Source: Halobacillus hunanensis
GTDB lineage: Bacteria > Bacillota > Bacilli > Bacillales > Halobacillaceae
Assembly: GCF_900166655.1 (NCBI RefSeq)
Contig: NZ_FVZB01000007.1
Location: 1,364,001 to 1,428,000, forward strand
Length of the DNA stretch: 64,000 bases
Reading direction: 5' to 3'
The position numbers and the translations under genes were made by a program. This document shows positions 1 through 64,000 of the stretch, in pieces (positions within the stretch are counted from its first letter, which is position 1; each line of letters starts with the position of its first letter). The notes under the pieces are model-generated. The model saw only the letters and a list, made by a program, of their open reading frames with translations. It ran no database searches and was not told the DNA's origin.

Positions 1-1189
1 GAACACTGGCTCCTGTGTATCTTTCTAAAAGTTCACAGGCTCGTTTGCCGGCTCGTTCTACCCGATTTGGATCCACACCTTTCTCAAAACGGGTGCTTGA
101 TTCACTACGCAGGCCGTGATCCTTAGAAGACTGCCTCACAACAGCAGGGTCAAAATAAGCAGCTTCAAGCAAAATCGTTGTCGTGTTCTCGTTAACTTCG
201 GATTCGGCCCCTCCCATTACTCCTGCAATAGCCTGAGGTTTCGTTCCGTTTGTAATGACTAAATGATCAGTTGTTAATGTCCTTTCCTGATCATCTAATG
301 TCACAATTGTTTCACCATCTTCTGCTTTACGAGTCACGATTTCTTTGGACCCGAAACGGTCGTAGTCAAAGGCGTGAAGCGGCTGTCCATATTCAAGCAG
401 CACATAGTTTGTGATGTCCACTACATTATTGATTGGGCGGATGCCAGCGGCTGTTAACTTATTTTGCATCCATAACGGAGACTTCCCTACATTTACATCT
501 TTGATTATGAAAGCACCATAATAAGGATTGGCCTCTTGATCTTGAACTGACACAGAAAGATACTCTGATGCTTTCTCTGAAACAGGATGGACTTCTTCTC
601 CAGCCAATTTATACTCACGATCCAGAGCAGCTGCCACTTCATAAGCTACCCCAGCCATACTTAGACAGTCTGCCCTGTTTGGCGTTAGCCCAAGTTCGAT
701 GATCATATCATCCAGATTCAGCAATGATACAGCATTTTCACCTGCTTGCACATCCTCAGGAAAAACAAATATCCCATTCTGGTATTCTTTGGGAACATCC
801 TTTTCATCTACACCTAATTCTTGTAAGGAACAAACCATCCCGTTTGATTCTTCGCCACGAAGGTTGGTTTTCTTTATTTTAAAATTGCCCGGCAGTACTG
901 CTCCTGGAACAGCAACCGGAACATACTGACCTTGTGCTATATTAGGAGCACCACAAACAATCTGTAATGTTTCTGTTCCTACGTCAATTTGACATAGTGA
1001 CAATTTATCTGCATTTGGGTGTTGCTCACATGAAGTAACATAGCCGACAACAACCCCTTTAACTTCTTCCGCAACAGGTTCTACACTCTCTACTTCTATG
1101 CCTGTTTTCGTTATAATTTCAGCAAGGTCTTCCGGCTGATAATCGCGAACATCAATATATTCATTTAGCCAATTTAAGGATACTAACAT
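1..1189 (-). CDS. pheT: phenylalanyl-tRNA synthetase beta subunit (C-terminal part outside window)
   Basis: Forms the alpha2-beta2 enzyme that charges tRNA-Phe in the cytoplasm. Translation from the ATG at 1189 gives about 396 residues with no stop before the window edge, roughly half of the usual ~800. The N-terminus ([12 protein letters not shown]) is typical of PheT, and residues ~40-155 form the EMAP/OB-type tRNA-binding domain ([12 protein letters not shown] motif). The B3/B4 editing region follows ([18 protein letters not shown], later TRFEKGVDP). It starts 13 bp after the pheS stop, so the two are co-transcribed under the pheS T-box. Identification is firm; only the 3' end is missing. 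Confidence 0.96.
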
Positions 1190-1202
1190 TTCCTTAACCT
1201 CC

Positions 1203-2237
1203 CTACGCTTTATGGTATTGTTTTAAAAATCGTTGATCGTTTGTATAGAAATGACGAATATCATCCACGCCATACTTCAGCATTGCAATTCGTTCTGGTC
1301 CCATTCCAAAGGCAAAGCCGGAGTATTCATCTGGATCGTACCCCGCCATTTCAAGTACATTAGGGTGCACCATGCCAGCCCCCAGAATTTCGATCCATCC
1401 TGTTCCTTTACAAACAGAACATCCGCTTCCCCCGCACATTTTACAGGAAATATCCATCTCTACTGAAGGTTCAGTAAACGGGAAGAAACTAGGGCGCAGC
1501 CTGATTTCCCGCTCGGCTCCAAACATTTGCTTAGCAAATGCATCCAGCACTCCTTTTAAATCGCTCATTCGTACATGTTTATCAACTAGCAATCCTTCTA
1601 TTTGAGTAAACTGATGGGAGTGGGTCGCGTCATCTGTATCTCGGCGATACACTTTTCCTGGGCAAATCATACGTACAGGTTCTGATCCATTTTTCTGCCC
1701 CATCGTTCTCGCCTGTACGGGAGACGTGTGGGTTCTAAGTAAAAGTTCCTCAGTAATGTAAAACGAATCTTGCATATCGCGAGCCGGGTGACCCTTAGGC
1801 AGATTCAGTGCTTCAAAATTGTAATAATCTGTTTCCACTTCAGGTCCCTCTTTAATTTCAAAACCCATTCCGATAAACAAATCTTCAATTTCCTCTACAA
1901 TTGAAGTTAACAAATGAGGCCCGCCAACTTGGATAGGACGTCCCGGCAATGTCACATCAATACTTTCCGCCTCTAGTTGTTTCTCAAGTGCCTCGTCTTC
2001 AAGGCGGGTTTGCTTAGATTCGATTGCATGGGCTATCTCTTCTCGAACATCATTTGCAAGCTGACCGATAATCGGGCGCTCCTCTTTAGAGAGCTTCCCC
2101 ATCCCTCGCAATACTTCTGTAATTGGGCCTTTCTTGCCTAAGTATTCTACACGAATATCTTTAAGGGCTTGCACTTCTTCGGAATGTTGGACTTTACTTA
2201 ATGCTTCTTGCTTCAATTCCTGTAAACGTTCCTTCAT
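1203..2237 (-). CDS. pheS: phenylalanyl-tRNA synthetase alpha subunit
   Basis: Catalytic class II subunit of PheRS. The start chosen is the ATG at 2237, preceded by GGAGGAGCAATCC; it gives 344 residues, the B. subtilis length. A longer reading frame upstream only translates the T-box leader and is rejected. An N-terminal coiled coil (residues 1-85) is followed by the class II core with the motif 2 region ([10 protein letters not shown]) and motif 3 near the C-terminus ([18 protein letters not shown]). It is the first gene of pheS-pheT and is expected to be induced by uncharged tRNA-Phe. Confidence 0.98.
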
Positions 2238-2263
2238 GGATTGCTCCTCCTTCAATATCAAAA

Positions 2264-2535
2264 TAAAAAAAGCCTCGTCCCTTATAAAAAATAAAAAGGG
2301 ACGAGACTTATTCAATCGTTTCGCGGTACCACCCTTGTTGACACATCCGTTGTGCCCACTCAAGTTCTTAGATAACGGATTTGAATCCGGTACACCTGTC
2401 ACAGGTGCCAGCTCCAGAGTTGAAATTTCAATAATGGCCACGATAGAAATGCTTTCAGTCTAAGGCATTTCTTCCCTCAATCGATGCTGCCCTTATTTAC
2501 TTGGCTCCTTCTTCACTATTTACTATATAACTGTT
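2264..2535 (-). promoter_or_regulatory. T-box leader of pheST
   Basis: On the minus strand the conserved T-box AGGGTGGTACCGCG lies at 2335-2322. It is followed by a terminator hairpin (arms 2307-2296 and 2283-2272, GTCTCGTCCC/GGGACGAGGC) and a U-rich run ending near 2262, just before the pheS ribosome binding site. Upstream the AGTA-type stem I start and the sequence GAAATTTCAA, which could present a UUC Phe specifier, are visible. Readthrough is expected when uncharged tRNA-Phe binds. The 5' boundary is approximate. Confidence 0.9.
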
Positions 2536-2571
2536 CATTAATTATAGAGAAAGACAATGAGTTATGCAAGC

Positions 2572-3306
2572 CTATCCTTTTAAATGATACATTAAAATGC
2601 CAGCAGCGATTGCCACATTTAATGACTCTGCCCTGCCATAAATCGGGATATAGACTCTCTCACTAGCATAAGATAACAATTCATCTCGAACACCCTGCCC
2701 CTCATTACCGACAATTAGAGCAGCTTTCTCAGGCTGCGGTACCTTTTTATAAGGCTCAGCATCCTGAAGAGCCGAGGCCCAAACTGTAACACCGGCAGCC
2801 TTCAGATCTCGTATAACTTCTTGTAATTCTCCTTGATAAATCGGGATATGAAATAACGACCCTTGCGTTGAGCGGATCGTCTTTTCATTAAGAGGATCCA
2901 CGCATCCTTCTCCAATCACGACATGATTAAAACCAGCCGCATCAGCCGTGCGAATTAACGTGCCGAGGTTCCCCGGGTCTTGCACAGCATCAATGATCAA
3001 TGTCAAAGCTTGAGACTGGAAGGATTCAACTTTTCGCTCAACTACCGCTGCGATTCCTTGCGGAGTTTGCGTTTGCGAGATAGCCTGAAACACTTGCTCG
3101 CTTACATCAGTAACTGGCAATTCTGAGCCCGGAACAAAAGATTCCCCTTCTCTCCTTATTAGTTCTACTACTTTCCAGTCACTTTTTTGTGCCTCCTCTA
3201 CCAAATGGCGGCCTTCGACTAGAAATGTTCCGGTTCTCTCTCTAAACTTGCGCTTATGTAACTTTTTCCATTCTTTCACTTTTGAATTACTAACAGATGT
3301 TAACAT
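2572..3306 (-). CDS. ysgA: TrmH/SpoU-family RNA 2'-O-methyltransferase (YsgA-like)
   Basis: Predicted SAM-dependent rRNA or tRNA ribose methyltransferase of the SPOUT superfamily. The start at 3306 has GAGGG 10 bases upstream; the longer frame to 3348 has no ribosome site. It encodes 245 residues. The N-terminal substrate-binding domain (residues ~1-90, TFLVEGRHLVEEA) precedes the SPOUT domain with DAVQDPGNLGTLIRTADAAG, the IVGNEGQGV loop and the C-terminal motif SLNVAIAAGILMY. These motifs form the trefoil-knot SAM site. The exact RNA target cannot be read from sequence. It sits upstream of pheS as in related Bacillaceae. Confidence 0.9.
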   Translation of the reverse strand: MLTSVSNSKVKEWKKLHKRKFRERTGTFLVEGRHLVEEAQKSDWKVVELIRREGESFVPGSELPVTDVSEQVFQAISQTQTPQGIAAVVERKVESFQSQALTLIIDAVQDPGNLGTLIRTADAAGFNHVVIGEGCVDPLNEKTIRSTQGSLFHIPIYQGELQEVIRDLKAAGVTVWASALQDAEPYKKVPQPEKAALIVGNEGQGVRDELLSYASERVYIPIYGRAESLNVAIAAGILMYHLKG

Positions 3307-3347
3307 ATTTTGGTTTCCCTCGTTTAAATTGAAGTTTTCTTTAATCA

Positions 3348-3377
3348 TACATAGCTTATTCTCATTTGGTCAAACTA
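3348..3377 (+). promoter_or_regulatory. candidate sigma-G promoter for sspI
   Basis: TACATA at 3348-3353 and CAAACTA at 3371-3377 are separated by 17 bases. This approximates the forespore sigma-G consensus (TGAATA, CATACTA). SspI is a forespore SASP, so the match fits in position and function, but both elements are imperfect. Confidence 0.45.
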
Positions 3378-3408
3378 AACATAATTCAAAAGTGGAGGTA
3401 GACAATAA

Positions 3409-3624
3409 ATGGACTTAAACTTAAGAAAAGCAATCCTTTCTAACGTTTCAGGACACAATACGGAGCAGCTTGAAGCTACGATTGTCGACGCTGTACAAAA
3501 CGGCGAAGAAAAGATGCTCCCTGGTCTTGGCGTTCTATTTGAAATGATTTGGAAAGAAGCTAACGAAGGTGATAAACAGGAAATGCTTGAAACCTTAGAA
3601 CAAAGTCTGCAAAAGCAAGCATAA
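3409..3624 (+). CDS. sspI: small acid-soluble spore protein SspI
   Basis: Minor SASP synthesised in the forespore and found in the spore core. The 71-residue product matches the SspI family in length and sequence ([15 protein letters not shown], then [14 protein letters not shown]). It is preceded by a strong GTGGAGG ribosome site and by a possible sigma-G promoter. It is transcribed divergently from the RNA methyltransferase gene and ends at a terminator shared with the convergent peptidase gene. This is one of the clearest signs that the organism sporulates. Confidence 0.96.
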
Positions 3625-3655
3625 AAGCCACCCCTTTGGGGATGGCTTTTTTTGT
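3624..3655 (+). terminator. terminator of sspI
   Basis: Hairpin AAAGCCA-CCCC-TTT-GGGG-A-TGGCTTT followed by a T run (TTTTTTTG). It lies directly after the sspI stop and before the convergent peptidase stop at 3657. Confidence 0.9.
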
Positions 3656-3656
3656 T

Positions 3657-4742
3657 TTAATCAAACGTAATTTCTTTTACTTTCTTATCGTCTAGTTGTT
3701 TAATGACTTCTACAATTAATTGAACGGCATTCTCGAAGTCATCCCGATGAAGCATAGCCGCATGTGAATGTATATAACGTGTAGCAATGGTTATGGATAG
3801 AGCAGGCACCCCATCATGGGTTAAATGAATAGCTCCTGAATCTGTGCCGCCTCCAGCCATGGAATCAAATTGATACGGGATAGCATTTTCATCCGCTGTG
3901 TCGACTACAAAATCTCTTAGTCCTTTATGAGATACCATAGAGGCATCATAAAGAATAATTTGCGGACCATCTCCCATTTTACTTTGAGCATCCCGCTCAG
4001 AAACACCTGGCGTATCTCCTGCAATACCTACATCCACGCCAAATGCGATATCCGGATTAATTAGATGAGCGGACGTACGGGCACCTCTTAGGCCAACTTC
4101 TTCTTGTACCGTCCCGACACCATATACAATGTTCGGATGTTTCTCAGACTTCAGACGTTTAAGTACTTCGATCGCAATAGCACAGCCGATTCGGTTGTCC
4201 CAAGCTTTGGCAAGCAGCATTTTTTCATTTTTCATTTGTGTGAATTCAAAATATGGAACGATAGAATCTCCCGGTACTACGCCAAATTCTTTTGCTTCCT
4301 CTTTACTAGAAGCCCCGATATCAATAAACATGTCTTTAATTTCGACAGCTTTCTTACGCTGATCAGCAGGTAGAATATGTGGCGGTTTAGAACCGATAAT
4401 TCCAGTTAGATTCCCTTCACGCGTCATGATGGTTACGCGTTGAGCAAGCATCACCTGACTCCACCATCCACCGACGGGCTGAAAGTAAATGTAGCCTTTG
4501 TCATCGATACGGGTCACCATGAAGCCTACTTCATCCAAATGACCTGCAACCATGACTTTCGGGCCTTTTTTATTTCCAACCTTTTTAGCTACCAGGCTGC
4601 CGAGATTATCTGTATATACCTCATCTGCATAAGGGGTGATATACTTAGTCATGACATCCCGGGCTTCGCGTTCGTGCCCTGGAATTCCATTCGCATCCGT
4701 TAAATCTTTGAGCATTGTTAGTGTTTCATCTTTTTTAGCCAT
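3657..4742 (-). CDS. ysdC: M42-family metallo-aminopeptidase (YsdC)
   Basis: Cytosolic co-catalytic metallopeptidase of the M42 (TET/glutamyl aminopeptidase) family. At 361 residues it equals the B. subtilis protein. Metal-binding and catalytic motifs are visible: VAGHLDEVG (His/Asp), AWDNRIGC (bridging Asp), [10 protein letters not shown] (catalytic Glu pair), [13 protein letters not shown] (Asp), and the C-terminal [11 protein letters not shown] (His). The start ATG at 4742 has AAAGGAGG upstream. The substrate in vivo is not known from sequence. Confidence 0.93.
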
Positions 4743-4815
4743 ATGTATAATTCCTCCTTTTGTCTCACTATTCCCTATTATATAGTTTTTATTATGAATT
4801 CACAAAAAATTACGT

Positions 4816-5298
4816 CTAATATCCTTGATCCTGCCGCTCAAAGTTCACTTCATTTTTGTCGATATACGCCTTCTGTAATTCCTCGGCTTGAAAGCCAAGC
4901 GTTTTTCCCAGTGATAGAAAGGCTTCAAACAACTCAACATAGCTTGTCTTATCTTTTTGCAGTTTGAAATTCTCGATAGCAGTGAAAATAGAAAGAAAAG
5001 CTTCCGTTTGATTCCTCTTCTCATTAAGTGCAGTGCCCTGATAACGAAAGCCGAGGTCTAATCCCAGCGAAAGGATGAAATGTAACCCATCCACGTACTC
5101 TTCCAGCACAACTTCTTTTGGACTCGCTGGCTTATTACTCCAGAATTTAAAACAACGGGTTTCGTTCGCTAACTCACCGATTTCAACTAACAGGGCAAGT
5201 ATTTTATGATCTACAACATTAACCTCTTGCAAATCATGTGTATGCGTAATGTAATCATCAAGTTTTTGCTGCATGTGATAAAAAGATTCCCACTTCAT
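4816..5298 (-). CDS. dimeric all-alpha dUTP diphosphatase
   Basis: Predicted dUTPase of the MazG-like superfamily, which hydrolyses dUTP to dUMP and keeps uracil out of DNA. The start at 5298 follows AGGGGGATCATT; 160 residues result. Visible motifs are the metal-binding Glu cluster EIGELANETRCFKFW (residues ~45-60) and EEYVDGLHFILSLG (residues ~75-88), the EExxE and ExxD pattern of the dimeric family. It is unrelated to trimeric beta-type dUTPases. It is divergent from ysdB. Confidence 0.85.
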   Translation of the reverse strand: MKWESFYHMQQKLDDYITHTHDLQEVNVVDHKILALLVEIGELANETRCFKFWSNKPASPKEVVLEEYVDGLHFILSLGLDLGFRYQGTALNEKRNQTEAFLSIFTAIENFKLQKDKTSYVELFEAFLSLGKTLGFQAEELQKAYIDKNEVNFERQDQGY

Positions 5299-5406
5299 AA
5301 TGATCCCCCTAAAAAAATTCTTCACCACAAATGTATCACTTTTTGAAACAAAAGGGGACCGTTACACGTACATGTGCTAATAATCAATCTCAGGGAGAAG
5401 GTATCT

Positions 5407-5808
5407 ATGATAATTATACTCTTTCGAATCCTATTAATTATAGCCATACTGTTTATTATTTACACAGTCTACAAATTCATGATAAACCCAAGAAGAAAGC
5501 TCGATCATGCTCAACAAAAAAATGAGTTTTACTTTCACGATGCCCCCGAAAATACGAAGCAGAATTTCTTAATCACCTATAAAGGGCTGGTGTTTGAAGG
5601 GGAAAAGTACCTCGGAACTACCGAAGAAGCCTTTGAAGTTGTCACCATTAATATTTTCACTCAACACCCGGAAAAGCTGCAAGGGTTAGAGAGGAATGAT
5701 CTATACTTCCTTGAAGAGCAAGTTTTAATGAGGTATCCCTATGCAAGAATTGAATGGAAATATCCGATAAACCGATTAAATATACGCCCTATTCATGATG
5801 ACCAATAA
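5407..5808 (+). CDS. ysdB: YsdB, sigma-W pathway-associated membrane protein
   Basis: Small protein of 133 residues with one N-terminal transmembrane segment (residues ~2-22) followed by NPRRKLDHAQ and a soluble domain of ~100 residues. The family is annotated as connected to sigma-W activation in B. subtilis. The start ATG at 5407 has AGGGAGAAGG in front; a longer frame from 5374 lacks such a site. It stands alone, divergent from the dUTPase gene, and ends at a bidirectional hairpin. Molecular function is unknown. Confidence 0.85.
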   Translation: MIIILFRILLIIAILFIIYTVYKFMINPRRKLDHAQQKNEFYFHDAPENTKQNFLITYKGLVFEGEKYLGTTEEAFEVVTINIFTQHPEKLQGLERNDLYFLEEQVLMRYPYARIEWKYPINRLNIRPIHDDQ

Positions 5809-5853
5809 TGCATGAACAGCTTATATTCCCTTAGAATGACAGCTTATAAAAAT

Positions 5854-5887
5854 AAGGTCAGTACCCTAAACAGTTGGTACTGACCTT
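5854..5887. terminator. bidirectional terminator between ysdB and the TVP38 gene
   Basis: Perfect 12-bp arms AAGGTCAGTACC and GGTACTGACCTT, with A and T rich flanks on either side. It lies between two convergent genes, so it probably ends both transcripts. Confidence 0.85.
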
Positions 5888-5893
5888 GTTTTA

Positions 5894-6463
5894 TTAACTA
5901 GTTTGAAAGAAATCCTGCCAAATCAATACTTCATATTTCTTCCTTAACAAGTAACATGCAAGGGCCATAAATCCAGAGAATAAAAACAGCATAGGGATGG
6001 ATAAGAGGGTAATCCATTGTCCTACTGAAGTGTATACAACAGCCAAAGGAAAGTTGGCCACCAGCGATGATTTAGTATAATCCTTAAAATCTTTACTCAT
6101 TTCAATTAAACAATAAGACAATAAATGAAAATGAATGAATGGAATTAAACGGAGAATAGCAATCTGTCTGACCGTTAAGTGAGCTTTTCGTTTATTCCAC
6201 TTTTGATACATAGCCTGCATCTTCTTTAGCCCAAAGGGAACGAGTCGAATCATACGATAAAATATGACACTGGAAAGCAAGGTTCCAATTACTGAATAAG
6301 CAGTTCCGGCAACTGGACCGAATAACATACCACCTGTGATACAAACGAGCATGACCGGCAAAAATAATAAAGGTCGTAACAAATGGATCCCAATAAATAA
6401 TAGTGGTGCCCATGCTCCTTGATGTTCTACCCATGCCAGAACGGCAATTGATGTTTCGGCCAT
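5894..6463 (-). CDS. TVP38/TMEM64 (DedA-like) membrane protein
   Basis: Polytopic inner-membrane protein of 189 residues in the TVP38/TMEM64 (SNARE-associated) family, related to B. subtilis YtxB. About five hydrophobic segments are seen. The re-entrant-loop signatures are PVMLVCITGGMLFGPVAGT (residues ~35-55) and the F/LRLIPFIHFHLLSY segment (residues ~105-120), which in DedA-like families contributes to lipid scrambling or transport. The second motif is somewhat divergent. The substrate is unknown. It neighbours ysdA; no signal peptide is needed. Confidence 0.8.
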   Translation of the reverse strand: MAETSIAVLAWVEHQGAWAPLLFIGIHLLRPLLFLPVMLVCITGGMLFGPVAGTAYSVIGTLLSSVIFYRMIRLVPFGLKKMQAMYQKWNKRKAHLTVRQIAILRLIPFIHFHLLSYCLIEMSKDFKDYTKSSLVANFPLAVVYTSVGQWITLLSIPMLFLFSGFMALACYLLRKKYEVLIWQDFFQTS

Positions 6464-6498
6464 CCACTTCGCCTCCCTGCCTACAGATTATGACAGTA

Positions 6499-6780
6499 TT
6501 ATGGAAAATAGAACCACATCAACGTGAAGAGACCTAACAGCTGGATCACTGCGATTATGGGCCACCCGATACTGAAACGGGAATAATTCGCCTTATGTCG
6601 AAATACTTTTATGCCGACTGCTCCGCCACATGCTCCCCCTGTTAAAGCTAGAAACCACAAACGCTTTTCAGACACTCGCCACTGTCTCTTTCTTGCTTTG
6701 CTTTTGTCATACCCCATTAAGATAAACAACGCAGTGCTAGATAGAATAAAAACAAACAGAACCCAGTAAAATACGACCAT
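6499..6780 (-). CDS. ysdA: DUF1294 membrane protein (YsdA)
   Basis: 93-residue membrane protein with three hydrophobic segments and the family motif YDKSKARKRQWRVSEKRLW, followed by GGACGGAVGIKVFRHK. The start ATG at 6780 is preceded by CGGAGGAATAATA; the frame extended to 6813 is not supported. It follows the infC-rpmI-rplT operon as in B. subtilis, separated by a terminator. No function is established for the family. Confidence 0.85.
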   Translation of the reverse strand: MVVFYWVLFVFILSSTALFILMGYDKSKARKRQWRVSEKRLWFLALTGGACGGAVGIKVFRHKANYSRFSIGWPIIAVIQLLGLFTLMWFYFP

Positions 6781-6801
6781 TATTATTCCTCCGTCCATCA
6801 C

Positions 6802-6835
6802 GAAAAAAGCCATTTCCAGGCGAACGGAAATGGCT
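6802..6835 (-). terminator. terminator of infC-rpmI-rplT
   Basis: AGCCATTTCC and GGAAATGGCT arms (6808-6817, 6826-6835) followed on the minus strand by a T run. It lies after the rplT stop and before the ysdA ribosome site, so ysdA is reached only by readthrough or its own promoter. Confidence 0.88.
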
Positions 6836-6856
6836 CCTTGTATTTAATAATTTTCT

Positions 6857-7213
6857 TTATTTAAGTGCCGATTTTGCTTGCTCAGCTAAACTTGCGAATC
6901 CTTTTTCGTCCTGGACAGCAAGTTCCGCAAGCATTTTGCGGTTCACTTCAACACCAGCAAGCTTAAGTCCATGCATCAAGCGGCTGTAGGAAATGTCATT
7001 CATACGAGCTGCTGCATTAATACGCGCAATCCAAAGTTTGCGAAAGTCGCGTTTTTTCTGACGACGGTCACGGTATGCATACTGACCTGACTTCATTACT
7101 TGTTGTTTTGCTGTTTTGAATAGAGCGTGCTTTGAACCATAATAACCTTTTGCTAGTTTAAGGACACGATTACGACGTTTACGTGTCACTGTTCCACCTT
7201 TAACTCGTGGCAT
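6857..7213 (-). CDS. rplT: 50S ribosomal protein L20
   Basis: 118-residue large-subunit protein binding 23S rRNA early in assembly. It has the highly basic N-terminus ([20 protein letters not shown]) and the signature [19 protein letters not shown]. In Bacillus, L20 is also the repressor of its own operon through the infC leader. It is the last gene of infC-rpmI-rplT. Confidence 0.98.
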
Positions 7214-7248
7214 TGGAATTCCCTCCTATATGAATCTGCATTCTTTAA

Positions 7249-7446
7249 TTATTTTTTCGGAAGCATATGCTTGATACGACGGAAGTCTCCGGCAGATACC
7301 AATGTTGCCTTACGCAATTTGCGCTTTTGCTTCGTAGATTTATTGGCAAATAAGTGGCTTGTGAACGCATGAGAGCGTTTCACCTTTCCACTACCAGTTT
7401 TTTTGAAACGTTTCTGAGAACCTTTATGGGTTTTCATCTTAGGCAT
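7249..7446 (-). CDS. rpmI: 50S ribosomal protein L35
   Basis: Basic 65-residue ribosomal protein beginning [18 protein letters not shown], the family signature. The ATG at 7446 with AAAGGAGGAAATTGTCA upstream is chosen over a TTG two codons earlier. It lies between infC and rplT in the conserved order. Confidence 0.98.
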
Positions 7447-7475
7447 TGACAATTTCCTCCTTTAACTGATTCAGC

Positions 7476-7994
7476 TTACTTCTCCGCAAGAGGAGCAAGC
7501 ATCATAAACATATTTCGACCTTCCATTTTTGGTTTGGTCTCAATAGTAGCGACGTCCTGGCATTCATCAGCCAGACGTTCAAGAACTTTCTGTCCAAGTT
7601 CTTTGTGAGTAATCGCACGTCCGCGGAAACGAACAGATGCTTTCACCTTATCGCCTTTTGTTAAGAATTTACGAGCATTACGAAGCTTCGTATTAAAGTC
7701 ATGCTCTTCAATCCCTGGGCTTAAACGCACTTCTTTAAGCTTGATAATCGTTTGATTTTTACGAGCTTCTTTTTCTTTCTTCTGCTGCTCATAACGGTAC
7801 TTACCGTAATCCATGATTCGGCAAACCGGAGGCTTCGCATTCGGAGCCACCATGACAAGGTCAAGGTTCGCATTTGCCGCAATGTCAAGTGCTTCATTAC
7901 GGGACTTAACTCCGAGTTGCTCACCGTTTACATCAATGAGTCTTACTTCACGTGCGCGAATTTTCTCATTAACATTCATGTTATCCTTGCTAAT
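7476..7994 (-). CDS. infC: translation initiation factor IF-3, ATT start
   Basis: IF-3 binds the 30S subunit and monitors initiator tRNA and start codons. The first ATG in frame (7979) lacks a ribosome site. Five codons upstream an ATT at 7994 reads [17 protein letters not shown] and is preceded by GGAGGTGG with 7 bases spacing. This gives 172 residues, close to B. subtilis IF-3, which also starts at ATT. N-domain ([19 protein letters not shown]), linker and C-domain ([20 protein letters not shown]) are intact. The rare start allows feedback by IF-3 itself, an established feature of infC genes. Confidence 0.95.
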
Positions 7995-8212
7995 AGTCAG
8001 CCACCTCCAACATAATTTTGAAACTTATATAAGATCCGTCATCGACAAGTGGTTTTGAATCCATAAAAAAAGTGTCGGCACACAGACTGCACCCACACGT
8101 TTCCCTTATAGAATACAAAGGATAAATAACCTGCCAACTGCACATGTATGCGTCGATCAGGTGAGAAGCGGGTGCTTCTTCTTGTCTCAGATCCGTTCAT
8201 TCAGTTACCTAA
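7995..8212 (-). promoter_or_regulatory. infC operon leader (probable L20-controlled attenuator)
   Basis: About 210 nt of untranslated leader lies between the promoter and the infC ribosome site. It contains an intrinsic terminator at 8064-8099. In Bacillus the infC-rpmI-rplT leader is attenuated by L20 binding; the arrangement here is the same. The L20-binding fold was not resolved by eye. Confidence 0.7.
8064..8099 (-). terminator. leader terminator upstream of infC
   Basis: On the minus strand GTGTGGGTGC...GTGCCGACAC forms an imperfect hairpin followed by seven T residues. It sits about 70 bases upstream of infC, as expected for an attenuator. Confidence 0.75.
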
Positions 8213-8215
8213 ATA

Positions 8216-8244
8216 ATAGTAGCACGCTGTTTACTATATGTCAA
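8216..8244 (-). promoter_or_regulatory. sigma-A promoter of infC operon
   Basis: Minus-strand TTGACA (8244-8239), 17-bp spacer, TACTAT (8221-8216). It is among the best sigma-A matches in the window and lies upstream of the infC leader. Confidence 0.85.
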
Positions 8245-8363
8245 CAGCTATTGTTTTGCTTTCCATCGTTAAATCGTATGAAGTTTTTCCGAAAGGCTCT
8301 TTTCGTAAATTTTGTTGCTTCAAGACACAAAACTGCGTCTGAAAGTACGGCTCCGGGAATACA

Positions 8364-8582
8364 CTACGCTTTCCGCGGCATCACAAGAGGTAAGTTCGCT
8401 CGATGTGGGCACATATCCCGTAGGACGCGGGGTAGTTCGGTATTGGAACTTGACGTGCCGGTTTTTACCGAACTTCCTTGTTTATACAGCTTCCTCGCTT
8501 GCAAAGAACGCTCACTACGGGAAATCATCGTTTTCGCTTTCCTGCAGGAGATTAGCTGGTATGTCGGTTGATTGAAGCGTAG
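8364..8582. repeat. structured intergenic repeat, copy C (degenerate)
   Basis: Terminal arms CTACGCTT (8364-8371) and AAGCGTAG (8575-8582) are inverted. Inside are TTTCCGCGG, CCTGCAGGAG and an inner hairpin GTTCGGTA (8435-8442)/TACCGAAC (8466-8473). The pieces resemble those of the neighbouring copy A in the opposite orientation. No convincing gene lies here; short frames crossing it overlap the palindromes. Confidence 0.6.
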
Positions 8583-8683
8583 GGCAGTCGACTCCTGCGG
8601 GAAAAGCAACAGCTGAAGATCCCACAGGAAGCGGTTTTTGCTTCCGAGGAAGCTGAAGCGTTGCCCGCGGAAAGCGACTGCCC
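8582..8683. repeat. structured intergenic repeat, copy A
   Basis: Arms GGGCAGTCG and CGACTGCCC close an element that contains GACTCCTGCGGGA at the left, GAAGATCCCACAGG in the middle, and CCCGCGGAAAGCGAC at the right. TGCGGG can pair with CCCGCG. A second copy with the same boxes is at 41403-41534. Such elements are dispersed in several Bacillaceae genomes; function is not established. Confidence 0.75.
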
Positions 8684-8756
8684 GAAGTGAAAATCTACCA
8701 CGTTGTTCGGGTAAAAGTTTTACTAAAAAGCTCAACTGGCAATACTTTTCACACCA

Positions 8757-10703
8757 CTATTTATTTAAAAGCTTTAAATCAATCTCATTACGAATTTCAT
8801 CCTTAAAGGTAGACACAGTCTTCGTTTCTGACTTTTGTTCACCGTAACGGCGGACATTTACAGCATGATCTTCAATCTCTTTATCCCCAACGACAAGCTG
8901 GAATGGAATTTTTTGAGTTTGGGCTTCGCGAATCTTATACCCTATTTTTTCATTACGCTCATCCACTTCAACTCTTACTCCTGCTTCCCGGAGTTCATCT
9001 TCAAGCTGTTTTGCATAGTCAAGGTGAACTTCAGCCGAAACAGGTATAATTTTGGCCTGAACTGGGGCGAGCCAGGTTGGAAAAGCTCCTTTATACTCCT
9101 CGATTAAGAACGCCACGAATCGCTCCATCGTTGAAACAACACCGCGGTGAATAACAACCGGGCGGTGGTCCTTCCCATCCTCGCCAACATATGTCAGATC
9201 AAATCGTTCAGGAAGGTGGAAGTCCAATTGAACAGTGGACAGTGTTTCTTCTTTTCCTAGTGCTGTTTTTACTTGAACATCAAGTTTCGGACCATAAAAC
9301 GCTGCTTCCCCTTCGGCTTCCACATATTCAAGCTCCATGTCTTCCATTGTTTCCTTTAACATAGCCTGAGCTTTGTTCCACATTTCATCATTATCTACAT
9401 ACTTTTCTTTATCCTCGGGATCACGATAAGAAAGGCGGAAACGGTAATCATTGATACCGAAATCACGGTAAACCTCTTGCACGAGACGAACAACACGTTT
9501 AAATTCATCCTTCAGCTGATCCGGCCGTGCAAAGATATGAGCATCGTTTAGGGTCATGGCGCGGACACGCTGTAAGCCAGCAAGAGCTCCTGACATCTCA
9601 TGCCGGTGCATTGTTCCCAATTCAGCAATACGGACAGGGAGATTACGATAACTATAAAATTCATTTTTATACACCATCATATGATGCGGGCAGTTCATCG
9701 GGCGCAGAACTAAGTCTTCATTATCCATTTCTAATGTCGGGAACATATCCTCCTGATAGTGGTCCCAGTGCCCACTTGTTTTATAAAGATCAACACTACC
9801 CAGTACAGGTGTGTATACATGGTCATAACCTAAACGTTCTTCTGTATCCACTATATAGCGCTCGATATTACGTCGGATTGTCGCACCTTTCGGTAACCAG
9901 AGCGGCAAACCTTGCCCGACTTTTTGATTAACTGTAAAGAGACCTAGCTCCTTACCTAATTTACGATGATCTCGTTCTTTTGCTTCCTCCAGAAGGTGAA
10001 GATACTCCTCGAGCTGTGCTTTTTTCTCAAATGCTGTTCCATAAATTCGCTGAAGCATCTTATTATCACTGTCCCCACGCCAATAAGCTCCAGAGATGTT
10101 CAATAATTTAAATATTTTAATTTTACTCGTTTGAGGAACATGAACGCCACGGCAAAGGTCAAAAAACTCCCCTTGCTTATAGATGGTAAGCGTCTCACCT
10201 TCTGGAATATCCTGAATAAGCTCAAGTTTTAAATCATCACCAAGCTCTTTATATTTTTCTATCGCTTCTTCACGAGTCAGTTCAATTCGCTCAATCTCCA
10301 GGTTCTCATCAACAATTCGCTGCATTTCTTTCTCAATTTTCGGCAAATCCTCAGGTGTTAAGGAAACATCAAGATCGATATCGTAGTAAAACCCATTTTC
10401 AATCACAGGGCCGACTCCAAGCTTGACCTCGCCATACAGACGTTTAATGGCTTGTGCCATTAAATGGGCTGTAGAATGACGCAGGATATCAATTCCCTCC
10501 AGATTTTTGTAAGTTAGAATCTCAACTGCACCATCCTGTTCAATGGGACGTCTCAAATCGTAATCTTGCCCGTCTAATTTAATAGCTAATGACTGTTTTT
10601 TCAGCCCCGGCGAAATCGACTGGGCAATCTCTTCTCCAGTTGTTCCTAGAGGAAATTCCTTTTTATTACCGTCTGGAAATGTAATGTGAATTGCTTCTGC
10701 CAT
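8757..10703 (-). CDS. thrS: threonyl-tRNA synthetase
   Basis: Charges tRNA-Thr and edits mischarged Ser. The 648 residues comprise a TGS domain (1-63), the editing domain with [11 protein letters not shown] (HxxxH) and CRGVH, the class II catalytic core with the zinc ligand Cys in [14 protein letters not shown] (~335-348), motif 2 [17 protein letters not shown], motif 3 [14 protein letters not shown], and the C-terminal anticodon-binding domain. Length agrees with B. subtilis ThrS (643). It is controlled by the T-box leader upstream. Confidence 0.98.
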
Positions 10704-10728
10704 GTTGCCACTCCTTTTTTCATAAAAT

Positions 10729-10996
10729 TAAAAAAACGCTCGCCCCTTTTGCTTTATCAGCAAAAGGGGCGAGCGTGTTACTCGCGGTTCCACCCATTTC
10801 CCACAAAGTGCACTTTGTGGCTTCATTCACCCTTAACGCGGACCATACGCTGTTTACTACTCATTTCTTTTCATAAACAGAGCTCAGAGGTGGTAAACAG
10901 CTAATTCGTCAAGGAAGAGTTTTCAGCCGATGACTCTTCTCTCTATTCAAGCGTCCATTAGAGTTCTTGTCCTCATCAGTGCAGTTAAATATATGT
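10729..10996 (-). promoter_or_regulatory. T-box leader of thrS
   Basis: Minus strand carries the T-box ATGGGTGGAACCGCGAGT at 10797-10780. A strong terminator follows, with 18-bp arms at 10776-10759 and 10753-10736 and a T run. Upstream ~190 nt can fold into stem I. Threonine starvation should favour antitermination by uncharged tRNA-Thr. Confidence 0.92.
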
Positions 10997-11000
10997 AGGT

Positions 11001-11029
11001 ATTATAGCGGTAAACAAGAACGAAATCAA
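11001..11029 (-). promoter_or_regulatory. sigma-A promoter of thrS
   Basis: Minus-strand TTGATT (11029-11024), 17-bp spacer, TATAAT (11006-11001), placed just before the T-box leader. The -35 box overlaps the stop codon of ytxC. Confidence 0.8.
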
Positions 11030-11856
11030 GCCCAATCGAAAGGAAATTCCGAATGGGGCTTACAGGACGCTTTTTCCTCAAACAAATTTGTTAGCAAATC
11101 AAGCTTTGAATCTTCCAAGTGGTCAGAATAAATAATAAGCTCGTCCGGTGCAAAAATAAGAGCTGGGGTAATTCCAAAATTAATTGGTAATTGTGTTAGA
11201 AACGGATCTGGATATTGCTTTAAATAAAGAATGAGTTCATCTCGACTTACCTTATTTCCCTCATTATGAAAGTAATGAAGCGTATCGTCATGGAATACAT
11301 GTAATACCTGAACTCCCGTGTCTCTATTATTGACCCCGCGTCTCCATGAATCAACCATTAGTTGATGAGCCTCTTCCAGCTTGTACTCATCCAATACTTT
11401 CCCTGTAAAATCCACTAATTCTTCATATATTTCTTCCAGACAAAAAGCACTTAACCAGTCAAAGTCAACATAGAAACGGCCAGGCAGCTTTTTACTTACA
11501 CATGTTTCGATGGCCTTTTCTAAATCAGGGATTATAATTCCTGCTGGAGGTTCCAGCCTGAGCTCATTGCTTAACTCTATAATCCGTTTGATCTCCTGCT
11601 TTTCTTTATAGTGAAATACATGCTTGAGTACACCCTCTGTCCATGGTGACAGCTTTTGATCTGTAATTACTCTTGTCACACTTTGAACAAAGTCATTAAT
11701 AACCTCACTCAACATCAGCTCGGTTTCTATTAATAACTTGTTATGTGAGATATCCTTAACCATCCAGGGGCAGGAGTAATCTATTTGAAGTTCTGTTATC
11801 ACCTGATGGAAATAAAAAGCCACTTTTCGACTGGAAAACTGTATACATACCAACAC
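11026..11856 (-). CDS. ytxC: sporulation-associated protein YtxC
   Basis: 276-residue soluble protein of the YtxC-like family, which is restricted largely to spore formers. The TTG start at 11856 has GAGGGGGAAG upstream. No enzyme motif is seen; the N-terminus MLVCIQFSSRKVAFYF and the C-terminal LIIYSDHLEDSKLDLLTNLFEEK are characteristic. It occupies the usual place between thrS and dnaI. Molecular function is unknown. Confidence 0.82.
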   Translation of the reverse strand: MLVCIQFSSRKVAFYFHQVITELQIDYSCPWMVKDISHNKLLIETELMLSEVINDFVQSVTRVITDQKLSPWTEGVLKHVFHYKEKQEIKRIIELSNELRLEPPAGIIIPDLEKAIETCVSKKLPGRFYVDFDWLSAFCLEEIYEELVDFTGKVLDEYKLEEAHQLMVDSWRRGVNNRDTGVQVLHVFHDDTLHYFHNEGNKVSRDELILYLKQYPDPFLTQLPINFGITPALIFAPDELIIYSDHLEDSKLDLLTNLFEEKASCKPHSEFPFDWA

Positions 11857-11949
11857 ACTTCCCCCTCATCACAAAAACATCCCCACCTTCAGTGAGCATT
11901 TATTAGACTATTACGTCTTATACATATGATAAGAAGGAATGAAACATGC

Positions 11950-12885
11950 CTATTGACCTCTTCGATTCTGTCCCTCAACAGGGACACTATCACTTAACTG
12001 CCGTACACGTTCTGTGATTCTCTGGGCTTTAACCTGGTCAATTTCTCCTCTATTGCTCGTCATTAAAACTTTCTCCAGTTCATTAAGCGAATAATTAGAA
12101 GTGAAAAATACCGGGAGGCGTTCCATCATTCGATATTGTAATATGGACCCCAGAATTTCGTCTCGAAACCAGGCAGATTGAGATTCTGCCCCTATATCAT
12201 CCAGCATGAGCACAGGTGTTTTTTTAAAGGCATCAATCTTGTTATTCATAGAATCATCTTTTATGGAGGCTTTCATCTCCCGAACAAATTCAGGCATATA
12301 GATGACCATCGAAGCAATATTTTTTTTCATTAACTCGTTTGCAATGACACCTAGGAAAAAAGTCTTTCCCACCCCAAACGGGCCGTGAAAATACAACCCC
12401 TTGCTCGGAAGCTGCTCATCTATTTTTTCAAGGTACTGCACGGTATTTTGGATAGCCTGGCCGCGAGCATCATCATTAAAGTCTAACCGCTCAAGATTAG
12501 CTTCCAAAATTTCCTTTGGAATATGAAGGCTGCTTATTAAAGAGCGCTGATGCCGTTGTTGTTCTTGTTGCAGTTCTCTACAACATTTATTATAGACAAG
12601 CTTGATCTCTGTACCTGTCACCTCTAACTGAGGAACGTGGCCTGGTAGAATATTGATACATGCTTCGCGAGAAGGACACTTTTCACAGTCCTTTGACTGT
12701 GTTTGGTACTCATATAGTTTAATGAGCTGTTTTTCCAGCACGTCTTCAGTTAGGGAAGGATGGTCCCTGACCAGCTGTTTTATCTCTGTTGAATTCAGAA
12801 CTTCCCGCTTCATATGGCTTAAACGTTGTTGAAATTGTTTATGATTTCGCATCCACTTTTGTAAAGATTGTTGAATGGGTTCCAC
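11950..12885 (-). CDS. dnaI: primosomal protein DnaI (helicase loader)
   Basis: AAA+ ATPase that loads the replicative helicase DnaC at oriC and at restart sites. The 311 residues show an N-terminal helicase-binding domain with the zinc-binding Cys cluster CEKCPSREAC (~68-77). Walker A follows (GPFGVGKTFF, ~168-177), then Walker B (VLMLDDIGAE), sensor 1 (FFTSNYSL) and an Arg-rich end (RITERVRQL). The ATG at 12885 lies 13 bases after the dnaB stop, indicating an operon. Confidence 0.96.
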   Translation of the reverse strand: MEPIQQSLQKWMRNHKQFQQRLSHMKREVLNSTEIKQLVRDHPSLTEDVLEKQLIKLYEYQTQSKDCEKCPSREACINILPGHVPQLEVTGTEIKLVYNKCCRELQQEQQRHQRSLISSLHIPKEILEANLERLDFNDDARGQAIQNTVQYLEKIDEQLPSKGLYFHGPFGVGKTFFLGVIANELMKKNIASMVIYMPEFVREMKASIKDDSMNNKIDAFKKTPVLMLDDIGAESQSAWFRDEILGSILQYRMMERLPVFFTSNYSLNELEKVLMTSNRGEIDQVKAQRITERVRQLSDSVPVEGQNRRGQ

Positions 12886-12898
12886 GAATTACTACACC

Positions 12899-14245
12899 TC
12901 ACGATCCATTTCCTTTATTCGACAGCTTACGTATCCGCTCAGCAATATCCTGCTTGTTGATCTGAACCGCAGGCTGTTTCTCTTTAGGCTCCCCGCGCTT
13001 GTTAAACCAATCCGGGATGACTTCCTGATTCTTTTTCCGATATGTGTTCTTTTGTTTTCCCCATTGCTGATACTTCTGATGTTCAGCCTTGGCCAGGTTC
13101 ATTGCCTGTCTTACAGTAGATACATTCTTACGTGCCCAATGACTGGCGATCTTTTCAAGATAAGGTTTCGATAATTTCATATCCGTTTTTAACAACACAT
13201 AGTGAATCAGTACATTCATAACCCCGGGCTTGAGGCCTTGTTCCGTCATAATATCGCGGATTATTTTCATCTCCTGCTCAGAGGCTTGATTACCGCTAGA
13301 TAAATCCTCTAACAGTTCTCTTGGTGAAATTTCCTCAAGTAATTGAATGAATTGTTCTTCCTTACTCTCGGATTCCTTGCTGGAGCCAGGAACTTTCTCA
13401 CGCTCGTCTATACTTCCATTGTCTCCAGCGGGGCGATCTTTTATAAAATCATGACAGGCAGCTTTAAGTTCCTCGACAATCAATTCATTCTCCTCATTAA
13501 TCGCCCAGATAATTGCCCGCTCAATTTCACTGGACGTTAAGTTATATAACGCTACAAGCTGTGAAATAATCCGGCGGTGATCCCCCGTAAGAATTTTTTC
13601 ACTCGGATACATTCTCTGCTTTAAGGCATGGTGCAGCCAATTGAAATCTACACGGCTGTCCAAAATGGCTGGACCGCGAGTCCCAGTACCCTCTCTGCGC
13701 TGCGCGAATTGTTTTTGTTGATCCAGTAAAGCTGAAGAGGGATAGACTCCATGAAATACACGATCAAATGTCTCCGTTACTTCTTCATAATCTTCCAAAG
13801 AAATAGAGGGCTTAGAAAAACGACTGCGCAATGAATTAAATTTATCTTCACCCATCTCATGTCTCAACAACAAGGAAAGCATATCATCATTAAAAAATTC
13901 CTCCGGGGAAAATGGGGATCTGATTTCATATAGGTAAACAGTTGTTGATTCCTTTTTAGATAAATATGTTCGCAATAGACCTAACGCCTCGAGCTTTTGC
14001 CTGGCCTTATAGATTTGATCTAAAGGGGTCGACAGAAATGCCATGACTGCATGGTGGGATTGGACAAGCCCCTGGTCGCACGTTTCCTCTTCATTTACTA
14101 AAAATTGATATAAGGAAATAGCAAGCTTTCCTATTAGAGGTTGATATAAATGGGTTAACGACGATTGAGCGGATTGAGGAGCTGAACCTGTTTGAATGAT
14201 TGTAAATCCGTCTATTGGTAAAAGCTTTCCTATATATCGATCCAT
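12899..14245 (-). CDS. dnaB: replication initiation and membrane attachment protein DnaB
   Basis: Gram-positive DnaB, a DnaA-dependent co-loader of the helicase together with DnaD and DnaI (not the E. coli helicase). The start at 14245 (MDRYIGKLLPID) has AAAGGGGGGATC upstream and gives 448 residues; the in-frame extension to 14311 is discarded. DnaB/DnaD-like winged helix and DDBH2 regions are present; the latter includes ASHWARKNVSTVRQAMNLAK near residues 360-380. It sits between nrdR and dnaI as in B. subtilis. Confidence 0.93.
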   Translation of the reverse strand: MDRYIGKLLPIDGFTIIQTGSAPQSAQSSLTHLYQPLIGKLAISLYQFLVNEEETCDQGLVQSHHAVMAFLSTPLDQIYKARQKLEALGLLRTYLSKKESTTVYLYEIRSPFSPEEFFNDDMLSLLLRHEMGEDKFNSLRSRFSKPSISLEDYEEVTETFDRVFHGVYPSSALLDQQKQFAQRREGTGTRGPAILDSRVDFNWLHHALKQRMYPSEKILTGDHRRIISQLVALYNLTSSEIERAIIWAINEENELIVEELKAACHDFIKDRPAGDNGSIDEREKVPGSSKESESKEEQFIQLLEEISPRELLEDLSSGNQASEQEMKIIRDIMTEQGLKPGVMNVLIHYVLLKTDMKLSKPYLEKIASHWARKNVSTVRQAMNLAKAEHQKYQQWGKQKNTYRKKNQEVIPDWFNKRGEPKEKQPAVQINKQDIAERIRKLSNKGNGS

Positions 14246-14294
14246 GGGTAAGATCCCCCCTTTATCTGAAAAAGAAAATGAGCCACAGTCCGGC

Positions 14295-14759
14295 TCATCC
14301 TTTATCTTCATGTTTAATTAATTCTTTCAGTTCATCTATAAAAACATTAATATCTTTAAATTGACGATATACTGAGGCAAAACGAACATAAGCAACCTCA
14401 TCAATTCCTGAAAGGCGCCCCATAATCATTTCACCAATATCTTTGCTTTGTACTTCTGAGACTCCGCGATTTCTCAATTCCTTCTCAATATCAAGAGTCA
14501 CAGCTTCCAATTCCTCAACAGCAACCGGTCTTTTTTCACAAGCACGTATTAGTCCACGCATAAGTTTCTCACGGCTGAATTCTTCTCTAGTTCCTTCTTT
14601 TTTTACGACGATTAAGGGAACTTCCTCAATCCTTTCAAAGGTCGTAAAACGAAAATCACACTGTTCGCATTCCCTTCTCCGCCTGATCGAATGTCCTTCC
14701 TCGATTGGCCTCGAATCCAGCACCTTCGTACTTTTATAGTGGCAATTTGGGCATTTCAA
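14295..14759 (-). CDS. nrdR: transcriptional repressor NrdR
   Basis: Zinc-ribbon, ATP-cone repressor of ribonucleotide reductase genes. The TTG at 14759 with GTGGAG nine bases upstream gives MKCPNC, the conserved NrdR start, and 154 residues; a GTG five codons earlier is less likely. Cys pairs CPNC (residues 3-6) and CEQC (31-34) form the zinc ribbon, followed by the ATP-cone ([20 protein letters not shown]). It heads the nrdR-dnaB-dnaI group. Confidence 0.96.
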
Positions 14760-14792
14760 TACAATCAACTCCACATGTTCTTCGATTCATTC

Positions 14793-15173
14793 TCATCTTT
14801 CCGGCGATTTCAGGGAAGGAAACTGACGATCAAGCTGTTCATAAAGCTGGAGAATTAATCTGTCGCTGAATCCAAAGTCTACCGGGCCGCCTGAATCACT
14901 CGTCACAGAAAAATCAACAGAGGTTTGAAATGGGCGCACCATAATAATGGTTGCTACGATAAAAGCTTTTCTGCTTCCCTTATAGTTCACAGTAATCTCA
15001 CCACGTTCATTTGAAACAGCTGCTTTCTCGGATGGAGCAGGAAATAAATCTATTACCGCTCTGAACACATCATCCTTCTTGGCTTTATAATAGTTTGTCT
15101 TGAGTCTCTTATCATAAGGATCTTCCCCTGTTTCTGCATGATTACTTAAATACCTGGAAATAAATGATTTCAC
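14793..15173 (-). CDS. conserved hypothetical cytosolic protein
   Basis: 126 residues, not recognised. It begins MKSFISRYLSNHAETGEDPYD, followed by a basic segment (KRLKTNYYKAKKDD), a beta-rich middle (GEITVNYKGSRKAFIVATIIMV) and a short helical end (FSDRLILQLYEQLDRQF). There is no signal peptide; one modestly hydrophobic strand is not long enough for a clear membrane span. It lies between speD and nrdR on the same strand, 33 bases before nrdR, with a TATAAT -10 element upstream near 15210-15216. Confidence 0.75.
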   Translation of the reverse strand: MKSFISRYLSNHAETGEDPYDKRLKTNYYKAKKDDVFRAVIDLFPAPSEKAAVSNERGEITVNYKGSRKAFIVATIIMVRPFQTSVDFSVTSDSGGPVDFGFSDRLILQLYEQLDRQFPSLKSPER

Positions 15174-15304
15174 ATACCTTACTCCTTCAAAACAAATTCG
15201 ACATCATCTGATTATATTTTAACACGTTTTAGTAAAAAGAAAAGTGAAGGTTACCGAGGAAGGCACGGAACTTAAAAGGTGTAATCATGACCAATTCAAC
15301 CAAC

Positions 15305-15337
15305 AAAAAAGCCGCACAGTATAAACTGTACGACTTC
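15305..15337 (-). terminator. terminator of speD
   Basis: GTCGTACAGT-TTAT-ACTGTGCGGC hairpin (one G-U type mismatch) followed by a T run on the minus strand, immediately after the speD stop. Confidence 0.88.
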
Positions 15338-15344
15338 AAAATCC

Positions 15345-15722
15345 CTATAGAGCACGAGACTGCTGCACTTCAACAGGCCCCATTCCTCTTGGAACTTCCA
15401 CTGTTTCATTGCGGCCAGCCTCTAACGCTTTGATAATAAATTCTGCTGCAACATTAGGGTCGATACGATCACCACAAGTATACACATCAATACTTGCATA
15501 TCCATGCTCTGGAAAGCTATGGATCGTTAAGTGTGACTCTGAAATAATAACAACCCCGCTGACCCCGTGTGGAGCAAATTTATGAAAGGCAACCTCCCTC
15601 ACTTCCGCTCCTGCTTTAAGTGCTGCATCTACAAAAGTTTGTTCGATATATGACATATCGTTTAATTTATCTTCATTACAATCCCATAATTCGGCAATAA
15701 CATGTCTTCCCATTGTATCCAT
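15345..15722 (-). CDS. speD: S-adenosylmethionine decarboxylase proenzyme
   Basis: Makes decarboxylated SAM, the aminopropyl donor for spermidine. The 125-residue class 1B proenzyme has the self-cleavage site in [13 protein letters not shown]: the Ser preceding His-Leu becomes the pyruvoyl group. [10 protein letters not shown] follows. The ATG at 15722 has GGGGGATCC seven bases upstream. It lies after gapB on the same strand but has its own promoter and a structured leader. Its product could feed the aminopropyltransferase-like protein at 46251-47801 as well as an ordinary SpeE elsewhere. Confidence 0.97.
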
Positions 15723-15854
15723 TTTAGGATCCCCCTTTTGATCACTAGCAAATTCACTTCCAAATGTCCAACATGCTCTACCACGGGGGAAAGTTAGTCC
15801 TGAGAGGTCCTAACCCTTTGAGCAGACATGAGGTCAAATAATATTCAGAAGTTC
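15723..15854 (-). promoter_or_regulatory. structured speD leader, candidate cis-regulatory RNA
   Basis: In the minus-strand transcript CAUGUCUGCUC (15830-15820) can pair with GAGCAUG (15778-15772) around an inner hairpin GUUAG...CUAAC (15814-15810/15797-15793). UCCCCC (15790-15785) is complementary to GGGGGA of the speD ribosome site (15735-15730). The fold could therefore control access to the ribosome site. It was not matched to a named riboswitch class. Confidence 0.45.
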
Positions 15855-15860
15855 AAAAAA

Positions 15861-15889
15861 AGTATATATGGTTTCCTGCATTAATGCAA
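15861..15889 (-). promoter_or_regulatory. sigma-A promoter of speD
   Basis: Minus-strand TTGCAT (15889-15884), 17-bp spacer, TATACT (15866-15861). It lies between gapB and speD and gives a leader of about 130 nt. Confidence 0.7.
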
Positions 15890-15956
15890 GACACATTTTC
15901 TATTCTCTCACGGGGTGGTTCCCATTATAGATACAAAGACATGTTAATTCCACTAA

Positions 15957-16991
15957 TTAAGATACTCTAACCTTTTTATCCTGGCTTAAAAAGCTGCCGA
16001 CATATTTAGCTAAATCTACAACTCGGCAAGAGTAACCCCACTCATTATCGTACCAAGCTAACACTTTAACCTTACGATCCTCGATAACTTGTGTAGACAA
16101 GCCGTCAATTATAGCTGAGGAATCTGAAGTTGTATAATCAACGGAGACAAGTGGTTCATCACTATATTCAAGAATCCCCTTCATTTTGTCATCAGCCACT
16201 TTTGAAAAAGCAGCATTTATTTGTTCTTCTGTTACATCTACTTTAAGGTCAACTACTAAATCAACTAAAGAAACATTTGGTGTAGGGACCCTTAAGGCCA
16301 TACCATTTAATTTCCCTTGCATGGATGGGATAACCTCACCAAGAGCCTTAGCAGCACCCGTGGATGTTGGAATAATAGATTGTGTGCATCCTCGCGCACG
16401 ACGAAGATCCTTATGCGGATTATCCAGGTTCTTCTGGTCGTTGGTAAAGGCATGAACCGTCGTCATCAGTCCATTTTCAATGCCAAATTGATCTTCTAAC
16501 ACTTTAACGACTGGGGCTAAACAATTAGTCGTGCAAGAAGCGTTTGAAATTACGTCGTGCTGTCCTGGTTCATACGCTTCCTCATTTACTCCCATCACAA
16601 TTGTCGCATCCACTTCTTTACCTGGGGCTGTAATGATAACTTTCTTTGCTCCAGACTGGATATGCAGCGATGCTTCTTCTTGTGTTTTAAACTTACCTGT
16701 CGCTTCAATCACAATATCTACATCTAATTCATCCCACGGCAATTCTAAAGGATTTCGAGTTGCACAGAGTCTTATTTTTTTTCCATTAACAACAATCCCA
16801 TGATCTATCGCTTTAATGCTCCCCTCAAAACGTCCATGAACACTATCATATTTCACCATGTGTGCAATTGTTTCAGCAGGATAACTCGCATTAACAGCAA
16901 CTAATTCAATCGTGTCGTCTAACACAGCCTTTCGAAAGACCATACGACCTATTCTGCCTAACCCATTTATTGCGATTCGTGTTTTCCCCAT
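15957..16991 (-). CDS. gapB: glyceraldehyde-3-phosphate dehydrogenase GapB (gluconeogenic)
   Basis: 344-residue GAPDH with the Rossmann start INGLGRIGR, catalytic Cys in SNASCTTNCLAPV (~152) and the C-terminal WYDNEWGYSCRVVDLA. Position 32-35 reads VNAS instead of the NAD-selecting Asp found in glycolytic GapA, and the gene sits next to speD and coaE. Both fit the NADP-preferring GapB that works in gluconeogenesis. The start at 16991 has GGGGGCTTG upstream. A CcpN box over the promoter supports repression on glycolytic carbon. Confidence 0.93.
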   Translation of the reverse strand: MGKTRIAINGLGRIGRMVFRKAVLDDTIELVAVNASYPAETIAHMVKYDSVHGRFEGSIKAIDHGIVVNGKKIRLCATRNPLELPWDELDVDIVIEATGKFKTQEEASLHIQSGAKKVIITAPGKEVDATIVMGVNEEAYEPGQHDVISNASCTTNCLAPVVKVLEDQFGIENGLMTTVHAFTNDQKNLDNPHKDLRRARGCTQSIIPTSTGAAKALGEVIPSMQGKLNGMALRVPTPNVSLVDLVVDLKVDVTEEQINAAFSKVADDKMKGILEYSDEPLVSVDYTTSDSSAIIDGLSTQVIEDRKVKVLAWYDNEWGYSCRVVDLAKYVGSFLSQDKKVRVS

Positions 16992-17006
16992 AAAGCAAGC
17001 CCCCTA

Positions 17007-17051
17007 TATATGATATACTTTTAATCATTTTCACAAAATTAGTATAGCACA
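17007..17051 (-). promoter_or_regulatory. gapB promoter with CcpN operator
   Basis: Minus strand TGTGCTATACT (17051-17041) matches the CcpN consensus TRTGHYATAYW at all 11 positions and includes the -10 box TATACT. A second site TATATCATATA (17017-17007) has one mismatch. CcpN represses gapB in B. subtilis during growth on glucose. Confidence 0.75.
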
Positions 17052-17094
17052 TTGAAAGCGGTTTTGCAGAAATATCATCATTTTTTTTTTGAAA

Positions 17095-17133
17095 AAAACT
17101 AACCTGATCAAGAAAGAATTCTTGTCAGGTTAG
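17095..17133 (-). terminator. terminator of coaE
   Basis: Minus strand AACCTGACAAGA...TCTTGATCAGGTT hairpin followed by TAGTTTTTTTC, overlapping the coaE stop codon. Confidence 0.85.
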
Positions 17134-17732
17134 TTTATGATATTCCAATTCTCAAGTATGATTTTTAATTGCTTAAAACTTTCTTCGACGCTTCCAGAAT
17201 TATCAACTACAGCGTCAGCTATCTCTGCTTTTTCAGCGACGGGGATTTGAGAACTCATTCGTTGCTTGGCATCTTCCACGCTTGACCCATCACGCTCCAC
17301 CAGCCTTTGTAATTGCGTGTCCTCATCTACGTATACGACAAGCGTCCGATCGGCGTAATGGGCCAGTTTACTTTCGAATAATAACGGAATATCAAGCACA
17401 ACGGCGGAATGTTTGTCTTTTTTATAATGATCTCTTTGTCGGAGCATCTCTTTTCGGACTTCAGGATGCACAATTTGATTCAATATGTCACGTTTTTCTT
17501 TGCTTTCAAACACTATTTTCCCCAATCGTTTTCGATTGATCGTCTTATCTTCATGCAATACTTCATTCCCAAAAGCATCAATAATTTTTTGATAAGCAGA
17601 CTCTCCAGGATCAACTACTTCTCTGGAAATGATATCTGCATCTACTACAGGGATCTTGAAGTTATGAAACATTTCAGAAATTGTACTTTTACCACTGGCT
17701 ATACTTCCAGTTAATCCAATTACAACTGTCAT
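17130..17732 (-). CDS. coaE: dephospho-CoA kinase
   Basis: Last step of coenzyme A synthesis: phosphorylates the 3'-OH of dephospho-CoA. The start at 17732 (MTVVIGLTGSIASGKST) follows TGAGGAGGGGTACTAT and gives 200 residues. P-loop GLTGSIASGKS (6-16), DADIISREVV (31-40), the lid VLDIPLLFE and the C-terminal VVDNSGSVEE are typical. It starts 13 bases after the ytaF stop, so the two are probably co-transcribed. Confidence 0.97.
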   Translation of the reverse strand: MTVVIGLTGSIASGKSTISEMFHNFKIPVVDADIISREVVDPGESAYQKIIDAFGNEVLHEDKTINRKRLGKIVFESKEKRDILNQIVHPEVRKEMLRQRDHYKKDKHSAVVLDIPLLFESKLAHYADRTLVVYVDEDTQLQRLVERDGSSVEDAKQRMSSQIPVAEKAEIADAVVDNSGSVEESFKQLKIILENWNIIN

Positions 17733-17745
17733 ATAGTACCCCTCC

Positions 17746-18348
17746 TCACACAAGCTTAATCAGTCCAATAATGATGAGCAGCATTCCTGGAAGCATTGAA
17801 ATATTGTTGATCTTCTTGCTAAGTTTCGCTCCACTCTTCACACCTGCTAACAACATAAAGATCGTCATGATAACGATCAAGCATGCCGTTAAGATAGGAT
17901 TTATTCCTATGAATGAACCACTGAACCCTGCTGCAAAAGTATCTAATGAGAGGGCAAGACTAAGAAGCAAAAGCTCCCTGCCTTTTATTTGACCTGACCT
18001 GTCTAGATCGGCAGCTTCAGGTGATTGTAAAACCTTTGCGGGCTGTGCCCAGACATTAACCTCTTGATTTGGTTTCTCAGGCTTTCTTAAACAATGGAAA
18101 AGAAAAAACAGCCCAATTACGATCAGTGCTATGGCCCCAAGTCTTTCAGCGTAAGCTTGATCCATGAACGGTTTGATCCACTCCCCTAAGGAGGCAGACA
18201 ACAGATAGCAGCATCCTGATAATAAGGCAATGGCACAAATTCCTTTTTTCGAAATACCAATTCTTTTTAAACCAATCATACAGCCGATCCCAAAGCTATC
18301 CACGGTAACAGCCAGGCCGAAAAGAAAAGTGAATAGAACGATGCCCAA
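17746..18348 (-). CDS. ytaF: sporulation membrane protein YtaF (MntP-like fold)
   Basis: 200-residue polytopic membrane protein with two related halves, each containing a [ST]-x-D-[ST]-F-x-x-G motif: AVTVDSFGIGC (~13-23) and ALSLDTFAAGF (~133-143). This places it in the YtaF branch of the MntP family. About six membrane spans are seen, with a hydrophilic loop in the middle (QEVNVWAQPAKVLQSPEAAD). The TTG start at 18348 has GAGGTG upstream. Transported substrate, if any, is unknown. Confidence 0.88.
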   Translation of the reverse strand: MGIVLFTFLFGLAVTVDSFGIGCMIGLKRIGISKKGICAIALLSGCCYLLSASLGEWIKPFMDQAYAERLGAIALIVIGLFFLFHCLRKPEKPNQEVNVWAQPAKVLQSPEAADLDRSGQIKGRELLLLSLALSLDTFAAGFSGSFIGINPILTACLIVIMTIFMLLAGVKSGAKLSKKINNISMLPGMLLIIIGLIKLV

Positions 18349-18409
18349 TACGGTTCACCTCTTAAACATCAAATGTGTGACATAGTATATGGACTCTCAT
18401 TACGACCTG

Positions 18410-19234
18410 TTACTTCTGACAAGCTGGGCAGACATGGGTGCCTCGACCACTTACTTTTAACTTCACAATTGGAGAACCACAGCGCAGGCAATCCGTATCC
18501 TGCTTTCCGTAAACTCGTAATTTCTGCTGAAACATCCCCATCTGTCCCTGACTGTTCAGGTAAGACCGTATGGTCGTGCCTCCCTGTTCTACTGCTTCTG
18601 TGATGGTCTCAATACTTGCCTGCCTCACCCGTGCAGCTTCCTCTTTAGAAAGCTGGTTCGCTAATCGTTCGGGATGAATACCGCTGCGATAAAGTGCCTC
18701 ATCTACATAAATATTGCCTAATCCTGCTACGATCGTCTGGTCCAGCAGCACAGCTTTCATATTTCGCATTGTTTTATTAATTCTTTCGTAAAAATATTCG
18801 ATTGTAAAAGCGGGATCGAATGGATCAGGACCCAATTGATTAAGCGGCTTCTGATCCCATTCTGTTCCTTTTTCAAACAAATGCATCGTGCCAAATTTTC
18901 GAACATCGTTATACCGGAGTTCAGTTCCATCAGTAAAGTGAAAAATGACATGGGTATGTTTCGGCTTCTCGACCGAAGCATCGTACATACCAAACTTTCC
19001 TTCCATTCGCAAGTGGGAGACCATTGAAATATCATCCATTTTGAAAATGAGGAACTTCCCTTTTCTTTCAATATCACGAATCGTTTGAAACTGCAACCAT
19101 TGCTTAAAATCATTTGGATCTTGCGGGCGTTTAATAATATTTCCCCAATATATTGAAACGTCTTCAATTTTCTTATTTAAAACGAGCTGCTTTAATGTTT
19201 GTCTGGCCGTTTCCACTTCAGGTAGTTCCGGCAT
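18410..19234 (-). CDS. mutM: formamidopyrimidine-DNA glycosylase
   Basis: Base-excision repair enzyme removing 8-oxoguanine and Fapy lesions, with AP-lyase activity. The mature N-terminus PELPEVET carries the catalytic Pro2, Glu3 and Glu6. The helix-two-turn-helix GLGNIYVDEALYRSGIHP (~170-187) and the C-terminal zinc finger (Cys in DCLRCGSP and HVCPACQ) are intact; 274 residues is normal. It lies 14 bases downstream of polA, a common repair pairing in Bacilli. Confidence 0.98.
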   Translation of the reverse strand: MPELPEVETARQTLKQLVLNKKIEDVSIYWGNIIKRPQDPNDFKQWLQFQTIRDIERKGKFLIFKMDDISMVSHLRMEGKFGMYDASVEKPKHTHVIFHFTDGTELRYNDVRKFGTMHLFEKGTEWDQKPLNQLGPDPFDPAFTIEYFYERINKTMRNMKAVLLDQTIVAGLGNIYVDEALYRSGIHPERLANQLSKEEAARVRQASIETITEAVEQGGTTIRSYLNSQGQMGMFQQKLRVYGKQDTDCLRCGSPIVKLKVSGRGTHVCPACQK

Positions 19235-19248
19235 GTTGTTCCCCTCAC

Positions 19249-21897
19249 TTACTTCGCGTCATACCAAGTTGGTCCATAAGAATAATCCACCTCTAGAGGC
19301 ACTTCTAATTGCACTGTATTCTCCATGACCTCTGCTACAACATCTTTTAATTTTTCGATTTCGTCTTCTGGTACTTCTAAGATCAGTTCATCGTGTACTT
19401 GAAGTAACATTCGGGCCTTGTAACCATCTGTCTTCAAACGATTAAATAAATCGATCATTGCCTTTTTAATAATATCTGCTGCGCTTCCTTGAATAGGTGT
19501 GTTCATAGCTGTACGTTCAGCAAAACTTCGCTTATTAAAGTTACGGCTCGTTATATCAGGCAAGTATCTTCGACGTTGCATAAATGTCGTCACATAGCCT
19601 AACTGTTTCGCTTCTCGAACAGACTCGTCCATGTATTCTTTTACGCCAGGATAACTATTTAAATATTTCTCAATAAAGGTCTTTGCTTCTTTACGGGAGA
19701 TCCCTAAACTCTGAGATAAACCGTAATCACTAATGCCATACACGATCCCGAAATTGACCGCCTTAGCTTGACGTCTCATTTCGCTTGTAACTTCATTACC
19801 GGGCACATCAAATACTTCACTGGCTGTCTGAGTATGAATATCTTTTCCTTCCCTAAAAGCCGTGATTAACTTTTCATCTTGAGCAATATGAGCTAAAACT
19901 CGCAGTTCGATTTGAGAATAATCACTTGAAAACATAAGCCAACCTTCTTCAGACGGTACAAAAGCCTGTCTGATCTTTCTTCCCTCTTCTAGACGAATAG
20001 GTATGTTTTGCAAGTTAGGCTCAATGGAACTTAAACGCCCTGTTTGAGCAAGTGCCTGATTAAAACGCGTATGAATCATATTAGTCGAGCCATCCACGAC
20101 CTTCAGTAATCCTTCGAGATAAGTAGATTGAAGCTTACTCAACTGCCTGTACAACAGAATCTTTGGAATGATCGGATGCTGATCTTCAAGTTGTTCCAGG
20201 ATGTCTGCTGACGTTGAATAACCTGTTTTTGTCTTTTTAATGACTGGTAGTTGAAGATCTTCAAACAGCACTGGTCCAAGTTGTTTAGGGGAATTCAAAT
20301 TAAACGATTTCCCTGCCAATTCATAGATTTCTGCTTTGAGTGTTTCAAGCCTTTCTTCAAGCTCACCTCTCATCTGCTGAAGGCGTTCCACATCAACCTT
20401 TACCCCCTGATGCTCCATTTCTGCTAAAATCAAAGCTAATGGCATCTCTAGGTTTTTATATAAGTCCACCTGTTCGTTTTGTTCTAATTTATCTTCCATA
20501 AGATCTTTAAGTTTATATAACATAGTTGCTTTACGGACAAGATGCTTATGGAAAACCTCCTCAGAATCCGGGAGTTTCACTTTAGCTCCCTTTCCATAAA
20601 CTTCCTCATCATACTGCACTGCATTTTCATTCATTCGATGACTAATTGATGGGATATCATGATTATTCTCCGAAGGATTAAGTAAATAAGAGGCGAGCAG
20701 TAAATCAAAACTAATACCTTTCACTTCAATTCCGTGGCGTTTTAAAGCCACTACTGTTTGCTTTGCATCAAAGACCCATTTTTCTTTCGTTTCATCCATC
20801 ATCCATGCTTTAAAACCTGCGGACTTTTCAGCATCATCCATCGAAATAAAGTAATGATTGTGCTCATTAACAAAAGCAATCCCTTCAACCGGAGCTTGGT
20901 GATAGTTATCCGAAAGCATTTCGACAATTAAAGCTTCTTGTCCAGATAACAATTCCTCGTCAACTTCTGTTATGACCGTAACCTTTATTTCCGGCCAGTC
21001 TTCATTTTGTTCGATCGGTGTAGAAGTTCCCTCAGGTGAAGCTACACGATCCATAAGCGACTGAAAGCCGAGGTTGCGGAACAAAGCACTTACATTGTTA
21101 CTTTCATATCCCCCATAACGGATGTCTTCAAGACTGATTTCAATAGGGGCGTTTCTCTCAATGGTAACAAGCTGTTTACTCATAAACGCTTCTTCCTTAT
21201 TAAGCTCCAGCTTTTCTTTCAACTTTTTCCCGCTAACTTCTCCCAAGTTGTCATACACATTCTCAAGTTTATCGAACTGATTTAGAAGTTTCACAGCAGT
21301 CTTCTCGCCCACGCCCGGAACACCTGGGATATTATCTGAACTGTCTCCCATCAGCGCCTTTAGGTCGATGATTTGATCTGGACGAACCCCCATTTTTTCT
21401 TGCATAAAAGCGGGATCATAAGCATCAACAGTTGTAATCCCTTTCTTAGTCAGGCTAACTTGAATACGATCTGAAACAAGCTGCAATAAATCCTTGTCTC
21501 CTGAAATAACTTTCACTTCAAGGTTGCCTTCGCCAGCTTGAGTGGCTAGTGTTCCGATGATGTCATCAGCCTCATAATTTTCAAGCTGGTAATATGGAAT
21601 AGCAAACGCGTCTAATAGTTCTTTGATAACTGGAAACTGTTCAGACAGTTCAGAAGGCGTCTTTTGCCTGCCGCCTTTATAATCCGAATACGTCTTGTGA
21701 CGAAATGTAGTTTTACCAGCATCAAATGCGACCAATAAACGATCGGGCTTATCCTCTTCTAAGATTCTTAGCAGCATTGTCGTAAAACCATAAACTGCGT
21801 TCGTATAAACTCCCTTATCGTTATTCAATAGAGGCAGCGCAAAAAATGCTCGATACGCTATACTGTTTCCATCTATTAGTACGACCTTTTCCGCCAT
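19249..21897 (-). CDS. polA: DNA polymerase I
   Basis: Repair and Okazaki-fragment maturation polymerase of 882 residues. The 5'-nuclease domain (1-290) has LIDGNSIAYRAFFAL, AFDAGKTTFRHK, NYEADDIIGTLA and ALMGDSSDNIPGVPGVGEKTA. Residues ~305-470 correspond to the 3'-5' exonuclease fold, but the metal-binding DxE motif is not visible, as in other Bacillus Pol I proteins, so proofreading is probably absent. Polymerase motifs A (DYSQIELRVLAHIA), B (RRQAKAVNFGIVYG) and C (LLQVHDELILEVP) are intact. Confidence 0.98.
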   Translation of the reverse strand: MAEKVVLIDGNSIAYRAFFALPLLNNDKGVYTNAVYGFTTMLLRILEEDKPDRLLVAFDAGKTTFRHKTYSDYKGGRQKTPSELSEQFPVIKELLDAFAIPYYQLENYEADDIIGTLATQAGEGNLEVKVISGDKDLLQLVSDRIQVSLTKKGITTVDAYDPAFMQEKMGVRPDQIIDLKALMGDSSDNIPGVPGVGEKTAVKLLNQFDKLENVYDNLGEVSGKKLKEKLELNKEEAFMSKQLVTIERNAPIEISLEDIRYGGYESNNVSALFRNLGFQSLMDRVASPEGTSTPIEQNEDWPEIKVTVITEVDEELLSGQEALIVEMLSDNYHQAPVEGIAFVNEHNHYFISMDDAEKSAGFKAWMMDETKEKWVFDAKQTVVALKRHGIEVKGISFDLLLASYLLNPSENNHDIPSISHRMNENAVQYDEEVYGKGAKVKLPDSEEVFHKHLVRKATMLYKLKDLMEDKLEQNEQVDLYKNLEMPLALILAEMEHQGVKVDVERLQQMRGELEERLETLKAEIYELAGKSFNLNSPKQLGPVLFEDLQLPVIKKTKTGYSTSADILEQLEDQHPIIPKILLYRQLSKLQSTYLEGLLKVVDGSTNMIHTRFNQALAQTGRLSSIEPNLQNIPIRLEEGRKIRQAFVPSEEGWLMFSSDYSQIELRVLAHIAQDEKLITAFREGKDIHTQTASEVFDVPGNEVTSEMRRQAKAVNFGIVYGISDYGLSQSLGISRKEAKTFIEKYLNSYPGVKEYMDESVREAKQLGYVTTFMQRRRYLPDITSRNFNKRSFAERTAMNTPIQGSAADIIKKAMIDLFNRLKTDGYKARMLLQVHDELILEVPEDEIEKLKDVVAEVMENTVQLEVPLEVDYSYGPTWYDAK

Positions 21898-22012
21898 TCG
21901 CTCAACTCCTCAAGTATATGTACGTCTTTGCTCTATTCTACCACGTTTACTGTCAGGAATAAAAAAACAAAAGCGTAAGCAGACACGACAGCGGAAGTTC
22001 GGTTAAGAACGT

Positions 22013-22045
22013 AAAAAAAGAGCAGAAGCACGGATCGCTTCTGCC
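22013..22045 (-). terminator. terminator of phoPR
   Basis: GCAGAAGC and GCTTCTGC arms (22022-22029, 22037-22044) followed on the minus strand by TCTTTTTTT. It lies between phoR and polA. Confidence 0.85.
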
Positions 22046-22125
22046 CAATAAGAGAAAACACCTTGGATGAAAGGGTTTCATTGGTAATCGTACCAAAACT
22101 TTATAAAGGATACTTTAAAAAAATA

Positions 22126-23880
22126 TTAATCATTTGTAAATTTCTTCGGCAAAGTAATAGCAAAGGTTGTACCTTCGTTCACTTCACTTTCAACCTTTAT
22201 AGATCCATGGTGAGCTTCAACAATGTGCTTTACAATCGCAAGACCGAGCCCAGTGCCCCCTGAATTACGACTTCGCGCCTTGTCCACTCTGTAAAATCTC
22301 TCAAATATCCTGGAGATTTCTTCTTCAGGAATTCCTACCCCATTGTCATTGATGGAAATTGTTACGGAATCTCCATGATCTTGCAGAGATACTTGCACCA
22401 ACCCTGTTTCCCCTGTATAGTTAACAGCATTTGTAAGCAAGTTAAGAAACACTTGCTTTAACCTGCTTACATCCCCTTGAATTTTAGCTTCCACGTCAAT
22501 GGACGTTTCAAGACGAATGGATTTTTGATCTGCCTGATGTTCGATTAACGGGAACAGCTCTTTTAGAAGGTTCCGCAGTTCGATCTCTTCAAGAAATAAT
22601 TTAAAATCATCTCTTTCTACCTTTGAGAGCTCCAGCAAATCTTCAATAAGCGATTGTAGACGTCCACTCTCCTTCAGGATAATCTGCATAAACTGCTCCA
22701 TCATTGCTTCGTCTTTCATCGCGCCGTCCAGCAGCGTCTCTGAAAATCCTCTGATTGAAGTAATAGGTGTTTTCAGTTCATGTGATACATTGGCTACGAA
22801 GTCTTTACGCATTTGTTCAAGCTTTTTCATCTCAGTAATGTCATGAAAAACAAGGACAATCCCTTTCCATTTATTGTTACTGCTAAAAATAGGCGCCCCC
22901 GTCACTTCAAAATGCCTCCGGTCAATATGGACCGGGAGAGCAAATTTTTCACTAATTGTTTCTTCAAACATAAAGATCGTCTGTACTGTTTCATGAATGG
23001 CTGGATAAGGGATAGCATCATGGTAAAGGTAACCTATGTATTTTTTTTGAATGCCGCCAAAACTTTCAAGAAAGGCTTTATTCACAAGAAGAATATAGCC
23101 CTTTTCATCTATTAATATCAGACCATTTCCCATATTATTAATAACTGCCTCTAACTGAGTTTCCTGCATTCCCTTGGTACTCATCATATCCTGAAGGTTC
23201 CTGGCAAGAACATTAATAGATCGACTCAATTGACCCGCTTCACCAAAATGACCCTCATAGGTACGAGCATTGTAGTTTCCTTCAGCTAACTCTGTAGCCG
23301 CCTTTGAAGCAGAACGAATTGGCCGAATGTACTTAGAAAAGATATTAAATACGACTAAAAAAATAGCAATAATCCCAAGCAGCAAAGTAAACCCAATGAG
23401 CAGCCAAATGTTTTTCGTAATATCTGCTAATGACTGAACTGGCGAGAATACGACGAGTGTGCCAGTAACACCTTCTAAGTTCATTTGAACTGGATAGTAG
23501 AAAACAGCCTCTCCTACTTGACCCGCACTCATAGGAAACTGGTTCATTTGGATATTTGTTATAATTGTTTGCTTTGAATCACTTGGAATCATCGGCAGTG
23601 TCTCAAGTGTATCTATAATTACCTCACCTTGACTGGAGACCAATAAGATTCCCGTATTTAGCTGTCTGCTAAAATCATTAAGAGAATCAGTAGTAAGCTG
23701 ACCATTTCCTGAAAGTTCCTTAAGATAACTGGTAACGTATTCACTTTCCACGGAAATGCGCTCTTCAAAGACATCAATAAAGTAACTTCTTGTAAGCTGA
23801 ACTAATAAAATTCCTAATCCGACCATGACGATAATGACAACAATCATATAGGTCAGAAGCGGTCTTTTATTGATTTTCAT
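22126..23880 (-). CDS. phoR: sensor histidine kinase PhoR
   Basis: Phosphate-starvation sensor kinase partner of PhoP. The 584 residues contain an N-terminal membrane helix (~9-29), an extracellular sensor region to ~155, a second membrane helix (~158-178), HAMP, PAS (LEAVINNMGNGLILIDEKG, ~245), HisKA with the phospho-acceptor His in FVANVSHELKTPITSIRGFSETL (~370), and HATPase with N, G1 and G2 boxes (NLLTNAVNYTG, INDNGVGIP, GGTGLGLAIV). The stop codon of phoP abuts its ATG. It is assigned as PhoR from this partner and its place between polA and phoP. Confidence 0.94.
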   Translation of the reverse strand: MKINKRPLLTYMIVVIIVMVGLGILLVQLTRSYFIDVFEERISVESEYVTSYLKELSGNGQLTTDSLNDFSRQLNTGILLVSSQGEVIIDTLETLPMIPSDSKQTIITNIQMNQFPMSAGQVGEAVFYYPVQMNLEGVTGTLVVFSPVQSLADITKNIWLLIGFTLLLGIIAIFLVVFNIFSKYIRPIRSASKAATELAEGNYNARTYEGHFGEAGQLSRSINVLARNLQDMMSTKGMQETQLEAVINNMGNGLILIDEKGYILLVNKAFLESFGGIQKKYIGYLYHDAIPYPAIHETVQTIFMFEETISEKFALPVHIDRRHFEVTGAPIFSSNNKWKGIVLVFHDITEMKKLEQMRKDFVANVSHELKTPITSIRGFSETLLDGAMKDEAMMEQFMQIILKESGRLQSLIEDLLELSKVERDDFKLFLEEIELRNLLKELFPLIEHQADQKSIRLETSIDVEAKIQGDVSRLKQVFLNLLTNAVNYTGETGLVQVSLQDHGDSVTISINDNGVGIPEEEISRIFERFYRVDKARSRNSGGTGLGLAIVKHIVEAHHGSIKVESEVNEGTTFAITLPKKFTND

Positions 23881-24576
23881 TTACTTTGGCTCCTCCATCT
23901 TATAGCCCAATCCACGAATCGTTTTAATATAGACAGGCTTTTTGGTGTCTGGTTCTATCTTTTCACGCAAATGGCTGACGTGAACATCAACAATTCTAGT
24001 ATCTCCAACGAAGTCATAATTCCACACAGCGCTTAGCAATTGATCCCTGGATAAAACCCGTCCAATATTTTGAGCCAGATAATGAAGCAGTTCGAATTCC
24101 TTCGGAGTAAATAATAATGAATCCCCTTTAATTGTCGCTTCATACTGTTCTGGATAAATGATTAAATCAGCTATTTCAATGAACCGTGAATCATGTGCCA
24201 TCGGCTCACGTATCATTCTACGTAAAATTGCCTTAATGCGGGCTACTACTTCACGCGGGCTGAAAGGTTTGGTTAAATAGTCGTCCGCCCCTAATTCCAA
24301 CCCTAATACTTTGTCGAACTCATCATCTTTAGCTGTAAGCATTAGAATAGGGGTTTCCACTTGATTCTGACGGAGCCGTTTACATACTTCCATACCATCC
24401 ATTCCTGGGAGCATGACGTCTAGTACAATCATGTCATAAGTCGTGGCTAGTGCTTTCTCAAGAGCTTCTGTGCCGGTATAAGCGACATCAGTCTCATACC
24501 CCGCCTGATCGATATTGTATTTTAACAACATAACTATAGATTCTTCATCATCAACTATGAGTATTCTTTGCGACAC
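23881..24576 (-). CDS. phoP: response regulator PhoP
   Basis: OmpR-type regulator for phosphate starvation. The GTG at 24576 (MSQRILIVDDEES) with GAGGTGATTGAA upstream is preferred over a GTG three codons earlier that falls inside the ribosome site; 231 residues. The receiver domain has the acidic pocket DDE (9-11), phospho-acceptor Asp in MIVLDVMLPG (~53), and Lys in YLTKPFSP. The winged-helix domain ends with VDVHVSHLREKIEPD and TIRGLGYKME. PhoP boxes upstream suggest autoregulation. Confidence 0.96.
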   Translation of the reverse strand: MSQRILIVDDEESIVMLLKYNIDQAGYETDVAYTGTEALEKALATTYDMIVLDVMLPGMDGMEVCKRLRQNQVETPILMLTAKDDEFDKVLGLELGADDYLTKPFSPREVVARIKAILRRMIREPMAHDSRFIEIADLIIYPEQYEATIKGDSLLFTPKEFELLHYLAQNIGRVLSRDQLLSAVWNYDFVGDTRIVDVHVSHLREKIEPDTKKPVYIKTIRGLGYKMEEPK

Positions 24577-24626
24577 TTCAATCACCTCAATCTACAAGAT
24601 ACGTTCATGTTCATCATACAATGAAG

Positions 24627-24673
24627 TTTACACGGTGAACACGTATCTTTACAACTTTTACTTAAACTTTACA
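24627..24673. promoter_or_regulatory. candidate PhoP boxes upstream of phoP
   Basis: TTTACA occurs at 24627-24632, 24648-24653 and 24668-24673 on the plus strand, about 20-21 bases apart, with a weaker TTTAC between the last two. PhoP binds direct repeats of TT(A/C/T)A(C/T)A. The orientation is opposite to phoP transcription, so operation as an autoregulatory site needs proof. Confidence 0.45.
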
Positions 24674-24724
24674 TTTCTGACAGCTGCTGAAGTGATCACA
24701 TTCTAATCAATAAAGGTGTCCACG

Positions 24725-24750
24725 AAAAAAAGCCAGCTTCTGCCGGCTTT
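24725..24750 (-). terminator. terminator of the maoC-like gene
   Basis: AGCCGGC-AGAA-GCTGGCT hairpin followed by a T run (minus strand), 10 bases after the maoC-like stop. Confidence 0.85.
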
Positions 24751-24759
24751 CTTTGAACC

Positions 24760-25236
24760 CTAAGAAAAGTTTTCCAAAGAACTCGCGTTCATAGATTTGG
24801 GTTCGAATGGAGGCTGGACAGCTAACGTCCCTTCCACAACAACATCTCCTTCTTCGTCATATCCGACAACTTCCATGTCAGCAATGTGTTCTTCTTTATG
24901 GATGGATTTCACTTCAAGCCTTAGACGGACTTCACTATAATGATAAACAGGCTTTGGATAGGAGAGTTGTTGTCTTGTAATATGACTTCCTGGACCGGGT
25001 AAATGCATGGAAACCATAGATGATATCATTCCAAATACCATAACGGTAGGGACAACAGGACGTTTAAATGGTGTCCCGGATGCATAGTCATGCTGAATGT
25101 ATAATGGGTTAGCATCGTCAGTTAAACCAAGATACATTAGCAATTCTCGATCTTCTATGGTAGAAGTTGTCTTAAACGTTTCCCCGACTTTTAAGTCATT
25201 GATTTTTTTACCCAGTTTTCTTTTTTTACCAAGCAT
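24760..25236 (-). CDS. MaoC/hot-dog dehydratase-like protein
   Basis: 158-residue hot-dog-fold protein of the MaoC-like dehydratase group. After a basic N-terminus (MLGKKRKLGKKIN) the fold contains DANPLYIQHDYASGTPFKRPVVPTVM; in active R-hydratases this region carries D-x-N-P-x-H, and here the His falls at IQHDYA, so the Asp and His are both present. TLAVQPPF closes the domain. A role in hydrating or binding acyl-CoA esters is inferred from fold only. It is inserted between mdh and phoP and has a cre site, but no promoter, in its short upstream gap. Confidence 0.82.
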   Translation of the reverse strand: MLGKKRKLGKKINDLKVGETFKTTSTIEDRELLMYLGLTDDANPLYIQHDYASGTPFKRPVVPTVMVFGMISSMVSMHLPGPGSHITRQQLSYPKPVYHYSEVRLRLEVKSIHKEEHIADMEVVGYDEEGDVVVEGTLAVQPPFEPKSMNASSLENFS

Positions 25237-25250
25237 ACTTGCACCTCTTT

Positions 25251-25264
25251 TGAAAGCGTTTTCT
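25251..25264. promoter_or_regulatory. cre site (CcpA) before the maoC-like gene
   Basis: TGAAAGCGTTTTCT fits the cre consensus WTGNAANCGNWNNCW at every defined position. It ends 15 bases upstream of the maoC-like ATG and lies between the mdh terminator and this gene, where no promoter fits. Confidence 0.7.
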
Positions 25265-25270
25265 TAATAT

Positions 25271-25308
25271 TTTTGAAAAAGGTTCGAGGCATGCCCCCGA
25301 ACCTTTTT
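25271..25308 (-). terminator. terminator of icd-mdh
   Basis: AAAAAGGTTCG and CGAACCTTTTT arms (25276-25286, 25298-25308) immediately after the mdh stop. The T residues of the second arm serve as the U tract on the minus strand. Confidence 0.82.
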
Positions 25309-25311
25309 CTT

Positions 25312-26250
25312 TTAGTTTAGTACACTGAGAACGTTTTTAACAGAATCAGCAGACTGATCTAATTGTTGTTTCTCTTCTTCTGTTAGTTCAAGCTGTATCA
25401 CTTCTTCAATTCCGTTGCCACCTAAAATTGTAGGTACCCCGAGGTAAATGCCATCATAACCATATTCACCTTCAAGGTAGGCAATCGCTGGAAGGATTCT
25501 TCTCTGATCTTTAAGAATCGCTTCAGCCATTTGTACTAATGAAGCGGCTGGAGCATAGTAGGCACTTCCATTTCCAAGTAGACCTACAATTTCTCCCCCA
25601 CCTTTACGTGTTCGCTCCACGATCTCATCCAGACGCTCTTTGGAAATAAGTTTTTCTAATGGGATGCCGCCAGCAAATGAGTATCGTACTAGTGGAACCA
25701 TGTCATCCCCATGTCCGCCTAATACGAAGCCAGTAACATCTTTAATGGATACGTTGAGCTCTTCTGCAACAAATGTGCGAAAACGAGAAGTATCCAGTAC
25801 ACCAGACTGTCCAATTACCCGGTTCTTGGGAAGACCAGCTTCTTGGAACACAGAATAAGTCATCGCGTCAACCGGATTGGTTAACACAATTATATAGCAG
25901 TCAGGTGAATACTTAACAATTTCTTTTGTTACGCTTTTCATAATCTTGGAGTTTGTACTGACGAGGTCGTCACGGCTCATTCCTGGCTTTCGGGCAATAC
26001 CTGCTGTAATAATTACTAGGTCAGAGTCTTTTGTATCCTCATAGTTTGATGTGCCTTTTATGTTTGCATCGAATCCTTGTACAGGACTTGCTTCAAGCAT
26101 GTCTAAGGCTTTTCCTTTTGTCGGATCTTCCATATCGGGAATATCTACTAATACAACATCGCCTAGTTCTTTCTGAGCTGCCATTAGTGCAGTTGTAGCA
26201 CCAGTAAAGCCGCTGCCAATTACAGAAATTTTATTTCTACGAATTGCCAT
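25312..26250 (-). CDS. mdh: malate dehydrogenase
   Basis: NAD-dependent oxidation of malate to oxaloacetate in the TCA cycle. The 312-residue LDH-like MDH has the Rossmann motif [28 protein letters not shown] with the substrate-binding Arg, NPVDAMTY, and catalytic His in [14 protein letters not shown] (~180). It follows icd by 14 bases, as in the citZ-icd-mdh cluster of Bacillus. Confidence 0.98.
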
Positions 26251-26264
26251 TATGATCCCCTTCC

Positions 26265-27539
26265 TTAGTCCATGTTTTTAATTAAAGCGTCACCAAACTC
26301 AGAACATTTCACTTCAGTAGCACCGTCCATCATCCGTGCAAAGTCATACGTCACAACTTTGCTTCCGATTGTTTTGTCCATAGCTTTAGAAATAAGCTCT
26401 CCTGCTTCTCTCCAACCTAAATGGTCAAGCATAAGAACACCGGAAAGAATAACAGAAGATGGGTTTACTTTATCCATTCCTGCATATTTAGGTGCTGTGC
26501 CGTGTGTAGCTTCGAAAATAGCATGTCCTGTTTCAAAGTTGATGTTGGCTCCCGGTGCGATACCAATTCCACCAACTTGTGCAGCAAGTGCATCAGAAAT
26601 ATAATCCCCATTCAAATTCATTGTCGCCACAACGTCAAATTCTTTTGGACGAGTCAGGATTTGCTGTAAGAAGATATCTGCAATTGCATCTTTAACAATC
26701 ATTTTCCCTTCAGCTTCTGCTTTATCTTGTGCTGCATTGGCAGCATCTTTGCCTTCTTTTTCTACGATGCGATCATACTCAGCCCATGTGAATACTTTAT
26801 CACCATATTCTTCTTCTGCCACTTCGTAGCCCCAATTTTTGAAAGAACCTTCTGTGAACTTCATAATGTTGCCTTTATGGACAAGAGTGACATTTTTACG
26901 TCCTTCATTAAATGCATAGTCGATAGCCGCGCGTACAAGACGTTTTGTACCTTCTTTAGAAACAGGCTTAACACCAATACCTGAAGTTTCAGGAAAACGT
27001 ATATTATGTACACCCATTTCGTTTTGAAGGAAATCAATGACCTTCTTCACTTCAGGTGAACCTTCCTGCCATTCGATTCCTGCATAAATATCTTCTGTAT
27101 TTTCACGGAAAATAGCCATATCTGTGTCTTCCGGACGTTTAACTGGAGATGGCACACCTTCAAAGTAACGTACAGGACGAAGACAAGTAAACAAGTCAAG
27201 CTCTTGTCTAAGTGCCACATTTAATGAACGAATTCCGCCACCGATTGGAGTAGTTAGAGGTCCTTTAATCGCAATTTTATAATCGCGAATGGTATCAAGT
27301 GTTTCACTTGGGAGCCATTCACCTGTTTGGTCATACGCCTTTTGACCAGCAAGTACTTCTTTCCACTCGATAGATTTCTTACCGTTATAAGCTTTATCAA
27401 CAGCAGCTTCGATAACCTTGCTGGCTGCTGCCCAAATATCTGGTCCAATTCCGTCACCTTCGATGAACGGGATAACCGGACGGTCTGGTACGTTCAAATT
27501 ACCATTCTGTTCTACTGAGATTTTCTGTGATTGTGTCAA
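26265..27539 (-). CDS. icd: isocitrate dehydrogenase, NADP-dependent
   Basis: Converts isocitrate to 2-oxoglutarate. The 424 residues show the phosphorylatable-loop region [27 protein letters not shown] (Ser and three Arg for substrate), [12 protein letters not shown], the catalytic Lys/Tyr region and the metal-binding [17 protein letters not shown]. Cofactor determinants [15 protein letters not shown] are typical of NADP-linked bacterial enzymes. It is separated from citZ by 224 bases containing a small ORF. Confidence 0.98.
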
Positions 27540-27660
27540 AATAAACCCTCCTGAAAATTAGTATCTGGGATAAAGCATCCTTTTCAATCATACGTTAAAA
27601 TAACCCGAATAAAAAGTCCAGTGATAAAAGCTAACCATTAAAACACCATAACCCTGGTAT

Positions 27661-27774
27661 CTATTCAGATTTTCTTTGAAAGATGGAGCGTTCGATCATC
27701 TCTAGAAGAATCTCGCGATCGCCCATCAACAAGTTGTGCTTTTCATTTAAATAATGCTCTATTTTAGCGCTCAT
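27661..27774 (-). CDS. candidate small protein coupled to citZ
   Basis: A 37-codon frame starts at an ATG inside the last codons of citZ (CG-ATG-AGC-GCT-AA; the citZ stop is within its first codons) and ends TAG at 27661. The peptide is charged and helical in character (MSAKIEHYLNEK, then GDREILLEMIERSIF). No separate strong ribosome site is seen, so expression would rely on translational coupling. It resembles real coding sequence in composition but is not recognised. Confidence 0.4.
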   Translation of the reverse strand: MSAKIEHYLNEKHNLLMGDREILLEMIERSIFQRKSE

Positions 27775-28879
27775 CGATCGGCTTATACGTTTGCCCTTTA
27801 GGTCCTACGTACTCAGCTCTTGGACGAATCAAACGATTATCTGCATACTGCTCTAATATATGTGCAAGCCAGCCAGAAACACGGCTTACCGCAAAGATCG
27901 GCGTAAAGATATCGTGATCGATTCCAAGGCTGTGATAAACGGATGCAGAATAAAAATCTACATTGGCAGGCAAGCCTTTATTTTCTTTAATGAAATCTTC
28001 AATTTTAATAGACATATCATAGTATTTAGAATGCCCGGTAAGTTCTGTTAGTTCGCGGGACATTTCACGCAAGTGCTTGGCACGCGGATCTCCATTGCGA
28101 TATACACGGTGGCCCATCCCCATAATTTTCTCTTTGTTTTCAAGTTTTTTCTCAATTGCTGGAATTGCCTGATCTACCGAACCAATTTCTGTAAGCATCT
28201 TCATAACTCGTTCGTTCGCACCACCGTGAAGCGGCCCTTTAAGTGCACTGATCGCAGCGGTTACACCTGAATAAACATCAGAAAGTGTAGCTACACAAAC
28301 TCGTGCAGTAAATGTTGATGCATTTAATTCGTGGTCCGCATGAAGTACTAATGCCTTGTTAAAAGCTTCTACTTCGATATCTTCCGGATCCTTCCCGTTC
28401 ATCATGTATAAGAAGTTCGCTGCAAAGCTAAGATCTCTCTTAGGTTCTACAGGGTCTTTGCCATTACGAATGCGGGCAAAAGCTGTAACGACTGTCGGTA
28501 TTTTTGCTTGTAAACGAAGTGCTTTACGTTTATTTGCTTCTTCTTCCATAACATCTGATTCTGGATCGAAAAGACCAAGCATGGACACCGCTGTTCGCAG
28601 TGCAGCCATTGGGTGAACAGTAGAAAGATCATACGACTTCAAGTGATCCACTACTTCACTTGGAATATCCATATTCGAAATAAGCTCGGTTTTAAACTGA
28701 TTCAATTCGTCCAAAGTCGGAAGTTTTTGATTCCAGAGCAAATAAACAACTTCTTCAAAACTAGAGTTGTTTGCTAAATCATCGATATCATATCCAACAT
28801 AGGTTAATTTGTCATTGATAATTGAACTGATCGTTGATTCTGTAGCTGTAATTCCTTCTAAGCCTTTTGTTGATGCCAT
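27764..28879 (-). CDS. citZ: citrate synthase
   Basis: Condenses oxaloacetate with acetyl-CoA at TCA entry. The start at 28879 (MASTKGLEGITATESTIS) has AAAGGAGAGATTGT upstream; 371 residues, normal for type II short citrate synthases. Catalytic residues are His in LHADHELNASTFTARV, His in GPLHGGANERVM and GMGHRVYRNGDPRA, and Asp in VDFYSASVYHSLGI. It heads citZ-icd-mdh, with a promoter and cre-like site upstream. Confidence 0.98.
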   Translation of the reverse strand: MASTKGLEGITATESTISSIINDKLTYVGYDIDDLANNSSFEEVVYLLWNQKLPTLDELNQFKTELISNMDIPSEVVDHLKSYDLSTVHPMAALRTAVSMLGLFDPESDVMEEEANKRKALRLQAKIPTVVTAFARIRNGKDPVEPKRDLSFAANFLYMMNGKDPEDIEVEAFNKALVLHADHELNASTFTARVCVATLSDVYSGVTAAISALKGPLHGGANERVMKMLTEIGSVDQAIPAIEKKLENKEKIMGMGHRVYRNGDPRAKHLREMSRELTELTGHSKYYDMSIKIEDFIKENKGLPANVDFYSASVYHSLGIDHDIFTPIFAVSRVSGWLAHILEQYADNRLIRPRAEYVGPKGQTYKPIDER

Positions 28880-28979
28880 ACAATCTCTCCTTTTTAATAT
28901 GTTCCATTGTTTCATTATCGGTGAGATACACACTTGATAATCGACCTATAAATGGATTTGAAATTCATCCCCACGGCTA

Positions 28980-29023
28980 ATTATAAAGGATTCTGAGTTG
29001 AATGTGAATTGAAACCGTTTAAT
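28980..29023 (-). promoter_or_regulatory. citZ promoter and cre-like site
   Basis: Minus-strand TTCACA (29008-29003), 17-bp spacer, TATAAT (28985-28980). Directly upstream, TTGAAACCGTTTAAT (29009-29023, plus strand) matches cre except for one core position. CcpA control of citZ is known in B. subtilis. Confidence 0.65.
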
Positions 29024-29116
29024 TTACGATATTTTATAGACTGTTGACGATTTTTGCAAAAATTGAAATCCCTGTAGGTCTGCTTACACGAGTTTACAAT
29101 GTTAGGTGGGACAAGC

Positions 29117-30229
29117 ATGAATAAGTTTCGCACTCAGCAAATTATTCGTTTTTTTATCGTTTGCGCTGGCACGGTGACCTGTATTATTCTTTCCCTTACA
29201 TTGTGGGAATATTTGTATCCATTTATTGTTGCCTTTATCATTTCGTGGGCGTTACAGCCTTTTATAAGGATTTTTGAAAAGCGGCTTCGTTTACCGAGAA
29301 CGCTTTCCATTCTACTTTTACTCCTATCAATTGCTGTATTGACGCTTGGTTTGTTAACCTTAATCGTCGCTGAACTTATTGACCAGATGCAAGGATTATT
29401 GTCAGGCGGTGCCCAACACTACTTACAAATCATTAACACTTTACACGATCAGCTTCTGCAAATGATTCAGCCCCCGCTTAATTATATTGATCGCTGGCTG
29501 GGGATGATCGATTCTTCCTGGCAGCAGTCCATTTATCATTCAGCAGATATGTTTCGTGAAAAGCTAAGTGTAACCGGGATGGAATGGATGAACAATATTT
29601 TACAATTTCTCAGCAGCGGGCTAGCGGGAGTCCCTGAATTTACAATGACTTTAGTCGTCGGTATTCTTTCTACCTTTTTCATTAGTAAAGATTGGGACAA
29701 GATTCATGATTATCTTACAAAAAGAATGGCTCTTTCTCTCCAACACCATACATCAGCTGTGTTTTCAGATTTTAAACACACCGTCAGCGGTATTATAAGG
29801 GCACAAATTATTTTGATGAGCATCTCTGTTGCAATGATTTACGCAGGCCTGGTTATCTTGGACATACCTAACGCCTTGACCATTGCCCTTATATCAGGAG
29901 CTGTGGATTTTATCCCTTACATTGGAACAGGTATTATTTTTATTCCCTGGATCATCTATCAATTTTTAATGGGGCAGTTTGAAATGACAATCGGGCTGGC
30001 TGTTCTCTACATGTTGATCATCATTACAAGGCAACTGCTGGAACCTAAAATCTTAGCTTCTCACTTCGGTGTCCACCCGCTTATTCTTTTGACAGGTCTG
30101 TTTGTAGGTTTTCAACTGGTCGGTATGTATGCTGTCATTGTGAGCCCGATTATTATAGCTTTTATCAAGACTCTTCATACGACAGGTGTCACATTGCAAG
30201 CATGGCACTTCATTAAAGGCCATGAATAA
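29117..30229 (+). CDS. ytvI: sporulation membrane protein YtvI (AI-2E transporter family)
   Basis: 370-residue polytopic membrane protein of the AI-2E/YtvI group, divergent from citZ. The ATG at 29117 (MNKFRTQQIIRF) has TTAGGTGGG upstream; a start at 29099 has none. About seven or eight membrane spans are seen, with the family pattern TIALISGAVDFIPYIGTGIIFIPW (residues ~255-280) and a C-terminal FQLVGMYAVIVSPIIIAF. YtvI is annotated as sporulation-related; its substrate is unknown. Confidence 0.88.
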   Translation: MNKFRTQQIIRFFIVCAGTVTCIILSLTLWEYLYPFIVAFIISWALQPFIRIFEKRLRLPRTLSILLLLLSIAVLTLGLLTLIVAELIDQMQGLLSGGAQHYLQIINTLHDQLLQMIQPPLNYIDRWLGMIDSSWQQSIYHSADMFREKLSVTGMEWMNNILQFLSSGLAGVPEFTMTLVVGILSTFFISKDWDKIHDYLTKRMALSLQHHTSAVFSDFKHTVSGIIRAQIILMSISVAMIYAGLVILDIPNALTIALISGAVDFIPYIGTGIIFIPWIIYQFLMGQFEMTIGLAVLYMLIIITRQLLEPKILASHFGVHPLILLTGLFVGFQLVGMYAVIVSPIIIAFIKTLHTTGVTLQAWHFIKGHE

Positions 30230-30264
30230 GCAGCTGTTCCTTCTGTCAACAAGGAACAGCTGCT
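30229..30264. terminator. hairpin between ytvI and fxsA-type gene
   Basis: Perfect 14-bp arms AGCAGCTGTTCCTT and AAGGAACAGCTGCT between convergent genes. U tracts are weak on both sides; termination is inferred from position. Confidence 0.65.
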
Positions 30265-30266
30265 AG

Positions 30267-30659
30267 TTATCTCCGATAAATCGTAATAGTATTCCGGTCC
30301 ACCAGTTTCATAATAACCCTTCGAATAAACGATTTAATCGGGGGTCTAGTCACAGGAAGCAGTAAAAGGAGTCCGGTAGCATCTGTGATAAAGCCTGGAG
30401 TCAACAGTAAAGTACCACCTATTAAAATACAAGCACCGTCCAGTAAAGCGTCCGCTGGTTCCTGACCAACTCCGACAGAGGACTGTACCTTGCGAATTGT
30501 TTCCAGCCCTTGCTGTTTAGCTAGCCATGCCCCAATGACCCCTGTGGATATAATCAGCAAGATCACCCACCATGCTCCGATTATTTGGCCTGCCCAAATA
30601 AACAGAGCAATTTCTAATGCCGGTACAATAAGAATGAGTAGAAATAACCAGCGAAACAT
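30267..30659 (-). CDS. fxsA: FxsA family membrane protein
   Basis: 130-residue membrane protein with the FxsA signature: FIWAGQIIGAWWVILLIISTGVIGAWLAKQQG, a central helix, ADALLDGACILIGGTLLLTPGFITDATG and a cytoplasmic tail RPPIKSFIRRVIMKLVDR. E. coli FxsA counters F-exclusion of phage T7; the Bacillus role is undefined. It is located between ytvI and pyk as in related genomes. Confidence 0.9.
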   Translation of the reverse strand: MFRWLFLLILIVPALEIALFIWAGQIIGAWWVILLIISTGVIGAWLAKQQGLETIRKVQSSVGVGQEPADALLDGACILIGGTLLLTPGFITDATGLLLLLPVTRPPIKSFIRRVIMKLVDRNTITIYRR

Positions 30660-30721
30660 TAAGATCGTCCTTTCTGATCCTTTTCCTTTATTATATGACA
30701 GAATCAGATTCCTACCAAAGG

Positions 30722-30751
30722 AAAAGGCAGAGCCTGTATTGACTCTGCCTT
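30722..30751 (-). terminator. terminator of pfkA-pyk
   Basis: AAGGCAGAG and CTCTGCCTT arms (30724-30732, 30743-30751) followed by TTTTCC on the minus strand, shortly after the pyk stop. Confidence 0.82.
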
Positions 30752-30761
30752 ATAATGTTTA

Positions 30762-32525
30762 TTAAAGAACACTTGCATGCCCTTCATAAATATCCCCACG
30801 AGAACTATCCATCGTGATATCTGATCCATCAGTGATTTTGGAAAGCGCACCTTCTACACCTACAATGACTGGAATCCCAAGGCTCAATCCTACAACTGCT
30901 GCATGTGAAGTTAATCCGCCTTCCTGTGTAATTAATCCAGCAGCTTTTTCAATAGCTGGCATCATGTCACGATCAGTACCATATGTGACAAGAATGTCCC
31001 CATCGTCGACTCTGTTCATCGCATCTTTTGCATCTTTAGCCACTACAACACGACCATAGGCACTTTTACGTCCTACTCCTTGTCCTTTTACGAGGACATC
31101 CCCAATGACATGAACCTTCATTAAGTTTGTCGTACCACTTTCACCTACAGGGACACCTGCTGTAATAATGACGCGATCCCCGCGTGTCACCACTCCTGAT
31201 GCCAGTCCGCGATCGACTGCAACATCCAGCATATCATCTGTAGAATGTGCATGTGGACCCATCACAGCATGTACACCCCATACAAGGGACAGCTTACGAT
31301 TTACCCGTTCACTTGAAGTGATAGCAACGATTGGCGCAAATGGACGATATTTAGAAATCATCCTTGCTGTGTGACCACTTTCTGTTGGTGTGATGACCGC
31401 ATTGACTGCAAGGTTAATGGCGGTATGGGTAACAGATTGACTGATGCCATCCGTAATCGTCATATCACTGTGTTTAGAACGCTCATTTAGAATCGCTTTA
31501 TAATTTAATCCCGTTTCTGTTTTCCTTGCAATATTATGCATGGTGCGAACCGCTTCTTCAGGATAGTCTCCTGCAGCTGTTTCCCCTGAAAGCATGATCG
31601 CATCTGTTCCGTCAAAAATAGCATTGGCCACATCGGAAGCTTCTGCCCTTGTTGGACGAGGATTGCGCTGCATGGAATCAAGCATTTGTGTAGCTGTAAT
31701 AACAGGTTTCCCAGCTTTATTACATTTGCGAATTAATTCCTTTTGTACAAGCGGAACATCTTCAGCAGGAATTTCAACACCCAAGTCACCTCGAGCTACC
31801 ATAAGTCCATCACTTACTTCTAAAATTTCCTCAATATTGTCGACACCTTCCTGGTTTTCAATCTTCGGAATGATTTGAATGTGTGTCGCATCATGTTTTT
31901 CTAGAAGCTCTTTAATTTCAAGTACATCTGAAGCTCGGCGCACGAAAGAAGCAGCAATAAAATCAACATCCTGCTCAATGCCAAACTCAATATCTTTTGC
32001 ATCCTTATCCGTAATCCCAGGAAGATTCACACTGACATTTGGAACGTTCACGCCTTTTTTATTTTTTAGTAAACCATTGTTCAAAACGGTTGTTTTAATT
32101 TCATTTTGTTCTGGGAGAATTTCTTCTACCAGAAGCTCGACCAAACCGTCATCGAGTAGAATTTTTGAACCTTTATGAACATCGTTAATTAATCCAGGAT
32201 AAGTTATGGAGAAACGCTCTGCATCGCCTTCAATTTCGTCCATGGATACATAGACAGTAGACCCTTTTTCCAGCTGAGCTTCTCCACCTTTAAGTGTACC
32301 TGTCCTGATTTCAGGTCCTTTTGTATCCAATAGGACGGCAACTGTTTTTCCTGTTGCTTCCGCCGCTTGACGAATATTTTTAATACGTGCTCCATGTTCT
32401 TCAAAGTCACCATGTGAAAAATTCAAACGAGTGACGTTCATTCCTGCTTCTATTAACTTAGTTAACATCTCTACAGATTCGGATGCTGGTCCTATGGTAC
32501 TTACGATTTTAGTTTTTCTAATCAT
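30762..32525 (-). CDS. pyk: pyruvate kinase
   Basis: Final glycolytic step, PEP plus ADP to pyruvate plus ATP. The 587 residues include the (beta/alpha)8 core ([58 protein letters not shown]) and the allosteric C-domain. A C-terminal PEP-utiliser mobile domain (~475-587, [27 protein letters not shown]) is also present; it is typical of Bacillus and Geobacillus enzymes. It is 33 bases downstream of pfkA, forming the conserved pfkA-pyk operon. Confidence 0.98.
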
Positions 32526-32558
32526 GTTATTTCCTCCTCAAAACATCTATTCAATGAT

Positions 32559-33524
<966 letters not shown>

Positions 33525-33700
33525 TCACCTCAAAAAGTTATACGTATTAATCTGTCTCCCCATTCAAATGTAATGTGAAACCTCGACTATATCAACTATC
33601 AGCCAAAGCTTTAACTATTTCATTCTTATTTATAGACATAAACTAGAGTAAGAATACTAGCTCTAAACCTTAATGATAGCGTTACCATTCTGTAAAGATG

Positions 33701-33731
33701 ACAAAAGTCGCACCTGGATCATGTGCGACTT
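33701..33731 (-). terminator. terminator of accDA
   Basis: AAGTCGCAC and GTGCGACTT arms (33705-33713, 33723-33731) followed by TTTTG on the minus strand. Confidence 0.8.
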
Positions 33732-33761
33732 CCCAATTTAAGCTGTATTTTTACCCTACCA

Positions 33762-34724
33762 TTATATATCAAGCTGTGTGTAATCACCAATTTTTTTATA
33801 TTTATTAAATCGATTTTCTAATAGATCAGACTCACTGTTCAAATCCAATTCTTTCAAAGCCCCGTCTAGCAGATCTCTTATTTTGTCTGATTGAGCTTTA
33901 ATATCACGATGAGCTCCGCCTCGAATTTCTGGAATGACTTCATCAATAACATGAAGAGCTTTTAAATCATGGGCCGTAATCTTCATCGATTCAGCCGCTT
34001 GCTGAGCTAAACCTGAATCCTTCCACAAGATCGACGCAGCCCCTTCCGGTGAAATAACGGAATAGGTCGAATTCTCGAGCATAAAAATGCGATCTCCAAT
34101 CCCTAGACCTAAAGCACCTCCGCTTCCTCCTTCACCAATTACAATACAAACAATTGGAACAGTAAGCCCAGCCATTTCCATTAAATTCCTGGCAATGGCT
34201 TCACTTTGCCCGCGTTCTTCTGCTGCTCGGCCCGGATAAGCACCCTTAGTATCAATAAACGTGACAATAGGGCGTTTAAACTTCTCAGCCTGTTTCATTA
34301 GGCGTAACGCTTTTCGGTAACCTTCCGGGTGAGGCATACCGAAGTTCCGCTTAATATTTTCTTTCGTATCTTTTCCACGTTGGTGACCTATTACAGTTAT
34401 CGGACGTTCCTCAAACTTCGCAATACCTGATACAATAGCTTCATCATCGCCGTACAAACGATCACCGTGGAGTTCTAGAAAATCTGTAAATAGTTCCTCA
34501 ATGTAATCAAGAGTCGTAGGACGCTCAGGGTGTCGTGCCATTTGGACTCTATCCCAAGGTTTCATTCGATCGTACACATCTTTCTCAAGCTTCTCCAATC
34601 GATTTTCTAAAGTGACGATTTCATCACTTAAGTCCATTTCGCTCTCTTCTGTTAAACGTTTTAGTTCAGCTATTTTCTCCCGAAGTTCTACTACTGGTTT
34701 TTCAAACTCTAATACATGCTTCAT
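33762..34724 (-). CDS. accA: acetyl-CoA carboxylase carboxyltransferase subunit alpha
   Basis: With AccD transfers the carboxyl group from biotin to acetyl-CoA, the first step of fatty acid synthesis. 320 residues with an N-terminal coiled coil (8-60), the [21 protein letters not shown] linker and the crotonase-fold oxyanion segment [20 protein letters not shown] (~200-220). The ATG overlaps the accD stop by four bases (ATGA), so translation is coupled. Confidence 0.98.
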
Positions 34725-35581
34725 GTGACTTCGCCTCCCGTCTGATGCAGCTCGAGCACCGTAGTCAGTGTTGCTTTCATGTCATGACGGTGGATGACTC
34801 GGTCCAATTGACCGTGTTCGAGCAAGAACTCAGCGGTTTGGAAGTCATCTGGAAGTTTCTCTCGTATCGTCTGTTCTATAATCCTTCGCCCTGCAAAACC
34901 AATTAAAGCACCAGGCTCTGCAAAGTTATAATCCCCTAAAGAAGCAAAACTAGCTGAAACGCCTCCCGTTGTTGGATGAGTCATGATCGAAATAAACAAC
35001 CCTTGTTCCTGGTGCAGACGCTGCAGGGCAATAGATGTTTTCCCCATTTGCATGAGACTTAGCACACCTTCTTGCATCCGAGCCCCGCCGGAGGCCGTAA
35101 AGATAATAAACGGAATTTTTTCCTTTCTGGCCTGTTCGATGGCATTAGTAATTTTCTCTCCTACAACCGACCCCATACTACCCATACGAAAACGAGCATC
35201 CATAACAGCTAATGCTGCAGGGATACCATTCAATGCTGCTTTTCCAGTCACAACAGCTTCATTTAAGTCGGATTTCTTACGATCTTTCTCCAGTTTTTCT
35301 TCATAATCCGGAAACTCCAGCGGATTATTTGAAATCATGTACTTGTCCCATTCTTCAAAAGAGTCACCATCAAACAAATGCTCTATTCTTTCATAAGCAT
35401 TTAGCCTGTGATGATGACCACAATGCGGGCACACATTTTGGTTTCTATTTAATTCTTTTCTATAAAATATCTTTTGACAATTTGGGCACTTTTGCATCAG
35501 ACCCTCAGGTACATCCTGCTTTGCTTCCTGACTAGGAATGGATGCATACCTTTTTTTCTTGCTGAAAAAATCTCTAAGCAA
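34721..35581 (-). CDS. accD: acetyl-CoA carboxylase carboxyltransferase subunit beta
   Basis: Partner of AccA. The TTG at 35581 ([16 protein letters not shown]) with AAAGGAGGGATCAGC upstream gives 286 residues; the longer frame to 35626 lacks support. An N-terminal zinc ribbon has CPNC (32-35) and CPHC (51-54). The carboxyltransferase core has [19 protein letters not shown] and [16 protein letters not shown]. It is the first gene of the accDA pair. Confidence 0.97.
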
Positions 35582-35677
35582 GCTGATCCCTCCTTTAGGA
35601 CAAAGGTTTCTACTATTACTATACATTAATGCGCTCAGATAATATCACTTAATATGTCGAGACGTAAGTCGTCAGAA

Positions 35678-36280
35678 TTACTCAAAGTTGAACAATGTGG
35701 TGACCCGTGTAACAGAGCCTTTTCTGATCACCGAATCTAATTCATCATACCATGAGGCATGATAAGTGATATCATGGACTGTATGAGTGAATCCAGTTAT
35801 AAATTGCCACATTGATAATAGCAGAGGATGATCGCTTTGTTCAAATAAATAGTAAAAAAGACGCTGGTGCCTCTCGCAGGAATGTTCTTCTTGCAGCAAA
35901 GAGGAAATAAATTCCGTCTGTTGTTTTGATAACCTTCCAACTGACAGAAATAATATCTCCTTCTCTAGCATCTGCTTCGCTGTTAGCAGTTCTTCCCTGG
36001 TTCGTGAGTTATTAAGTAAAAATTTTGATAATAATTCCACCATGTGATAAGGACGATAAGTTCTCATATATGTTCCCTCACCACGACGAGTCTCAATCAA
36101 CCCTAATAATTCCAGTGCTCGTAAAGCCTCACGAATGGAAGATCTTCCCACTTTAAGTCGTTCGCTCAATTCTCGTTCAGAAGGGAGTTTATCACCAGGT
36201 TTTACCTCGTTAGCTTCAATATATGACTTTATTTGTTCCAGGACCCCTTCATACACTTTTTCATTTAAAGATCGGGACAC
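35678..36280 (-). CDS. GntR/FadR-family transcriptional regulator
   Basis: 200-residue regulator; the GTG at 36280 (MSRSLNEKVYEGVLEQI) follows GGAGGGGG. The N-terminal winged helix has KPGDKLPSERELSERLKVGRSS and REALRALELLGLIETRRGEGTYMR. The C-terminal helical FCD-like region (~85-200) includes ERHQRLFYYLFEQSDHPLLLSMW, in which HQRLFYYL resembles the metal-site helix of FCD proteins. It lies directly downstream of the malic enzyme gene, whose promoter carries a TGGTCTGACCA palindrome of the FadR type. Control of the malic enzyme gene is therefore a good inference. Confidence 0.88.
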   Translation of the reverse strand: MSRSLNEKVYEGVLEQIKSYIEANEVKPGDKLPSERELSERLKVGRSSIREALRALELLGLIETRRGEGTYMRTYRPYHMVELLSKFLLNNSRTREELLTAKQMLEKEILFLSVGRLSKQQTEFISSLLQEEHSCERHQRLFYYLFEQSDHPLLLSMWQFITGFTHTVHDITYHASWYDELDSVIRKGSVTRVTTLFNFE

Positions 36281-36365
36281 ACCTAAAGCCCCCTCCTTCA
36301 CACATTCATATGTAAGAACAAAAGCGCAAGCGCCCTGGGAGACGCGCCAAGCATATCATTTCAAA

Positions 36366-36400
36366 AACCACCAGAGAAAAGCTGGAGGGCTTTTCTCTGG
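36366..36400 (-). terminator. terminator of the malic enzyme gene
   Basis: CCAGAGAAAAGC and GCTTTTCTCTGG arms (36371-36382, 36389-36400), then TGGTTTTTG on the minus strand. It separates the malic enzyme and regulator genes; the regulator may be reached by readthrough. Confidence 0.85.
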
Positions 36401-36408
36401 TGTAACCT

Positions 36409-37647
36409 TCACTCTTCATCAATAAGAGTAAGTTGTCTGGTTTTCTCCGCAACTTCTTCAGGATCTACGTGATGTCTAGCTACACCTGATTCCATAGCAG
36501 CCTGTGCTACACTGGCTGCTACAGCAGGGGCTACTCTTGGATCAAACGGTGCTGGAATCACATAATCCTCATGAAGTTCCTCGTCACTCACTAAAGAAGC
36601 TATGGCTTCCACTGCAGCAATCTTCATCTTTTCGTTAATCCGTGTTGCTCGTACGTCAAGAGCACCACGGAAAATTCCCGGGAACGCCAGCACGTTGTTC
36701 ACCTGATTAGGGAAATCAGAGCGGCCTGTCCCAATCACGCGTGCGCCAGATTCTTTCGCATCCTCAGGCATAATTTCTGGTTCAGGGTTCGCCATGGCAA
36801 AGATAATGGAATCTTCATTCATTTTAGAAACCATTTCTTTAGAAAGGAGCCCTCCAACCGAAACTCCAATGAAGACGTCTGCATCTTCCATTACTTCTTC
36901 TAAACTACCACTTAATTTATCCTTATTCGTAATTTTTGCTACTTCATCTTTTACATCATTCATTCCGTTCGGGCGGCCTTCATAAATTGCCCCCTTTGAG
37001 TCACACATTATAATGTCGCGAGCGCCAAAATGGTAAAGCAATTTAATAATGGCAATTCCAGCTGCTCCTGCTCCGTTAGCCACTACTTTGATTTCAGAGA
37101 AAGACTTCCCGGTAATTTTCAATGCATTCACTAATCCAGCTAACGTTACGATCGCTGTCCCATGCTGGTCGTCATGAAAAATCGGAATATTTGTTTCCTT
37201 TTTCAATCGGTCTTCAATGATAAAACAATTAGGGGCCGCAATATCTTCAAGGTTTACGCCGCCAAAAGTAGGCTCCATCAGTTTAACTGTTTGAACAATC
37301 TCATCTATGTCTCTAGTATTTAAGCAAATCGGAAACGCATCTACACCGGCAAAACTTTTAAAGAGGGCTGCTTTCCCTTCCATTACAGGCAGGGAGGCTT
37401 CAGGCCCAATATTTCCTAAACCTAACACGGCAGATCCATCACTAACGACTGCCACCATGTTCCCTTTCATTGTATAGTCATATACTGATTCTTTATGATC
37501 ATAAATCTCTTTACATGGTTCGGCAACGCCGGGAGAATAGGCAAGGCTCAAATCTTTTGAATTTCTAACAGGAACCTTTGAATTAGTTTCTAGTTTTCCT
37601 TTATTAGCACGATGTATGTGCAGTGCTTCATCACGCAAATTTGACAC
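36409..37647 (-). CDS. ytsJ: NADP-type malic enzyme (YtsJ-like)
   Basis: Oxidative decarboxylation of malate to pyruvate, linking the TCA cycle with pyruvate and supplying reductant. 412 residues, the short bacterial form without a phosphotransacetylase domain. Motifs: AYSPGVAEPCKEI, the Tyr/Lys region VSDGSAVLGLGNIGPEASLPVMEGKAALF, metal-binding GVNLEDIAAPNCF and FHDDQHGTAIV, and NAD(P) site VVANGAGAAGIAIIKLL. The GTG at 37647 has AAAGGAG upstream. A promoter and probable FadR-type operator lie upstream. Confidence 0.95.
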   Translation of the reverse strand: MSNLRDEALHIHRANKGKLETNSKVPVRNSKDLSLAYSPGVAEPCKEIYDHKESVYDYTMKGNMVAVVSDGSAVLGLGNIGPEASLPVMEGKAALFKSFAGVDAFPICLNTRDIDEIVQTVKLMEPTFGGVNLEDIAAPNCFIIEDRLKKETNIPIFHDDQHGTAIVTLAGLVNALKITGKSFSEIKVVANGAGAAGIAIIKLLYHFGARDIIMCDSKGAIYEGRPNGMNDVKDEVAKITNKDKLSGSLEEVMEDADVFIGVSVGGLLSKEMVSKMNEDSIIFAMANPEPEIMPEDAKESGARVIGTGRSDFPNQVNNVLAFPGIFRGALDVRATRINEKMKIAAVEAIASLVSDEELHEDYVIPAPFDPRVAPAVAASVAQAAMESGVARHHVDPEEVAEKTRQLTLIDEE

Positions 37648-37690
37648 GAGTACACGCTCCTTTATAACAGATAGAATAAAGCCGATTTTG

Positions 37691-37703
37691 GTGGTCAGAC
37701 CAC
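37691..37703. promoter_or_regulatory. probable operator of the FadR-family regulator
   Basis: GTGGTCAGACCAC is a 13-base palindrome with 6-bp arms, containing TGGTCTGACCA on the minus strand. That is the half-site arrangement of the FadR/LldR/PdhR GntR subgroup. It lies about +7 to +19 of the predicted malic enzyme transcript. Confidence 0.6.
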
Positions 37704-37716
37704 TATTAACCTCTCC

Positions 37717-37744
37717 ATTATAACAGATCGATATGGGCTGTAAA
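37717..37744 (-). promoter_or_regulatory. sigma-A promoter of the malic enzyme gene
   Basis: Minus-strand TTTACA (37744-37739), 16-bp spacer, TATAAT (37722-37717), about 70 bases before the GTG start. Confidence 0.75.
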
Positions 37745-37835
37745 GAATATGCACTAAAGCTTTTCTTTGCTGAACAGGGCTATAATAAGGGATTAACTAA
37801 TTTTTACATGGGTATAAAAAAGACCTTATTGCTTA

Positions 37836-40800
37836 TTATCGTAAGGCAACGGAAGATGGCCCGAAAAACTCATGTAGTTTTCGTAAGCATTCTTCAGAAA
37901 CAGTTAAAGAATAAGATTCACTTAACTGATACGTTTTGCGATCCTCAGACCGAAAGAGCAGTACTGGTGTTTCTCCTGGAAAGTAGGTCGATAATTTATT
38001 TAATCTTGCCAATGTCTGTTTTTCTTCAGATAGGCTCGTTTTTATAAACAATCGTTGCCCGGAACGATCCGTTTCCTCCTCACCACCTAAGCGAGAAATT
38101 GAAGTAATCACCCATTGTTTTCGCCCGTTTCGTTCTTCGACCTTCCCTTCTATGACGACTAACATTTGTTCCGAGACCCATTGTTTCGCGCTTCGATAGA
38201 GCTCCGGAAAAAGCACAGCGTCCATTTCTGTCGTTTCATCACTAATTGTTAAGAACGACATTGGGTCCCCGCGCTTCGTTCTAATCTCCTTAAGCTGTTC
38301 AATGACGACAGCTGATTTAACAGATTTTGCATCTTTTTTGCGAAGAACCTCTTTCAATAAACTAATGTTCTGGTGAGTAAGCTGCTGACGGTGAACTTCA
38401 AGCGGATGTTCGGATAAATAGGTGCCTAATACTTCTTTCTCCATTGAAAGCTGCTGCAACACAGGAAAAGGGTCGACTTTCAACATTTGCCTCCCCAGAT
38501 CCAAATCTGAACTAAACATTCCGGCCTGGTCTTGAAACTCTTTAAACAACTCCCCTTGCTCTAAAGCTTGATCAATACTGGCGAGCAGACTTGCTCGGTT
38601 TTGCTGTAAGGCATCAAACGCGCCTGCCATGATCAAGGATTCAATCACAGACCTTGTAACTTCTTTATTCCGCACTCTTAGACAAAAGTCATTTAAATCT
38701 TTAAACGGGGCAGCTTTTCTGGCATTTAAGATTGCCTGAGATGCCTGAAACCCAACTCCTTTAATAGATAAAAAGCCTAACCGGATTGATCCATGCTCAT
38801 CACGAGCATAGATGTGACTTTTGTTGATGGATGGGCCTTTTAATGACGCCCCTAATTCTTTTGCCTCTCGCAAGTATATCGATAACTTATCCCGGTCCCC
38901 TATTGTTGAATTAATGAGTTCCGCTAAAAAATGAGAAGGGTAATGTGCTTTCAGGAAAGCCAGCTGATAAGAAATCTTACTATAGGCCACAGCATGACTG
39001 CGATTAAAGCCGTAATTTGAAAACTTGACAATCCAGTCAAACAACTCATTCGCCACATACTCGGCATAACCTATGTCTACCGCTCTCGCGACGAATTGCT
39101 CCCGCTGCCTTACAAGAACCTCACGTTGTTTCTTACTTACTGCCCGCCTTAATAGATCAGCTTCTCCTAGTGAGTACCCTGCCATTTTCTTAGCGACTTG
39201 CATAATTTGCTCTTGGTATACAAGCACTCCAAAAGTGGACTGTAAAATGGGCCGCAAATCTGGGTGAGGATAATCAACTCGCTCTACTCCATGCTTTCTA
39301 TTGATATACACTGGGATATATTCCATTGGACCAGGGCGATAAAGAGCGTTAACGGCAACAACATCTTCAAAATGACTTGGTTTTAATCGACGAAGGACAT
39401 CCTTCATCCCTTGAGACTCCAGCTGGAACACGCCATTTGTTTTTCCGTGCTGTAGCAGTTCAAACGTTTCATTATCATCGAGCGGGATATCTTTAATGGA
39501 AAAATCCGCATCTCTGTAATGCTGAATTTTACTTTCAATTTTTCTCATCAGCGTGAGGTTTCGAAGTCCAAGGAAGTCCATTTTTAACAGGCCGACAGCT
39601 TCGATCTCCCCCATAGCAAATTGAGTAAGCTGAACATTGCTTTGCCCTTGCATCAGTGCAGTATAACGTACAAGCGGCTGCTCACTGATCACCACCCCCG
39701 CCGCATGGGTTGAAACATGGCGAGGCAGTCCTTCCAGCTTACTCGCTAACTGGAACACCTTTTGTAAATGAGGAGACGAGCGAATGTATTCCTTCAGAGC
39801 AGCAGATTTCTGTACTTGCTGCCTTAATTTACTGGAAGAACCTCCTTTAATATGATTCAAGATAAAAGAAGCATCTCTGTGATCTACATTCATCGTTTTA
39901 AACAGTTCTCGCAATACACTCCTTGAAGCAAATGTACCAAACGTACAAATTTGAGCGACATGCTCCCTGCCATATTTATTTGCTACGTATTCAATTACTT
40001 CATCACGTCTGTCATCTGGAAAATCAATATCGATATCAGGCATACTCAACCGCTCGGGGTTTAAAAACCGTTCAAAAAAAAGTTGATATTCCAAGGGGTC
40101 AACCTGTGTTATGCCTAACAAATAACTAACGATCGACCCAGCAGCTGAGCCTCTCCCTGGGCCCGCTTCCATCCCAGCCTTCCTTGCATAGTCGATAAAA
40201 TCCCAAACAATTAGAAAATAATCACTGAAATTCATAGACGTTATAACTTCCAGCTCGTGCTCCAATCTCTTTTTGGCATTCTGTTGGTTCTCCGGATACT
40301 TATTATCTAATTCACTTTCACAAAGAAAGCGCAAATATTGAGCAGAGGATTTCTCGTCCGGTACAGGGAATGAAGGGATAAGCTGCTGGTCAAGTTCAAT
40401 TTGGACGTTACAGGACTCTACAATAGCCTGGTTCGCTTCCAGAACTTCTGGCCACCAATCTTTATAATAATTTTCTACTTCTTCGGAAGGTTTTAAGTAT
40501 TGATGGGGACTGCTGAACTCATCAGGCGTAAATATTTTATCACGATCAATGGCTCGCAAACATTCGTATGCCTCAGCGTCATCTCTATCAAGATACCGTA
40601 CTTCATTCATCGCTGTCACAGGAATACCACTTTCATTTGACAACTCTTTCAATGGCTGATGAAGCTGCCTTTCTATGTGAACTCCATAATCTTTTACACC
40701 AATAAATACTTCATCAAAGCACAACTGCCAGTTTGTCAAGTCATCCTTAACGCTGTTAGTCATGCCATTTAGTATTGCAGATCCCCAAGAAGTTTCAGAA

Positions 40801-41165
40801 ACAGCAATAATTGCAATAAGATGCGCGGGAGACAACGATATATCCTCCAAGGATACCTCTTCAGACTTTTGCTTCAGTGAACTTATAGACAGCAGCTCTT
40901 GATAACCCTGTTTACTTTTCGCAAGTAATACGACAGGGAAGAGTTCTCCCTTATACAGTAGATGGATTCTCATTCCTAATATTGGCTTTATCCCAGCTTC
41001 AAGACAAGCCTTGTAAAAAGCAATGGCACCACTCATTACATTGTCATCCGTGAGCGCAAGGGAAGTGAACCCGAGTTCTTTCGCTTTTTTTACAAGGGAA
41101 GGGATTTGGATCGTGCTGTTCATTAGGCTGTATCCGCTATGTACATGTAAGTGTGTAAATGACAT
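37836..41165 (-). CDS. dnaE: DNA polymerase III DnaE
   Basis: Second replicative C-family polymerase of Firmicutes, extending RNA primers on the lagging strand before PolC. The ATG at 41165 (MSFTHLHVHSGYS) with AAGGTGG upstream gives 1109 residues. PHP domain at the N-terminus (LHVHSGYSLMNS, TDDNVMSGAIAFYK). Palm motifs GPGRGSAAGSIVSYLLGIT, PDIDIDFPDDRRDEVIEYV and LLKMDFLGLRNL. A helix-hairpin-helix and OB-fold region follows at the C-terminus (~970-1060). No 3'-5' exonuclease is inserted, unlike PolC. A weak terminator (CCTTA...TAAGG then TTTTTT) follows at about 37815-37846. Confidence 0.97.
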   Translation of the reverse strand: MSFTHLHVHSGYSLMNSTIQIPSLVKKAKELGFTSLALTDDNVMSGAIAFYKACLEAGIKPILGMRIHLLYKGELFPVVLLAKSKQGYQELLSISSLKQKSEEVSLEDISLSPAHLIAIIAVSETSWGSAILNGMTNSVKDDLTNWQLCFDEVFIGVKDYGVHIERQLHQPLKELSNESGIPVTAMNEVRYLDRDDAEAYECLRAIDRDKIFTPDEFSSPHQYLKPSEEVENYYKDWWPEVLEANQAIVESCNVQIELDQQLIPSFPVPDEKSSAQYLRFLCESELDNKYPENQQNAKKRLEHELEVITSMNFSDYFLIVWDFIDYARKAGMEAGPGRGSAAGSIVSYLLGITQVDPLEYQLFFERFLNPERLSMPDIDIDFPDDRRDEVIEYVANKYGREHVAQICTFGTFASRSVLRELFKTMNVDHRDASFILNHIKGGSSSKLRQQVQKSAALKEYIRSSPHLQKVFQLASKLEGLPRHVSTHAAGVVISEQPLVRYTALMQGQSNVQLTQFAMGEIEAVGLLKMDFLGLRNLTLMRKIESKIQHYRDADFSIKDIPLDDNETFELLQHGKTNGVFQLESQGMKDVLRRLKPSHFEDVVAVNALYRPGPMEYIPVYINRKHGVERVDYPHPDLRPILQSTFGVLVYQEQIMQVAKKMAGYSLGEADLLRRAVSKKQREVLVRQREQFVARAVDIGYAEYVANELFDWIVKFSNYGFNRSHAVAYSKISYQLAFLKAHYPSHFLAELINSTIGDRDKLSIYLREAKELGASLKGPSINKSHIYARDEHGSIRLGFLSIKGVGFQASQAILNARKAAPFKDLNDFCLRVRNKEVTRSVIESLIMAGAFDALQQNRASLLASIDQALEQGELFKEFQDQAGMFSSDLDLGRQMLKVDPFPVLQQLSMEKEVLGTYLSEHPLEVHRQQLTHQNISLLKEVLRKKDAKSVKSAVVIEQLKEIRTKRGDPMSFLTISDETTEMDAVLFPELYRSAKQWVSEQMLVVIEGKVEERNGRKQWVITSISRLGGEEETDRSGQRLFIKTSLSEEKQTLARLNKLSTYFPGETPVLLFRSEDRKTYQLSESYSLTVSEECLRKLHEFFGPSSVALR

Positions 41166-41402
41166 CAGGGCCACCTTCTTTCTATCTTATATTATATGGA
41201 AGTTAGTCCACCTAAGAAAGCCTCCTGCATAATTCCCTAAAGCAAAGAATATTTTGAGTAATAAGTAGATCTTTACTTACGAGAACCAATTTCACTCCTG
41301 CTGTTTTTAAAACGCCATAGCCTGACAGAATATAATACTCTCTTCGAAAAGGTTAAAAATGGGTTCTTACCTAGCATGTTTTAGGTCTTATTTTAAATAG
41401 GA
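41166..41402. other. intergenic region upstream of dnaE
   Basis: About 240 bases without a convincing gene. It should hold the dnaE promoter, but no clear -35/-10 pair was chosen. The following 130 bases are the structured repeat, and the next 150 lead to ytrH. Confidence 0.5.
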
Positions 41403-41534
41403 GAATGGGGGTGGGGAAGGGGGAGACTCCTGTGGGACTAAAGTACAGGGTGAGATCCCGCAAGGCGGCAGCCTAAGGGAGCTCACCGTACTCCCACGGA
41501 AAGCGACCTCTTCCCCACCTCTCCTTCTCCATTC
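41403..41534. repeat. structured intergenic repeat, copy B
   Basis: Outer arms GAATGG (41403-41408) and CCATTC (41529-41534), plus GGTGGGGAAG and CTTCCCCACC inside. The core boxes GACTCCTGTGGGA, GAGATCCCGCA and CCCACGGAAAGCGAC match those of copy A at 8582-8683. TGTGGG pairs with CCCACG. It lies between dnaE and ytrH, which are divergent. Confidence 0.75.
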
Positions 41535-41687
41535 AGACATTCGGAATCAAGTTTTTCAAGATACTGGTCTTAACCGGTGATTATGGAGCAATAGGAATAG
41601 AAAGTGATTTATCAGTCTTTATTTTGTCAAGGAGCCATTATGAATTTGAAATTACGAAAATAAATTTTTATAAGAAAGAGGGACAAG

Positions 41688-42023
41688 ATGGAAGAGGAAA
41701 GGCTTATCGTATCAATGATCCAATGCTTTTTTATTGCTTTTGGTGTGATAATGGGCGGAACATTAATCGGCAGTATCGGCAGTTTCCTCACCGGCGAAGC
41801 TCCTCTGACTTCGATGTATAGAATTGCAAAAGCACTAAGGATCTGGGCAATAGTAGCTGCAATTGGAGGAACTTTTGATGCCATCAGCAATTTTGAAAGA
41901 GGTATTTTTGACGGTTCCACGTTTGACTTGTTTAAACAAGTAATGATTATCGTCTCAGCGATGGGAGGAGTCCAAGCTGCCCTTCTACTATTCGAATTTT
42001 TGCTTGGCGAGGAGGTTACTTAA
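41688..42023 (+). CDS. ytrH: sporulation membrane protein YtrH
   Basis: 111-residue membrane protein with three hydrophobic segments (residues ~9-34, ~50-65, ~83-105) matching the YtrH family, which is needed for normal spore formation in B. subtilis. The ATG has AAGAAAGAGGGACAAG upstream. The stop overlaps the ytrI ATG by one base, so the two are translated together. Confidence 0.88.
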   Translation: MEEERLIVSMIQCFFIAFGVIMGGTLIGSIGSFLTGEAPLTSMYRIAKALRIWAIVAAIGGTFDAISNFERGIFDGSTFDLFKQVMIIVSAMGGVQAALLLFEFLLGEEVT

Positions 42024-42526
42024 TGTACATTCCTCCACAGGTTAGAAGCACCGAGTGGCGACGCTTCTACGCTGGTATGGTATTTGGGATCATTATCGGA
42101 TATTTACTGTTCGTGTTTATCAATGGTCAGTTACAGGAACAATTGGTGGAAGAAAATATTGAACTATCCACGAAGCTTAAGGATGCAGAAGCTAAATATG
42201 AAAATCTGCTTAACGCCGAAGAAGAGGAGGAGGAAGAACATAAAGAAGGACTGACCATACAGGAAATTACTGTTGAATTTCAGAATGCCAAGGAGTTGGA
42301 AGTGGATAAACTCACACAGCACCAGCTCTCCTCTATGGTGAAAGATCAATTAACATCTGTCACGGGCAGCAAAATTGAAGAAGTTTCCCGACAAAGAGAA
42401 ATAGTAATCTCAGCGATAGAAAACAAGCAGTTCAAGGTCGACGATTTCATCTACCACTTAACCGTTGAACAACTAGTTATTGCAAATGAGCTGCTGATCA
42501 GCTTATCCATTGCGATCGAACATTAA
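42023..42526 (+). CDS. ytrI: sporulation membrane-associated protein YtrI
   Basis: 167 residues: one membrane helix near the N-terminus (~17-35, MVFGIIIGYLLFVFI), a coiled coil with a poly-Glu stretch (residues ~40-75), and a C-terminal globular domain (~78-160). It matches the YtrI family and partners YtrH. Topology predicts the domain outside the mother-cell or forespore membrane, which is inference. Confidence 0.87.
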   Translation: MYIPPQVRSTEWRRFYAGMVFGIIIGYLLFVFINGQLQEQLVEENIELSTKLKDAEAKYENLLNAEEEEEEEHKEGLTIQEITVEFQNAKELEVDKLTQHQLSSMVKDQLTSVTGSKIEEVSRQREIVISAIENKQFKVDDFIYHLTVEQLVIANELLISLSIAIEH

Positions 42527-42529
42527 AGT

Positions 42530-42557
42530 GTCAGCAGGCTAAATGGCTCCTGCTGAC
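42530..42557. terminator. bidirectional terminator ytrI / nrnA
   Basis: Perfect 9-bp arms GTCAGCAGG and CCTGCTGAC with short T runs on both sides, between convergent genes. Confidence 0.82.
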
Positions 42558-42560
42558 CTT

Positions 42561-43514
42561 TTATGATGAACGAAACGCCCTACACACAGCCTCTAATTCT
42601 TTTGCGATTTCGTCTGTTTCCTCCCACGAGTATGCGGAAGCTCCTGCCGCCATCGGGTGACCGCCTCCATTATGATTGGCGGCAATTGTATTCACAACAG
42701 GTCCTTTGGAACGCAGCCGCACTCGAATTACGTCTTCTTCCTCCACAAAAAATGCCCAAGCGAGAATTCCTTCAATATCACCAAGCAGCCCTACGAGAGC
42801 ACTTGTTTCTGTTGGCGTCACGTTGTGCCTTTCAAGTATTTCCCTTGGGAGACGCACTGTACTATACCCTGATTCGTTTAAGGTAAAGTTTTGAAGTACA
42901 TATCCTTTCAATTTAGCCACATTTATAGAGGTTTTGTACATATTGTTATACAACTCAGGTCGATCAAACGTATAGTTAACAAGCTCAGCAGCTGATGTTA
43001 ACGTATGGTTCGTTGTACTAGGGAAAAGAAAACGTCCAGTATCACCGACTATCCCGGCATACACTAACCTCGCAGCTTGATCATTAAATGTAAATCCTAA
43101 ATCGGATGTCTCCTTATAAAACGTGTAAATCATTTCAGATGTTGAGCTGGAATCTGTGTTGACCCAACTCCTGTCACCATAATCATCGACGACCGGGTGA
43201 TGATCAATTTTAATTAGTTTATCGCCTTTCTTATACCTCTGATCATCAATGCGTGCTTGGTTCGCAGTATCACAAACAATCACAAGCGCTCCCTCATAGT
43301 CCTCATCTGAGACCTCATCCATTTCCGCTAAAAACTGAAGGGAAGGCTCACTCTCACCTGTGATCATCACTTTCTTCGAAGGAAAACTATGCTGAATCAT
43401 TTCTGCCAGTCCCGCCTGAGAACCAATTGCATCCGGATCAGGACGCACGTGGCGATGTATGATAATTGTTTCATAATTCAGTATAGCTTCAGCAATCTCT
43501 CTTATTAACATCAT
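42561..43514 (-). CDS. nrnA: NrnA, oligoribonuclease / pAp phosphatase
   Basis: DHH-DHHA1 phosphodiesterase degrading nanoRNAs and 3'-phosphoadenosine 5'-phosphate. The 317 residues carry motif I HRHVRPDPDAIGSQ, motif II VIVCDTAN, the DHH motif IKIDHHPVVDDYG, YAGIVGDTGRF, and the DHHA1 glycine-rich segment NHNGGGHPMAAGAS. The start MMLIREIAEAI has GAGAGAGGGTTGAA upstream. It is transcribed toward ytrI. Confidence 0.95.
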   Translation of the reverse strand: MMLIREIAEAILNYETIIIHRHVRPDPDAIGSQAGLAEMIQHSFPSKKVMITGESEPSLQFLAEMDEVSDEDYEGALVIVCDTANQARIDDQRYKKGDKLIKIDHHPVVDDYGDRSWVNTDSSSTSEMIYTFYKETSDLGFTFNDQAARLVYAGIVGDTGRFLFPSTTNHTLTSAAELVNYTFDRPELYNNMYKTSINVAKLKGYVLQNFTLNESGYSTVRLPREILERHNVTPTETSALVGLLGDIEGILAWAFFVEEEDVIRVRLRSKGPVVNTIAANHNGGGHPMAAGASAYSWEETDEIAKELEAVCRAFRSS

Positions 43515-43638
43515 TTCAACCCTCTCTCTATTATCCCTGTTTTAATTAAAACACAAAAGTAAGTGTGATAGGTAGCAAAACCATGAGAAACAAGCTACAA
43601 TTAATGAGTAACTATTTATCATCAGGAGTCGATTTAGA

Positions 43639-43935
43639 TTGATCATTTTCCCAATTATTATCCTTATCTCATTTGTGCTTTATATTTACTATAAAGTGAT
43701 GCTTGTAAAGTCTCGCGATCGTTTAGAACAATCTTATATGAACAGTAAAGCGAAGGTATTCCTTGGAATCTTTGTTTTTTTCTTCGGGATCAACCAATAC
43801 CTTTATTATGAAACTCAACTTTCGTTATTTATTGGTATTCTATTCCTTGTAATAGGTGGTTTCCAATTTCGCCTTGGCGTGAAAATGACTCGCCATTACC
43901 GGAATGAATATAGAAAACACCGTGTTTCAACCTAA
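43639..43935 (+). CDS. ytpI: YtpI-like membrane protein
   Basis: 98 residues with three hydrophobic segments (~2-22, ~40-55, ~62-82) and a basic C-terminus (TRHYRNEYRKHR). It resembles the YtpI family found beside nrnA and ytoI in Bacillus. The TTG start at 43639 has AGGAG about 10 bases upstream. Function unknown. Confidence 0.8.
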   Translation: MIIFPIIILISFVLYIYYKVMLVKSRDRLEQSYMNSKAKVFLGIFVFFFGINQYLYYETQLSLFIGILFLVIGGFQFRLGVKMTRHYRNEYRKHRVST

Positions 43936-43954
43936 CTTTACTAATCTTGTCGAG

Positions 43955-44006
43955 AAACAGCTGGCCACATAGATACGGATGGCGATCCGTTTTGAGCCAG
44001 CTGTTT
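43955..44006. terminator. long bidirectional terminator ytpI / ytoI
   Basis: Outer arms AAACAGCTGGC and GCCAGCTGTTT enclose a second hairpin ACGGAT-GGCG-ATCCGT. It lies between convergent ytpI and ytoI. Confidence 0.8.
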
Positions 44007-45319
44007 TATCTATCTATAAGCTGAGCCATTAATAATGCTTTACCGACGATAGACTGATCATGGTGCACCTCTACATCCACTTTGGCAAACTTCCTGCCCA
44101 CTTCTAATATCTCAGGTTTGATCTCAATTTCACTTTCTAATTGGACGGGCTTTATGAAAAAGACAGATATGTTTTCAACTACCAAATCTCCTTTTTTATG
44201 CTTAGTCAGCAACCTACTGGTAGATTCGGTAATGAGCGAGGTAAACACCCCGTAGGACATAGTCCCAAGCTGATTGGTCATTTGTGGAGTCACTTTTGTT
44301 TTTAACGAGTACTCCCCATTTTCCGCTTCCCCTAACTCAAGCTGGCTTGTGATGAGATCGTCAATGGTTTCTCCCACTTGAGGCTGGCGCTGAATTTGCT
44401 GCAGGGCTTTTAATACATCCTGTCTTGAGATGATTCCTTGAAGCTTATGTGCCGGGTCAACGACAGGCATAAGTTCAATCCCTTCCCAGACCATCATATG
44501 GGCTGCATTAGCTAAAGACGTCTTCGTATGAACGATCATCGGATTCTTCGTCATGACCTTATCTATTCTAATCTGCTTTTCCTTTCCAATCACGTCCTTA
44601 GACGTAATCATCCCCACAACCCGATTCTTTAAATCCACTACAGGGTATCGGCTGTGCAATGTTTCTTCATTCAACCGATGCCAGTCTTGCACACAATCTT
44701 TCGTTGTTAAAAATTTGGCTTCATCGAAGGGTGTGTAGATGTCATTGACTAGCACAATTTCTTTTTTAATAAGCTGGTCATAAATGGCACGATTGATCAT
44801 GGCAGCAACCGTAAATGTATCATAACTCGTTGAAATTACAGGCAGTTTCTTTTCATCTGCAAGCCGTTTAACGGCATCTGTGGTATCAAAACCGCCAGTA
44901 ACCAACACCGCCGCTCCTTCTTTTACTGCGAGCTCATGGGCATTCGTCCGGTTCCCAACAATCAGTAGCGAGCCGGCTTCCGTGTAGCGCATCATGGCAT
45001 CCAGCTTCATGGCTCCGATGACAAATTTACTTAACGTTTTGTATAACCCTTCCCTCCCTCCAAGCACTTGACCGTCTACTATGTTAATGATTTCAGCAAA
45101 GGTTAATCTTTCAATGTTTTCTCTTTTCTTTTTCTCAATCCGGATCGTCCCTACGCGTTCAATCGTACTGACAAGATCCTGATTTTCTGCTTCCTTAATC
45201 GCACGGTATGCAGTTCCTTCACTTACATTTAGAGCTTTTGCAATTCCCCTCACTGAGATTTTACTCCCAACTGAGAGGGAGTCTATATGGTCCAGAATCT
45301 GCTCATGTTTGGTAGCCAT
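44006..45319 (-). CDS. ytoI: YtoI, HTH-DRTGG-CBS-hotdog regulatory protein
   Basis: 437 residues in four parts: an N-terminal helix-turn-helix (~15-45, VRGIAKALNVSEGTAYRAIKEAE), a DRTGG domain (~70-180), a pair of CBS domains (~195-310, VVGMITSKDVIG and LQGIISRQDVLKAL), and a C-terminal hot-dog thioesterase-like domain (~330-435). CBS pairs bind adenyl nucleotides, so a ligand-responsive DNA-binding protein is likely. Paired TACTAGTA-type sites over its promoter suggest autoregulation. Ligand and targets are unknown. Confidence 0.9.
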   Translation of the reverse strand: MATKHEQILDHIDSLSVGSKISVRGIAKALNVSEGTAYRAIKEAENQDLVSTIERVGTIRIEKKKRENIERLTFAEIINIVDGQVLGGREGLYKTLSKFVIGAMKLDAMMRYTEAGSLLIVGNRTNAHELAVKEGAAVLVTGGFDTTDAVKRLADEKKLPVISTSYDTFTVAAMINRAIYDQLIKKEIVLVNDIYTPFDEAKFLTTKDCVQDWHRLNEETLHSRYPVVDLKNRVVGMITSKDVIGKEKQIRIDKVMTKNPMIVHTKTSLANAAHMMVWEGIELMPVVDPAHKLQGIISRQDVLKALQQIQRQPQVGETIDDLITSQLELGEAENGEYSLKTKVTPQMTNQLGTMSYGVFTSLITESTSRLLTKHKKGDLVVENISVFFIKPVQLESEIEIKPEILEVGRKFAKVDVEVHHDQSIVGKALLMAQLIDR

Positions 45320-45340
45320 TTTTCCTCACCAATCTTTCTA

Positions 45341-45399
45341 ACTGTACTAGTAAATTAATTGCTGATTGTTATTATACTAGTGATACAGTTTAACCGCAA
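45341..45399 (-). promoter_or_regulatory. ytoI promoter with paired palindromes
   Basis: Minus-strand TTGCGG (45399-45394), 17-bp spacer, TATAAT (45376-45371). TACTAGTA (45345-45352) and TACTAGTG (45375-45382) are centred 30 bp apart, within ACTGTACTAGTA and TACTAGTGATACAGT, which are inverted to each other. Position fits an autoregulatory operator. Confidence 0.55.
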
Positions 45400-45501
45400 T
45401 TTTACAACATAAACAGGGAATACCTTCTCAACCATACTTTTATAGAAAAATCACAGTAGCTAATTGGGAAAATCGTCTGCATTTATTAGCTGAAAACCCA
45501 C

Positions 45502-45530
45502 AAAAAGACCCGCGGAATCTCCGCGGGCCC
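45502..45530 (-). terminator. terminator of ytkL
   Basis: CCCGCGGA-GATT-type hairpin (arms 45509-45516, 45520-45527) followed by TCTTTTTG on the minus strand. Confidence 0.88.
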
Positions 45531-45539
45531 TCCTATCCT

Positions 45540-46220
45540 TTAAACCTCAATTGTATCGCCTGGCTGTAAAGCTTTTCCTTTACCCGGTTTCACTTTCGAA
45601 GCAAAAGCTTCTCCGTCCTGATTAATTAAATCGAAGGTGTTGTAGTGAATCGGAACTACCTGTTTCGCATTGAGCCACTCTGCAGCAGTTAATGCATCAT
45701 CAGGTCCCATTGTAAAGTTATCTCCAATTGGAAGGAATGCCAGATCAATATCATTTCGTTCGCCAATCATCTTCATATCTGTAAACAATCCGGTATCCCC
45801 CGCATGGAAAATCGTTTTTCCATCAATGGTTAATAAAATTCCGGTGGGCATTCCTGTGTAAATAATCGTGCCGTCCTCTTCAGTATAAGAGGAACCATGG
45901 AATGCCTGGGTGAATTTCACTTCCCCAAAGTCAAATTGCTTACTGCCTCCTATATACATTGGATGAGCATTTAGCCCTTTACTCCCTAAATAGGAGGCTA
46001 ACTCAAACGGTGCAATGATTTGTGCCTCACAGCGATTTGCAATCGAGAAAGTGTCCCCCACGTGATCATTGTGACCATGTGTTAATAAAATGACATCGGC
46101 TTGTACATCCTCAGCATTTAAATCCGTATTGCCATTGTCAGAAATATGGGGATCAAACAAGATTGTTTTCCCATGAGTTTCAACTTTTACAACAGAATGT
46201 CCATGATAAGATACTTTCAC
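45540..46220 (-). CDS. ytkL: metal-dependent hydrolase, UPF0173 (YtkL)
   Basis: 226-residue metallo-beta-lactamase-fold hydrolase of the UPF0173 family. Metal motifs: [12 protein letters not shown] (~45-56), the His in [16 protein letters not shown] and the C-terminal VPIHYNTF. Substrate unknown. It starts 30 bases after the spermidine-synthase-like gene, without a terminator between, so it may be the last gene of the envelope module or merely adjacent. Confidence 0.92.
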
Positions 46221-46250
46221 ACTTACACTCCTTTTTACCTTTTACCCTCA

Positions 46251-47801
46251 TCAATAGTATTGCCATGCATGCTCATATTTCTGAATGAGGTTAGGATCAA
46301 TTAATGTATTAGGTTCTAATGAGACGATTTCCCCGTCCTTGTTTACAATTTCCCGATCTTCATCCTTTCCAAACACGGTCAGGGATTTTAGTAAGTCACT
46401 TGTTAGAAATTCTGTTTCTTTCGTTATCTCAAGCTGACTTACATCAATAGGTTCACGACTTGCCATCACAAATCCCCAATCCCCGAAACTAGGAATCCCT
46501 ACATGAAAGTTTTCAATATGCAGTCCCGTAGCAGCTACTGTCTCACTAATTGTCCAATAAACTTCTGTGGCAAACACGGGGCTCGTTGCTTGAATCATGG
46601 TTGCTCCACCCGGTTTTAAGTGATTTCTAACTAGTGAATAGAATTCTCTTGTATATAGCTTATTGAGACTTTCGTTGTTTGGATCGGGTAAATCAATAAT
46701 AATCACATTATAAAACTGATCTGCTTGTTCAAGAAACTGAAACGCATCTTTATTATGAACAGAAACTCTCTCATCGAGAAGTGACCCCTCATTTAATTTA
46801 AGTAAATGGTGATTTGTCTTGGCCAGATTTGTAACAGCAGGATCGAGATCCACGAGGGTAATCTCTTCTACATCCGAATACTCTAACAGCTCGCGGGCGG
46901 CTAATCCATCACCTCCTCCAAGAACGAGCACCTCTTTATGGCTTTCCGCTTGTGCCATCGGAAGATGAACGAGCGTTTCGTGATAACGGTGTTCATCAGA
47001 AGAACTAAACTGAAGCGACCCATTTAAATATAGTCGGGTATCACCCTGTTCTTTAGTTAGAACGATCTTTTGGTAGGAACTTTCTTCCATATAAATAATC
47101 GGGTCTTGGTAAAGTTTTTGTTCGAAGGAAAAAGCCATTTCTTCTCCGAAAAATAACCCTCCGACTAATAATACCCCTATCACCACAGCCGCTGTGACAT
47201 GGATAGCCATTTTCTTTATTTCATAGCGAAACAGGTACAGGACAATAACAGCCACTCCAAGATTAATGCAAGCGACGAAGAAAGCACTCTTCACCATCCC
47301 CATTTGCGGCCGCAAATAAAAAGCGAACAACAATCCGCCAATTAAGCCTCCCGCATAATCTGAGAATAGAACTCGTGCCGTACTCCTGCTTAATTCCACA
47401 CCGATTTCATTGGCTTTTCGAATTAAAATCGGCAATTCTACTCCGGTAAGTGCACCGACCGTGAAGGTGATTAAATATAAAAATAAGGCATCCGAACCTG
47501 CAGGAGCAAATGCAGTCATGCCAAACATCATAAAGCTTGAAAACCCACCGATTAAGGCAACCATAAATTCGATCCATACAAATGTGATGATCAATCGTTT
47601 CATCACTTTTTCACTAAGACTGGCCCCAATTCCCATACCAGTTAAAAATAAACTTATTGTCAACGTATACTGTTTTACACCATCTCCAAGTATGTATGAC
47701 CCCAACGCTCCGAACAGCACTTCAAAAATAATGCCACAGATCGAGACAATTCCAGAAGCCCAATAAATTACCCTGCTCTTTCTTACGGCTTCATTATTCA
47801 T
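46251..47801 (-). CDS. membrane-anchored spermidine synthase-like aminopropyltransferase
   Basis: 516 residues in two parts. Residues ~10-225 form about seven membrane helices (SLFLTGMGIGASLSEK, TGVELPILIRKA, AGGLIGGLLFAFYLRPQMG). The C-terminal half is a spermidine-synthase Rossmann domain with VLVLGGGDGLAARELL (SAM/dcSAM loop), LVDLDP, DLPDPNNESLNKLYTREFY (gatekeeper and amine-binding region) and PGGATMIQATSP. A transfer reaction on an amine at the membrane face is inferred; the substrate is unknown. It is the distal gene of the DUF4178-pspA-DUF4247-DUF350 group, though a hairpin precedes it. Confidence 0.88.
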   Translation of the reverse strand: MNNEAVRKSRVIYWASGIVSICGIIFEVLFGALGSYILGDGVKQYTLTISLFLTGMGIGASLSEKVMKRLIITFVWIEFMVALIGGFSSFMMFGMTAFAPAGSDALFLYLITFTVGALTGVELPILIRKANEIGVELSRSTARVLFSDYAGGLIGGLLFAFYLRPQMGMVKSAFFVACINLGVAVIVLYLFRYEIKKMAIHVTAAVVIGVLLVGGLFFGEEMAFSFEQKLYQDPIIYMEESSYQKIVLTKEQGDTRLYLNGSLQFSSSDEHRYHETLVHLPMAQAESHKEVLVLGGGDGLAARELLEYSDVEEITLVDLDPAVTNLAKTNHHLLKLNEGSLLDERVSVHNKDAFQFLEQADQFYNVIIIDLPDPNNESLNKLYTREFYSLVRNHLKPGGATMIQATSPVFATEVYWTISETVAATGLHIENFHVGIPSFGDWGFVMASREPIDVSQLEITKETEFLTSDLLKSLTVFGKDEDREIVNKDGEIVSLEPNTLIDPNLIQKYEHAWQYY

Positions 47802-47831
47802 TGTTTTTCACTCCTACATCAAACAATCACC

Positions 47832-47870
47832 TTTAAAAAGCCACTATGAATCAGTACTCCATAGCGGCTT
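47832..47870 (-). terminator. hairpin terminator between DUF350 and SpeE-like genes
   Basis: AAGCCGCTATG and CATAGTGGCTT arms (47870-47860, 47848-47838) with TTTTTAAAGG after on the minus strand. It probably reduces readthrough into the SpeE-like gene. Confidence 0.7.
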
Positions 47871-47913
47871 AATAAACATTCTTTTTTGGTTAAAAAAGTT
47901 ACGCTTGTGCTGC

Positions 47914-48309
47914 TTATGTAATGGAGGCACCAATTACAAAAGCCAGCCCGATGGATACACCCATAGAAACAATTCCAACAGCTGTATTATTTTCCTTAAG
48001 TTTGGTTTCTACAGAAAACTTCCTCATGAATAGTTCAAATAATAAATAAGTAACCATTTGCAATACGACACCCACAGCTCCCCAAATCAAGGTATCCCAT
48101 AGCGTAAAGCTGTGATAAATGGCAAAAGATAAAATAATACAAATTCCGATAACTTTCCCTGAAATCGACATAGCGACAGCTTGATTTCCGTTACTTATTT
48201 CATCCCAATCCTTATATTGTCTCGTAAGCCACTCAAATAAAAATAATCCAATCACAACAACCACAACGCCTAGAGCAAAATATCCTAATGTAGCTATAAA
48301 TGGTCCCAT
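47914..48309 (-). CDS. DUF350 membrane protein
   Basis: 131 residues with four membrane helices (~7-26, ~50-70, ~73-93, ~110-128) arranged as two similar hairpins, as in the DUF350 (YjfL-like) family. E. coli YjfL is found with a PspA paralogue and an amidase/synthetase in yjfIJKLM-yjfC. It is 12 bases downstream of the DUF4247 gene, suggesting a common transcript. Function unknown. Confidence 0.88.
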   Translation of the reverse strand: MGPFIATLGYFALGVVVVVIGLFLFEWLTRQYKDWDEISNGNQAVAMSISGKVIGICIILSFAIYHSFTLWDTLIWGAVGVVLQMVTYLLFELFMRKFSVETKLKENNTAVGIVSMGVSIGLAFVIGASIT

Positions 48310-48321
48310 TCTTTTCCCTCC

Positions 48322-48993
48322 TTATTTTCCTGCACCAGGTCCGCCCCCGCGGTTTGAAGAGCCGCGAAATGATCCGGGTGTTCCTGAGTTGTATCCTCCG
48401 TACATGCTATAACCACCGTAACAATTACCTGTAGACTTACAGGTTGTTGCACGTTTCCTTGCCCAATCATCAGAATCGAGCATTCGATTCAATAAAGAAT
48501 ATGCTAATAACCCTTGGAAAAAGCTCGGCGAATAATGGTGTCGCACAAATTCATCGCTGGATAATTCAATTATGACAAGACCAGGTTCCGCATCACTTTC
48601 CTGTAAAATCACAAAGTTTTCAGGATAAACAAGTACTTGTTTCCCATTGTTTCGTTTGCTCACTTCTTCAGGTGGAATATTCTTTTGAAGGAGTTCAGCG
48701 ACTTTTTGCATCGTAAGCTCCTGTGTCATATAAATTTCAGAAATTCCTCTATCCGTCTTGACTGTATCAAGTAAAGGAAAACCCTGTCTGATTAATTCTT
48801 CAATGGATGATGAATTAGAGTTATTGATTTTATCAATAATTTCACTACGGGATGGTTCGTCAGGCAGCTCTTCGTATGTATCTTCTGTAAAAGAGCCGGA
48901 AATCCCTCTAGAACCACCATTATTTCCAAACATGTTCATACCTAATACCACTGCAATGATCACTACAATTATGACCCCGCCAAAACTTCTCAC
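48322..48993 (-). CDS. DUF4247 secreted or membrane-anchored protein
   Basis: 223 residues from a GTG at 48993 (GGAGGGG six bases upstream); the TTG two codons earlier is too close to that site. An N-terminal hydrophobic segment (~5-20, GGVIIVVIIAVVLGMN) acts as signal anchor, followed by a Ser/Asn-rich linker and a domain with YMTQELTMQKVAELL and VIIELSSDEFVRHHY. A pair of Cys (TTCKSTGNCYGG) and a Gly/Ser/Tyr-rich tail end the protein. DUF4247 proteins occur beside PspA and DUF350; role unknown. Confidence 0.85.
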   Translation of the reverse strand: MRSFGGVIIVVIIAVVLGMNMFGNNGGSRGISGSFTEDTYEELPDEPSRSEIIDKINNSNSSSIEELIRQGFPLLDTVKTDRGISEIYMTQELTMQKVAELLQKNIPPEEVSKRNNGKQVLVYPENFVILQESDAEPGLVIIELSSDEFVRHHYSPSFFQGLLAYSLLNRMLDSDDWARKRATTCKSTGNCYGGYSMYGGYNSGTPGSFRGSSNRGGGPGAGK

Positions 48994-49013
48994 GTGCAAC
49001 CCCTCCCTTCATC

Positions 49014-49049
49014 AAAAAAATACACGTGCCCGACGTAAAGTCAGGCACG
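49014..49049 (-). terminator. internal terminator between pspA and DUF4247 gene
   Basis: CGTGCCTGAC and GTCGGGCACG arms (49049-49040, 49034-49025; one G-U pair), then TGTATTTTTTT on the minus strand. It lies within an otherwise collinear gene group. Confidence 0.78.
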
Positions 49050-49066
49050 ATTCAACTTCCTGCCAT

Positions 49067-49738
49067 TTACTCTTTATTCATTTTCTTTTTAAGGGCAGCT
49101 AATTCATCGTCTACACTATTCTTATCATCTAAAGCATCAAATTCATCATCGAGGGAACGATTAGATTTGGAAAGATCCTCACTGGTCTCAGCTTCTGCTT
49201 CATACTGCATGACTTTCTCTTCCATTCTCTCAAACCCTTGACGTGACTCATCGCCGCCAATGCCTGACATGGTCCGATTCATCTTTGTACGTGTTTTGGC
49301 TGATTCCGCTCTTGCTTTAAGCGAATCCTTTTTCAACTTCATTTCCTGATATTCTTTCTTCATTTCATCAAGTTTTTTACGAAGATTATTAGAATCCTGC
49401 TCAGCACGTTCATGGGAAGCTTTAAATTGGTCAGCCTGTTCCTGATGATTATTTTTATCTTCAAGTGCTCGGCGGGCTAGATCTTCGTTACCTGCTTCAA
49501 TAGCTTTCTCAGCTTGCTTCATACGTTTATCACTTAATGCCTGTGAGTCATCATACTTACGTTTTAACATTTTTTCATTAGCGATTTGCTTTGCCACTGC
49601 ACTTTCAGCCTCACGGATATCACTTTCCATATCTCTCATGAACTGTTCCAGCATTTTGACTGGATCTTCAGCTTTATCTAACATAGAATTTAGCTCAGCA
49701 CCAACAACTGTTTTGACACGACTAAAAAGTTTAAACAT
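49067..49738 (-). CDS. pspA: PspA/IM30 family membrane-stress protein
   Basis: 223-residue ESCRT-III-like protein, almost wholly coiled coil. The N-terminal amphipathic helix MFKLFSRVKTVVGAELNSML binds membranes and is followed by the family motif EDPVKMLEQFMRDMESDI (~27-44). PspA polymers protect the cytoplasmic membrane from proton leakage. It is the second gene of a group with DUF4178, DUF4247, DUF350 and a membrane SpeE-like enzyme, a combination that differs from the liaIH (lia) locus of B. subtilis. Confidence 0.93.
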   Translation of the reverse strand: MFKLFSRVKTVVGAELNSMLDKAEDPVKMLEQFMRDMESDIREAESAVAKQIANEKMLKRKYDDSQALSDKRMKQAEKAIEAGNEDLARRALEDKNNHQEQADQFKASHERAEQDSNNLRKKLDEMKKEYQEMKLKKDSLKARAESAKTRTKMNRTMSGIGGDESRQGFERMEEKVMQYEAEAETSEDLSKSNRSLDDEFDALDDKNSVDDELAALKKKMNKE

Positions 49739-49753
49739 TTCATTTCCTCCTTA

Positions 49754-50263
49754 TTATTTAGAACCAGCTATGATTTTTATTTCATAGGCTTCGATATCAT
49801 ATCCATAGCTAACTTCAACTTCACTGCCCCACGATTCTAAAGACAGGTATGTTTCCTCATCCTCAGAAATGTACTCAGCATAACGAGTAGTCCGGCCATT
49901 TATATTCTTACTCCGGCCTTCCCCCGTCACATAGGCTTCACCTTCCTCATCTTTATGGTAAATGGTGCCTTCATATTCAATTTGCTTCGGAAAGGAATCC
50001 TGAGGAAGCTTAATTGTCTCATATATACCAAGTTCCAGTTCATCATCCATCTCAGCAGAAAGCCACTTTATGTTAGTACCTTCCAGCAGCTGATAGGAAT
50101 ACCATTCATAAGACCCATCACGGTAGGTAATTTTGCCAACCACTTCATAATCCACAAGGTCAAACGTAATGATATCTCCTACCTGAATAGTAAGAACAGT
50201 TCTTTCCTTCACTTCAGGAGTTTCTGTTTTTTTATTGGAAAACAATCTTGAAAATAACCCCAA
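49754..50263 (-). CDS. DUF4178 protein
   Basis: 169 residues; the TTG at 50263 (MGLFSRLFSNKKTETPE) has AGAGAGGTGAGCAC upstream. The N-terminus is a short amphipathic helix similar to that of PspA. The remainder is beta-rich with YEVVGKITYRDGSYEWYSYQL and WLSAEMDDELELGIYETI, the DUF4178 pattern. First gene of the module; pspA follows after 15 bases. Acidic overall. No enzyme residues are apparent; a partner or scaffold role for PspA is only inference. Confidence 0.85.
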   Translation of the reverse strand: MGLFSRLFSNKKTETPEVKERTVLTIQVGDIITFDLVDYEVVGKITYRDGSYEWYSYQLLEGTNIKWLSAEMDDELELGIYETIKLPQDSFPKQIEYEGTIYHKDEEGEAYVTGEGRSKNINGRTTRYAEYISEDEETYLSLESWGSEVEVSYGYDIEAYEIKIIAGSK

Positions 50264-50347
50264 GTGCTCACCTCTCTTCAACTAAGACCTCGTACCTGTA
50301 TGTACGGGATGAACCCGTACTTGGTTTCATTTTATTATAACTTTTTA

Positions 50348-50383
50348 TAAAAAAACAGTAGAACGAAGGGAAGTCCTACTGTT
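50348..50383 (-). terminator. terminator of ald
   Basis: AACAGTAG and CTACTGTT arms (50354-50361, 50376-50383) followed by TTTTTTTATAAAAAG on the minus strand. Confidence 0.85.
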
Positions 50384-50390
50384 TGTCAAG

Positions 50391-51509
50391 TTATGCTTTT
50401 AATAATTCATTCGCACTAGCATAATCAAGGCTATGGGCTTCAGCTACTGCCTGGTAGGTTACATAGCCATCGAGAGTATTTATTCCTTTAATAAGTGCTT
50501 CATTGTCCTTACAAGCCTGTTTATATCCTTTGTTGGCAAGCTGCAGAGCGTACGGAACCGTCACGTTTGTCAAACCGATCGTTGATGTTCGCGGAACTGC
50601 TCCCGGCATATTGGCTACAGCATAATGTAAGACACCATGTTTTTGATATGTTGGGTCATCGTGGGTGGTAATTCGATCAGTTGTTTCAAAAATCCCCCCC
50701 TGATCAATGGCAACATCCACAATGACTGAACCTTCCGGTATCGATTTCACCATATCTTCTGTTACAAGCTTCGGCGCCTTCGCTCCCGGAATAAGAACAG
50801 CCCCGACAACTAAATCAGACTCTTCCAGTGCTTCTTGTATATTTAATGGATTGGACATCAAAGTATTAATGTCTGAACCGAAAATATCATCAAGCTGACG
50901 CAAACGTTCAGGGTTCAGATCGATGATCGTAACATCAGCCCCAAGTCCCATTGCAATTTTGGCTGCATTTGTTCCTACTACACCGCCGCCTATTATGGTT
51001 ACTCTTCCTCTTCTCACTCCAGGAATCCCCCCGAGAAGGACACCTCTGCCGCCGTGAGACTTCTCTAAAAATTGTGCTCCGATTTGGGAAGCCATTCGTC
51101 CTGCCACTTCACTCATCGGCGTGAGCAAAGGAAGTGAACCATTGGCTAGCTGTACCGTTTCGTAAGCAATAGCGACTACTTTACGATCGATCAAAGCTTT
51201 TGTTAATTCAGGTTCAGGAGCTAAGTGTAAATAAGTAAATAAGATAAGTCCTTCATAAAAGAAATCATATTCTTCAGGAAGCGGTTCTTTCACTTTCATA
51301 ACCATTTCCTGTCCCCATGCCTCTTTTGCAGTTGATACGATTGTAGCACCAGCTTCTTTGTATTGTTCATCTGTAAAACTCGAACCAACGCCTGCATTGG
51401 TTTCCACAAAAACCTGGTGGCCTGAATTTAATAAAGTGACCACTCCAGCTGGTGTCATGGCGACACGGTTTTCGTTGTTTTTCACTTCTCTGGGTACACC
51501 TATTTTCAC
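50391..51509 (-). CDS. ald: alanine dehydrogenase
   Basis: NAD-dependent oxidation of L-alanine to pyruvate and ammonia, important for alanine use and for sporulation. The GTG at 51509 ([17 protein letters not shown]) with GGAGGTCGAG upstream gives 372 residues. Motifs: substrate-binding Arg/Lys in [10 protein letters not shown] and VMKVKEP, catalytic His in [12 protein letters not shown] (~96), Rossmann [19 protein letters not shown] (~170-190), and Asp in [10 protein letters not shown]. It ends before the PspA module on the same strand. Confidence 0.97.
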
Positions 51510-51676
51510 GAATACTCGACCTCCTACTTCGATTCGATCCAGGAGCATCCTTCCTGTCGAATTCAGCTATAACTTCATTTTTTACAAGTGAACAGAAGAC
51601 TATTCTGTAAGCCCTTTCATTGTATCAAATACGCAGAAGAAACTATAGTCATTATCAATAAAGTGAAGTATTTCTT

Positions 51677-52435
51677 TCAGCGATATCGATTAATGACATC
51701 TAATCCACCCGTGACTTCATAGATGGTCCCTGTTATCATATCGGACTGCTCTTCACATAGGAAACCGATAGTCCGAGCTATATCCTCACCGGTTCCAGGT
51801 CTACCGATCGGTGTTTTATCATCCCTCATTTTCTTGCCTTGTTCGATAGACGCTTCTTTCATGTCCCCGGTAATATTGCCTGGACACACCATGTTCGATG
51901 TAATGCCATTTTCAGCTTCTTCAAAGGCGATCGTTTTCGTTAAAGACACTAAACCAACTTTGGCAGCAGCAAAGGCCGAGCGATAGATCCATCCTGACGA
52001 TGATCCCGCTCCTTGAAAACCATAGTTTATAATTCGTCCAAACGATTGTGTCCTCATAATCGGAATAATCTGTTTCAGCAAATAAAACGCAGCGTCCAGA
52101 TTCCCCCTGATCATAGCGTTCCATTCGTCATCACTATAATCGGCCAATTTTTTCCTTTCAAAAATATAAGGTCCTGCATTATTGATTAGAAAATCTATCC
52201 GTCCAAAGCGGCTTACTGTTGAATTAACTAGTTGTTGTAGATCAGATTGAGAGGTAACATCTACTTGGACCAATTGGATCCTATCTGTTATCTTGCTATA
52301 TTGTTCCAAAAGATCTTTAGCTTTTCTTTCATCGGTTCGATAGGTAACGGTAACCGAATGTCCTGCTTTGAGAAATTGCTCGGTTACTTTCTTCCCCAAC
52401 CCCTTCGTCCCTGCAGTAATGATTGCGTGGCGCAT
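51677..52435 (-). CDS. short-chain dehydrogenase/reductase family protein (YtkK-like), catalytic Tyr replaced
   Basis: 252-residue SDR with the cofactor loop ITAGTKGLGKKV (residues ~6-17), NNAG at ~88-91, and a catalytic Ser region (GSSSG). The usual YxxxK motif reads FAAAK in IYRSAFAAAKVGLVSLTK: Lys is kept but the Tyr is Phe. PGNITGDM follows the normal PG motif. The cofactor fold is therefore intact, while standard hydride chemistry may be impaired. It lies between ald and a divergent universal stress gene. Similar genes sit here in Bacillus (ytkK). Confidence 0.85.
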   Translation of the reverse strand: MRHAIITAGTKGLGKKVTEQFLKAGHSVTVTYRTDERKAKDLLEQYSKITDRIQLVQVDVTSQSDLQQLVNSTVSRFGRIDFLINNAGPYIFERKKLADYSDDEWNAMIRGNLDAAFYLLKQIIPIMRTQSFGRIINYGFQGAGSSSGWIYRSAFAAAKVGLVSLTKTIAFEEAENGITSNMVCPGNITGDMKEASIEQGKKMRDDKTPIGRPGTGEDIARTIGFLCEEQSDMITGTIYEVTGGLDVINRYR

Positions 52436-52637
52436 ATGTATTCTCCCTTCATTTGTCGGGTAATTATGGTCAATTTTTGATGATGATAGGCTTCGTATGA
52501 GAAACTCAAATCTGATGTTGTCCTAGTTGTGAATTCTGACTGTTTATACATATACTGTACTATAAACAAAGATGATCATTCAGCTAAAATGCCTCTATAT
52601 GTATATTTTGGGAATTTTCCTAATATGTAAAAAAATT

Positions 52638-52653
52638 ATTAAACGCTTTCATA
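52638..52653. promoter_or_regulatory. cre-like site upstream of the universal stress gene
   Basis: Minus strand TATGAAAGCGTTTAAT differs from cre by one core position. It lies about 30 bases before the TATAAT at 52683-52688, in the divergent gap between the SDR and usp genes. Confidence 0.45.
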
Positions 52654-52715
52654 AGTAAGCACTACCACAACTTTTGTCATGTTATAATAAAGGTAATTAA
52701 AGGAAGGGAGAGTTC

Positions 52716-53174
52716 ATGATGACATTTGAGTACAAAGATATCGTCGTTGCCGTTGACGGGTCTGAAACTGCAGAGGTAGCCTTTAATAAGGCCATCGATA
52801 TCGCTAATCGGAATCAATCAAAGATAATTCTTGCCCACATTGTTGACACCCGTGCGTTTTCAACTGTAGAGGCCTACGACCGTTCGCTTGCTATTCGTGC
52901 CGAGAAATACGCTACGGAGTTACTTGAAGATTACCGAAGCAAGGCAGAAGCCGCAGGTGTAACCAATGTAGTGATTGATATTGATTACGGCTCCCCTAAG
53001 GTGAAAATTGCAAAAGATGTCGCTCCTAAGCATCAAGCCGATTTAATCATTTGTGGGGCTACCGGCTTAAACGTCATGGAGCGCTTCTTTATCGGCAGTG
53101 TATCCGAACATATAATAAGATATGCAAGCTGCGATGTACTCGTTGTACGTGAAGATGACCCAGATGAGAACTAA
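52716..53174 (+). CDS. universal stress protein UspA family
   Basis: 152 residues with the Usp fold: VVAVDGSETAEVAFNKAIDIA at the start and the ATP-binding motif GATGLNVMERFFIGSVSEHI (G-2x-G-9x-GS, residues ~118-137). It is therefore an ATP-binding type. AGGAAGGGAG precedes tandem ATG codons at 52716 and 52719; the first is used. It is monocistronic and ends at a strong bidirectional hairpin. Stress role is inferred from family. Confidence 0.92.
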   Translation: MMTFEYKDIVVAVDGSETAEVAFNKAIDIANRNQSKIILAHIVDTRAFSTVEAYDRSLAIRAEKYATELLEDYRSKAEAAGVTNVVIDIDYGSPKVKIAKDVAPKHQADLIICGATGLNVMERFFIGSVSEHIIRYASCDVLVVREDDPDEN

Positions 53175-53213
53175 TTAGAAAATCACTGATTTCAGCTTTT
53201 TATAGGTCTCACT

Positions 53214-53254
53214 GAACAGAGGATGTTCGTTTTTTAGTCGATCATCCTCTGTTC
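53214..53254. terminator. bidirectional terminator usp / moaB
   Basis: Perfect 12-bp arms GAACAGAGGATG and CATCCTCTGTTC, with T-rich sequence after it on the plus strand, between convergent genes. Confidence 0.82.
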
Positions 53255-53279
53255 TTTCTGGGAATACGTTGATCTTTGT

Positions 53280-53792
53280 TCAGTTATCTTTCTGGACTTC
53301 CCTTACCACATGAGTAATTTCAGGTAAAATCAGACGATCCATAGCTAGTTTTACTGCACCGCTCGAACCGGGAGTGGAAAAAACAGCTGTTCTATGAGTT
53401 ACTCCGGCCGCTGCTCGGGATAAAAGGGCGGCCGAACCGATGTCCTCAGTATAGCTGAGCATACGAAATAACTCACCGAAGCCAGGAATTTCTTTATCAA
53501 ACATGGACGTCACAGTTTCAATCGTGACATCTCTCTTCGCTATTCCCGTGCCCCCATTCGTTAACACGACATCAATTTCTTCATCCGTCACCCCCTGTTG
53601 CACTGCACTCCTTATAGCGTTTATCTCATCTTTTACTATTCGATAATCATGTATTTGGTGGTCCTCAGCTTCGAGTTTTTCTATCATTAATCGTCCGCTC
53701 TTATCCGTATTCATCGTTCTCGTATCACTAATGGTAAGGACCATGCAGCGAACTGTATGAGGGGCGTTTTGTTTGTGCTGCTCCACACCCAT
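53280..53792 (-). CDS. moaB: molybdenum cofactor protein MoaB (MogA-like)
   Basis: 170-residue MoaB/MogA family protein that adenylates molybdopterin. Signature VLTNGGTGIAKRDVTIETV (~82-100) and TPGSSGAVKLAMDRLILPE (~146-164); ISDTRTMNTDKSG forms the N-terminal substrate loop. It begins 3 bases after the EcsC-family stop, so the two are translated from one message. No other cofactor genes are in the window. Confidence 0.93.
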   Translation of the reverse strand: MGVEQHKQNAPHTVRCMVLTISDTRTMNTDKSGRLMIEKLEAEDHQIHDYRIVKDEINAIRSAVQQGVTDEEIDVVLTNGGTGIAKRDVTIETVTSMFDKEIPGFGELFRMLSYTEDIGSAALLSRAAAGVTHRTAVFSTPGSSGAVKLAMDRLILPEITHVVREVQKDN

Positions 53793-53795
53793 TCT

Positions 53796-54620
53796 TTATA
53801 CCTCCTTTTCACTTAATAAATGCCGATATTGGTAAAATTTCATAGCAAATTCGGTCATTTGCTTCGTCAATTGGTAGTTAGAATAAGCCCCCACCGCTAC
53901 ACTAATAAGAGGGATGCCCTGGGTTAGTTTTCTTTTGAACATGAGGATAAACAATGACTTGAACGCCTGCTTCATCGGCTGTTCAAACCACGTTTCGTCC
54001 GTAAGTTTGTCATCACCTTCATACACATAGGGGTGCTGAGTCAGCTTAACTTCCTCTATTAACTGATCCCATGCAGCCGCCTGAAGTCGCTTAGGAAGCA
54101 TAGATGCATGAAATACTTTAAACGAAATCATCATCTCATAAGGATGATTCATTTCATGGCCAAATGTTAAACCAATTAACTGAACAGCCCGCAAGTTCAA
54201 TATGGTCATCAGCGGGAAGTCTATCCCGAGCAGCAGCCAGCCTCCCGTGCCAGTTAACCCGCCTTGGGCAAAAGAATACAAACGGCCTCTCGCTACCTGC
54301 TGATCTGCTATGTACGTTAACTTATTGACGTCCAGCTGCTTCATATCTTCAATGTGAGTAATATCGGATTGAAAAATCCGTCCGACCGTTAATATGCGTT
54401 CTCGTGCATCGTTTTGGAAGGCAGAACCCTGAAGGAAAGCGTGGGTATGGAATAACCAGCCATCCAGTTTTGAAAAGAACTTTTGTTTTATATCTGGATT
54501 GATGCGGCTAAAAGATTCACGGATCCAATCATCATACATCATCTCAAAGTCATTGGCTTGATAACTTGATTGGTGCTCTCGCCATGTCTCAATACCTTTT
54601 AACACCCGTTGCTTTGTCAA
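53796..54620 (-). CDS. EcsC family protein
   Basis: About 275 residues; the TTG at 54620 (MTKQRVLKGIETW) has GAAGGAG upstream and is favoured over earlier GTG codons, but the start is uncertain. The family core YSFAQGGLTGTGGWLLLGIDFPLMTILNLRAVQLIGLTFG (~130-170) is a glycine-rich hydrophobic segment, with a second near residues 235-255. EcsC-type proteins affect transport or secretion with EcsAB in Bacillus; this is a stand-alone paralogue next to moaB. Confidence 0.82.
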   Translation of the reverse strand: MTKQRVLKGIETWREHQSSYQANDFEMMYDDWIRESFSRINPDIKQKFFSKLDGWLFHTHAFLQGSAFQNDARERILTVGRIFQSDITHIEDMKQLDVNKLTYIADQQVARGRLYSFAQGGLTGTGGWLLLGIDFPLMTILNLRAVQLIGLTFGHEMNHPYEMMISFKVFHASMLPKRLQAAAWDQLIEEVKLTQHPYVYEGDDKLTDETWFEQPMKQAFKSLFILMFKRKLTQGIPLISVAVGAYSNYQLTKQMTEFAMKFYQYRHLLSEKEV

Positions 54621-54708
54621 AAACACCACTCCTTCAAAACCTTTCATTAGCTTAATTGTAGCTCGAATGGAAGAAAAAGAAAATGATTTGGAAGGGGTTG
54701 TTTACACA

Positions 54709-54739
54709 AAAAAAGAGTTAGACACAGGATGCCTAACTC
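54709..54739 (-). terminator. terminator of ackA
   Basis: GAGTTAG and CTAACTC arms (54715-54721, 54733-54739) followed by TTTTTTTG on the minus strand, about 90 bases after the ackA stop. Confidence 0.8.
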
Positions 54740-54829
54740 ACAAGCTGTCGAAAAAGCCTCGCCAGCTTTCTTTTTAATAGTGTTTTCCAAAATTAGAGAG
54801 GAAGTTTTTTACATCTCAACTTTCTCAAT

Positions 54830-56017
54830 TTATAACCCTTTTTCAACTGTATCTCGAGCAATCATAACTTCCTCATTCGTTGGAATAATCATTACTTTAA
54901 CAGGAGAATGCGGATAATTGACAAACGCTTCTTTCCCACGCACCTGGTTAAGAGAAGGATCCCAATACACACCCATAAACTCGAGACCTCGTAGAACGCG
55001 TTCACGAATGGATGTACTATTTTCCCCCACACCTGCTGTGAAAATAATTCCATCGATCCCATGCATACGAGAGGCGTATGAACCGATGTACTTATGAATA
55101 CGGTTAGCAAAAACCTCCAGCGCAAGTTCAGCACGCTCATCACCTGCTGAAGCCTTTTCCTCAATGTCACGTAAATCACTTGAGAATCCGGATAAAGCAA
55201 GCATTCCGCTCTCTTTATTTAATACATTCATGACTTCGTTTGCTGATTTCCCCGTTTTATCCATAATAAATGGAATTAAAGCTGGGTCAATATTTCCTGA
55301 ACGAGTTCCCATCGTTACGCCGGCAAGCGGAGTAAACCCCATGGAAGTATCAATGGATTTGCCGCCTTCAATCGCTGCAATACTCGCTCCATTTCCAAGG
55401 TGACAGGAAAGCAGGCGAAGCTGCTCTACAGGGCGTCCCAGCATTTCCGCTGCACGCTCAGAAACATACTTATGCGATGTACCATGAAAGCCATACTTAC
55501 GAATTCCATACTGCTCATAATATTCATAAGGCAAGCTATACAAGTACGATTGTTCCGGCATCGTCTGATGAAACGCTGTATCAAATACAGCTACGTGAGG
55601 AACATTCGGCATAATTTCCTTGAATGCTTGAATTCCGGTTAGGTTAGCAGGATTGTGCAACGGAGCGAGATCAGATACATCTTCAATTTCCCGAATGACT
55701 TCATCCGTGATCAAGACAGAATCACTAAACCGCTCGCCACCATGTACGACTCGGTGTCCTACCCCATCAATCTCATCAAGTGATTGGATGATCCCGAACC
55801 CTGTCAACTTAGCTAAAAGTAAAGACACTGCCTTACTGTGGTCAGGAATTTCTGTTACGGTTTTATCTTTCTCACCATTATACTCTATTGTAAAAACAGC
55901 GTCATCTAGCCCGATTCGCTCTATAAGTCCCTTTGTCACGACAGTTTCATCAGGCATTTCAATCAATTGAAACTTTAAAGAAGAACTGCCCGCATTGATC
56001 GCAAGAATATTATTCAA
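54830..56017 (-). CDS. ackA: acetate kinase
   Basis: Acetyl-phosphate plus ADP to acetate plus ATP, the overflow pathway. 395 residues of the ASKHA fold: [13 protein letters not shown] (Asn7), RVVHGGERF (Arg), [10 protein letters not shown] (catalytic Asp), [23 protein letters not shown], and [14 protein letters not shown] near residue 325. The ATG is preceded by AAGGGGATG. A cre site centred about 55 bases upstream of the predicted start of transcription matches CcpA activation known for B. subtilis ackA. Confidence 0.98.
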
Positions 56018-56064
56018 CGTTGTTCATCCCCTTAAATATAGGTTCGTATCTTTCTGCCACTACC

Positions 56065-56120
56065 ATTTAACCACCAGCCAGACTCGTTTTCAAGGACTAA
56101 GGAATATGATAACGTTTACT
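56065..56120 (-). promoter_or_regulatory. ackA promoter with upstream cre
   Basis: Minus-strand TTGAAA (56093-56088), 17-bp spacer, TTAAAT (56070-56065). AGTAAACGTTATCA (56120-56107) matches cre at 13 of 14 positions and is close to the B. subtilis ackA cre. Its distance fits activation rather than repression. Confidence 0.68.
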
Positions 56121-56139
56121 TGATATATTTCTTATTTTC

Positions 56140-57132
56140 TCACTTTTCCATCGTTTTATAATCTTGAAACCACTGATTCATTTGAGCCAGAATATCCGCC
56201 ATTGCATCCGGGTTTTTAAAGGACGGAAGTTTTACGAGCAAAGCTTGCTTAGGCGGAGTTGTGCTCTCACCCTTCTTTTGCAAAATTAAGATGCTTTTCC
56301 CGTGCTTCTCATCTTTAAAAAGAGAGTCTGATAGCTGCAGCATCCCCACGATATGAGCCTCTTCTCTAAGAAACTCGTTTAGCAGCTTAGATTGATCACT
56401 ATCAAAGAGAAAGTTCGGAACGATAAACATTAAATAACCGCCGTCTTTTGTATAGTTTAACCCTTGTTCAATAAATAAATGATGTGCATACGAATGGTCC
56501 TCTTCCGCCTTAAGTTGATACTGCTTAGCCTGGGCATCATCTGGATAATAGCCGACAGGAAGATCTGCAAAAACAAAATCTACCGGTTCCATTAAGAATG
56601 GCCGCAGACTATCTTGATGGAAAAACTCGACATGATTTTGTTGCAAGTTGGCATTAGCTAAAGCCAGCTGAATCAGGGTCTGGTCTACTTCACTACCGTA
56701 AGCTGTAATCTCCATGTCAAGTTGATTGAGTACAGCTGTCAATAAGTTTCCTGTCCCGGCCGCAGGATCAAAAACTTTCAACTGCTCTTCACCTTCAAAT
56801 AACTTAGAAGCTATATACCCCATGAACATAGCAACGGAGTCAGGTGTAATAAGATGCTGCTGTTGTGTAGCATCTTTCATTCCTTTTAATATAGCAAGTT
56901 GAACAGCTTTACGTATTTCCTCTTTACTATACTCATCACTCTTAATTTTCACCAGCTGATTCGTTAGCTTAGTCGAGAGCTGATCATCTATATCCTCAAA
57001 AGGCTGTCCATTAAACAACGTATCCAATGTTTCGGCAACTGCTTCTAAATACGTTACATTCAAATCCATTTCAATGATTGTTGCTGTCTCATCGATCCAA
57101 ACATATAAACTCTCTACCTTTTCTTGTTTCAT
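56140..57132 (-). CDS. ytxK: class I SAM-dependent methyltransferase-like protein (YtxK)
   Basis: 330 residues resembling N6-adenine methyltransferases of restriction systems. An N-terminal helical region (1-80) is followed by motif I VFDPAAGTGNLLTAVLN (~118-134). Motif IV reads FADLPVGYYPDD (~193) in place of NPPF/Y, so the classic target-base site is changed, as seen in YtxK homologues. A C-terminal extension follows. It precedes ackA, the conserved arrangement, and no restriction enzyme or specificity subunit is nearby. Confidence 0.88.
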   Translation of the reverse strand: MKQEKVESLYVWIDETATIIEMDLNVTYLEAVAETLDTLFNGQPFEDIDDQLSTKLTNQLVKIKSDEYSKEEIRKAVQLAILKGMKDATQQQHLITPDSVAMFMGYIASKLFEGEEQLKVFDPAAGTGNLLTAVLNQLDMEITAYGSEVDQTLIQLALANANLQQNHVEFFHQDSLRPFLMEPVDFVFADLPVGYYPDDAQAKQYQLKAEEDHSYAHHLFIEQGLNYTKDGGYLMFIVPNFLFDSDQSKLLNEFLREEAHIVGMLQLSDSLFKDEKHGKSILILQKKGESTTPPKQALLVKLPSFKNPDAMADILAQMNQWFQDYKTMEK

Positions 57133-57170
57133 TATGATCCCTCTGCTTCCTTCAAAACTAATTTCATACG

Positions 57171-57253
57171 AAAGGAACGCATTGCGCTCCGCAAATTATG
57201 CGTTCCTCAAACGTGCTTAATTCTATTTCTAACCATAACGGAAATAAGCACGT
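57171..57253. repeat. two tandem hairpins in the ytxK / NAD kinase gap
   Basis: First arms AGGAACGCAT (57173-57182) and ATGCGTTCCT (57198-57207); second arms ACGTGCTTA (57211-57219) and TAAGCACGT (57245-57253). They lie between divergent genes, without a long T run, and are not obvious terminators. The rest of the 240-base gap holds the nadK ribosome site GAAGGAGG. Confidence 0.7.
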
Positions 57254-57374
57254 ACTTCAACATCAGTCCCTCTCTATTACATGATTTCACCAGGTCATGT
57301 GAACAGAGTATCTGTCCATTTATTTGCCAAAATGGTAAAATACATGATAGACGATATGAAGGAGGCTTTCTCAC

Positions 57375-58178
57375 ATGGATAATCAACGCAGAAATCTCTA
57401 TTTTTATTACCATCCAGACCCTGAGCTGGAAGAAAAACTGACACCATTATACCAGCTGGCCAATGAAAATGGTTTTACGATAGTGGACAAAGCACAAGAT
57501 GCAAATATCATAGTAGCGGTGGGTGGAGACGGTACTTTCCTCCAGGCAGTAAGAAAAACCGGTTTTCGACAGGATTGTTTGTACGTTGGCGTTAGAACGA
57601 AAGATGAAGCCGGGCTGTATTGTGATTTCAACCTTGATAATTATAATGAAATGGTTCATTCTATGCTGCATGCCGAACTTGAAGTCAGACGTTTCCCTGT
57701 TGTCGAATCTACAGTGAATGAGGAGTCAAGCTACCTTTGTCTAAATGAATGCAGCGTCCGTTCTACATTGATTAAATCAATCGTTATCGATGTTTATATT
57801 GATGAGATTTATTTCGAGACTTTTAGAGGCGATGGCCTGATTGTAGCCACTCCAACAGGCAGTACTGGCTATAATAAATCAACCAAAGGGGCAGTAGTGG
57901 ATCCTAAACTTCCGTGCTTCCAGGTCAGTGAACTTGCCTCATTAAATAATAATCGTTACCGAACTCTTGGATCATCATTTATTTTAAGTTCTGAACGTTC
58001 TCTCCGATTGAGCGTTCGGCAAGACGGCAATGATTACCCGATCATCGGCATGGATAATGAAGCTTTTTCGATCAGAAATATTCAAGATATCACTGTGAAA
58101 TTAAGTGATAAAGTTATTAAAACAGTCAAATTGAAAAATAACTCTTATTGGGAACGAGTACAACGCACCTTTTTATAA
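57375..58178 (+). CDS. nadK: NAD kinase (second Bacillaceae paralogue)
   Basis: Phosphorylates NAD to NADP. The 267 residues contain the GGDGT motif (IIVAVGGDGTFLQAVR, ~46-61), the conserved NE/D region YLCLNECSVRSTL (~117-129), and TPTGSTGYNKSTKGAVVDP (~153-171). The ATG at 57375 has GAAGGAGG upstream. It is divergent from ytxK. In Bacillus the paralogue at this locus is called ppnKB/NadK2; assignment rests on position and length. Confidence 0.92.
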   Translation: MDNQRRNLYFYYHPDPELEEKLTPLYQLANENGFTIVDKAQDANIIVAVGGDGTFLQAVRKTGFRQDCLYVGVRTKDEAGLYCDFNLDNYNEMVHSMLHAELEVRRFPVVESTVNEESSYLCLNECSVRSTLIKSIVIDVYIDEIYFETFRGDGLIVATPTGSTGYNKSTKGAVVDPKLPCFQVSELASLNNNRYRTLGSSFILSSERSLRLSVRQDGNDYPIIGMDNEAFSIRNIQDITVKLSDKVIKTVKLKNNSYWERVQRTFL

Positions 58179-58194
58179 ACCGAATCATTGAAAA

Positions 58195-58345
58195 AGAGGT
58201 TGGGACAAAAGTATTTTTATCAATTGAAAATCCGAACTTAAGTAAAACTGTAATTGGTGCATATAACCGCTACGAAAATATACTTCGCTTAAACAGCACT
58301 TCGTTCGTTTTTTTACTTTAGATATTTACTCATGTCCCAGCCTCT
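58195..58345. repeat. 151-bp element with GAGGTTGGGACA ends
   Basis: AGAGGTTGGGACA (58195-58207) and TGTCCCAGCCTCT (58333-58345) are inverted (one G-T difference) and enclose 125 bases with no open gene. The ends resemble the GAGGCTGGGACA hairpin family common between genes of Gram-positive bacteria. It lies between convergent nadK and ytcJ genes. Confidence 0.7.
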
Positions 58346-58349
58346 ATAC

Positions 58350-59939
58350 TTAGACGCGCTGATACATAATTTCACCATCTACCACGGTCATCATAACCGT
58401 GGCATCCGTTAATTCATGTGGCTTAAGAGCAAATAAGTCGCGATCTAAAACGGTAAAATCGGCGACATAATTCTTTTCAAGAAGGCCATGAGAATCTTCT
58501 TTGCCCATCGCATAGGCACTCCCCTTCGTATATAAAGAAACAGCTTCATAAACCGTCAAGCGCTCCTCGACCTGATAGACTTCATTGTCATAGGTAGACC
58601 TGCGATCAACTGCAGCCCTAATTCCAAGCAATGGATCGATCTCTTCAATAGGTGCATCAGAGCCACCCGCACAAACAATCCCTTCATCCAGCAAAGTTTT
58701 CCAGGAGTAAGAGGTTTTTAGTCGAACTAGACCGAGTCGATCCATCACCCATGGAAAGTCTGAAGCAACGAAGGTCGGCTGAATATCAAGAATGACATTA
58801 AGCTGTTGAAGTTTGTTTATAAGAGCTGGGCTTAAAATTTGCGCATGAATAATCCGGTCTCTTTCTCCCGTTTGAAGAGGGTGTTCTTTAATCACATCAA
58901 CTATCGCCTCTACTGCAGCATCTCCGATTGCATGCACAGCAACAGGCATTTGTCTTTGCCGTGCTTTTAAAACTAGCTCTTTCATTTGTTCATGCGTATA
59001 AATAGCCACACCTTGATTCCCCGCATCGTCGGCGTAATCCTTCGTGAGCCAGGCAGTCCGTCCTCCAAGCGCTCCATCCGCGAATATTTTCATAGCGCCA
59101 AGTTCGACAAAGTCCGTACCTTTTTTAAAACCTAAGCCCTCAGCATCCATATCTTCAATCACTCCATGATGCACGAGCAAATGTGCCCTGAATTTCACAT
59201 CTTGCCCGTTAATCACATCGGTAAAGGCACCAAACGTCTTCTTAAACCCTCCATAATAATTCAGATCCTCACTATGACCGCCCACCAGTCCGTGTGCATG
59301 CATGTCATTGACGGCAAGCTCTGTTGCTTTTCTTAAATACTGTGGAGTTACCTCAGGTGTTGCCTTTTTAATTAAATCCTGTGCCTGGTCATGAAAATAC
59401 CCTGTTGGTTCAAGGTGTTCATCACGCACAATCACTCCGCCCTGAGGATCTGGTGTCCGCTCTGTAACACCCGCAAGCTCCATTGCTTTTGAATTAGCTA
59501 GTAAGGCATGACGGCAGACTCGCGTAAGCATCATGGGATGGTCCTTAGTGAGTTCATCTAACTCCTTTTTATGTATAATCCGCTTATCTTCCCACTGATT
59601 CTCATTCCAGCCTTCCCCAATAATCCATTTCCCTTTTTCAAGCTGTTCAGCATGAAGACTTAAGGCTTGTTTGACTTCCTCTGCTGATTTCATGAAAGAC
59701 AAATCAAGACGCATTAATCGTTCACCATGGCCAATGATATGAAGGTGGCTATCCGTAAATCCAGGGTACATTACAGCACCTTTTAAATCGATTTCTTCTG
59801 TTATCGCCTCTTGGTACGCCGTGTAAAGATCCTGGGTGTGCCCTGTCGCCACAATCGTCCCTTTATCAGAAATAACAGCCTCTACCCAGTCGCCTTCTTT
59901 TTTCATCGTATATATTTTCCCGCCATACCATAACTTCAT
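58350..59939 (-). CDS. ytcJ: amidohydrolase family protein (YtcJ-like)
   Basis: 529-residue metal-dependent hydrolase of the amidohydrolase superfamily (Amidohydro_3 group). Metal ligands: YPGFTDSHLHIIGHG (HxH, ~58-72), MPVAVHAIGDAAVEAI (His), IIHAQILSP (His), and VCAGGSDAPIEEIDP (Asp, ~455). The start ATG at 59939 lacks a strong ribosome site but aligns with the family. Substrate not deducible. It follows the nadK region as ytcJ does in B. subtilis. Confidence 0.88.
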   Translation of the reverse strand: MKLWYGGKIYTMKKEGDWVEAVISDKGTIVATGHTQDLYTAYQEAITEEIDLKGAVMYPGFTDSHLHIIGHGERLMRLDLSFMKSAEEVKQALSLHAEQLEKGKWIIGEGWNENQWEDKRIIHKKELDELTKDHPMMLTRVCRHALLANSKAMELAGVTERTPDPQGGVIVRDEHLEPTGYFHDQAQDLIKKATPEVTPQYLRKATELAVNDMHAHGLVGGHSEDLNYYGGFKKTFGAFTDVINGQDVKFRAHLLVHHGVIEDMDAEGLGFKKGTDFVELGAMKIFADGALGGRTAWLTKDYADDAGNQGVAIYTHEQMKELVLKARQRQMPVAVHAIGDAAVEAIVDVIKEHPLQTGERDRIIHAQILSPALINKLQQLNVILDIQPTFVASDFPWVMDRLGLVRLKTSYSWKTLLDEGIVCAGGSDAPIEEIDPLLGIRAAVDRRSTYDNEVYQVEERLTVYEAVSLYTKGSAYAMGKEDSHGLLEKNYVADFTVLDRDLFALKPHELTDATVMMTVVDGEIMYQRV

Positions 59940-60064
59940 TTGTTTGCCCCTTCCCAGCTATTTTTATATTCACCATACAGAATTCCCTTCAAATTGTAAA
60001 TTAAAAGGAGCAAAGCAATTTCTGCCTGCAGAACCTTATCAACTAGACCGTCGTAACCAAAGAA

Positions 60065-60093
60065 AGCTCACCATGCTAAGTGCATAGTGAGCT
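60065..60093 (-). terminator. terminator of nifZ-thiI
   Basis: AGCTCACTATGC-type arms (60093-60082, 60076-60065) with TTCTTTGG after on the minus strand, just below the thiI stop. Confidence 0.75.
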
Positions 60094-60104
60094 GTTTCCT
60101 TTTC

Positions 60105-61307
60105 TTAAAGCAATTCATCAAACTTATCCAGTTCTTTTTGATTCTGGTCCATTTCAACCACGACGGACTTGTCAATCGCCTCTGCAATATCCTGGCTGAA
60201 ATCAACTTTTGATTCATAATAGTTCGCTTTTTCTCTCTTTGGCTTCGTTTTGGGAGCTTTCGGTACAAATATGGTACAGCAGTCTTCATATGGCAGCACG
60301 GATACTTCATAAGTGCCGATCTTTCTAGATATATCGATAATTTCAAGCTTATCCATCGCAGCCAGCGGGCGAATGATTGGCAAGTTGGTTACTTCATTAA
60401 TCGTATGCATGCTTTCCATTGTCTGGCTGGCAACTTGGCCGAGACTTTCCCCAGTAGTTAGGGATAGAATTTCTTCCCGATTCGCTAGTTGTTCACTAAT
60501 CCTCATCATCATTCGCCTCATGATCGTCATACTGTATCCTTCCGGCATTTCCCGGTGTATCTTTTGTTGGATCTTCGTAAAGGGAACGATATGCACTTTT
60601 ACCTTTTTGCCATAATTGGAAAGTTCAGCGGCGAGGTCCAGGACCTTTTGTTTAGCTCGCTCACTCGTATAAGGAGGGGAATGAAAATGAATCGCCTCCA
60701 GTTCAACCCCTCGCTTCATCGTTAAATAACCTGCCACCGGACTATCTATGCCTCCTGATAGAAGCAAGAGAGACTTGCCTGATGTTCCAACAGGGAGTCC
60801 GCCAGCCCCTGGGTAATCCTTTGCAGTAATATAAGCGGCTCCATTCCTCAATTCTACTTTTAACTCAACATCTGGATTATGGACATCCACCGTGATCCCT
60901 TCTGTATTTGAAAGCACATAACCCCCAATTACATGATTCAGTTCTTGTGAACGAATTGGGAAATTCTTGTCCGCTCGTTTAGATGAAACTTTAAAGGTCC
61001 GTGCTTCAGGTGAATCGCTTAGGGCGAATAATGCAGCCTGTTTAATTTCTTCCTCACTCATATTAACTTTAACAGCAAAGCTTAACGTGTGAATACCGAA
61101 TACCTGCTGACACTTTTTCATAACAGAGTGAGGGTCTGCTCCATTCAACAGCACATACATTCGTTCTCTTTTTTTAGAAACCCGAACATCCGGAAACTCT
61201 CTTAATTTTTTAATAAGGTTACTTTGCAGTTTACTTTCGAATTTTTTCCTGTTTTTCCCTTTTATAAACATTTCACCATAGCGAATTAATATATGGTCAA
61301 ATTCCAT
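60105..61307 (-). CDS. thiI: tRNA 4-thiouridine / thiamine sulfurtransferase ThiI
   Basis: Transfers sulfur to U8 of tRNA and to ThiS. 400 residues: N-terminal ferredoxin-like (1-60, IRYGEMFIKGKNRKKFE) and THUMP (~60-165) domains, then PP-loop ATPase with LLLSGGIDSPVAGYLTMKRG (~182-201). Like other Bacillus ThiI proteins it ends without a rhodanese domain, so sulfur should come directly from the adjacent cysteine desulfurase. CCTIFVPK near the C-terminus carries the conserved Cys pair. Confidence 0.97.
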   Translation of the reverse strand: MEFDHILIRYGEMFIKGKNRKKFESKLQSNLIKKLREFPDVRVSKKRERMYVLLNGADPHSVMKKCQQVFGIHTLSFAVKVNMSEEEIKQAALFALSDSPEARTFKVSSKRADKNFPIRSQELNHVIGGYVLSNTEGITVDVHNPDVELKVELRNGAAYITAKDYPGAGGLPVGTSGKSLLLLSGGIDSPVAGYLTMKRGVELEAIHFHSPPYTSERAKQKVLDLAAELSNYGKKVKVHIVPFTKIQQKIHREMPEGYSMTIMRRMMMRISEQLANREEILSLTTGESLGQVASQTMESMHTINEVTNLPIIRPLAAMDKLEIIDISRKIGTYEVSVLPYEDCCTIFVPKAPKTKPKREKANYYESKVDFSQDIAEAIDKSVVVEMDQNQKELDKFDELL

Positions 61308-61309
61308 AG

Positions 61310-62452
61310 TTACCTCCTCATCGATCTCGTTAAATGAACGATTGCACTTTTTAATGCTTGAACAAACTGATCGATTTCAGTTTTTGTATTTTGATAAGAT
61401 AGGCTTATTCTCAGAGAAGACGTAGTTCGGTCAGTTGTTAACTGACACGCCTCTAACACAGCACTAATATCTGACTGCTTAGAAGAACAAGCTGATTTAG
61501 TAGAAATATAAATTTCGCTATCGGCTAGTTTATGAATGAGTACTTCCGGTTTAAAGCCAGGCAGCGAAATGTTAATGATATGCGGTGCACTGTTTTCAGG
61601 AGAATTTATCACCAGACCATCTATTTGAAGGAGCTGGTGTCTTAAATCACTTTGCAACGCTATTAACTCCTGCAACTGATTCTTCTCCTTCAGCTTGATT
61701 AACCTTATAGCTTTAGCTAATGCCACGATACCCGGAAGGTTCTCTGTACCAGCCCTCATCTTTTGTTCTTGATTTCCACCATGTAATAACGGAAACAAGG
61801 ATACATTTTTTCGAACAAAAAGGGCTCCTGTTCCTTTTAAACCATGGATTTTATGACCTGATACTGAACACAAATCAATATTCGAACTCTTTATATGAAG
61901 GGGAATTTTCCCTAAGCCTTGTACATGGTCGACATGGAAGAACAACTTGGGATACTTTTTAGTAATCCTCCCGATAGCTTCGATCGGCTGAACCGTTCCG
62001 ATTTCATTGTTTACAGACATAACACTGACTAAGATCGTATCCTTACGAATAGCGTTATCAATTTCATCCGGATCCACACGCCCGGTTTCATCTACATTCA
62101 CATACGTGACCTCAAAACCGATTGATTCTAATGAGCGAAAAGCTTCCAGAACCGATGGATGCTCTATCGTAGTCGTTACCATGTGTTTCCCTCTGTATTG
62201 GTGTTTGAAAGCAATTCCTTTTATAGCCAAATTGTTGGACTCTGTCCCTCCTGAAGTAAACAACACTTCATTGGCCTCAATCCCTATCAGATCAGCTATA
62301 AGTGTCCGGGACTTTGTAAGCAGCCTTTCAGCATCACTACCTAACTGATGAACGGAAGATGGGTTAGCATAAAAGGTTTCAGCAGATTTCCTAAAGCTTT
62401 CAAGAACTTCTGGTAAAGGCTTAGTTGTTGCACTATTATCTAAATATATCAA
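61310..62452 (-). CDS. nifZ: cysteine desulfurase (NifZ, ThiI partner)
   Basis: PLP enzyme that supplies sulfur from cysteine. The TTG at 62452 (MIYLDNSATTKPLPEVLE) with GAGAGGTG upstream gives 380 residues. PLP Lys in SVSGHKIHGLKGTGALFVR (~202), FTSGGTESNNLAIKG, HVDHVQGLGKI, and the active-site Cys in YISTKSACSSKQSD (~323). The thiI start is 2 bases after its stop, so both are one unit. HVDHVQG has His-Val where many relatives have DAAQ/DAVQ. Confidence 0.95.
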   Translation of the reverse strand: MIYLDNSATTKPLPEVLESFRKSAETFYANPSSVHQLGSDAERLLTKSRTLIADLIGIEANEVLFTSGGTESNNLAIKGIAFKHQYRGKHMVTTTIEHPSVLEAFRSLESIGFEVTYVNVDETGRVDPDEIDNAIRKDTILVSVMSVNNEIGTVQPIEAIGRITKKYPKLFFHVDHVQGLGKIPLHIKSSNIDLCSVSGHKIHGLKGTGALFVRKNVSLFPLLHGGNQEQKMRAGTENLPGIVALAKAIRLIKLKEKNQLQELIALQSDLRHQLLQIDGLVINSPENSAPHIINISLPGFKPEVLIHKLADSEIYISTKSACSSKQSDISAVLEACQLTTDRTTSSLRISLSYQNTKTEIDQFVQALKSAIVHLTRSMRR

Positions 62453-62528
62453 AAGGAAACACCTCTCTCCTATTTCGCAGTACATTATCGTACCATAACA
62501 AGCAGGCAAATTAAATATTTATACTCAA

Positions 62529-62563
62529 AGTTAAAAGCTAGCATCCTTTAAAGGATGCTAGCT
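62529..62563 (-). terminator. terminator of ezrA
   Basis: 28-bp perfect palindrome AGCTAGCATCCTTT/AAAGGATGCTAGCT (62536-62563), then TTTTAAC on the minus strand. Confidence 0.8.
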
Positions 62564-62585
62564 CCACTCACATTCCTATTTTATT

Positions 62586-64000
62586 TTAAACAGGTACTTG
62601 ATCTCCTTCTTTGATCCGGCTAAGTGCCTGCGGATCCACTTTATTTAAGGCCGAGCTAGCCCTATCCAGCGCTTCCTCATAACGATAGGATCTGAACTCA
62701 TTTTCCGCTTCAAGTAATTCTGCTGCGAGCAGCGGATATTGACTGCGATACCGATTTCCATACTGAATTAATCGTTCCACAAGTTGAGCTTGTGTAATGA
62801 CAACCTCTGATTCTTTATTTATCGCTTCCGTCTCCTCAATAGCTTTTTCAAGTTTTTGATTTACTTCTGCCATATCAAGCGGCTGAGTCTCCAAACTTCG
62901 GAATACCTCATCTATATCCTCGCTGGCCCTCTGCATTCCTTCAAAGAAATAGACCGGAATGCCTGGAAGATTACTTCTTTTCAGTCTGCGATGGGTGTCG
63001 AGAATCCGCTGCTCCATTTCAGCCAGTCGGTTCTTAGCCTCCATTTCATCTTTTCGGAGCGTTTGAATTTGCTCATTGAAAGTACTATGTTTCTCTTTCA
63101 ATTCTTCGAGCTGTTCCTGTGCTTCTTCAAGTTCTTGGCGCAGCTCTGTAAAAGATGTTTTTCCATCTTCAAGTTTTTTCTCAAAGTTCAAATACCTCTT
63201 CTTTAATAAGGTCATAGATTGTTCAATGGTTCTGTGTGACTCAACGTCATCCATTTCCATTTGATAAGTTATTTGTAACCCGGCTAATTCCTGTTTTGTC
63301 TCTTCGAGTATGGATTCTAATTTCTCAAGAGAGATCTGAAAAGAAGGGTGGTGCTGCCCTACAAATGAATGGGCAAGTGCCTCTTGTTCCAATGTCTGAT
63401 AAATTTCCTGTATTCGAACTTCAATCTCATCGATAAGAGCTTGTACGTCTTCTTGATCTCCCTTTTCTAAACGGTCCACTGCTTTTTTTAATTGTTCTTG
63501 ATAATTTTGCACTTCTGGTTCTAAACTTAGGTGAGCGACACGATACCCATCTTCTTCCATATCCTTAACCCCGGCTAAGAGCTCAGTCAACTGTTCCGGC
63601 AATTCCGTTTGACTCTTCTTCAATCGGTCAGGGAACACATCCGCTTCCTCAGATAAAAGGCTAAGCTTCTCATGAATCAAGTGCACAAGATCATTTGCCT
63701 CTAAATAGTTCCCTTGCTCGATTTCCTCTTCGTACTGCTTTAATTCAGTCTCAAGTTCTTCTATTCTTGATTCAAAAACTTCCACTGCTTTACCGTATTG
63801 ATAACGGTTATGTATCAGTTTCTTCTTTAGTTCCTTCAGGTCAGGAGCCAGAGATTCAAGTTCGAGACGGCTGCTTTCCTCCGAATCGAGTAGCATTTCC
63901 AATTCATTAAACATTTCTTCAATATCGCGTTCCACCGATTGCAATTCATTCTCAGTGTGGCTTAAGGCTTTTCTAACTCGCTTAAATCGGTAACGGTCAG
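62586..64000 (-). CDS. ezrA: septation ring formation regulator EzrA (N-terminal part outside window)
   Basis: Negative regulator of FtsZ-ring formation, attached to the membrane by an N-terminal helix that is not in the window. The frame stays open to the edge (DRYRFKRVRKALSHTENEL precedes the first internal candidate start) and gives about 471 of the usual ~560 residues. The whole visible part is spectrin-like coiled coil with heptads and many Glu/Lys/Leu. The C-terminal FRSYRYEEALDRASSALNKVDP is the family QNR-region equivalent. Upstream genes are cut off. Confidence 0.93.
   Translation of the reverse strand, partial: DRYRFKRVRKALSHTENELQSVERDIEEMFNELEMLLDSEESSRLELESLAPDLKELKKKLIHNRYQYGKAVEVFESRIEELETELKQYEEEIEQGNYLEANDLVHLIHEKLSLLSEEADVFPDRLKKSQTELPEQLTELLAGVKDMEEDGYRVAHLSLEPEVQNYQEQLKKAVDRLEKGDQEDVQALIDEIEVRIQEIYQTLEQEALAHSFVGQHHPSFQISLEKLESILEETKQELAGLQITYQMEMDDVESHRTIEQSMTLLKKRYLNFEKKLEDGKTSFTELRQELEEAQEQLEELKEKHSTFNEQIQTLRKDEMEAKNRLAEMEQRILDTHRRLKRSNLPGIPVYFFEGMQRASEDIDEVFRSLETQPLDMAEVNQKLEKAIEETEAINKESEVVITQAQLVERLIQYGNRYRSQYPLLAAELLEAENEFRSYRYEEALDRASSALNKVDPQALSRIKEGDQVPV

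Follow-up and report, generated by a model that had tools for sequence, protein, structure and literature searches.

The window analysed here, a 64,000-nucleotide stretch of the Halobacillus hunanensis genome, carries five collinear genes on the minus strand between positions 50263 and 46251, which encode, in this order, a DUF4178 protein, PspA, a DUF4247 protein, a DUF350 protein and mSpeE, a protein with seven transmembrane (TM) helices and a C-terminal spermidine-synthase domain. All five proteins score over the gathering cut-offs in a Pfam profile search, and the computed gene order is retained at 18 of 20 same-family loci and at 7 of 10 other Bacillota loci that have mSpeE. Given this conservation, the arrangement is not due to chance, and the single five-gene module proposed in the initial annotation is borne out. 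A single five-gene transcript is uncertain, because mSpeE is located elsewhere in two same-family genomes and the DUF350-mSpeE gap spans 112 bases and contains a hairpin-like stretch of its own. The module itself is already known, though poorly understood; its promoter, hairpin and topology are the new parts. The initial annotation included neither the promoter (50329-50303) nor the hairpin (49049-49025) nor the SpeD gene (15722-15345).

The first gene (49754-50263, minus strand; PF13785, 3e-34) encodes a DUF4178 protein of 169 amino acids with the N-terminus MGLFSRLFSNKK; its TTG start at 50263, obtained by refining starts from the sequence, agrees with the end coordinate given previously. 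It is followed by the gene for a PspA/IM30 protein of 223 amino acids (49067-49738, minus strand; PF04012, PspA_IM30, 4e-51), which falls under the NCBIfam equivalog cut-offs for both PspA and LiaH. DUF4178-PspA is the most stable pairing in the module: the two genes are neighbours at 38 of 39 Bacillota loci. The amphipathic N-terminus of DUF4178 is retained across Bacilli and Clostridia, and some relatives have a TM segment instead, which is the pattern that membrane docking of this region would predict; together with the stable pairing, this supports the earlier proposal of joint docking of the two proteins via amphipathic N-termini. The DUF4247 gene (48322-48993, minus strand; PF14042, 1.3e-10) most likely starts with the GTG at 48993, which is preceded by a strong ribosome-binding site. 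By hydropathy, its product has a short basic N-terminus, one TM anchor and a predicted outer domain that ends with a Cys pair and a Gly-rich tail. The DUF350 protein (47914-48309, minus strand; PF03994, 2.9e-39; 131 amino acids) has four TM helices, assigned from four hydrophobic segments.

About 40 bases 5' of the DUF4178 start codon lies an exact match to a sigma-W (ECF) type promoter, TGAAAC-N17-CGTA (50303-50329, minus strand). The promoter is found at the same place, with divergent spacers, in 30 of 30 same-family loci (the window counted), in 5 of 5 other Bacilli loci and in 5 of 5 rearranged operons that begin with pspA; it precedes none of 209 control ORFs and occurs at none of 94 non-Bacilli loci. 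Genome-wide, the motif has 55 matches, compared to 16 for the reversed pattern, and the same motif is present just 5' of this genome's own sigW (G000:C2:76346-76372, with sigW at 76411). Both features of a sigma-W regulon, a TGAAAC-N16/17-CGTA promoter and a SigW gene in the genome, are present, and the pspA operon of B. subtilis is sigma-W regulated (PMC3498285). The conserved promoter ahead of the module is new here; it suggests sigma-W activity at this site in the cell and much strengthens the previously proposed link to envelope stress.

Between pspA and the DUF4247 gene, we found a 10-pair hairpin with a T-rich tail (49025-49049, minus strand) that is 100% paired across 16 aligned loci, with changes on both sides at 6 pairs. 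Its covariation score is 0.393, versus 0.007-0.068 when the hairpin is slid. This covarying element between pspA and the membrane genes, likewise a new observation, is probably an attenuator. A terminator-like hairpin belonging to the upstream alanine dehydrogenase gene (50353-50384, minus strand; 12-pair stem with a T-run, from one consensus scan only) appears to separate that gene from the operon.

Residues 231-516 of mSpeE (46251-47111, minus strand; PF01564, Spermine_synth, 4.8e-39) form a domain of the spermidine-synthase fold that matches the Thermus aminopropyltransferase 1uir/3anx (Z 35; to 1uir_A, Z 35.3 over 279 residues, rmsd 2.9). The donor-binding and catalytic features (GGGDG, DxD, catalytic Asp) are kept as D298, D320, D352, D370 and D373. 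The donor residues Q244, D298, D320, D352, D370 and D373 are invariant in 55 of 55 mSpeE proteins from many phyla, and D298, D320 and D352 in 25 of 25 actinobacterial ones. Aligned with canonical SpeE, of which only 6 were alignable, mSpeE shows the acceptor motifs DLPDPNN and PSFGxWGF (PSFGDWG in the window) as opposed to the canonical DS(T/S)DP and PTYPSG-type motifs, and the putrescine-site motifs of spermidine synthase proper are absent. The combination of an unvarying donor site for aminopropyl groups, changed acceptor motifs and, often, SpeD in the operon is new here; the conserved donor site and the SpeD linkage fit the initial idea of polyamine-type chemistry directed at a non-polyamine acceptor.

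Were mSpeE instead an ordinary polyamine synthase, it would protect the stressed membrane by making spermidine or some other free polyamine. Such a role agrees with the NCBIfam label, polyamine aminopropyltransferase (NF002956, 595.6 bits, cut-off 472), with the closest folds, which are triamine/agmatine and thermospermine synthases, and with the protection of P. aeruginosa by surface polyamines (Johnson 2012, as cited in PMC11107197). We nevertheless consider it improbable because the genome also carries a canonical SpeE, the acceptor motifs of mSpeE differ, and membrane-fused SpeE proteins, found in a dozen phyla and annotated as spermidine synthases, failed in complementation and, according to published work, make no spermidine and have no part in spermidine or spermine synthesis (PMC12803844, citing Li 2019). 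A PSP-type membrane repair set, in which the SpeE domain only senses dcSAM or MTA and transfers nothing, would account for PspA in the operon but is highly unlikely, considering that neither the catalytic nor the donor residues vary between phyla and that mSpeE is accompanied by SpeD and an amine oxidase where it occurs without PspA.

The membrane part of mSpeE, residues 1-230 (47112-47801, minus strand), comprises seven TM helices (AlphaFold2 model, pLDDT 92.9), with E27, E78, E122, D148 and N180 as invariant intramembrane residues in 55 + 25 homologues. The charge bias in all 80 of these homologues puts the SpeE domain outside the cytoplasm, and the Lys and Arg residues before versus after TM7 favour the same side in 70 of the 80, with 7 ties. 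Depletion of Cys as a sign of an outer domain was considered and rejected, given that mSpeE domains are not Cys-poorer than canonical SpeE. The preferred location of the domain is accordingly outside, and the outward-facing catalytic half combined with invariant acidic residues in the membrane is a new prediction, which can be checked with simple reporter fusions. Tentatively, at somewhat under even odds, we suggest that mSpeE is an export-coupled extracytoplasmic aminopropyltransferase, in which the 7TM part, with its acidic residues, would carry dcSAM across the membrane to the outward SpeE domain; a surface lipid, wall polymer or protein would be aminopropylated, and a Tat-exported amine oxidase would then act on the product in many lineages. 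We know of no bacterial outward-facing enzyme with an AdoMet-type donor. In all well-known enzymes, SAM-type donors are cytosolic, which favours an MprF-like arrangement whereby the SpeE domain sits in the cytosol and adds aminopropyl groups to a membrane protein or a lipid of the inner leaflet, and the product is then flipped to the outside by the 7TM part; the conserved polar TM residues could bind the head group. This alternative appears doubtful to us, as both charge signals point the opposite way and the oxidase partner is Tat-exported in 23 of 25 cases.

The window also encodes an AdoMet decarboxylase, SpeD (15345-15722, minus strand; TIGR03330, 5.5e-42, over the cut-off; PF02675, 1.8e-40), which, located about 30 kb from the module, likely supplies the donor in trans. 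Elsewhere, SpeD lies inside the operon at 34 of 63 testable mSpeE loci. Its absence from an operon was rejected as an argument against dcSAM, since in the broad sample most genomes without operon SpeD have it elsewhere. PspA is near mSpeE in only 8 of 63 broadly sampled loci, so that the PspA link is lineage-bound and the combination of PspA with amine-ligating chemistry, initially put forward as a general theme, is not supported. The wider core consists of mSpeE, DUF350, DUF4178-type proteins and SpeD. DUF4178-type and DUF4247-type proteins are present at 54 of the 63 loci, counted together because outside Bacillota the iterated profiles began matching each other's families; Pfam confirms DUF4178 in 5 of 6 such proteins checked, from four loci.

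Membrane-fused SpeE with AdoMet decarboxylase linkage and DUF350 was reportedly described by Li et al. in 2019. The window shares this mSpeE type, the SpeD linkage and DUF350 but differs in the distant SpeD gene and in the addition of PspA and a sigma-W promoter. The likeness to E. coli yjfIJKLM-yjfC noted initially holds for the PspA family protein YjfJ and the DUF350 protein YjfL, which share an operon with a polyamine-type enzyme. It does not extend to that enzyme, YjfC, an ATP-grasp protein annotated as a peptide-spermidine ligase and, to our knowledge, not a SpeE homologue, and the E. coli operon has DUF2170, DUF2491 and DUF1190 where the window has DUF4178 and DUF4247. Operons of PspA, DUF4178, DUF350 and 7TM-SpeE were described by Ravi et al. 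2024 (PMC11237479), whose group 2 operon (e.g. AAN56744.1-AAN56747.1) unites the four in one collinear cluster, as in the window, together with a CesT/Tir chaperone, the Ctha_1186 lipoprotein and sometimes an RHH regulator. No CesT/Tir-type chaperone gene was found between 50391 and 46251, and DUF4247 takes the place of the lipoprotein; the window operon is therefore a variant of group 2 rather than an exact member. The portions of that account available to us do not mention promoter, topology or hairpin. With both halves of the idea already in print (PMC11237479; Li 2019 via PMC12803844), the initial statement that no pathway is established was too pessimistic. The B. subtilis pspA-ydjGHI operon, also under sigma-W (PMC3498285), lacks an aminopropyltransferase; PspA is accompanied there by proteins of the zinc-ribbon, TPM and band-7 types.

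Promoter conservation, hairpin covariation, the SpeE fold, the intact donor site, the altered acceptor motifs and the SpeD linkage were all computed directly. Our main reading, to which we assign a probability of roughly 0.58, is a sigma-W-controlled, dcSAM-dependent aminopropylation system for a putative envelope acceptor, coupled to membrane maintenance by PspA. Under this model, envelope damage would free sigma-W, which would drive strong transcription of DUF4178 and pspA and, via the hairpin, weaker transcription of DUF4247, DUF350 and mSpeE. PspA and DUF4178 would dock through their N-terminal amphipathic helices on the inner membrane face and stabilise the membrane. SpeD would make decarboxylated AdoMet, from which mSpeE would move the aminopropyl group onto a non-putrescine envelope acceptor, adding positive charge or bulk; DUF350 may be a membrane partner and DUF4247 an outer-surface partner of mSpeE. 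An outward-facing catalytic domain, if real, would mean that bacteria modify their cell surface with an AdoMet-derived donor in a way not recognised before; defence against membrane-active peptides and antibiotics would be a plausible use, with a link to membrane repair by PspA. The sigma-W promoter offers a clean on-switch for the system in a tractable Bacillus.

Counting against our main reading, neither SpeD nor DUF2617, a family that occurs beside mSpeE in relatives but not in the window, was found in four draft Campylobacterota genomes with mSpeE. A plasmid search for DUF2617 found nothing, and a PDB profile search gave unrelated matches only. The top fold matches of a poor AlphaFold2 model (two sequences, pLDDT 59.5) were at chance level, with AdoMet decarboxylase not among them. 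DUF2617 carries SpeD look-alike motifs, G-x-S-H...E-x-x-A/S-C and T...H-x-Y-P, but was rejected as a recognisable SpeD homologue, the profile comparison being weak and limited to the C-terminal half (hhalign E 0.002-0.014 for the C-terminal motif, the N-terminal half without support). In actinobacteria and some clostridia, mostly without SpeD, DUF2617 adjoins mSpeE, an adjacency that is new here and that we retain as a genomic association only.

The operon of the window (50263-46251, minus strand) comprises the genes for DUF4178, PspA, DUF4247, DUF350 and mSpeE, all scoring above the Pfam cut-offs, and we interpret it, with a probability of roughly 0.6, as a system for stress-controlled aminopropylation of an envelope acceptor dependent on decarboxylated AdoMet (dcSAM). 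The 516-residue mSpeE, in which seven transmembrane (TM) helices precede a spermidine-synthase domain at the C-terminus, carries the NCBIfam name polyamine aminopropyltransferase. Next upstream is the alanine dehydrogenase gene, the end of which is followed by a terminator-like hairpin (50384-50353). According to PMC11237479, the gene set and the idea that other substrates are aminopropylated are already published; we filed the operon, which lacks CesT/Tir, as a variant of the PspA/DUF350/DUF4178/7TM-SpeE operons described there (Ravi group 2). The sigma-W promoter, the hairpin, the outward topology, the intramembrane acidic residues and the DUF2617/SpeD exchange were not found in the literature as far as it was accessible.

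DUF4178 is present in 44 of 44 Halobacillaceae genomes compared to 20 of 348 across the Bacillota sample. Gene order was compared, using profile labels, in 20 loci of the same family and 19 of the phylum sample, the DUF4247 and DUF4178 labels in distant loci being verified against Pfam. The identical order in 18/20 same-family loci and in 7/10 phylum loci having mSpeE bears out the proposal of the initial annotation that the five genes form one unit. Two further loci contain all five genes differently arranged, and in both same-family exceptions an mSpeE-sized gene lies elsewhere in the genome. PspA adjoins DUF4178 in all but one of the 39 loci. A second family contributes five loci that carry PspA-DUF350-DUF4178 and lack mSpeE, DUF4247 being present in three of these. 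A metallo-beta-lactamase-fold hydrolase gene (46220-45540, minus strand) begins 31 bases after mSpeE and keeps its place next to the operon in relatives' loci from which mSpeE has relocated (L075 and L079), and is thus a neighbour rather than a member. In locus L082 (G027:C2:1751600-1763000), the whole operon is tandemly duplicated; the copies are nearly identical, with mSpeE truncated to 222 aa in the first, reflecting either recent duplication or an assembly artefact. In two other loci (L109:3020-3479, L110:12965-13384), DUF350 occurs as two successive genes of 64-67 aa, each corresponding to one half of a four-helix family member, and a potassium-channel (Ion_trans_2/TrkA_N) gene adjoins them.

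An exact match to the sigma-W consensus, TGAAAC-N17-CGTA, precedes DUF4178 (50329-50303, minus strand). The match recurs at the same site in 29 of 29 tests of other loci, with divergent spacers, and in all five further Bacilli loci tested, whereas in the second family, whose five operons begin with pspA, the match sits before that gene instead. Neither the 209 other ORFs in the same loci nor the 94 DUF4178-labelled genes from outside Bacilli are preceded by it. The genome encodes SigW (TIGR02948, 321.7 bits), with the same motif 39 bases upstream of sigW, as expected under autoregulation; Bacilli genomes yielded SigW matches above the family cut-off, the clostridial genomes tested none. The conserved promoter ties the operon to envelope stress. 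The sigma-W regulon was defined in PMC3498285; in B. subtilis, sigma-W is induced by cell-wall antibiotics, cationic peptides, alkali and salt. The only other exact match within the window (5344-5370, plus strand) is located 4 bases upstream of the GTG (37 upstream of an ATG) of an ORF of 144 aa (5374-5808). The ORF resembles YsdB, whose gene belongs to the sigma-W core in B. subtilis (PMC3498285), but this identity was confirmed by neither Pfam nor NCBIfam.

The interval from pspA to DUF4247 contains a hairpin, CGTGCCTGAC-loop-GTCGGGCACG, followed by a T-rich tail; this hairpin occurs once within the window. In 16 aligned loci, 160 of 160 pair cells are standard pairs and six of the ten pairs vary on both sides; pairing is lost when the partner is slid. 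We read this hairpin as an attenuator that would keep the membrane genes expressed at a lower level than DUF4178 and pspA. The 112 bases separating DUF350 from mSpeE (47913-47802, minus strand) include GCCGCTATG...CATAGTGGC followed by TTTTT, noted by eye as a possible second attenuator.

Joint membrane docking of DUF4178 and PspA had also been suggested. The membrane association of DUF4178 is supported by its amphipathic FFSRLF-type N-terminal helix in Bacilli (similar in most clostridial copies), by a TM segment or zinc ribbon replacing that helix in relatives, and by a two-TM module following the domain in long forms; docking with PspA is plausible, given the pairing of the genes. In DUF4247, a short basic N-terminus is combined with a single TM segment, so that its domain probably lies outside.

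AlphaFold2 gave a good model of mSpeE (pLDDT 92.9, 55 sequences), the C-terminal domain of which matches the Thermus triamine/agmatine aminopropyltransferase (Z 35) and thermospermine synthase (Z 34), both at ~30% identity. All 55 mSpeE proteins from many phyla share, without exception, the donor-side residues Q244, D298, D320 and D352 and the catalytic D370/D373 pair, which are retained in all but one or two of 25 actinobacterial copies. The acceptor-side motifs are likewise invariant, yet unlike those of canonical SpeE, consistent with the statement in PMC12803844 (citing Li 2019) that membrane-fused SpeE proteins make no spermidine.

Among 55 homologues, mean K+R is 2.05 at the N-terminus and 2.49, 2.95 and 3.33 in loops 2-3, 4-5 and 6-7, against 0.25, 0.27 and 0.38 in loops 1-2, 3-4 and 5-6; the actinobacterial pattern agrees, and N-inside is favoured in 80 of 80 single sequences. 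With seven helices, this orientation puts the SpeE domain on the outside. TM7, which has basic residues before it and acidic ones after, is strongly hydrophobic. One weak point is helix 137-190, which the model shows unbroken even though two crossings would be expected from its length and two conserved prolines. Another is that we know of no outward-facing AdoMet-type enzyme. Tat RRxF-type signals in 23 of 25 partner amine oxidases suggest that the product is handled outside, which also favours an outward domain. An outward-facing version of the system is a tentative reading, at somewhat below even odds. The intramembrane residues E27, E78, E122, D148 and N180 are kept in 25/25 actinobacterial proteins and, where scored, in 89-100% of the 55 homologues.

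A scan of 85,000 genomes yielded 80 named mSpeE loci, in Bacillota, Bacteroidota, Pseudomonadota, Acidobacteriota, Chloroflexi and others. The 63 clusters with enough flank include DUF350 (48), SpeD, the AdoMet decarboxylase (34), flavin amine oxidase (20) and PspA (8). Of 50 genomes in whose operon no SpeD was obvious, 38 encode one elsewhere, and the window's genome has both SpeD and a separate canonical SpeE. Four non-actinobacterial operons include DUF2617, and SpeD is absent from all four genomes. In actinobacteria, DUF2617 exceeds the cut-off in 24 of 396 genomes, adjoining mSpeE in each of these loci (L312 and L319 judged by position), and only two of the 24 have SpeD, compared to 37 of 396 overall. 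Among 14 control genomes, DUF2617 occurred in exactly two of the three having a Spermine_synth match without SpeD. DUF2617 might supply the donor, although attempts to demonstrate its homology to SpeD were unsuccessful. In three Campylobacterota loci (L225, L239, L257), from genomes that yielded neither SpeD nor DUF2617, the gene directly after mSpeE resembles, by eye, a PLP-dependent carboxynorspermidine decarboxylase. Downstream of mSpeE in 13 loci (L219, L223, L224, L228, L251 and others), the gene for the Tat-exported amine oxidase is succeeded by one for a ~355-aa multi-TM protein that matches no Pfam family.
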